Shown here piece by piece: positions 1 through 34,490 of a DNA stretch of 34,490 bases. Under the pieces are notes generated by a model, which saw only the letters and a list, made by a program, of their open reading frames with translations, had not been told where the DNA came from and ran no database searches. The stretch covers positions 130,854 through 165,343 of the forward strand of contig NHDO01000041.1 of NCBI GenBank assembly GCA_002171735.1, in the 5' to 3' direction. Source of the stretch: Proteobacteria bacterium TMED61 (lineage in GTDB: Bacteria; Pseudomonadota; Gammaproteobacteria; Arenicellales; UBA868). The position numbers and the translations under genes were made by a program. The stretch's first letter is position 1. Every line of letters begins with the position of its first letter.

Positions 1-275
1 TCGACAATGCCCGCAACACACTCAAGAAGCCAGGGTTGTGGCCACTCAGCAGACCAGGCGCCAACGCGAAACTGTTCAATCAGGATCACCTCGTTGCGCA
101 CAGGGTCGAAGGGCAGGACGGCGGCCACTTCGCCGCGCTCCATTACTTCTCTTGAAAGTGAATCTGTCCAATCACCGTCGTATTGCTCATGTGTCAACAG
201 ATAGCGGGTGACCTTGAGATAGCCATCGCTGATTCGTTCCTGGTTCTTAACCTTTACCCGATAGGGATCAGCCAT
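1..275 (-). CDS. nudF: ADP-ribose pyrophosphatase (Nudix, NudF-like), N-terminal part only; runs off the window edge
   Basis: Manual reverse-complement translation from ATG at 275: MADPYRVKVKNQERISDGYLKVTRYLLTHEQYDGDWTDSFSREVMERGEVAAVLPFDPVRNEVILIEQFRVGAWSAEWPQPWLLECVAGIV... The ERGxxAAVLPFDPVRxEVxLIEQxR...PWLLExVAG pattern is typical of NudF. Not in the ORF track, probably because it is open at the edge. Confidence 0.85.
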   Translation of the reverse strand, partial: MADPYRVKVKNQERISDGYLKVTRYLLTHEQYDGDWTDSLSREVMERGEVAAVLPFDPVRNEVILIEQFRVGAWSAEWPQPWLLECVAGIV

Positions 276-279
276 CAGA

Positions 280-1689
280 TCAGGATCTGTTTGGCAATGG
301 CGGTACACCCAGGCGCTCGTGCCCTGGTCCCAGAATGCCCTCAATACAGGCCGCGACCGCAAGCAGTTGCTCTTCGTGACCATGGGGTGCCATCAACTGC
401 AGCCCAACCGGCATCTGGTTCGCATCAAGGCCCACCGGCACGGTGATTGCGCAAAGCCCCAAATAGTTGGCCGGGCAGGTGTTTCGAAGTGCGCCCATAT
501 TCTTCGGGCGATAAGCCTCAACCGTCTGTACATCTTCAACTGCAGGCGGCGAGACAGCAACGGTGGGGCTGACCATCACCTGACAGGAGGAAAACCGCTC
601 GGCCGCGCTGCGACTCAACTCGCGAAGGCGTCGACGACGATGAAGATACTCGCTGGCGCTGATGGACCCACCGTCCCGGATGCGCGAAGAAACTACCGGA
701 TCGAGTGTCTCGCGCCATTGCGGTGCGGTCGAGGAAAGCATCTCGTCGATCTCGGCGGCGACGACACTGCCCACCTTCAGAAGTTCTATCGACGGGGCGG
801 CCTCGGGAAGCGCCGCGCTGACCGTCTGAACGCCAGCTTGTCCCAGTGTTTTTAGAGCTTCATCTACTGTTTCGCTGATCCCAGGATCACAGTCGTCCCA
901 CAGGGCGGATTCGCCTGTGCCAAGCACAAAGTCTGCGGGTGTGCATCGGGCAATCTCGCGCGCTAGCCGCGGTCCGTAACTTCGCTGATGAGGATCGATG
1001 GCAGAAAAGGCAGTAACAGTATCGGCAACACTTCTCGTCAGAATGCCGGCGGTATCCAACGTGGGACTGAGCGGGAAAATACCGGAGACAGGCCAGCGGC
1101 CATAACTGGTCTTTAAGCCAACATTTCCGGTCACGCTCGCGGGAATCCGTACCGAGCCCGCAGTGTCGGATCCCAAGGCAACCAGCGCGGTACCCTCACA
1201 CAGGCTGACTCCCGCGCCGCTGCTGGAGCCTCCAGGAGCGCGATGGGTATTTGCGTCCCAGGGATTTCTGGGGGTTCCCCAATGACTGTTGACACCCAGT
1301 CCGCCAAAAGCGAACTCAACTGTGTGTGTCTTGCCGGAAAAAACAGCGTGTTGGGCACGCAGACCACTGATGAGATCACCCTCGGCCTGCCAGGGTGGAG
1401 GCATCGGTGCCGGGGAGCCCGCGAAGGTCTGCGTACCATTAACGCCGTAGAGGTCCTTAACCGAAATGGGGATACCCTGTAGTACGCCTGAATCCTGGGC
1501 ATTGGCAAAAGCCGCATCGGCAGTACGGGCCTGCTCCAGAGCCAGTTCCGGTGTCCATTCCCGGTAAGCGTTCAGCGAGGCCTCGTGGGCATCGATACAG
1601 TTCTGGGTGAGTTCGACGGCGCTCAGCGATCCGTCCCGCAATGCTTGGGCAATGGCAGCGAGGCTCATATTCCGGATAGGTTCAGACAT
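280..1689 (-). CDS. Amidase signature (AS) family protein
   Basis: GIPISVKDLYGVNGTQT (catalytic Lys), APGGSSSGAGVSL and GSDTAGSVRIPAS (Ser-cisSer-Lys triad motifs). Start placed at MSEPIRNMSL rather than the longer ORF start at 1776. Confidence 0.9.
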   Translation of the reverse strand: MSEPIRNMSLAAIAQALRDGSLSAVELTQNCIDAHEASLNAYREWTPELALEQARTADAAFANAQDSGVLQGIPISVKDLYGVNGTQTFAGSPAPMPPPWQAEGDLISGLRAQHAVFSGKTHTVEFAFGGLGVNSHWGTPRNPWDANTHRAPGGSSSGAGVSLCEGTALVALGSDTAGSVRIPASVTGNVGLKTSYGRWPVSGIFPLSPTLDTAGILTRSVADTVTAFSAIDPHQRSYGPRLAREIARCTPADFVLGTGESALWDDCDPGISETVDEALKTLGQAGVQTVSAALPEAAPSIELLKVGSVVAAEIDEMLSSTAPQWRETLDPVVSSRIRDGGSISASEYLHRRRRLRELSRSAAERFSSCQVMVSPTVAVSPPAVEDVQTVEAYRPKNMGALRNTCPANYLGLCAITVPVGLDANQMPVGLQLMAPHGHEEQLLAVAACIEGILGPGHERLGVPPLPNRS

Positions 1690-2275
1690 GGTCGGTTCCC
1701 TCATGCTCCATGAGCGTGCAGTGTACGCCATCCTCCCCAAAGGTAATGATCTCTGCCTTATGGCCCGTGCGGGCACAGTAAGCGAGTAAGTCAGAAGTGG
1801 CGATGGTGGTCGTTCTCGTGTTGACGAGTGGATGCAAGTAGATAACCTCAGTTTGTGTCAGCACAGAGTCGATGACGAAACGCACAGCACTTGTTATATC
1901 GTTCACAAGGGCAAATGGAGAAACTGATCCGGGTTTTATGCCAAGGTACTGCATCATCCGGGCCTCAGAGGCAAAAGAAAAGCGACCGGCTCCCAAAGCC
2001 TTTGCCAGCATTTTGAGATCGACATTCCTGTCCTCATGGCAACTGACCAGCCACATTTGCCCCTTTTTGTTTCGCAGGAATAAGTTCTTGATATCTCCCA
2101 TACCCCCCGGGGTTACCCTGAGCGTCTTACTGTCTTCTACGGTGAACATGGGTGCATGCTCGGTTGTCGAGGTTTCGATGCCGAGTGACGCCAGTTCCGC
2201 CAGCAGGGCTTTTGAGCTTTTTGGCAGGGAGCCGTCGATCAAGTGACCGGTGGTGTCAGTGCAGGTGTTTCGCAA
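1682..2275 (-). CDS. YbaK/ProXp-type aminoacyl-tRNA deacylase (prolyl-tRNA editing-domain protein)
   Basis: ORF with LGIETSTTEHAPMFTVEDSKTLRVTPGGMGDIKNLFLRNKKGQMWLVSCHEDRNVDLKMLAKALGAGRFSFASEARMMQYLGIKPGSVSPFALVND, characteristic of PrdX/ProXp. Overlaps the amidase start by 8 bp. Confidence 0.85.
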   Translation of the reverse strand: MRNTCTDTTGHLIDGSLPKSSKALLAELASLGIETSTTEHAPMFTVEDSKTLRVTPGGMGDIKNLFLRNKKGQMWLVSCHEDRNVDLKMLAKALGAGRFSFASEARMMQYLGIKPGSVSPFALVNDITSAVRFVIDSVLTQTEVIYLHPLVNTRTTTIATSDLLAYCARTGHKAEIITFGEDGVHCTLMEHEGTDHV

Positions 2276-2352
2276 GGGTTTGAGCCGTAGAGATAGCTAT
2301 AATGGCGATCATCAAGCACGCCATTTTGCCACACTGAAGCCAGAGTTCCTTT

Positions 2353-4653
2353 ATGCCAGCGACTGCCCGCCGCAAAACGAAATCGAAAAGGGCCAGGCGT
2401 CCCTCCCCCAAAGCGCAAGCCAGCCCGCGTAAATATGAGACCGTGCCGGTCTCCGAGTTTACCGAGCGCTCCTACCTGAACTATTCCATGTACGTGGTGC
2501 TGGATCGGGCGCTGCCGAGTCTCGCTGATGGCCTTAAGCCGGTACAACGGCGAATCGTGTACGCCATGTCTGAGCTCGGTCTGGCAGCTTCGTCCAAATA
2601 CAAAAAATCGGCCAGGACCGTAGGAGATGTGCTGGGCAAATTTCATCCTCATGGCGACTCTGCCTGCTATGAAGCGATGGTTCTGATGGCGCAGCCTTTC
2701 AGTTTTCGTTATCCGCTGGTGGATGGTCAGGGTAACTGGGGATCACAGGATGATCCGCGGTCATTCGCTGCCATGCGCTACACCGAGGCTCGGCTCTCCG
2801 CTTTTGCTGAGATGCTGCTGTCAGAACTCGGGCAGGGAACCGTGGACTGGGGGCTCAATTTTGACGGTACCCTGCGTGAACCGCGACTGCTGCCTGCCCG
2901 GCTGCCCAATGTCCTGCTGAACGGTAGTTCCGGTATTGCTGTGGGGATGGCAACCGACATTCCCCCACACAATCTGCGTGAGGTGGTCAGTGCCGCGATT
3001 CGCCTACTGGACAACAGCCGTACCACTCTGGACCAGTTGTGTGAACATGTACAGGGGCCTGATTTTCCGACGGAGGCCGAAATTGTGACGCCGATGGAGG
3101 AGATTCGTGAGGTCTATCGCACGGGATATGGTTCGGTTCGCCAGCGCGCGGTTTGGCGGGAAGAGGGCGCCGACATCGTGATTGCGGCGCTACCCTACCA
3201 GGTATCCGGAGAGCGGATCATTGAACAGGTCGCGACGCAGATGTCATCCAAGAAACTGCCGCTTGTGGATGATATTCGTGACGAGTCAGATCATGAGAAC
3301 CCGACCCGCATTGTGATCGAGCCCCGGTCCAACCGAGTGGATAAAACAGCGTTGATGGATCACCTTTTTGCCACCACTTCGCTGGAACAAAGTTATCGGG
3401 TCAACATGAACATGATTGGTCTGGATGGCCGGCCAAAGGTGTTCGATCTGAAAGGTGCACTCAAGGAGTGGTTGGAGTTCAGGATCACTACCGTCAAGCG
3501 ACGTCTTGAGTTTCGGCTCGACCGGGTGGTCAAGCGCCTGCATATCCTCGACGGACTCCTGATCGCCTATCTCAATATTGATGCCATTATCAAGATAATC
3601 CGCCAGGAAGAAGAACCGAAAAAGGTGCTGATTAAGCGATTCAAGCTGAGTGAAATTCAGGCAGAGGCGATTCTTGAGTTAAAGCTGCGGCATCTCGCCA
3701 AACTTGAAGAGATGAAAATCAATAGTGAGCAGCAGGAACTGGCCCGGGATAAAGCGGAGCTGGAGAAAATCCTGAAGTCACGCGATCGGCTGAAGAAATT
3801 GGTCGGCAAGGAATTGCTCGCTGATGCCGAGGATTTCGGCGATGACCGGCGCTCACCTCTAGTCGTGCGCGAAGCGCCCCAGGCGCTAAGTGAAACTGCG
3901 CTGATTCCGTCAGAACCCATCACCGTGGTGCTATCTCGTAACGGATGGATACGGGCGGCCAAGGGCACAGAGATTGATCCCCGCGAACTCTCCTATCGCG
4001 GTGATGACGGTTATCTGCATTCCGGTCCTGGGAAGACCAACCAGCCTTTGTTGTGTATTGATTCAACCGGGCGCGTATACGGCCTTCGTTCGCATGAGTT
4101 GCCGTCTGCGAGGAGCCTTGGTGAGCCCGTGGCCAAGCAATTGAAGCCGCCTACCGGAGCCACCTTTTGCGGCCTCATGATCGGCGAGAACAGCAGTCGT
4201 TACCTGTTGGCCTCGGACGCAGGATACGGCTTTGTGGCGACCTTGGAAGATTTACTTACCCGTAACAAGTCGGGAAAGGCGGTCCTGAGCGCACGCGGTG
4301 CCGGTGTACTGGCACCTCAACGGGTATTCGAATATGAGGATGACTGGGTCGCGGCGATTACCGATACCGGTCGTCTTCTGATTTTCCCGCTCGCTGAACT
4401 ACCGTTACTGCCAAAGGGCAAAGGGGTGAAGCTGATCAATATTCCGGGCCCACGCCATAAGGCCGGCGAGGAGAAACTTACGGCGGTCGCGGTGTTTCGT
4501 GAAGGCGACGCCCTGCGTCTTTTCGCCGGTAAGCAGAATATGCGCCTTAAGCCCTCGGATATCGATACCTTCGCGGGGTCCCGCGCCCAGCGGGGCAGGG
4601 TGTTGCCTCGGGGTTACCAGCGCCCGACGGCGATCGAAACGATTCCTGCATGA
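2353..4653 (+). CDS. parC: DNA topoisomerase IV subunit A
   Basis: 766 aa; [107 protein letters not shown], with active-site Tyr in the AAMRYTE context. Confidence 0.97.
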
Positions 4654-4708
4654 CCCGTTCCTGCTCTACCGTGGCAAGGTCTGAAGACGAAGCCGCCCGC
4701 ATCGCCGC

Positions 4709-6085
4709 TTAGAAAGGCAGCGCCAGTCCTGGGCGCAGCGCCAGAATCTGCTCCCGGTAGAGGTTCTGAATCCGCCGGAGTGCGAGCTCCGTGTCTGCTT
4801 CAAAGCGCAAAATAACGGTTGGCGTAGTGTTCGATGCCCGGGCGAGGCCAAACCCATCTTCAAAATCAACGCGGACCCCATCGATATTGCAGATCTGTCC
4901 ACCCGAAAAGTCGCCTTCGGCTACCAACTCCCCGACCAACGCATGATGTTCCCCCTCCTGCATTTCGATTCGAAGTTCTGGTGTATTCACCGTGTCGGGA
5001 ATTTCAGCAAAGACGGCGCTCGGCAGCCGGGAATCATTCGATAACACTTCGCATAGCCGTGCGGCGGCATAAAGCGCGTCGTCAAATCCGTACCAGCGCT
5101 CCTTAAAAAAGAGATGTCCGCTCATCTCCCCGGCAAAAGCGCCGCCGGTTTCACGAAGCTTCGCTTTTATAAACGAGTGTCCGGTCTTCCACATCAGCGC
5201 GTCACCGCCGGCATGTTTGATGGCTGCCGGCAGCAGTCGCGTGCACTTGACGTCATAGATGATCTTCGCGCCTGGGTTGCGCGACAGGATATCCTGCGCA
5301 AAGAGGATCATCTGGCGATCCGGCCAGATGACCTGGCCGGTGTCGGTCACCACGCCCAGTCGATCACCATCCCCATCAAAAGCGACTCCTAGATCAGCTT
5401 CTTCACGGTGTACGGCTTTGATGAGCGGTGCGAGATTGCCGGCAACGCTGGGGTCAGGGTGGTGATTGGGAAAGGTGCCGTCGACCTCGCTGAAGAGTTC
5501 GACAACCTCACAACCGATATCCCGCATCAGTTGGGGTGCTGCCATGCCGGCAACGCCATTGCCGCAGTCGGTCACCACTCGGAGGGGTCGTTTTAGCCGG
5601 ACGTCCGCAACTACCCGACGCATATATTCGGGAACCACGTCTTCTGTGTGCCGCTGTCCGGTACCAACCGAAAACTCCCGATCCTCAATCCGTTTGCGCA
5701 GGTCCTGTATGCGTTCGGCCGCCAGTGTGTGGGTGCCGATCATGACTTTGAGCCCGTTGTAGTCGGGCGGATTGTGACTGCCGGTGACGGAAACCGCGGA
5801 ACCGATATCAAGTGCCTGAGTTGCGAAATAGGTGAGCGGCGTTGGTACCATGCCAATGTCCACGGCATCGCAGCCAGTGGCACAGATACCTTCCATCAAT
5901 GCCCCCGCAATCGTGGGGCCCGACAACCGACCATCACGACCGACTACCACCGCCCGGTCGCCCGCCGCCAGTGCCTCGGTGCCAATGGCGCGGCCAATCT
6001 GCTCGACGATATCCTCAGTCAGTGACTTTCCGACGATACCGCGAATATCGTAGGCCTTGAAGATTTCGGGATGGGGAACGTCCAT
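4709..6085 (-). CDS. Phosphomannomutase/phosphoglucomutase (AlgC/ManB family)
   Basis: IFKAYDIRGIVG, VSVTGSHNPPDYNGLKVMIG (phosphoserine loop), GVAFDGDGDRLGVVTDTG (metal loop), GEMSGHLFFKERWYGFDDA (sugar loop). Confidence 0.95.
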   Translation of the reverse strand: MDVPHPEIFKAYDIRGIVGKSLTEDIVEQIGRAIGTEALAAGDRAVVVGRDGRLSGPTIAGALMEGICATGCDAVDIGMVPTPLTYFATQALDIGSAVSVTGSHNPPDYNGLKVMIGTHTLAAERIQDLRKRIEDREFSVGTGQRHTEDVVPEYMRRVVADVRLKRPLRVVTDCGNGVAGMAAPQLMRDIGCEVVELFSEVDGTFPNHHPDPSVAGNLAPLIKAVHREEADLGVAFDGDGDRLGVVTDTGQVIWPDRQMILFAQDILSRNPGAKIIYDVKCTRLLPAAIKHAGGDALMWKTGHSFIKAKLRETGGAFAGEMSGHLFFKERWYGFDDALYAAARLCEVLSNDSRLPSAVFAEIPDTVNTPELRIEMQEGEHHALVGELVAEGDFSGGQICNIDGVRVDFEDGFGLARASNTTPTVILRFEADTELALRRIQNLYREQILALRPGLALPF

Positions 6086-6225
6086 AGGCTGGGGATTGTA
6101 GCCTCAGATTTAGGCAATGCGGTGTCTACTAGACAGAACTCCAAGTATCGTTTAGCCTGTTGTTGAGGAAGTAAAGATGTAGATCAGAGATCATATATGA
6201 CCCTATCTTCAGAAGGAGGAGAACC

Positions 6226-7347
6226 ATGACCAAAAGTAAAGAATTTATTGCCCGGCTTCAGGACGGGCAGTTTACCCGGCGTCAGGCGATTAAAGCGCTT
6301 GGGGCCATGGGACTTGTTGTTGGCGCCGTGCCGCTAGGTGTGCGTTCTGCACTCGCTGGCGACAACGCCACGTACTTTACCTGGGGCGGCTACGATGATG
6401 ACGGCATGTTCGCGCCGTATATTGCCCAGCACGGCGGCCCCCCTAACTATGTCACCTACGGTGATGCTGAAGAAGGGCTCACCAAGATGAAAGCGGGCTT
6501 TGTGGTGGACGTTACTCATCCGTGTTCCAACGATATTCCGCGGTGGAAGGATTCAGGTATGTTCCAAGGGATGGATAAAGGCCGTCTCTCACACTACGGC
6601 GATCTTTTTGCGGACCTGGTTAACCTGCCCGGGGCTAATGACAACGCCGGCCAATGGTTTATGCCCTTTGACTGGGGTGCAACCTCGATCACTTATCGTA
6701 CGGATCTTGTTGATCTTCAGGGTAAGGCCGAATCCTGGGAGATGCTGTTCGATCCCCGTTATAAAGGCCGGATCGCCGTGATCGATAGCGCTGCGGATAC
6801 CTGGTACTGCATGGCTATTCTGGCGGGTGTCGATATCGGCAAGCCGCTGACCGGAGATGACATCGACAAAACCAATGCCCTGATGAAGAAACTCCGGCCG
6901 CAAGTGCGGATGTTCACCAACGATATGACATCGCTGCAACAGGCTATGGCCTCTGGCGAAATTGTTATGGCCATCACGTGGAATGAAACGCCGGTCGCGC
7001 TCGCAGGAGAAGGCCATGCTGTGCGCTTCGCAGGACCTAAAGAGGGCGCCCTGACCTGGTGTTGCGGGCTTATGATGCACAAGGATGCGCCGAATCTTGA
7101 CGGGGCTTATGATATTGTGAATGCCATGACGTCTCGCGAGACCGGGGTATACGTTATTGACTGGTGGGGTTACGGTCACTCCAACGCTGCAGCATTCAAG
7201 ATGGCGGACCCGGGTATCCTCGCCCAACTCGGTCTTGATAAAGACCCCATTGCCTATCTCAATGCTGGACATATGGGGGTTCCCCAGTCCGATGAGGTCG
7301 AAACCCGTATCAATCGCGACTTCGAGGCGATTAAGACCGGCTTCTGA
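6226..7347 (+). CDS. ABC transporter substrate-binding protein, spermidine/putrescine (PotD/PotF) type, Tat-like signal peptide
   Basis: N-terminus FTRRQAIKALGAMGLVVGAVPLGVRSALA; PotD/F-like body (WGGYDDDGMFAPYIAQHG..., WFMPFDWGATSITYRTDLV, ESWEMLFDPRYKGRIAVIDS). SD AAGGAGGAG upstream. Followed by PotB, PotC and PotA homologues. Confidence 0.9.
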   Translation: MTKSKEFIARLQDGQFTRRQAIKALGAMGLVVGAVPLGVRSALAGDNATYFTWGGYDDDGMFAPYIAQHGGPPNYVTYGDAEEGLTKMKAGFVVDVTHPCSNDIPRWKDSGMFQGMDKGRLSHYGDLFADLVNLPGANDNAGQWFMPFDWGATSITYRTDLVDLQGKAESWEMLFDPRYKGRIAVIDSAADTWYCMAILAGVDIGKPLTGDDIDKTNALMKKLRPQVRMFTNDMTSLQQAMASGEIVMAITWNETPVALAGEGHAVRFAGPKEGALTWCCGLMMHKDAPNLDGAYDIVNAMTSRETGVYVIDWWGYGHSNAAAFKMADPGILAQLGLDKDPIAYLNAGHMGVPQSDEVETRINRDFEAIKTGF

Positions 7348-7356
7348 TCCCCACTA

Positions 7357-7388
7357 ACCCACTACCTGGCATCAGCCAGGTAGTGGGT
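7357..7388 (+). other. 14-bp perfect stem-loop in the SBP-permease intergenic region (ACCCACTACCTGGC-ATCA-GCCAGGTAGTGGGT)
   Basis: Directly visible inverted repeat starting 10 bp after the SBP stop codon; no clear poly-T after it. Confidence 0.85.
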
Positions 7389-7484
7389 CACTTTGCATTC
7401 CCGCAGGAATCGGGGCCAGAGTTTCCGAAGAGGTATTCGACCCTCAACCTGGTCTTAGTCCTTATGAGAATCGTGAGTCACCTT

Positions 7485-7512
7485 TTGACGCTGACGTCAG
7501 TGGCGATATATT
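7485..7512 (+). promoter_or_regulatory. Candidate sigma70-type promoter TTGACG-N16-TATATT with palindrome CTGACGTCAG (7491-7500) inside the spacer
   Basis: TTGACG at 7485-7490 and TATATT at 7507-7512, 16-bp spacing; about 17-29 bp upstream of the permease start codons. Confidence 0.45.
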
Positions 7513-7528
7513 TCCTGTCGGCTTAGGG

Positions 7529-8446
7529 ATGACAATGCCGATGAATAGCACAGAATCCAAAACAGTATCGCAGGTCCGTGACTACGTGAGCCGGCGGCCG
7601 GGATTGCGTGGCTATCTGCTGCTGTCCCCGACTTTAATGATTGTCGGCACGTTGATGCTCATACCAGTGCTTGGGATGGCGGTGATGAGTTTTTGGCAGC
7701 AGACAGGCCATATGGCCTTTGACATGAGCGGTACGCTCAACAATTACGTCGAAGCGCTTACCCGGGACATGTATCGGGTACTCTTTCTTCGGTCGCTGGC
7801 GATCTCAGGTCTGACGACCCTTGTCACAGTCGTGATGGCATTTCCACTAGCGTATTTCATTGCCTTTTATGTCAAGCGCCACAAGATGGTCTGGATCATT
7901 GTGGTTACTTTGCCATTCTGGACGAGTTATCTGCTGCGGGTATTTTCGTGGAAGGTAATCCTGGGCTACAACGGGGCGGTCAACTCAGGCCTGATCTCTC
8001 TTGGGATTATCGGTGAACCACTGACCTTTCTGATGTACAACCCCACGGCGGTGGTTATTACGCTGACACATGCTTGGGCAACCGTCGCCATTTTGCCAAT
8101 TTATGTGTCGCTTGAGAAAATCGATCGGTCTGTTCTCGAAGCGGCAACCGATCTTGGCGACAGCCCCTTTATACGGTTTGTTCGAGTCGTCCTGCCACTC
8201 GCATTACCGGGTATTCTGGCGGCGTCTGTCCTGATCTTTATTCCGACTGTGGGGGATTACGTCACGCCTTCGCTGGTGGGCGGGTCCGACGGCTATATGA
8301 TCGCCAACGTGATTCAATTCCAGTTTGGCCGTGGCAGTAACTGGCCGTCAGGTGCCGCGATTTCCTTAACCGCTATGACCCTTGTGGCTATCCTGGTCGG
8401 CGTCTTTGTATGGTCGGCACGACGACTCAGTGGGAGGCGTACATGA
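7529..8446 (+). CDS. ABC transporter permease (PotB/PotH type)
   Basis: Multi-TM protein with EAATDLGDSPFIRFVRVVLPLALPGI (EAA motif). Start may be ATG 7535 or 7541 given AGGGA at about 7525-7529. Confidence 0.92.
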   Translation: MTMPMNSTESKTVSQVRDYVSRRPGLRGYLLLSPTLMIVGTLMLIPVLGMAVMSFWQQTGHMAFDMSGTLNNYVEALTRDMYRVLFLRSLAISGLTTLVTVVMAFPLAYFIAFYVKRHKMVWIIVVTLPFWTSYLLRVFSWKVILGYNGAVNSGLISLGIIGEPLTFLMYNPTAVVITLTHAWATVAILPIYVSLEKIDRSVLEAATDLGDSPFIRFVRVVLPLALPGILAASVLIFIPTVGDYVTPSLVGGSDGYMIANVIQFQFGRGSNWPSGAAISLTAMTLVAILVGVFVWSARRLSGRRT

Positions 8447-9264
8447 ACCCCGGCACTCGTCTGGCGGCACGGATTCTCGGCACCTACGCCGTGATTTACG
8501 TGGCCTATCTTTATATCCCGGTACTCTTTTTGCCGCTTTTCTCATTCAATGATTCCATCTATATCAGTTTCCCACTACGTGGCTGGACGATGAAATGGTA
8601 CGAGACTATGCTCGCTAACGATGCGCTTCACCGGGCATTGATCAACAGTCTTAAAGTCGGCTTAGCGACAGCCTTTATCAGCACGGTACTGGGTATTCTG
8701 GGAGCTCGCGCGGTCACCCGGTACCGTTTACCCGGTCAAAAACCCGTGGTCGCCACGATCATGCTGCCTCTGGTGGTGCCCGAGATCATCTTGGCGATGG
8801 CGTTGCTCATGGTCATCTTGCGCGCCGGGGGTTCTTTGGGCCTGGTGAGTATCGCGGCCGGACATATTCTGCTCTGTGTACCATTCGCCATGGTCGTGCT
8901 GATGTCACGTTTTGAAGGCTTCGACCGGTCGTTGGAGGAGGCATCATATGATTTGGGCGAAAACGGCTGGTGGACATTCTGGCGTGTGACCTTCCCGAAC
9001 GTATTGCCGGGAATCGTAGCGAGCCTGTTGTTAACCTTCACCATCTCTTTTGATGAATTCATCATGGCATTTTTCTTGGGCAGTACCGAGCCTACTTTGC
9101 CCGTCTTCATGTGGAACCAGTTACGGTTTCCCAAACTCCTTCCCGGGGTTTTGGCGTTGGGTGCGTGTATTCTCATTGCAAGTGTATTTATCGTCCTGGT
9201 CGCCGAGTGGTTTCGGCGGCGCAACACCCTTAATTCACAGTCGGGAGATGTGATCATTGGATAA
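8443..9264 (+). CDS. ABC transporter permease (PotC/PotI type)
   Basis: EEASYDLGENGWWTFWRVTFPNVLPGI (EAA motif). Start set to the ATG in a 4-bp ATGA overlap with the upstream permease; the track start at 8410 is less likely. Confidence 0.92.
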   Translation: MNPGTRLAARILGTYAVIYVAYLYIPVLFLPLFSFNDSIYISFPLRGWTMKWYETMLANDALHRALINSLKVGLATAFISTVLGILGARAVTRYRLPGQKPVVATIMLPLVVPEIILAMALLMVILRAGGSLGLVSIAAGHILLCVPFAMVVLMSRFEGFDRSLEEASYDLGENGWWTFWRVTFPNVLPGIVASLLLTFTISFDEFIMAFFLGSTEPTLPVFMWNQLRFPKLLPGVLALGACILIASVFIVLVAEWFRRRNTLNSQSGDVIIG

Positions 9265-10330
9265 CGCATTTATCGAAATCATCGGAGTGTCGAAATCGTT
9301 CGGCAGTGTGACAGCTGTCGACGATATCTCGGTCTCTATACGTCAGGGTGAGTTTTTCTCGTTGCTGGGCCCGTCGGGCTGCGGCAAGACTACGTTGTTG
9401 AGAATTCTGGGCGGACTTGAGATGCCTGGAGGCGGCAAGGTCATGATTGACGGGCAGGATATCACGCACATGCCGGCGCATCTGCGGCCGACCAATATGG
9501 TGTTTCAGAACTACGCAATTTTTCCCCATCTCAACGTAGAGCAGAATGTAGCTTACGGTCTACGCCAGCAGAGGTTGTCCCGTGAGGAGCAGATGGAGAA
9601 GGTTTCATCAGCACTTTCGATGGTGAAGCTCGAAGGGTTTGAGAAGCGGGGTGCCGATGAAATGTCTGGGGGTCAGAAACAAAGGGTGGCCCTCGCAAGA
9701 GCCTTGATCAAACGGCCAAAAGTACTGCTTCTAGACGAGCCCTTGGGTGCCCTGGATAAAAAATTGCGCGAGGAGATGCAGATTGAATTGCGTATGCTGC
9801 AGCAGCAGGTTGGTATCACCTTTGTTTTTGTCACTCACGACCAGGAAGAGGCGTTGACGCTTTCCGACCGCGTAGCAGTGATGGACGAAGGGAAAATCCT
9901 GCAGATGGATTCGCCCCGGCAGATCTATGAGCGGCCGAGCAGTCGGAAAGTGGCCGACTTTATTGGCCAGATGAACCTGCTTGAGGGTGTGGTCCAATCG
10001 GTGGGGGAGAAGGTGACCGTAAAGACATCGGCCCTGGGTGAGGTCAGCGTTTCGGAAAATGACCAGGCCGTTAACGTTGGGGATTCCGTTACCCTTGCGG
10101 CCCGTCCTGAAAATCTGCGCTTGCGGGCAGATTCCGAACCCGGCGCTGTCAAGGTAACCCTAGCCGCCAGTGCGTTTTGGGGTCATACCACCTACTACCG
10201 GGTCACCGCGGTGGGTGCAGAGACGGATCCTCTGGATGTGGCCCAGCAGGATTATGGTGGACCTGGGCGGACCGGCGATGAGACCTGGCTATGCTTTAAC
10301 CCGGAGGACCTTTTGCTCCTGAAGTACTAG
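9257..10330 (+). CDS. ABC transporter ATP-binding protein (PotA type), TTG start
   Basis: LLGPSGCGKTTLLRILGG (Walker A), MSGGQKQRVALARALIKRPKVLLLDEPLGALD (signature and Walker B), C-terminal TOBE-like region. Confidence 0.95.
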   Translation: MDNAFIEIIGVSKSFGSVTAVDDISVSIRQGEFFSLLGPSGCGKTTLLRILGGLEMPGGGKVMIDGQDITHMPAHLRPTNMVFQNYAIFPHLNVEQNVAYGLRQQRLSREEQMEKVSSALSMVKLEGFEKRGADEMSGGQKQRVALARALIKRPKVLLLDEPLGALDKKLREEMQIELRMLQQQVGITFVFVTHDQEEALTLSDRVAVMDEGKILQMDSPRQIYERPSSRKVADFIGQMNLLEGVVQSVGEKVTVKTSALGEVSVSENDQAVNVGDSVTLAARPENLRLRADSEPGAVKVTLAASAFWGHTTYYRVTAVGAETDPLDVAQQDYGGPGRTGDETWLCFNPEDLLLLKY

Positions 10331-10340
10331 TATTGACGGT

Positions 10341-10392
10341 TTGAATTCCCTCCAACTGTACAGGTATACAGAAAATTGTATACTCATACAAT
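10341..10392 (+). promoter_or_regulatory. Candidate promoter/operator region: CTGTA-N6-TACAG (10356-10371) and ATTGTAT-ACTC-ATACAAT (10375-10392) inverted repeats; possible promoter TTGAAT-N18-TATACA
   Basis: Two adjacent inverted repeats sharing TGTA/TACA half-sites in the 95-bp gap directly upstream of the TetR-Rieske ORF. Confidence 0.55.
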
Positions 10393-10425
10393 GAAGGAAC
10401 AAATTTAAATCGAAAGCCGGGTACC

Positions 10426-12261
10426 ATGAACGCAGTCTCCTCCGCTGGATCCAATCGGCTAAATGTCGACCGGCGTGGCCAGTTGATTGAATCCACCATT
10501 GAGGTCATCTACCGTGACGGCCTTTCCCGGCTGACCCTCGCCAAGGTTGCTCACCAGGCTGGCCTATCAACCAGCATTGTCAATTTTTACTTCAAGACCA
10601 AAGAGCAACTGCTCCTGGAAACGCTTAAGACAGTTTCTCAGGAGTACGAGGCCGCGGTGGATAAAGCTTTCGCGAGTTCCTCTGACCCGGTAGAGACGCT
10701 AAAGACACTGGTAGAGGCCATGCTGGATCCCGAGCTTTGTACCCCGGCCCGTGCTGCGGTGTGGTATGCCTTTATGGGAGAGAGCCAGGCCCGGGCTGAC
10801 TACTCCAGGGCGGTGAGGGTCCGGGAACTCGCTATACGTCAGCGCATTGAAGGGTTGTTTACTGATTTGTTCAGTGAGGCCGAGGCATCCGCATCAAAAG
10901 GAAGTCATGCCATTCCGCTGGCACGCGCTTTGGATGCACTGATCGACAGTATCTGGGAGCAGTCGGTGATGGAGCCCGATATGCTCGATCTCGACCATGC
11001 ACGAAAGATCTGCCTCGATTACCTTGCGAGTGTGTTGCCGGAGGGTCTTGATACATCTATCGGTACACCATCCGGAAACCCGACGTCGATCTCGACCGAC
11101 ATCAGCGAGGGAATGCTGTCAGCCTGGACTTATACCAGCACCGAGTTGTATGACCTGGAGATGGCGGAGCTCTTCCGACGCGAATGGATGCTGGCAGGGC
11201 ATATCGCTGACGTGTCCGCCCCGGGAGACTATCTGACACTCGAACTGGGCCCGGAACGCGTTCTGGTCATGCGTGATGAGAGGCATCAGCTGCATGCCTT
11301 TCACAACGTCTGCCGTCACCGCGGTTCCCGTGTGGTGCCCAAGTCACAGGGCAACTGCGGACACGTGATGCGTTGCCCCTTTCATGGCTGGACCTATCGT
11401 CTTGATGGACGGCTAAAGAGTGTCCCCCGTCTACCCACATTCGAAGGCCTTGATATCCATCAGCAGGGTTTGATCCCCCTTGACGTCGAGGTTTGGCAGG
11501 GCCTGGTGTTCATTCGTTTCGAGGCGGGTGGAGAGCCGGTGGCGAAACAACTGGAGGTCATCGAAGAGCATGTCGGCAACTATCGCTTGGCTGACATGAT
11601 CTCGCTCGGTGAAGCCAGTGTCAGTGAGGTTTCCTACAACTGGAAGTTTTTTCATGATGTCGACAACGAGGGGTATCACGTACCCAGCGCACATCCGGCA
11701 CTTCAGGAACTGTATGGGCGGTCTTATCGCGACGATCTCATCGGGGGGATTTCTGTATCGACGGGAGTGGTTGACGATTACCCAGCGACTTCATGGAGCG
11801 TCGCGCGGTACAAGTCGCTATTGCCCGACGCCGAACATCTGCCCTCTGAGTCGCGCCGTCTGTGGCTGTACTTTGGAATTTTTCCCAACGCAGTGATTTA
11901 TTTTTATCCCGAAAAGGCCGGGTATTACATGACCTTGCCGCGCAGTCCCAATGTGACCCAGGTGGTATCCCGGGAATACGGCCTGCCGGATGCCTCCCGG
12001 CAGATGCGGGCGGCACAGTATCTCAGCGGCCGTATCGACACTCTGACCAGTCAGGAGGATAACGCGCTTGTGCAGTGGCTTCAGGAGGCGGCAGGGACAA
12101 GTGTTTTCCCGCTCGACAATCTTGCTGATATCGAAGCGGGTGTGCTGCAGTTTCACCGTCGCCTCAAACAGAAGATTCCCGTAATGCGCAGATGCCGCCC
12201 GCCGGTATTGGGAACGCTGGCCAAGGACAACCAGGAACTGCAGGCGGGAACGCTCGCCTGA
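10426..12261 (+). CDS. Fusion protein: BetI-like TetR-family regulator (about aa 1-205), Ser/Thr/Gly/Pro-rich linker (about aa 206-229), Rieske-type ring-hydroxylating/N-dealkylating oxygenase alpha subunit (about aa 230-611)
   Basis: N-term: RRGQLIESTIEVIYRDGLSRLTLAKVAHQAGLSTSIVNFYFKTKEQLLLETL (TetR HTH) and ALDALIDSIWEQSVMEPDMLDLDHARKICLDYLASVLPE (BetI-like C-term). C-term: C296-R-H298-x18-C317-P-F-H320 (Rieske) and NWKFFHDVDNE415GYH418VPSAH423P (mononuclear Fe site). Single uninterrupted frame. Confidence 0.92.
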   Translation: MNAVSSAGSNRLNVDRRGQLIESTIEVIYRDGLSRLTLAKVAHQAGLSTSIVNFYFKTKEQLLLETLKTVSQEYEAAVDKAFASSSDPVETLKTLVEAMLDPELCTPARAAVWYAFMGESQARADYSRAVRVRELAIRQRIEGLFTDLFSEAEASASKGSHAIPLARALDALIDSIWEQSVMEPDMLDLDHARKICLDYLASVLPEGLDTSIGTPSGNPTSISTDISEGMLSAWTYTSTELYDLEMAELFRREWMLAGHIADVSAPGDYLTLELGPERVLVMRDERHQLHAFHNVCRHRGSRVVPKSQGNCGHVMRCPFHGWTYRLDGRLKSVPRLPTFEGLDIHQQGLIPLDVEVWQGLVFIRFEAGGEPVAKQLEVIEEHVGNYRLADMISLGEASVSEVSYNWKFFHDVDNEGYHVPSAHPALQELYGRSYRDDLIGGISVSTGVVDDYPATSWSVARYKSLLPDAEHLPSESRRLWLYFGIFPNAVIYFYPEKAGYYMTLPRSPNVTQVVSREYGLPDASRQMRAAQYLSGRIDTLTSQEDNALVQWLQEAAGTSVFPLDNLADIEAGVLQFHRRLKQKIPVMRRCRPPVLGTLAKDNQELQAGTLA

Positions 12262-12327
12262 CCACTCCCGCTTTGGGGTCCTTAAGAATTCAACCAAAAA
12301 TCGATCAAACACTAAAGGAGTATCCAG

Positions 12328-13725
12328 ATGACAACAAGCCCTAGCCCGATTGACCTTCCAGCGATCCGACGTATGGATGCGCACGTTGTTCACCCCTGGG
12401 AATCTTTTGATAAACCGAATGCGAGCCGTACGGTACTGGGCGTTGGTGATGGGGCCTATGTTTTTGATGCCAAAGGCAATCGTCTATTGGATGGTCCTGG
12501 CGGCATGTGGTGCGTCAACGCTGGCCATGGCCAGCAGACGATCGTTGACGCGATTCATCAGCAGGCCGCGCAGTTGTCGTACACCAGTCCATGGAGCCAT
12601 CCAACCGAATCCGCAGCCCGCCTGGCTGATCGTCTTGCTGCCGTTGCGCCCGGAGATCTTGACCACGTGTTTTACGCAACCGGTGGATCAACCGCGGTAG
12701 ATTCGGCGCTGCGCTTTATGATGTTCTATAACAATGTCTTGGACCGGCCGGAGAAGAAACACATTATCTCCCGTCATGACGCCTACCATGGCAGCACTTA
12801 TCTTGCCGCTGCCGTGTCAGGAAAGTCTCGGGACAAGAGTTGGCTCGATACAAGGCTCGATACAGTACATTTTATTTCATCTCCCAATCCCTACCGTCGG
12901 CCGGAGGGAATGAGTGTGGACGCCTTCAAACAGTTTTTAATCAAAGAACTGGAGGATAAGATCCAGGAGGTTGGCCCGGATAAGGTAGGCGCGTTCATTG
13001 CGGAGCCGATACTTGCCTCCGGGGGCGTCATTGTTCCGCCACCGGGATACCACGCAGCCTGTCTCGAAATCTGCCGCCGCCATGACATCATATATATATC
13101 GGATGAAGTGGTGACCGGATTCGGTCGCTTGGGCCACTGGTACGCATCCGAACCTGTTTTCGATATCACGCCGGACATCATTATTTCGGCCAAGGGTCTG
13201 ACTTCCGGGTATATCCCCTTATCCTGTGTAATCATTTCCGATAGGTTGATTCAGGCGGTCAGTGGCGACAGCGACCGCGGCTCCGTGTTTTCCAATGGCT
13301 TTACCTACTCGGGTCATCCGGTTGCTTGCGCGGCGGGAATTGCCAATATGGAAGTCTTTGAATCGCAGGAACTGCTTGAGAATGCACGGGAGGTGGGCCC
13401 CTATATGCAGACGCAGTTGCGGACCTTGTCGGATCTTCCGATCGTGGGTGATATCCGTGGCATGGGGTTGATGGGTTGTGTTGAGTGTGTTGTCAGCCAG
13501 GAGAGCCGAGAACCTCTGGAATTGGACTACGAGGTAGGCAGTCGAATTGATCAGCACTGCCAGGCGCTGGGTTTGTTGGTTCGACCGCTGATCAATATGT
13601 GCGTAATGTCTCCGCCGCTATGCATCACCCGCGAACAGGTCGACGAAATGGTCAGCATCCTTCGTGAAGGGATCGTACGTACCATGGAGGATTTGCACAA
13701 AGAGGGAGTGACAACCTTCGATTGA
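12328..13725 (+). CDS. Class-III PLP aminotransferase (omega-aminotransferase, SpuC/putrescine- or beta-alanine-pyruvate type)
   Basis: LLDGPGGMWCVNAGHG, VFYATGGSTAVDSALRF, GAFIAEPILASGGVIVPPPGYH, DIIYISDEVVTGFGRLG, ISAKGLTSGYIPLS (PLP Lys). SD AAAGGAG upstream. Confidence 0.93.
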   Translation: MTTSPSPIDLPAIRRMDAHVVHPWESFDKPNASRTVLGVGDGAYVFDAKGNRLLDGPGGMWCVNAGHGQQTIVDAIHQQAAQLSYTSPWSHPTESAARLADRLAAVAPGDLDHVFYATGGSTAVDSALRFMMFYNNVLDRPEKKHIISRHDAYHGSTYLAAAVSGKSRDKSWLDTRLDTVHFISSPNPYRRPEGMSVDAFKQFLIKELEDKIQEVGPDKVGAFIAEPILASGGVIVPPPGYHAACLEICRRHDIIYISDEVVTGFGRLGHWYASEPVFDITPDIIISAKGLTSGYIPLSCVIISDRLIQAVSGDSDRGSVFSNGFTYSGHPVACAAGIANMEVFESQELLENAREVGPYMQTQLRTLSDLPIVGDIRGMGLMGCVECVVSQESREPLELDYEVGSRIDQHCQALGLLVRPLINMCVMSPPLCITREQVDEMVSILREGIVRTMEDLHKEGVTTFD

Positions 13726-13756
13726 GTGATGCTATTAAGCAGATCCGGCAACGATC

Positions 13757-14389
13757 ATGACTGAAACACTGGTAATTGCCTTTACCACTTTTTTTGCCAC
13801 TATCGGCCCAATCGATATGGCGGTTGTGTACGCCGCGTTATCACGCGGAATGCCGCCCCGGCAGCGTTGGCGCACTGCTGTGCGCGCTGTATTTCTGGCC
13901 TCCTGCCTGCTATATGCATTTGTCCTGTTTGGCCAGGTACTCCTTGACCGCCTTGGTATTTCTATTCCGGCGTTGCAGACTGCCGGTGGCATCCTGTTGT
14001 TTCTAGTAGGGCTGGATATGGTTTTCGCACGTCACTCCGGCGTGGTGTCGACGACCCAGGATGAGGATCGAGAAGCGCGTGAGAGAAAGGATATCGCGGT
14101 ATTCCCGCTTGCCACGCCCTTGATCGCGGGGCCGGGCGCAATCGGTGCCGCGATTTTGCTAATGACCAATGCCGGGGACGATTTAGTTAAGCAAGTGGCA
14201 GTGGTCACGAGCCTAAGTTTCGTGCTCCTGTTGACTCTGGTGTTAATGTTTGTGGCAGGTCAGGTACAGCGCCTACTGGGTGTGACCGGTATGAATGTGG
14301 TCAGCCGGATATTCGGACTTCTCTTGACGGCACTCGCTGTGCAGTTTGTGTTTGATGGAATTAAGGGCTCGGGCCTAATCAACGTTTGA
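13757..14389 (+). CDS. MarC family integral membrane protein
   Basis: FTTFFATIGPIDMAVVYAALSRGMPPRQR.., FPLATPLIAGPGAIGAAILLM, MNVVSRIFGLLLTALAVQFVFDGI. Confidence 0.9.
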   Translation: MTETLVIAFTTFFATIGPIDMAVVYAALSRGMPPRQRWRTAVRAVFLASCLLYAFVLFGQVLLDRLGISIPALQTAGGILLFLVGLDMVFARHSGVVSTTQDEDREARERKDIAVFPLATPLIAGPGAIGAAILLMTNAGDDLVKQVAVVTSLSFVLLLTLVLMFVAGQVQRLLGVTGMNVVSRIFGLLLTALAVQFVFDGIKGSGLINV

Positions 14390-15233
14390 GCAGTGCTGGT
14401 GATGGATTGTGCGCCTGGGCGTACTCGTGGCAGGCGTGCCAGTCTTCCGCAAAGTGGTCGCGGATGTGATCGAGGCTGGCCGGCTCGATCAGCGGACTGG
14501 GATCAAGGAGCGATCTGGGGACCAGTTGTGCAATACCCAGGATGCCATAGCAGGCCCACAGCCTAAGACGTCGTTGCACCCGATGAACTCCCGGATGCCG
14601 CGCTGGTTTAGGAATCTTGGCAAATAGATATTGCCCCACCCGCCGCATGATTTTGAGTTGACCGTCGCTCCACGAACTATGCACCACTGACAGATCAATT
14701 CGGTCACGCCGGTAACGGGCACCGGTGAATGCACACAATTTATCAATAAGTGCAAAGGGATCCGTCTTCAGTTCCTCATGAAAAAGGACCAGTGGCCTTG
14801 AATTGAAACGTTTTTCAATAGCCTTGATCATCGGCATAAAGCGCATCTGTGGCTCGCCCCAAACGAGCGGTTCAGGATTGTCGATATCTGCATAACGCTC
14901 GAAGTCCATGCTGCCTCCATTTTTGAGATAGCGTCGATAATGGGAGGCGATCCAGCGGTCATGCCGACGCAGCACCAGAATGATCCGCGCATCCGCCTTA
15001 AACGCAGCAAACTCATCGAGCCGATGGTCTAAGCGGTAGGCGGCCTCACGTGAGATCAGGTAGCGCTGATCACGGGTTCGTTCGATCAGAGCCCGGTAAC
15101 CGCGATAACGGTCACGAGGTACATAATGGATATCTTCCAGTTTCGGAAAAACCTGGTTCTGCAGGTAGGTCGAGGCGGCTTTACCCAGACCAACATGATA
15201 GAAAATCTGGTATTCGTTGGGATCTCGGGCCAC
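14379..15233 (-). CDS. Sulfotransferase-like protein (GTG start)
   Basis: YHVGLGKAASTYLQNQVFPKL (PAPS-loop-like), ILVLRRHDRWIASHYRRYLKNGG. Overlaps the MarC 3' end by 11 bp tail-to-tail. Confidence 0.65.
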   Translation of the reverse strand: MARDPNEYQIFYHVGLGKAASTYLQNQVFPKLEDIHYVPRDRYRGYRALIERTRDQRYLISREAAYRLDHRLDEFAAFKADARIILVLRRHDRWIASHYRRYLKNGGSMDFERYADIDNPEPLVWGEPQMRFMPMIKAIEKRFNSRPLVLFHEELKTDPFALIDKLCAFTGARYRRDRIDLSVVHSSWSDGQLKIMRRVGQYLFAKIPKPARHPGVHRVQRRLRLWACYGILGIAQLVPRSLLDPSPLIEPASLDHIRDHFAEDWHACHEYAQAHNPSPALLKR

Positions 15234-15256
15234 GGTCTGCCGGCTGGCGTTCGCTC

Positions 15257-15886
15257 TTAGTTAGTGCGTTCAGTCTGTGCGCGCTGGGCCAGATAGTTCA
15301 TCAGGTCAATGAGTTCGTTGTGACCCCCAGCCCAGGACACCTTGGTCCGATACTTTCCGTCGATAATAATTGTTGGCACACCGTCGGTTTCGTATCGACC
15401 GGACATGTCTGCAGCATGTGCGACCATGGAGTCGACACCAAAAGAATTGAAGGTATCGAGTATGGGCTGTGGATCGAGACCCTGTTCTGCTACCCAGTCT
15501 GCAACTTGTTCTAATGATCTGAACTGTTTTTTCTCTTCATGGATCGCTTCAAAGTAAGGCTCGTGCAATCGATCTACCAGTCCAAGGGCAACAAAAGTGT
15601 AATAAACCCGTGCATCGAACGCCCACGAGCGGTTAAGAACCGCAGGAAATCGGACGAATTCCACGAAGTCGGGTTTGTTCTTCAGCCATTTGTTTAGGTA
15701 CGATTCCAGCGCATAGCAGTGTGGACAGCGGTACCAGAAGAGTTCGAGTACTTCGATCTTGTCGCCCGTATGTACGGGCTGGGCTACCTGAAGCTCAAAA
15801 AAGTTGACGTCCTGCTGATACTCCTGGGCCACGCTCGGCAGGCTTAAAATAAAAACGAGGCTCAGGGTGCTTAAGACTTTATTCAT
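15257..15886 (-). CDS. dsbA: Thiol:disulfide interchange protein DsbA
   Basis: Signal peptide MNKVLSTLSLVFILSLPSVAQ, LFWYRCPHCYALE (CPHC), GVPTIIIDGKY (cis-Pro). Start reset to ATG at 15886 from the track start at 15964. Confidence 0.93.
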   Translation of the reverse strand: MNKVLSTLSLVFILSLPSVAQEYQQDVNFFELQVAQPVHTGDKIEVLELFWYRCPHCYALESYLNKWLKNKPDFVEFVRFPAVLNRSWAFDARVYYTFVALGLVDRLHEPYFEAIHEEKKQFRSLEQVADWVAEQGLDPQPILDTFNSFGVDSMVAHAADMSGRYETDGVPTIIIDGKYRTKVSWAGGHNELIDLMNYLAQRAQTERTN

Positions 15887-15914
15887 TAAAGTTTCCTCTG
15901 GAGGGATGCTTTTC

Positions 15915-17282
15915 TCAGTTGAGACGTGCGCCAAGCAATTCTCGGAGTCCGTCGAAGCTGCCATTGCTCATCATCACAATCTGGTCGCCGGGTTCTGCTA
16001 TGTCACAGACTGTATCGACGATCTCTAAAACGGAATCACAGACAGTAATTTTAGCCGCGTCGGTTAAAGGTGTCAGTTCCGAAGGATCCCAATCAAGATC
16101 ATCGCGTCGGCGGATAATAGCCGCGTCCGCGATGGCCAGCGCCTGCGCAAGTTCTATACGATGAACCCCGCGTTTCATGGTGTTGGAGCGGGGTTCCAGA
16201 ATTGCGATCAGTTTTCCACCGTAATCCACGGCCTGAAGTGAGCGCAGGGTTTCACGAACCGCCGTGGGGTGGTGCGCGAAGTCGTCGAATAACGCGATTG
16301 ATGATGAAGGGTTGGTCCGCTCAAGGCGACGTTTGGGTGCCTGAAATTCAGCTAGTGATGCGCAGGCCACTGCGGGTTCAGCACCAATGACCTGACTGGC
16401 AGCGATCGCGCCGAGCGCGTTCGCCATATTGTGTCTACCCATCAGGGTCCAGTTCACCGTGGCTACATGGACATTTTCGTTGAAGACCTCGAAGCGTCGG
16501 CAGTCGGCCTGTAGCGCAACGGCACGCCAAGTTGCCGGCACGTCAGTACAGCTGTAGGAGACGATCCGGGACCAGCAGCCGCGAGCGAGCAACTCGTTCA
16601 ATTCGGCGTGATCTGCATTGACGAGTATCACGCCGTCCGACGGCACGCTTCGCAGTAAGTACTCGAACTGTCGCTCGATGTCGCCAATGCTGTCGAAGAT
16701 ATCAGCATGGTCAAACTCGAGGTTGCCGAGAATCAGAACATCAGGACGGTAATGAAGGAACTTTGGGCGTTTATCAAAGAATGCCGTATCGTATTCATCC
16801 GCCTCAATAACGAACCAATCTCCGGTACCGAGTCTTGCCGAGACGCCAAAATTTCCAGGAACCCCTCCGATCAAAAATCCAGGTTCAATTCCGCATTGAT
16901 CCAGAATAAAGGCAGCGATGCTGGCGGTCGTCGTTTTGCCGTGTGTGCCGGCAACTGCCAGCACTGGCTTTTGTGGAATAATGACCTCCCGCAGCCACTG
17001 AGGTCCAGAAGTGTACGGGCAGCGCTGATTCAGAATGTGTTCGACCAGAGGATTGCCGCGGGACAGAGCATTACCAATTACAAACAGTTCCGGCTCGTTA
17101 TCCAGCTGCTCTGGATGGTATCCGTCCTGTATCGCGATATCCTGAGAATGCAGAAGATCGCTCACAGGAGGGTAGACCGCCTGATCACAGCCGCTGATAG
17201 AGAAGCCTGCTTCCCGGGCAATCAACGCAAGCCCTGCCATGAACGTCCCACCGATACCTGCGATGTGGACCGAGGATTTCAA
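15915..17282 (-). CDS. mpl: UDP-N-acetylmuramate:L-alanyl-gamma-D-glutamyl-meso-diaminopimelate ligase
   Basis: VHIAGIGGTFMAGLALIAREAG, AVAGTHGKTTTASIAAFIL, EADEYDTAFFDKRPKFLHYRPDVLILGNLEFDHADIF, DDFAHHPTAVRETL. Start is probably TTG at 17282 rather than 17372. Confidence 0.95.
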   Translation of the reverse strand: MKSSVHIAGIGGTFMAGLALIAREAGFSISGCDQAVYPPVSDLLHSQDIAIQDGYHPEQLDNEPELFVIGNALSRGNPLVEHILNQRCPYTSGPQWLREVIIPQKPVLAVAGTHGKTTTASIAAFILDQCGIEPGFLIGGVPGNFGVSARLGTGDWFVIEADEYDTAFFDKRPKFLHYRPDVLILGNLEFDHADIFDSIGDIERQFEYLLRSVPSDGVILVNADHAELNELLARGCWSRIVSYSCTDVPATWRAVALQADCRRFEVFNENVHVATVNWTLMGRHNMANALGAIAASQVIGAEPAVACASLAEFQAPKRRLERTNPSSSIALFDDFAHHPTAVRETLRSLQAVDYGGKLIAILEPRSNTMKRGVHRIELAQALAIADAAIIRRRDDLDWDPSELTPLTDAAKITVCDSVLEIVDTVCDIAEPGDQIVMMSNGSFDGLRELLGARLN

Positions 17283-17809
17283 ACAGATGGGCTGCCGCTG
17301 AAGGTCATGATGGCGGCCATGATCACCGATTGGCAAGCGACGATGATCAGCAATGCAAGTCCCATGCCACATTCCATTGCCTGTCGGAGAATCGAAGCCA
17401 TTACAGTGAGTGACCAGATGGCGATTGCTGCCGCGATGAGCAACGGGGTCGTTAATACCATCACGGGGTCGGGTCCATCTGGGAGCAGGCGTTCATGCCA
17501 CCCAAAGAAAGGAAGCGCCAGCAGCTGTAACAGCGTGGTTGCCCCGAACATGGCAGTTAGGGTCTGTGTTGAGCGCTCAGAAAGGCTGCGGAAACGCAAA
17601 AGCAGGCTGATCAGAAGCGCAAACAACAGTACCTGACCGATTGACATGAACATTCCCCGAAATAGTCCAGCATTGGGGACGGCATTGATCGCACTCGTAA
17701 TGACCGCGAGGGCAGCTGTTGCGAAGAGCAGTGCTTCCGAGCGTGGCACATCCTGGGCTTGGTGTCGAAACAGACAAAGATTAATGAACAACTGAAGATA
17801 ACGGGCCAT
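17279..17809 (-). CDS. Small integral membrane protein of unknown function
   Basis: Several predicted TM segments; its stop overlaps the mpl start, suggesting translational coupling. Confidence 0.65.
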   Translation of the reverse strand: MARYLQLFINLCLFRHQAQDVPRSEALLFATAALAVITSAINAVPNAGLFRGMFMSIGQVLLFALLISLLLRFRSLSERSTQTLTAMFGATTLLQLLALPFFGWHERLLPDGPDPVMVLTTPLLIAAAIAIWSLTVMASILRQAMECGMGLALLIIVACQSVIMAAIMTFSGSPSV

Positions 17810-17890
17810 GAGGTTTAATCACTGATAATAACTTTTCGATGATATCATCAGAGCGAATCCTCCTCGTGTTCAAAAAGACCAAAACTCCCG

Positions 17891-19036
17891 TTGACAGCGA
17901 GCGCACCGTTGAACTCTCACCCGTTCTGGATAGATCGCCAGCAAGATCTAGATACTTGGGTTAGCCATGCTGAGGCGGCACCATGGCTTGGCGTTGATAC
18001 AGAATTTGAGCGGGTTCGAACCTTTTTCCCCCGGTTCTGCCTGCTTCAGATGTCAACGCCGGAAAATGCTGTGTGTATCGACCCATTGGCGGACCTTGAT
18101 TGGGATGCGGTCCGGCATCTGCTTACGCAGGCGCGTCCGACGAAGATTTTTCACGCAGCTCGCCAGGACTTGGAAGTGGTTCACAATTGCCTGTCTGTAA
18201 TGCCTGCGAACGTTTTTGACACTCAGATCGCCAGCGCGTTCTGTGGGTACGGCGAGCAGGTGGGGTATGCCCATCTGGTCAAGGAAATATGCGGCGTATC
18301 GCTGCCCAAGGCATTTACCAGGACGCCATGGTGTCGACGCCCATTAAGTGAAGAGGAGATTCAGTACGCTCTGGATGATGTGCATTACCTGGGGATGTTG
18401 TATGAGACCTTGAGCGCTGACCTTCACGATCGCGGGCGCGTATCCTGGCAGTCTGATGACTGCGCTGCGCTGGTTTCTGATCAAGTTTTGCAAAAGGCAC
18501 AGCGCGCCCCAATTCATCGGGTAATGGGGGCATGCGCGGGGATGGACGACGCCTCACAAAGTGTGGCGGTGGCGCTGGCAAAGTGGCGGGAAGATTTGGC
18601 CCGAGAAAAAGATCGTCCACGGGAGTGGCTGTTATCCACCGATGTCCTTGTTGAGCTTGCACGCGCGCGGCCTCAGAATTTACAAGCGTTGGCGGCGGTC
18701 CCTGGTCTTGAAAAGTCCATACTGAAGCGCCGGGGTGAAGAGTTGCTGGGGGTGATTCGTGCCGGTGAAACTCCTGCCTCTGATTTCACCCCAATGCCTA
18801 GGCCGGTTAGACCCGATGCTGCTTTGAAGGCTTTGGGAAATGCTTTGTGGAAGCATCTCAAAGAAGCGTGTGAGCACGAGGGTATTCCGACATCGGTTGT
18901 TGCTCGCAGAGACGAGATCCGCGCATTGGCGGCCGGTGAGCGTCATAACCTCCGCATACTTAACGGCTGGCGACGCGCGTTTATCGGCGAATCCCTCCTC
19001 GCGCTAACTTCACAGGAAAATATCTCGAGGTCTTGA
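17891..19036 (+). CDS. rnd: Ribonuclease D (TTG start)
   Basis: WLGVDTEFERVRTFFPRFCLLQMS (DEDD exonuclease), KIFHAARQDLEVV, IQYALDDVHYLGMLYETL, HRDC-like C-terminal region. Confidence 0.93.
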   Translation: MTASAPLNSHPFWIDRQQDLDTWVSHAEAAPWLGVDTEFERVRTFFPRFCLLQMSTPENAVCIDPLADLDWDAVRHLLTQARPTKIFHAARQDLEVVHNCLSVMPANVFDTQIASAFCGYGEQVGYAHLVKEICGVSLPKAFTRTPWCRRPLSEEEIQYALDDVHYLGMLYETLSADLHDRGRVSWQSDDCAALVSDQVLQKAQRAPIHRVMGACAGMDDASQSVAVALAKWREDLAREKDRPREWLLSTDVLVELARARPQNLQALAAVPGLEKSILKRRGEELLGVIRAGETPASDFTPMPRPVRPDAALKALGNALWKHLKEACEHEGIPTSVVARRDEIRALAAGERHNLRILNGWRRAFIGESLLALTSQENISRS

Positions 19037-19042
19037 TAAAAT

Positions 19043-19073
19043 AACCTTCGTCACATCTGTCATGACGGAGGTT
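19043..19073 (+). promoter_or_regulatory. Inverted repeat AACCTTCGTCA-N9-TGACGGAGGTT that would pair with the Shine-Dalgarno of the downstream usp gene
   Basis: 11-bp stem with one G-U wobble in RNA; the 3' arm contains GGAGG, 8 nt before ATG 19079. Confidence 0.7.
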
Positions 19074-19078
19074 TATCC

Positions 19079-19927
19079 ATGCCTGGTTTACGTACAATAC
19101 TGGTTCCGTTTAACAACACCCAGCCCAACGCCGCTGCCATTGATGCGGCGAAACGCATCGCCGAGGGGGAAGGTGCCTACATCGAGGGGGCCTATAGTCG
19201 GCAGGTGCTCCCGATCATTGCGGGTGAAGGTATTACTTTGCCCGGAGATTACCTGGCGGCATTTGAAGAAGAAGGAAGACAGCAGGCGGCGATCGCCCGT
19301 GAGGCTTTCGAATCCCTGATCGCCGAACGGGGCATTCCCTTAAAGTCTCTTGAAAGCGAAGGCCTGCGGGCAGGCTGGACCGAGATGATGGGAACGGGGC
19401 CGGAAGGTCTTGGTGAATATGCCCGGGTTTTTGGCATCAGTGTCCTGCACCGCGATTTGTCCAGCGGCGACATGGACTGGAAAAGTACTGCCGAGGCGCT
19501 CCTCTTTGAAAGTGGCCGCCCGTTGTTGCTGGTCAGCGATGATGTCCCTCAAACAATCGGCAAGCGGGTTTTGGTGGCCTGGAACGGCAGCACCGAAACG
19601 GCACGGGCGCTGAGCGCCGCAAGACCACTGCTTGGCCGATCTGAAGCGGTTCGGGTCCTGTCGGTAGATGGTGGCATGGTTTCCGGTCCAGATGTGAATA
19701 TGATTACCGCACACCTTAGTGCGAGCGGGTTTCACGCGCATTCCAAAACGGCCGATAGCGCAGGTGCCACAGTGGGGCAGACGATTGTTTCAGAGGCCAA
19801 GGAATTTGGCGCAGATCTGATCATCAAAGGCGCCTTCACGCATAGTCGATTGCGTCAGTTGGTGTTTGGCGGACCCACCAGTGAGATTTTCAATCACGCA
19901 GTATGTCCGGTCATTTTGTGTCATTAA
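19079..19927 (+). CDS. Universal stress protein (UspA family)
   Basis: TILVPFNNTQPNAAAIDAAKRIA, RVLVAWNGSTETARALSAARPLL, GADLIIKGAFTHSRLRQLVFGGPTSEIFNHAVCPVIL. Confidence 0.9.
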   Translation: MPGLRTILVPFNNTQPNAAAIDAAKRIAEGEGAYIEGAYSRQVLPIIAGEGITLPGDYLAAFEEEGRQQAAIAREAFESLIAERGIPLKSLESEGLRAGWTEMMGTGPEGLGEYARVFGISVLHRDLSSGDMDWKSTAEALLFESGRPLLLVSDDVPQTIGKRVLVAWNGSTETARALSAARPLLGRSEAVRVLSVDGGMVSGPDVNMITAHLSASGFHAHSKTADSAGATVGQTIVSEAKEFGADLIIKGAFTHSRLRQLVFGGPTSEIFNHAVCPVILCH

Positions 19928-20086
19928 ACTGAACTGGGCAGATCGAAAAGCGCCAGCGGGCAACCGGTCGCAGGTTAGGGCAGTTATGCCACCGCTAGGC
20001 TTGCGGTTGAAGGCATCGCTGAATCGTGGGTGGATTAATTGGTTTTTCGTATTTTGCTTTTTGATTCATAAAAAGGAGAGTTGTTA

Positions 20087-21067
20087 ATGAAGAAGCCGGT
20101 TCGTGTCGTGGTCACAGGCGCCGCTGGACAGATCAGCTACGCCATGCTGTTCAGGATTGCAGCAGGCGATATGCTCGGAAGCGACCAGCCGGTTATTCTG
20201 CAATTGCTTGAGATACCCCCTGCCTTGGATGCCCTTCAAGGCGTCGTTATGGAGCTGGACGATTGTGCCTTCCCCTTGCTTCAGGGTGTTGTCGCTTCTG
20301 ATGATCCAGTCATCGCTTTTGCTGACGTAGATTTTGCGATGTTGGTAGGCGCCCGGCCTCGGGGCCCGGGTATGGAGCGTAAGGATCTGCTGACCGAAAA
20401 TGCTCGAATATTTTCAGTCCAAGGTAAGGCGCTGAACGAAAGTGCCAGTCGTGACGTGCGAGTATTGGTCGTGGGGAACCCCGCGAACACCAATGCGCTG
20501 ATTGCATCAGCCAATGCCCCCGACATTGACAAGGCTCAGTTCACGGCGATGACCCGTTTGGATCACAATCGCGCTATCAGCCAGCTTGCCGGGAAAACGG
20601 GTGCAGCGACCACTGAAATTTCGCGCGTGACCATCTGGGGGAATCACTCGGCGACCCAGTATCCCGACATCCACCATGCCATAATTGCCGGCGATCGTGC
20701 TGTTGATCGGGTCGACGAGGAGTGGATCACCGGTGAGTTTATTCCCACGGTGCAGCAGCGTGGTGCAGCTATCATCAAGGCCCGGGGCGCGTCGAGCGCT
20801 GCATCGGCAGCCGGAGCGGCTATTGATCACATGCGTACCTGGGTGCAGGGCACGCCAGAAGGTGACTGGGTCAGTATGGCGATTCCCTCGACGGGGGACT
20901 ACGGGATCGAGACTGGACTGGTCTACTCGTTCCCGGTGACCTGCTCGGGTGGTAAATATACTGTTGTCAGGGATCTTGCGATAAACCCCCTCAGCAAAGA
21001 GCGTATGCAGGTGACCGAGGCCGAACTTCGCGAGGAACGTGACGGCGTCAAAGAACTCCTGGGGTAA
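20087..21067 (+). CDS. mdh: Malate dehydrogenase
   Basis: [106 protein letters not shown] before ATG 20087. Confidence 0.95.
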
Positions 21068-21101
21068 TTACGCTGTATCTACCCTTTAAGATGAGAGCAC
21101 T

Positions 21102-21890
21102 ATGATTCAGATTGCAGTAGCGGGGACCGCCGGACGCATGGGACAGACTCTGGTATCCGCCTGTGAGTCCCATGAATCGTTTATCCTGACTCATACGTTT
21201 GAACAGCCCGGGCACCAATCCGTAGGCGAGCCCGCCAGCAGTAGCGGAAGCAGTCCGGTGATCGCAGAAAGCATCGATGGCCCGCTGTTTGATGTTCTGA
21301 TTGATTTCACTTCACCCGCAGCGTCTCTATCCAATCTCGCTTTCTGCGCGGATCGTGGTTTGCGGGCAGTCGTTGGGACAACGGGATTCGATGAGAGCGA
21401 GAAACAGCGCATGGCCGAACTCTCTGAGAGGATGGCGGTCGTGTGGGCGCCCAATATGAGCGTTGGCGTGAACGTCTGCCTGAAACTCTTGGAACTTGCC
21501 GCAAGCGCTTTTGGTGATGATGTTGATATTGAAGTCATCGAAGCCCATCATCGTCAAAAGGTCGATGCCCCCTCCGGCACCGCCCTCAAGATGGGAGAGG
21601 TCTTGGCGAGTACGCTTGGGCGAAATCTAGAGTCGGATGGGGTCTTTGCCCGCCAGGGCCATACTGGCCCCCGTACGGACCGGGAAATCGGGTTCTCCAC
21701 CATCCGGGCGGCGGATGTGATCGGTGAGCACAGCGTATGGTTTGCAGGCGCCAAAGAAAGAGTCGAGATTACCCATAAAGCCTCGGGTCGGGAGATCTAT
21801 GCCAACGGCGCGTTACGCTGCGCACAATGGCTGATGGACAAGCCGTCGGGGCTTTTTGATATGCAGGACGTGCTGGGCCTCAAGGCCTGA
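21102..21890 (+). CDS. dapB: 4-hydroxy-tetrahydrodipicolinate reductase
   Basis: IAVAGTAGRMGQTL, VVGTTGF, APNMSVGVNV, EVIEAHHRQKVDAPSGTALKMGE. Confidence 0.97.
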   Translation: MIQIAVAGTAGRMGQTLVSACESHESFILTHTFEQPGHQSVGEPASSSGSSPVIAESIDGPLFDVLIDFTSPAASLSNLAFCADRGLRAVVGTTGFDESEKQRMAELSERMAVVWAPNMSVGVNVCLKLLELAASAFGDDVDIEVIEAHHRQKVDAPSGTALKMGEVLASTLGRNLESDGVFARQGHTGPRTDREIGFSTIRAADVIGEHSVWFAGAKERVEITHKASGREIYANGALRCAQWLMDKPSGLFDMQDVLGLKA

Positions 21891-21971
21891 AAACGGGTAA
21901 GAGCGATTGATGTTTGAGTTCCAAGGCGATAGACTGCTCTCCCCGGAATGAGTGAGTATCGTATCCAGAAT

Positions 21972-22005
21972 AAAGGAGAGAACCGACAGGTCTCTCCTTT
22001 TTTTT
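21972..22005 (+). terminator. Rho-independent terminator or attenuator between dapB and carA
   Basis: AAAGGAGAGA (21972-21981), 9-nt loop, TCTCTCCTTT (21991-22000), continuing into a T run to 22005. Confidence 0.85.
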
Positions 22006-22027
22006 GTCTGCATAAAGGTATGACGCC

Positions 22028-23164
22028 TTGACTCCCGCAATTCTGGCCCTTGAGGATGGGACGGTATTTCATGGCCGTGCCATTGGCGCCTTCGGGGAGG
22101 CCGTCGGTGAAGTGGTATTTAACACGGCAATGACCGGTTACCAGGAAATCGTATCGGATCCTTCATACGCGCGTCAGATCGTGACGCTGACCTGCCCACA
22201 TATCGGTAACGTTGGTGCTAATGACGAGGATATTGAAGCGCAAGATGCTTATGCGTGCGGTCTGGTTGTGCGTGATTACCCCAGCCTCCTCAGCAACTTT
22301 CGCTCTCAGGAAAGCTTGAGTGAATTTCTCTCCCGCCAGAATGTGGTGGGTATCAGCGATATCGATACCCGCCAGTTAACGCGGTTGCTTCGCGAGAAAG
22401 GCGCTCAGAATGGCTGCCTTCAGGCTGGCAGCATCGATGAGGAACAGGCGATAGCCCAGGCTCAGGCGTTTGCCGGGCTCAAGGGAATGGATCTTGCGAA
22501 GACTGTCACCACCGCAAAACCCTATCCCTGGGATGGAGGAACCTGGCAGCTGGAAGGAGGCTTTCAAGCTTCCGGAAGATCAAAGTGGCGGGTGGTTGCC
22601 TATGATTTCGGGGTCAAACGGAACATTTTGCGGCTTCTGGTAGATCGGGGCTGTGCGGTTGAGGTAGTCCCGGCGGATACGAGTGCTGAATCGGTTCTGG
22701 CCCGCGAGCCCGATGGTGTGTTTTTATCCAATGGCCCGGGTGATCCCGAGCCGTGCACCTACGCTATTGAGGCGATTCGGGAAATTCTGAACACCCAAGT
22801 TCCCGTTTTTGGTATCTGTTTGGGACACCAACTATTGGGGATTGCGGCGGGTGCCAGGACCCTCAAGATGAAGTTCGGTCATCACGGCGCCAACCATCCA
22901 GTTATTGATCTTGCCACCAGCCGGGTCATGATCACCAGCCAGAATCACGGTTTTACAGTAGACCCTGACTCCCTGCCCGAGGGGGTCACCGTGACCCACC
23001 GGTCATTGTTTGATCAATCGATTCAGGGAATCGTACTGCATGATGCACCGGCGTTTTCCTTTCAGGGGCATCCAGAGGCAAGTCCGGGACCTCAGGATAT
23101 TGTCAGCCTTTTTGATCAGTTTGTTGACCTGATGGCAAAAGCCAAAGACACCCGACATGCCTAA
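22028..23164 (+). CDS. carA: Carbamoyl-phosphate synthase small subunit (TTG start)
   Basis: [47 protein letters not shown]; glutaminase motif [29 protein letters not shown]. Confidence 0.97.
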
Positions 23165-26100
23165 GCGAACTGACATCACCTCTGTGCTGGTGATTGGCGC
23201 GGGCCCGATCGTAATCGGGCAGGCGTGCGAATTTGACTACTCCGGTGTGCAGGCCTGTAAGGCGCTTCGCGAAGAGGGCTACCGGGTCATTCTGGTGAAT
23301 TCCAATCCCGCCACGATCATGACCGATCCCGAGTTCGCGGATGCCACCTATATTGAACCGATCACCTGGGAAACTGTCGCGCTGATTATTGAAAAAGAGC
23401 GCCCAGATGTACTGCTGCCCACGATGGGGGGCCAGACTGGCTTGAACTGTTCCCTGGATCTGGTGCGTCACGGGGTGTTGGAGAAGTTCGGTGTTGAGAT
23501 GATCGGGGCAACGCAGGACGCGATCGATAAAGCCGAGGACCGCGAGCGCTTTCGCGATGCGATGCAGTCTATCGGGCTCGAAGTGGTCAATGGAGGTCTT
23601 GCCCATTCAATGGAAGAGGCCGCTGTGGTGCTGGAGCAGATCGGGTTCCCCGTGATTATCCGTCCCTCATTCACCCTTGGCGGCAGTGGCGGCGGTATCG
23701 CCTATAACATGGAGGAATATGAAGCGATCTGTGGCCGAGGCCTGGATGCGTCACCAACCCGTGAACTGCTGATCGAGGAATGCATACTGGGCTGGAAGGA
23801 ATTCGAAATGGAGGTGGTACGTGATCACCGGGACAACTGCATCATCGTCTGCTCGATTGAAAATTTCGATGCGATGGGAGTACACACTGGAGATTCCATT
23901 ACCGTTGCACCGGCCCTGACACTGACCGACAAAGAATATCAGATCATGCGCAACGCGAGCATTGCAGTGCTGCGTGAGATTGGTGTGGATACCGGTGGAT
24001 CGAACGTGCAGTTTGCCATTGATCCTGCCAGCGGCCGCATGGTCGTGATTGAGATGAACCCGCGGGTATCACGCTCTTCCGCGTTGGCATCCAAAGCAAC
24101 CGGTTTCCCTATTGCCAAAGTGGCAGCGAAACTTGCCGTGGGATACACCCTCGACGAGTTGGATAATGACATCACCGGTGGTGCAACCCCAGCCTCCTTT
24201 GAGCCCTCTCTTGACTATATCGTTACCAAGATTCCCCGCTTTGATTTTGAGAAGTTCCCCCGAGCGGATTCCACCCTGACAACGCAGATGAAATCGGTTG
24301 GAGAGGCAATGGCGATCGGACGGACCTTTAAGGAGTCTTTCCAAAAAGCGCTTCGGAGTCTTGAGATCGGCAGCCTTGGTCTTGAGCCCCTCTGGGATCC
24401 GACTTCAGGCAGCCATGATTTGGCCCGTGAACTGCGTGTCCCAAGTGCACGCCGCGCTTGGTATATCGCTGATGCGTTTCGACACGGTCTCACATTGGAA
24501 GAGATTCAGTCGCTAACAGGAATTGATCCGTGGTTCCTTGCGCAGATAGCCGAGCTGGTCTTGGCGGAGCATGAGATCAGCGGGACAGCGCTGTCACAAG
24601 TCGATGCCGCTGGCTTTCGGCGCTTCAAGCGTGACGGTTTTTCTGATGCGCGTCTCGCCAGACTGATGGAGGTCGGCGAATCTGAAGTTCGTGCCCGACG
24701 CCACGAACTGGGCGTCCGTCCGGTATACAAACGGGTCGACTCCTGTGCGGGGGAGTTTGCTACCCCGACGGCATACCTTTATTCGACTTATGAGCATGAG
24801 TGCGAATCCCATCCTGAAAACAGGAACAAGGTCATGGTGCTTGGGGGCGGGCCGAATCGCATCGGTCAGGGAATCGAGTTTGACTACTGTTGCGTTCATG
24901 CAGCAATGGCGCTGCGTGAGGATGGTTACCAAACCATCATGGTCAATTGCAATCCTGAAACGGTTTCAACCGACTACGATACCTCGGACCGACTGTACTT
25001 CGAGCCGCTGACACTCGAGGATGTTCTCGAAATTTGCTGGGTGGAAAATCCCACAGGACTGATTGTTCAGTACGGCGGGCAGACCCCGCTGAAACTGGCC
25101 CGCGGTCTTTCTGAGGCGGGTGTGCCGATCCTGGGTACCTCGCCAGAGTCGATTCATCAGGCCGAAGACCGGGAGCATTTTCAGGAACTGATCTCCCGAC
25201 TCGGGCTGCTGCAGCCAGAGAATCGGACGGCAACAACTGAGGATCAGGCGCTGCAACGGGCCGAGGAGATCGGCTATCCACTGGTGGTCCGACCATCTTA
25301 TGTCCTCGGCGGCCGGGCAATGGAAATTGTTCATGGACCCGATGAATTAGCACGGTATCTCCGTGACGCGTTCAGGGTTTCGAATGAGTCACCCATCCTG
25401 CTTGACCGTTTTCTGAATGATGCCGTCGAGGTCGACGTTGACGCGGTCTGCGATGGAAAAGAAGTTGTGATTGGCGGCATCATGGAGCACATCGAAGAGG
25501 CAGGAGTGCATTCAGGAGATTCCGCTTGCGTGCTCCCACCATTTGCTTTGACCGATAAGGTGCAGGAAAAACTGGAACAACAGACTATCGAGATGGCCCT
25601 CGCGCTTAAGGTGCGGGGGCTGATGAATGTACAGTTTGCCGTGAAGGGTCGCGATATCTACGTGCTCGAAGTCAACCCACGAGCGTCACGCACGGTGCCC
25701 TTTGTCTCCAAGGCGACCACGCGGCCGCTGGCCAAGATCGGTGCCCGGGTCATGGCGGGCCAGTCATTGTCAGATCAGGGTATTCACGGGGTGATCCGAC
25801 CGGAATATTATTCGGTTAAAGAAGCGGTATTTCCGTTTATCAAGTTTCCCGGTGTGGACCCACTGCTGGGCCCTGAGATGAAGAGCACTGGAGAGGTCAT
25901 GGGGATTGGCAAGACCTTCGGCGACGCGTACCGTAAGGCGCAGCGCGCGACAGGGCTTTTGATCCCTAAGTCGGGTACGGCACTGATCAGTGTTCGCACC
26001 TCGGATCAGGGGTCCGTCATCGACATAGCCCGCTATCTGAGCGACAATGGCTTTGCTCTTGAAGCAACAGAAGGCACAGCCCATGTCTTGAGCAGAGCTG

Positions 26101-26372
26101 GGCTGAAGGTGCGTATTGTTAACAAAGTAAGCGAGGGGCGCCCTCACGTGGTCGATAACATCAAAAACGGTGAGTATGATCTGATTGTCAATACCACCGC
26201 GAGTCAACATAGCCGTCAGGATTCGGAGACAATCCGCCGCCAGGCGCTGACTCACAAAGTCACTTACTTCACGACGTTGGCTGCAGCAAGGGCGGCCTGC
26301 GAAGCCCACCGCGCCGGAAATGACGCCAGTGTCAATCGACTACAGACGCTCCACCAGACGGTGACACAATGA
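23157..26372 (+). CDS. carB: Carbamoyl-phosphate synthase large subunit
   Basis: 1071 aa; duplicated ATP-grasp halves; [69 protein letters not shown]. Confidence 0.98.
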
Positions 26373-26866
26373 GAGTGCTCCTAACGTCTGAAGGGGTTGA
26401 GCGGCTGCGTGAAGAGTTGAAGCACCTCAAACGTGTTGACCGGCCGGCGGTGATTGAAGCGATCGCGGAGGCCCGGGCACACGGGGATCTTTCTGAAAAC
26501 GCGGAGTATCACGCGGCACGGGAGCAACAGGGCTTTATTGAAGGCAGGATTGCGGACCTCGAGGCCAAGTTGGCCGTAGCAGAAGTCATCGATCCAGAGC
26601 GGCTGAATGCGGGAGGAAAAATTGTCTTCGGTGCATGGGTGGATCTCTGGGAAGAGGAGGGCGACCGGGAAGTGACTTATCGGATTGTGGGTGAACTGGA
26701 AGCCAACATTGATGAGGGCATGATCTCCCATAGCTCGCCTATTGCCAAGGCGCTGATCGGCAAAAGACAGGACGATGAAATTGAATTTCAGGCGCCGGGA
26801 GGAGTCCGGCGCTACGAAGTGCTTTCGGTAAAATATACCTCAGGCGAAAAAACCAGCAGTTCCTGA
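26369..26866 (+). CDS. greA: Transcription elongation factor GreA
   Basis: [68 protein letters not shown] overlap with the carB stop. Confidence 0.97.
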
Positions 26867-26870
26867 CGGT

Positions 26871-28289
26871 TCAGGCGGGCCGCTCTTTCGTATCACGTTC
26901 TTCCACTGACTCTGTGATTACTCCATCTTCTGGGGAATCATTCGCAATTTCACTGTCTTCTCCCGTGCGGCCTAACCAGAAGGAAAAAGAGTTTCCTGAC
27001 GGCTCTGACGGGGTAGGCGTGTCCAGAGTGTCGGGACCATCGTCGTAGTGCTCGTCAACCTCGGCCCGAGGATCAAGGTCACCAATGGCGCTCGGTGTCG
27101 CGGGTTGCAGAATATAGGGCTCTTTCTCTACCACCGGCGCCCATTGACGCACTCGTGTCCGCCAGGCAATGAACGCGATCAGCAGCACAGTCGCCGCAAT
27201 AGCGAACATGAACATCCCCTGAGGTCCCGCCAGGCGCATCGCCGCCGAAGCCCCCAGCGGACCAATAACGGCGCCGATACCAAAAATCAGCACAAAGCCC
27301 CCGCTCGCGGCAACCACATCGCCAGAGTCCAGATAGTCATTCGCGTAGGCAACGCTGAGCGGGTACAGAGTCGAACTTAGGCCAAAAAAGGCCCCAGCAC
27401 TGACGAGCAGGGCCCAGGCGGGTAAAAGTTCGCTAAAGACAAGCATCACTGCAGGCACCCCCAGACTTACTGTTACACCAAACAAGACCAGGCGCCGGTC
27501 ACGCCGGTCCGAAAGGCGCCCAATCGGAATCTGGAGCACCATTCCTCCAATGAGTCCTGCGGTCATGAAGCTGGAAATCTGCGCCACAGTCAGGCCAATT
27601 TCCTGAGCATAGACCGGTCCAAGGCCCCACCAGCTCGATGAGATCAAGCCGGCGACCAGGCAGCCCATCACGGAAGTGGGCGAAATCGAAAACAATGTAC
27701 GTATATTGAGGAGTGGTTTATCAACGGGGTCCGGGTGTGTTGCCCGGGTCAGTGAGACGGGTACTAGCGATAGGACCAGGACAATACCTACCAGAAGGAA
27801 GAGTCCGAAACTGGCGGGGTCACCGAATTTGATTGCCTGTTGTCCTACTGCAGATGCCGTGTAGCCGATCACAATGTAGATTGACAGCAGAATTCCTCGA
27901 CTGTTGTTCGTAGCTCGGTTGTTGAGCCAGCTTTCGACCACGACGAACAAGCCGGCGGAAGCCGCGCCCATGATCGCTCTGAGCGCCACCCAGGCCCAAG
28001 GGTCCGGAATGATCAGGACCATCATTGCCGAAGCCGCGGCGATGGCCGACAGGGCAGCAAAGGTCCGGATATGACCGATGCGGTTGATGAGCGGCCCTGA
28101 CTGGAAAGTGCCCAGCGCAAATCCGAAAAAGTAAGCTGAGGCCATCAGCCCGACCATTTCGTTGGAGTAATTTTCAATATTGGCGCGCAGCGCCAGCAGA
28201 GTAGAGAACATGCTGTTGGCAAACATCAGCAGCGTCACTGAGATCATCAGTGCCGAGAGCGTGCGCAGGATGGAAAGAGCAAATCGCAC
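26871..28289 (-). CDS. MFS transporter with acidic C-terminal extension
   Basis: 12-TM-like MFS protein (GFALGTFQSGPLINRIGHIRTFA; QIPIGRLSDRRDRRLVLF) with a soluble Asp/Glu/Ser-rich tail of about 85 aa. Confidence 0.88.
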   Translation of the reverse strand: MRFALSILRTLSALMISVTLLMFANSMFSTLLALRANIENYSNEMVGLMASAYFFGFALGTFQSGPLINRIGHIRTFAALSAIAAASAMMVLIIPDPWAWVALRAIMGAASAGLFVVVESWLNNRATNNSRGILLSIYIVIGYTASAVGQQAIKFGDPASFGLFLLVGIVLVLSLVPVSLTRATHPDPVDKPLLNIRTLFSISPTSVMGCLVAGLISSSWWGLGPVYAQEIGLTVAQISSFMTAGLIGGMVLQIPIGRLSDRRDRRLVLFGVTVSLGVPAVMLVFSELLPAWALLVSAGAFFGLSSTLYPLSVAYANDYLDSGDVVAASGGFVLIFGIGAVIGPLGASAAMRLAGPQGMFMFAIAATVLLIAFIAWRTRVRQWAPVVEKEPYILQPATPSAIGDLDPRAEVDEHYDDGPDTLDTPTPSEPSGNSFSFWLGRTGEDSEIANDSPEDGVITESVEERDTKERPA

Positions 28290-28557
28290 GGGATAGCCCT
28301 GGGAGTCAATGGTGGCGGGCGCGAAGTCTACGCCCGAATACCATCGTTGAGAAGAGTCTAAGGAGAAAAATTCGCCAAAGAATCCCAGTCGGGTGTTTCG
28401 ACTCTAAAAGATCGTCAGTGCTACTAAAGCGCAATGACGGTTAAAGGTTTTTTCGGGCCAGACCCAAGGCCTGGCGCGGATCCTTCAATGAGTCGGTTAA
28501 TATTCATCTTTGCCATCACCGCTCTATCCATCGGAATCGCTCCATCCAGCCTCGACT

Positions 28558-30468
28558 ATGTTTTTGATTCGCCTTGATGCTGTAAGTCTTGCTTTTGGTT
28601 CCCGCAAACTGTTGCGCGAGGCCGGCCTATCCATTGAGCCTGCAGAGCGGGTCTGTCTGGTAGGCCGAAACGGGGCCGGCAAGACCTCAGTGCTGCGTCT
28701 TGTGACCGGAACTCAGGAGCCAGATGATGGCGAGGTTCGTCGGCAAGGAGATCTATGCATTACAGAGCTTGAGCAGGTGTTACCGGGTGATGAAGAGCAA
28801 AAGGTCGGCGACTTTGTTGCCGAGGGACTAGCCGACATCATCCGGATGACACAGCAGTACCGTGAGCAGGCCGGCGCGGATCTTGATCCATCTGGCCTCA
28901 ACAGGCTTCAAGATCTGCATAGCCATATCGATGCACATGGGGGCTGGCATCCCCAGCAGCAGGTCGAAAGCATATGCTCGGAGATGGGTTTGGACCCCGG
29001 CCAACCCCTGAAAGCGCTTTCCGGTGGGTGGCGCCGGCGAGCGGCGCTTGCCCGGGCGCTTGCCCCACGGCCGGATCTGCTGCTGCTGGATGAGCCAACC
29101 AATCACCTGGATTTTGAGGCGATCGCCTGGTTGGAGCATCGGATTGCAGCCTTTCCGGGTTCAGTGCTGTTTATTACCCATGACCGGGCATTTCTTCAGC
29201 GTCTCGCCACCCGAATTGTCGAAATTGACCGGGGCAAATTGCGCAGCTGGCCGGGGAGCTATTCTGACTTTCTGCGACGTCGCGCCGAGACTCTCGAAAC
29301 GGAGCACCAAGTCAATACTGAATTCGACAGAAAGTTGGCAGAGGAGGAGATTTGGATCCGTCAGGGCATTAAGGCGCGGCGGACGCGAAATGAGGGACGA
29401 GTTCGCGCGCTGGAGGCGATGCGTGAGGTGCGTGCCCAGCGGGTCAATCCTGATGCGCGGGCCAGGGTGCATATCGAAGAGGCCGATCAATCTGGGCGTA
29501 AAGTGCTGGATGCCAGAAACCTGAGTTTCGGCTATGGGGATGCCATGCTGATCCAGGATTTTTCTCTACGAATCCGTCGGGGAGATCGGATTGGTCTTGT
29601 GGGAAACAACGGAGTGGGCAAAAGCACCCTGCTCAGGCTATTACTTGGCGAGATTGATCCGGATGCGGGATCAATCAAGTGGGGCGTTAACATCCAGCTT
29701 GGATATTTTGACCAGCACCGCAGACAACTCGATCTTGATAAAACAGTGGCCCAAATTGTGGGTGACGGACGAGAGTACGTCACGCTTAATGGCAAGTCCC
29801 GGCATGTAGTGGGTTACCTGCGCGGATTTCTTTTCAGCGCCAAACGTGCGTTGACACCTGTGCGCGCGCTCTCCGGCGGTGAACGAAACCGTGTGATTCT
29901 GGCGCGCCTTTTTACCCAGCCTGCCAACTTCCTGATTCTTGACGAGCCCACCAATGACCTCGATGTTGAGACGTTGGAAGTGCTTGAGGAAAAACTTGTT
30001 GAGTATTCAGGCACACTTATTGTTGTCAGCCATGACCGGGCATTCCTCGATAACACGGTGACCAGTATCCTCGCTTTTGAAGCTGACGGATCGATTCAAC
30101 CCTATGTCGGAAATTACAGTGATTGGACAAAACGGGGTCGATCACTCGCTTCAGGAGAAGTGAGGCAGAGTCACGCAGGCGGGTCTGTCAGTGATGCGTC
30201 CCTCCGAGCGAGACCCGTTACCACCCGCAAGTTGTCGTATAAACTGCAGCGTGAACTCGATGGTCTTCCCGGCGTAATTGAATCGGTTGAGATTCAGGTG
30301 GAAAGACTTCGGAACCAGACATTGGATCCAGACTTCTACCAGAGGGAGTACAGTGAGACTGAGCCTGTGCTTGACCAGTTAGCCGACCTCGAAAGAGAGC
30401 TGGAACAGCATCTTGAGCGCTGGGGTGAGCTTGAAGAGATGAGCGATACGCGCAGGGAAAAGCATTGA
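28558..30468 (+). CDS. uup: ABC-F family ATPase, Uup-like
   Basis: Two ABC domains (GRNGAGKTSVLRLVTG; GNNGVGKSTLLRLLLG; LSGGWRRRAALARALAPRPDLLLLDEPTNHLDFEAI; LSGGERNRVILARLFTQPANFLILDEPTNDLDVETLE) and a C-terminal coiled coil. Start set at MFLIRL. Confidence 0.93.
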   Translation: MFLIRLDAVSLAFGSRKLLREAGLSIEPAERVCLVGRNGAGKTSVLRLVTGTQEPDDGEVRRQGDLCITELEQVLPGDEEQKVGDFVAEGLADIIRMTQQYREQAGADLDPSGLNRLQDLHSHIDAHGGWHPQQQVESICSEMGLDPGQPLKALSGGWRRRAALARALAPRPDLLLLDEPTNHLDFEAIAWLEHRIAAFPGSVLFITHDRAFLQRLATRIVEIDRGKLRSWPGSYSDFLRRRAETLETEHQVNTEFDRKLAEEEIWIRQGIKARRTRNEGRVRALEAMREVRAQRVNPDARARVHIEEADQSGRKVLDARNLSFGYGDAMLIQDFSLRIRRGDRIGLVGNNGVGKSTLLRLLLGEIDPDAGSIKWGVNIQLGYFDQHRRQLDLDKTVAQIVGDGREYVTLNGKSRHVVGYLRGFLFSAKRALTPVRALSGGERNRVILARLFTQPANFLILDEPTNDLDVETLEVLEEKLVEYSGTLIVVSHDRAFLDNTVTSILAFEADGSIQPYVGNYSDWTKRGRSLASGEVRQSHAGGSVSDASLRARPVTTRKLSYKLQRELDGLPGVIESVEIQVERLRNQTLDPDFYQREYSETEPVLDQLADLERELEQHLERWGELEEMSDTRREKH

Positions 30469-31406
30469 CCCAGCCGTTATTTTTTCTCTGGAATCGCCCG
30501 GTGGTTCTGCTTACCTTGGCTACGCTTTTCTGGGGTGGCAATGCTGTCGCGGGGCGATTCGCTGTTGGTCATATTTCGCCATTTCTGCTGACGCACCTGA
30601 GATGGTTCATTCTCTCTGTGATCCTGTTACTTTTCTTTCGAAGACGCTTGACTGAGGCGAAGGAATTGTTCTGCGCCGGTTGGAAGAGTTTTGTTATCGG
30701 CGGGGCTGCACTTGGTGCATTCAATATGTTTTTTTACATAGCAGCGCACCACACAACGGCAATCAACCTTGGGATTCTTCAGGGCTCGATTCCGATTATC
30801 GTCATTGCTGGATCCTATATTTTTTTTAAAGAACGGATTCGGTCCCTACAGTTCTGGGGCATTCTGATTGGCTTGACCGGAGTTGTGGTGCTTGCTTCGG
30901 GAGGGCAATGGGAACGATTTGTCGGGATAGATCTCAATATAGGCGACCTTTACATGCTGATCGGGTGCGTTTTATTCGCGGGATATACCCTAGGGCTCCG
31001 GAAACGGCCCGACGGCGATGAGATCATTGGGTTGATGCTATTTTCAATCACTGCACAGATCGTGACGTTTTCCGGACTGGCTTACGAGCTTAGTACAGAG
31101 ACGTTGTTCTGGCCTTCCATTGAAGGGTGGTGGGTTGTGTTTTTCGTTACCGTTTTTCCATCCTTCCTGGCCCATCTTTTTTATATCAGAGCCGTCCAAT
31201 TGATCGGGGTTGGAATTAGTGGGTTATTCACCAATTTGGTTCCGATCTTCGCATCGCTGCTCGCGATCACTATATTGTCAGAACAGTTCGGTTTCTTTCA
31301 CGCGGCGTCATTGGTACTGGTTGTCTCTGGGCTTTGGCTTGCTCAGAGACCCATGGCGAAAAAAAATCATCGCGATAACCCGTCTTCATCCAAAGGTATG
31401 ACATGA
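30465..31406 (+). CDS. DMT-superfamily (EamA) transporter
   Basis: LATLFWGGNAVAGRFAVGHISPFLLTHLRW.., GILIGLTGVVVLASGG. TTG start overlaps the uup stop (TTGA). Confidence 0.88.
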   Translation: MTQPLFFLWNRPVVLLTLATLFWGGNAVAGRFAVGHISPFLLTHLRWFILSVILLLFFRRRLTEAKELFCAGWKSFVIGGAALGAFNMFFYIAAHHTTAINLGILQGSIPIIVIAGSYIFFKERIRSLQFWGILIGLTGVVVLASGGQWERFVGIDLNIGDLYMLIGCVLFAGYTLGLRKRPDGDEIIGLMLFSITAQIVTFSGLAYELSTETLFWPSIEGWWVVFFVTVFPSFLAHLFYIRAVQLIGVGISGLFTNLVPIFASLLAITILSEQFGFFHAASLVLVVSGLWLAQRPMAKKNHRDNPSSSKGMT

Positions 31407-32281
31407 CTCCTTATTTTCGAGGGATATTGATGGTCGTCGCTTCAGCCCTCTTTCTCAGTACATCGGGAGTCGGACTTCGCGTCATTGAGTCGGCGAGCGC
31501 ATGGCAGATTTTGTTCTACCGTTCCATCAGTATGATGGCTCTTGTATTAGTTGTTCTTATTATTGTGCACCGGCGCAGTTGGGTATCACGATTTCAAGCG
31601 ATAACCATGGACGATATCGTTTTGGCATGTATCCTTGGGAGCGGATTCGTTGCGTACGTATTCGCATTACTCATGACAACGGTGGCTAACGCACTTTTTA
31701 TATTTAGTGCCGCCCCGTTTTTTGCTGCACTGCTCGGATGGTTTTTCCTGGGCGAACGGGTACCGCTTAGAACCAGTATTGCCATCGGGGGCGCGATGGT
31801 AGGACTTGGAATAATGATGGGAACGGGTATGACTGAGGGGCGGCATATCGGCAATTTGGTCGCACTATGGCTACCGATTTCTTATGCGATTTCTGTTGTG
31901 CTGGTGAGACGCTCTACGCAGCCCGATATGCTGGTTGCGCTTCTGCTCGCTGCGTTCGTGGCTGTGTTGTTGTCGTTCCCCTTTGTGGGACAATTTTCAA
32001 TAAGTTGGTGGGACTTTGGTGTTTCTATCTATCTTGGAGTGTTTCAGGTCGGTTTAGGCTTTACTTTACTCATTCTTGGGGCGCGTTATGTCCCCGCAGC
32101 CCAGGTCGGATTGTTAGCATTGCTCGAGCCCGTTTTAGGTCCGATCTGGGCGTGGCTGACGGTAACGGAGATTCCTGCAGAGGCGACCCTGTGGGGCGGC
32201 CTCATTATTCTGGGTGCTGTTGCTACCGACGCCGGGATTTCAGCCCTGAAGGGAGTATCAAACAAACGTACCGCTGGTTAG
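31403..32281 (+). CDS. DMT-superfamily (EamA) transporter
   Basis: ALFLSTSGVGLRVIESASAWQILFYRSISMM.., LLALLEPVLGPIWAWLTVTEIPAEATLWGGLIILGAV. ATGA overlap with the upstream EamA gene. Confidence 0.88.
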   Translation: MTPYFRGILMVVASALFLSTSGVGLRVIESASAWQILFYRSISMMALVLVVLIIVHRRSWVSRFQAITMDDIVLACILGSGFVAYVFALLMTTVANALFIFSAAPFFAALLGWFFLGERVPLRTSIAIGGAMVGLGIMMGTGMTEGRHIGNLVALWLPISYAISVVLVRRSTQPDMLVALLLAAFVAVLLSFPFVGQFSISWWDFGVSIYLGVFQVGLGFTLLILGARYVPAAQVGLLALLEPVLGPIWAWLTVTEIPAEATLWGGLIILGAVATDAGISALKGVSNKRTAG

Positions 32282-32361
32282 TCATTACATTAGAGCACGA
32301 TCTCTTGCTGATCAGACTAGCGTCACGCCCCTTTCCTCCGGGCCGGCAGATATAAACCTGA

Positions 32362-32850
32362 CTAGACAGGCCTGCCTGGATTTGCCATCACGACATCAAA
32401 GGATTCCAGCACCACCGTTAAGTCATCAGACCACTCTTTGCGCCAATCTGTTAGCTGCAGTTTGAAGTATTCCTCATGTGTATCCTTCCAGAATGCGAGG
32501 CTACCATCCCCTTCACCTTCGCGTGACGCAAATTCCGCTGGCACATCTTTAAAGGCGCACTCTTCTACGTTAACGAGTTCAACGACCACCGCAGGTGAAA
32601 GGTCCTCCCAAAGAATCATCCAGTAGTCACCTTTGCGCCGCCGCGTTACATTATTTAATTCGAAATCAAAGGTCAGGTGGGCTGTTGCGCGTTTGACGCC
32701 TTTGATGGCCAGCTCGGTTATGTGGTCACTGTAGTCCTGGTATTTCGGGTTACCAAAAGTCAGGCAGTGGTAATCCGACGCGGCGATATTTTTTTCTTCA
32801 CAGACCAGTTTCCAGAAAGCGTCTGTTTCAGGATTTTTTTCTCCAATCAT
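32362..32850 (-). CDS. ASCH-domain protein (YhfF-like)
   Basis: FGNPKYQDYSDHITELAIKGVKRATAHL...GDYWMILWEDLSPAVVVELVNVEECAFKDVPAEFASREGEGDGSLAFWKDTHEEYF. Confidence 0.85.
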   Translation of the reverse strand: MIGEKNPETDAFWKLVCEEKNIAASDYHCLTFGNPKYQDYSDHITELAIKGVKRATAHLTFDFELNNVTRRRKGDYWMILWEDLSPAVVVELVNVEECAFKDVPAEFASREGEGDGSLAFWKDTHEEYFKLQLTDWRKEWSDDLTVVLESFDVVMANPGRPV

Positions 32851-32924
32851 TTTTGTTCCCTCCCAAAAGAATATTCAACTGAAAAATTAGTTCTAAATAC
32901 GTAGATGGGGTATTGTAGGATTCA

Positions 32925-32937
32925 TTTGTCGGACAAA
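32925..32937. promoter_or_regulatory. 13-bp palindrome TTTGTC-G-GACAAA, GntR-like operator candidate
   Basis: Visible inverted repeat in the AT-rich intergenic region between divergent ASCH and amidase genes. Confidence 0.4.
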
Positions 32938-33042
32938 AATTATAGTATGAGAATGACAGAATTGATATTAACGAAAAGATATCACCCAGATTTTTCAAAA
33001 GAAGAAAAGTTATTTTAAATCTCCCTCCAGCAAGGTAACAGC

Positions 33043-34332
33043 ATGACCGAAATTTTTGAACTGAGTCTGACCCAGTTGGATAGGGGCTTACGCAAACATG
33101 ATTTTTCTCTGGTTGAGGTAGTGGAGAGTCTTGCCAGACGTATTGAGGATCGCGAAGCAGAAACCCGGGCATTTACAAGCCTGGATCTAGACAGAGTTCG
33201 GACGCAATTGGATCAGGTCCCGTCCCAGTCAAGGGAAACAGCTATTTGCGGTATCCCTTTTGGGGTTAAGGATATCTTCAATACTTCGGACTGGGTGACC
33301 GCCTATGGGAGCGATATCTACGAAGGACACCAACCCGTGAGCGACGCCGCTATTGTTTCGCAGTTGCGGTCCGCAGGGGGGGTGGTGATGGGCAAGACGG
33401 TCACCACCGAGTTTGCGTATTTTTCCCCTGGCAAAACCCGCAACCCAAAAGATCTTGAACATACTCCAGGTGGATCGTCTCAAGGGTCTGCGGCGGCCGT
33501 TGCGGATCGGATGATTCCCTTTGCACTCGGGTCCCAGACAGCCGCATCAGTGATTCGCCCGGCGGCCTTTTGTGGCGTAATCGGCTACAAGGCATCGGTT
33601 GGAGAATTTCCCTTGAACGGTGTACTGACTTTGTCGTATTCGATGGATTCTTTAGGGTTTTTTGTAAGGGACTTAGAAGATCTTCAATTGTTGAGGAGAA
33701 TCCTGCTGAAACAAGGTTCAAGCCCTGCGCCAGTGAAGCCACGGAGGGTTGGGTTGGTTGCCACGCCCCAGTGGAGCGCGCTAGACAAGGCGAGCCAATC
33801 AGTTATTGAAGAGGTAATAAAAAATCTTGGTGCAGCAGGAGTCGAAGTAGGTGAGGTGGAGGTGGATGGCTATCAGGACATTGACCTTATCAAAGCTCAT
33901 AAAACAGTTATGGCGTATGAGGCATCGAGGGCCCGAGTAGTTGAACTTGAGTGTCACCCAGAGAAGCTGAGCAAGCAGTTTTTCGAACTCATGCAACAAG
34001 GATGTCGGATAACCTTTGAGCAGTACCAAGAAGCGCTGGCGCAACGCGATTTGGCCAACCAAAGGCTAACGGAAACGTGGCTTAACTACGATCTATTATT
34101 GACTCCGAGCGCACCGGGGGAGGCGCCCAAAGGACTGAGTAGCACAGGGGATCCGATCTTTTCGCGGGCGTGGAACCTGCTGGGCGGCCCTGCGATCACG
34201 TTACCCGCAGGCGTAGGCCAAAAAAACCTTCCGTTGGGCATCCAACTGATTGGACGGGTTGCCAGCGATGACTGTCTTATCGCTCAAGCTTTATGGGTCG
34301 ATCAGAATGCGCTTCCCAGCACCACAGGTTAA
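33043..34332 (+). CDS. Amidase signature family protein
   Basis: CGIPFGVKDIFNTSDWVTAYGS, HTPGGSSQGSAAAVA, GSQTAASVIRPAAFCGVIGYKAS. Confidence 0.9.
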   Translation: MTEIFELSLTQLDRGLRKHDFSLVEVVESLARRIEDREAETRAFTSLDLDRVRTQLDQVPSQSRETAICGIPFGVKDIFNTSDWVTAYGSDIYEGHQPVSDAAIVSQLRSAGGVVMGKTVTTEFAYFSPGKTRNPKDLEHTPGGSSQGSAAAVADRMIPFALGSQTAASVIRPAAFCGVIGYKASVGEFPLNGVLTLSYSMDSLGFFVRDLEDLQLLRRILLKQGSSPAPVKPRRVGLVATPQWSALDKASQSVIEEVIKNLGAAGVEVGEVEVDGYQDIDLIKAHKTVMAYEASRARVVELECHPEKLSKQFFELMQQGCRITFEQYQEALAQRDLANQRLTETWLNYDLLLTPSAPGEAPKGLSSTGDPIFSRAWNLLGGPAITLPAGVGQKNLPLGIQLIGRVASDDCLIAQALWVDQNALPSTTG

Positions 34333-34490
34333 AGAACTGTCAGTCTGAAACTATTGCGAAAGCCCGGTGACAAATATTAATCAGAGAGGAGTTTGGATAA
34401 CTTAACAGGCCAGCCGAAGGATACGTTCTCGCCGATTGTCGACGCGATGCTCTGCGACTTGGCTTCCAGAATAACTGGCTTGTCCAAACC

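Follow-up and report, generated by a model that had tools for sequence, protein, structure and literature searches.

Enzymes that carry their own DNA-binding repressor are rare, and PutA is the textbook case. In this trifunctional catabolic enzyme (proline utilisation A) a DNA-binding domain at the N-terminus serves to repress the enzyme's regulon autogenously (PMC5293562). BetI is a choline-responsive repressor of the TetR family. The boxes at the promoter of its operon are palindromic: BetI1 has ATTGACG*CGTCAAT, and BetI2 has a pair of palindromes that overlap and include TTGAAC (PMC12442346). The Rieske oxygenase CntA is an alpha3 trimer with inter-subunit electron transfer, and its substrate-recognition position Y203 is occupied by Tyr/Phe in group Va and by Asn in group Vb (PMC7948474).

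In the window (the whole stretch of 34,490 nucleotides that was analysed) a BetI-like TetR regulator and a Rieske oxygenase share one reading frame. We know of no TetR-Rieske pairing, and no description of such a fusion was found in the literature (open-access papers only). With a probability of about 0.8 we read the protein as a bifunctional autogenous repressor-enzyme for an amine imported by a Pot-type transporter.

The fused reading frame and its domains

The single 611-codon frame at 10426-12261 (+) runs from ATG to stop without interruption and comprises the following features.

10426..12261, + strand: TetR-Rieske oxygenase fusion, 611 aa (ORF, Pfam, alignment, model)
10483..10620, + strand: TetR_N helix-turn-helix, HTH, aa 20-65 (Pfam)
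10687..11037, + strand: BetI-type TetR C-terminal ligand/dimer domain, TetR_C_6, aa 88-204 (Pfam)
11041..11109, + strand: linker, aa 206-228 (alignment and model)
11182..11436, + strand: Rieske [2Fe-2S] domain, aa 253-337, ligands C296, H298, C317 and H320 (Pfam and alignment)
11611..12174, + strand: mononuclear-iron catalytic domain, Ring_hydroxyl_A, aa 396-583, with E415, H418, H423, D545 and D413

All four domains, in the order TetR_N, TetR_C_6, Rieske and Ring_hydroxyl_A, exceeded their Pfam gathering scores, the TetR half reaching 33.4 bits for PF00440 (cut-off 24) and 58.7 bits for PF13977 (cut-off 27). The preliminary description had placed a TetR regulator and a Rieske oxygenase in one chain, and this was borne out by the uninterrupted frame, the four Pfam domains and the existence of full-length orthologues. 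With a CxH..CxxH cluster and a His-His-Asp iron site the C-terminal half has the hallmarks of a Rieske alpha subunit. C296/H298/C317/H320, E415/H418/H423 and D545 showed no variation across 26 full-length fusions, and therefore the metal ligands proposed before hold, including D545, which had been named as a candidate third iron ligand. Only the role of E415 had to be revised: the bridging glutamate (position of CntA E205) is the better assignment for this residue, the iron triad then being H418/H423/D545.

The AlphaFold2 model of the fusion (31 sequences) gave two confident domains with a mean pLDDT of 87 and a pTM of 0.63, and residues 210-223 between the halves were disordered (pLDDT < 50). 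Structure comparison yielded CntA and stachydrine demethylase, both of them quaternary-ammonium Rieske oxygenases, as the nearest solved folds.

The window DNA originates from a metagenome-assembled genome (MAG) of 2.6 Mb in 96 contigs, and in one relative a scaffold gap interrupts the gene, which would fit a chimera, an artefactual frameshift or the production of two polypeptides from a single frame. Such an origin is nevertheless extremely improbable: an assembly chimera or frameshift is ruled out by about 40 full-length, stop-free orthologues from independent assemblies, the single-contig genomes G055 and G060 among them, and neither a stop nor a conserved internal start was present. Since the homologues are full-length and without a stop, the fusion is real, and the separate genes, indel or chimera that had been named as possible objections fall away. 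In the sole apparently split relative (L110:9162-9700, also L021) the split is mimicked by a scaffold gap, a run of Ns flanked on either side by a copy of one 23-bp sequence. A candidate internal translation start in the linker, a GAGGGA touching ATG230 in the window, was rejected as it is missing from close relatives, and no conserved Met or Shine-Dalgarno sequence was found across the relatives' linkers compared.

Distribution and sequence constraint

When 110 genomes of the window's order were searched by alignment, 55 gave matches; about 40 of these extend well into both halves, the remainder being Rieske-only. Full-length orthologues share 37-95% identity, reaching 95% within the window's genus, and are also present beyond it, in further genera and families of the order. 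Outside the order and within the class, fusions were found in 3 of 369 sampled genomes (G322, G449 and G229, from three families), and 399 genomes sampled from the phylum contained none except the window's own. The carriers are mostly uncultured, seemingly marine bacteria. Genome G016 harbours two fusion copies (C22:31945-33735 and C43:930-2720), each with its own double operator.

Among 26 fusions the mean identity was 51% for the Rieske half, 37% for the TetR half and 10% for the linker, the HTH (aa 20-66) being the best-conserved part of the TetR half with 57%. The alignment of homologues across the linker, which had been suggested as a check, was stop-free and gave linker lengths of 13 to 32 residues. 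Furthermore, pairwise distances in one half correlate with those in the other (r = 0.62, Mantel p = 0.0005), and dN/dS within the window's genus was ~0.08-0.13 in both halves versus ~0.5 in the linker (pairs with L092 and L020; synonymous sites were saturated in the L012 pair, and the very close L009 pair was uninformative for the linker). Purifying selection on both halves of an old and conserved fusion is thus supported.

The TetR halves of all fusions formed one clade (SH-aLRT 82, moderate), and the Rieske-only members nested inside the fused clade in the Rieske tree. The simplest reading of both trees is one fusion event followed by about eight losses of the TetR half, which would therefore be dispensable for the enzyme; since three of the fusions (L108, L142 and L143) branch separately in the Rieske tree, two fusion events are possible. 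Almost all nested Rieske-only genomes were without a close TetR homologue anywhere (G035 has several, G047 one weak), and no split back into two adjacent genes was found inside the fused clade. Separate genes occur in G467 of the same class, where the TetR gene is on the strand of the transporter, and the opposite strand holds the aminotransferase gene, the Rieske gene and two OYE-type genes. Shinella zoogloeoides plasmid p1 and Rhizobium sp. SL42 carry the equivalent parts as separate genes and Fuscovulum ytuae a related set of them.

Decaying fusion copies were observed in two further genomes (L030:2848-3189 and L171:1186-1698); one of them ends after about residue 109, the other having an internal deletion that joins residues ~275 and ~550 in frame. 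In L109, L081 and L082 both the HTH and the C-domain residues are eroded, the operator is missing and the TetR branches are long; the erosion in L109 and that in the L081/L082 pair are apparently independent events. Two loci outside the order (L142:9113-12288 and L143:8635-12060) contain a second, unfused Rieske gene directly after the fusion, and clusters with two Rieske genes were also seen in F. ytuae (L163) and Parasedimentitalea marina (L162); a two-alpha-subunit arrangement is therefore possible.

The predicted double operator and predicted autorepression

Upstream of the fusion the following elements were identified.

10356..10391, + strand: predicted double operator, CTGTACAGGTATACAG at 10356-10371, a 4-bp spacer and TTGTATACTCATACAA at 10376-10391 (conserved motif)
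10357..10392, + strand: two promoter-like sigma-70 matches, 10357-10384 and 10365-10392 (consensus match only)

The predicted operator of the window consists of two 16-bp 6-4-6 palindromes with centres 20 bp apart. As expected for a TetR-type operator, the palindromes overlap the promoter-like matches, of which 2 were found versus 0.2 expected. Two such 16-bp 6-4-6 palindromes, with centres 20-21 bp apart, precede 33 of the 37 fusion genes, the boxes being TTGAAY-N4-RTTCAA in most clades and YTGTAY-N4-RTACAR in the window's genus. They mostly begin 50-90 bp before the predicted protein start, and the maximum of 246 bp in L019 is probably due to the start assignment. When the clade under test was left out of the matrix, the fusion upstream regions scored 15-49, a procedure that limits but does not remove the bias arising from the double motif having first been spotted by eye in these sequences. 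For comparison, 355 upstream regions of other genes of the same loci were scored; the only ones above 3.8 belong to divergent genes that use the same intergenic site as the fusion, namely nine amine oxidase genes and, in L143, one gene of another kind. A generic inverted-repeat scan of the window alone was not significant (p 0.15); the operator signal rests on the two-box architecture common to several clades. In 31 whole genomes, searched with the form of the motif from the window's genus (<=1 mismatch), the double site was present once per fusion copy and nowhere else, two sites accompanying the two copies of G016 and 10356-10391 being the only one in the 2.6-Mb genome of the window.

The upstream scores of the three eroded-HTH fusions (L081, L082 and L109) equalled background, as did those of 11 of the 12 nested TetR-less Rieske genes, and the absence of the operator where the TetR half is eroded or missing counts for autorepression. 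A weaker double-operator remnant (score 13.7) lies before the TetR-less Rieske gene of L088 (upstream of 10661, - strand). The same three eroded fusions are what a TetR half that is vestigial or purely structural, without DNA binding, would look like; as the HTH is elsewhere the best-conserved TetR part and the operator is conserved and genome-unique, we consider this very unlikely for the family.

In the reading as an autogenous repressor-enzyme, the N-terminal BetI-like TetR half would bind as dimers to the tandem double operator overlapping its own promoter and thereby repress the fusion together with its operon mate, which would be the aminotransferase in the window and the divergent amine oxidase in relatives. 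The Pot-type ABC transporter encoded next to it would bring the amine substrate into the cell, and the substrate or a pathway intermediate would enter the TetR pocket and lift repression, leading to more enzyme. The C-terminal group V-like Rieske half with its bridging Glu would then oxidise the amine, probably as the first step of its degradation. A DNA-binding domain and a complete enzyme are indeed present in one chain, with a predicted operator at their own gene. Autorepression by the fusion is well supported by these sequence data, and from the TetR family and the promoter overlap we infer that the sign of control is repression. That the enzyme is tethered to its own repressor, as had been proposed at the outset, is very likely, since the promoter of the fusion itself carries a double operator for the TetR half that is both conserved and genome-unique; the conserved fusion and the selection on both halves speak for this part of the proposal as well, whereas the part concerning the ligand did not stand (see below).

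Before the transporter operon of the window no operator was found, and the predicted control is therefore narrower than in unfused clusters; this and the repeated loss of the TetR half weigh against the autorepression reading. Rhizobiaceae-type unfused loci carry a single TTGAAT-N4-ATTCAA box before the Rieske gene and another one between aminotransferase and transporter. Stand-alone BetI-like regulators with a perfect TTGAATN4(A/G)TTCAA box ~90 bp ahead of the regulator's start were seen in L027, L028, L029 and L031 (alphaproteobacterial/pseudomonadotal MAGs). In the recognition helix, Ser50 accompanies the YTGTAY half-sites of the window's genus and Gly50 the TTGAAY half-sites in most others; this covariation is suggestive and was not counted as evidence because it rests on one clade.

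Active site and HTH may moreover signal directly to each other. In a true trigger enzyme, substrate binding or the redox state of the oxygenase half would control DNA binding, and trimerisation would set the cooperative binding of two TetR dimers. The double operator accompanies the fused form, unfused clusters having mostly single boxes; CntA-type oxygenases are alpha3 trimers, which would cluster the TetR halves, and PutA provides a precedent for an enzyme-repressor switch. The long, variable and disordered linker argues in the opposite direction and, with the pTM of 0.63, gives no sign of a fixed interface in the AlphaFold2 model, which counts against autorepression too. Some separate TetR proteins, such as QacR, use double operators as well, and the TetR half retains its own conserved C-domain residues, common to unfused regulators, and could therefore sense alone. 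On balance a trigger enzyme appears doubtful. It is equally tentative that a trimeric Rieske oxygenase presents the TetR halves to the double operator, so that oxygenase occupancy, and not only the TetR pocket, would set transcription. If the oxygenase half trimerises, TetR dimers might form within or between trimers; hypothetically, a pair of trimers would hold three TetR dimers, so that both boxes could be occupied by two of them.

We see even odds that the halves are independent, i.e. that the fusion only ensures co-expression or co-localisation, the TetR half regulating and the oxygenase catalysing without communication. The flexible linker, the repeated loss of the TetR half while the enzyme was kept and the unfused cluster with separate genes agree with this; the one chain was, however, kept in most members over deep divergence and without split-back in the fused clade, which suggests that being linked is of some advantage. 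Fused, unfused and TetR-less forms exist side by side, with the operator kept or lost along with the repressor half, and the value of fusing sensor and enzyme is therefore directly testable. If one fusion and repeated loss are true, the family would be a natural experiment in the fusion and loss of a repressor.

Neighbouring genes, possible substrate and known systems

The fusion is flanked by the following genes.

6226..7347, + strand: PotD-like substrate-binding protein (SBP), polyamine-type ABC transporter (conserved neighbour)
7529..8446, + strand: PotB/PotH-like ABC permease
8440..9264, + strand: PotC/PotI-like ABC permease (ORF listed from 8410)
9257..10330, + strand: PotA-like ABC ATPase with TTG start (potA subfamily cut-off reached)
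12328..13725, + strand: class-III aminotransferase, directly downstream of the fusion (conserved neighbour)

The gene order in the window is thus SBP, permease, permease, ATPase, operator, fusion and aminotransferase, the last being probably co-transcribed with the fusion. Across relatives the genes beside the fusion encode a Pot-type ABC transporter together with a class-III aminotransferase or, alternatively, an amine-oxidase-like flavoprotein, and in some of them also an OYE-type flavoprotein. Within one genus the transporter of L095 differs in type and order from that of L093/L094 (SBP-ATPase-permease-permease instead of SBP-permease-permease-ATPase), apparently after replacement in place.

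The Pot-type transporter, class-III aminotransferase and flavin amine oxidase neighbours point to an amine as substrate. The oxygenase half has the bridging glutamate of group V (E415, invariant), and the CntA Y203 position is taken by D413 rather than by the Tyr/Phe of group Va or the Asn of group Vb. The main fused clade shares this Asp with the unfused homologues of Rhizobiaceae type, and among the fusions Tyr is confined to L108, L142 and L143. Asp413 together with the Pot-type transporter suggests a cationic amine, and oxidative N-dealkylation by the oxygenase half would be a plausible reaction. The protein scored 139.3 bits against the GbcA model NF058607 (cut-off 670), and the BetI equivalog models TIGR03384 and NF001978 gave 114.3 versus 201.3 and 107.3 versus 118 bits. 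A choline-type ligand, as suggested in the preliminary description, is consequently not supported, the TetR half lying below both BetI cut-offs and Asp replacing the Tyr/Phe/Asn of group V; likewise, no support was found for homarine, stachydrine, carnitine or choline as substrate. The Rieske subgroup with Asp at the substrate-recognition position, previously unnamed and tied to a Pot-type transporter, offers a starting point for finding an undescribed pathway of amine catabolism in uncultured, seemingly marine bacteria.

Regarding known systems, the oxygenase half has its best sequence and fold matches in the group V enzymes CntA (carnitine), Stc2 (stachydrine) and GbcA (glycine betaine), with which it shares the glutamate equivalent to CntA E205 and the His-His-Asp triad, but from which it differs by D413. 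The TetR half matches the TetR_C_6 and BetI models and its boxes are related in sequence to those of BetI; in contrast to BetI, the fusion has another box architecture, sits outside a bet operon and carries an enzyme. The unfused alphaproteobacterial cluster (S. zoogloeoides p1, Rhizobium sp. SL42 and F. ytuae) contains the same Rieske clade motif (DVDNEGYH in Rhizobiaceae-type members), the same Pot-type transporter and aminotransferase, and a TetR regulator. It differs in that TetR and Rieske are separate genes, in its extra GcvT-like and FAD enzymes and in the single TTGAAT-N4-ATTCAA boxes at several promoters (seen in related unfused loci). The fusion resembles PutA in being an enzyme with an N-terminal DNA-binding domain, switching being established for PutA and hypothetical for the fusion. 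PutA combines a ribbon-helix-helix domain with flavin and aldehyde dehydrogenase enzymes, whereas the fusion joins a complete TetR protein, including its ligand domain, to a Rieske oxygenase; the logic is already known from PutA, and it is the parts that differ.
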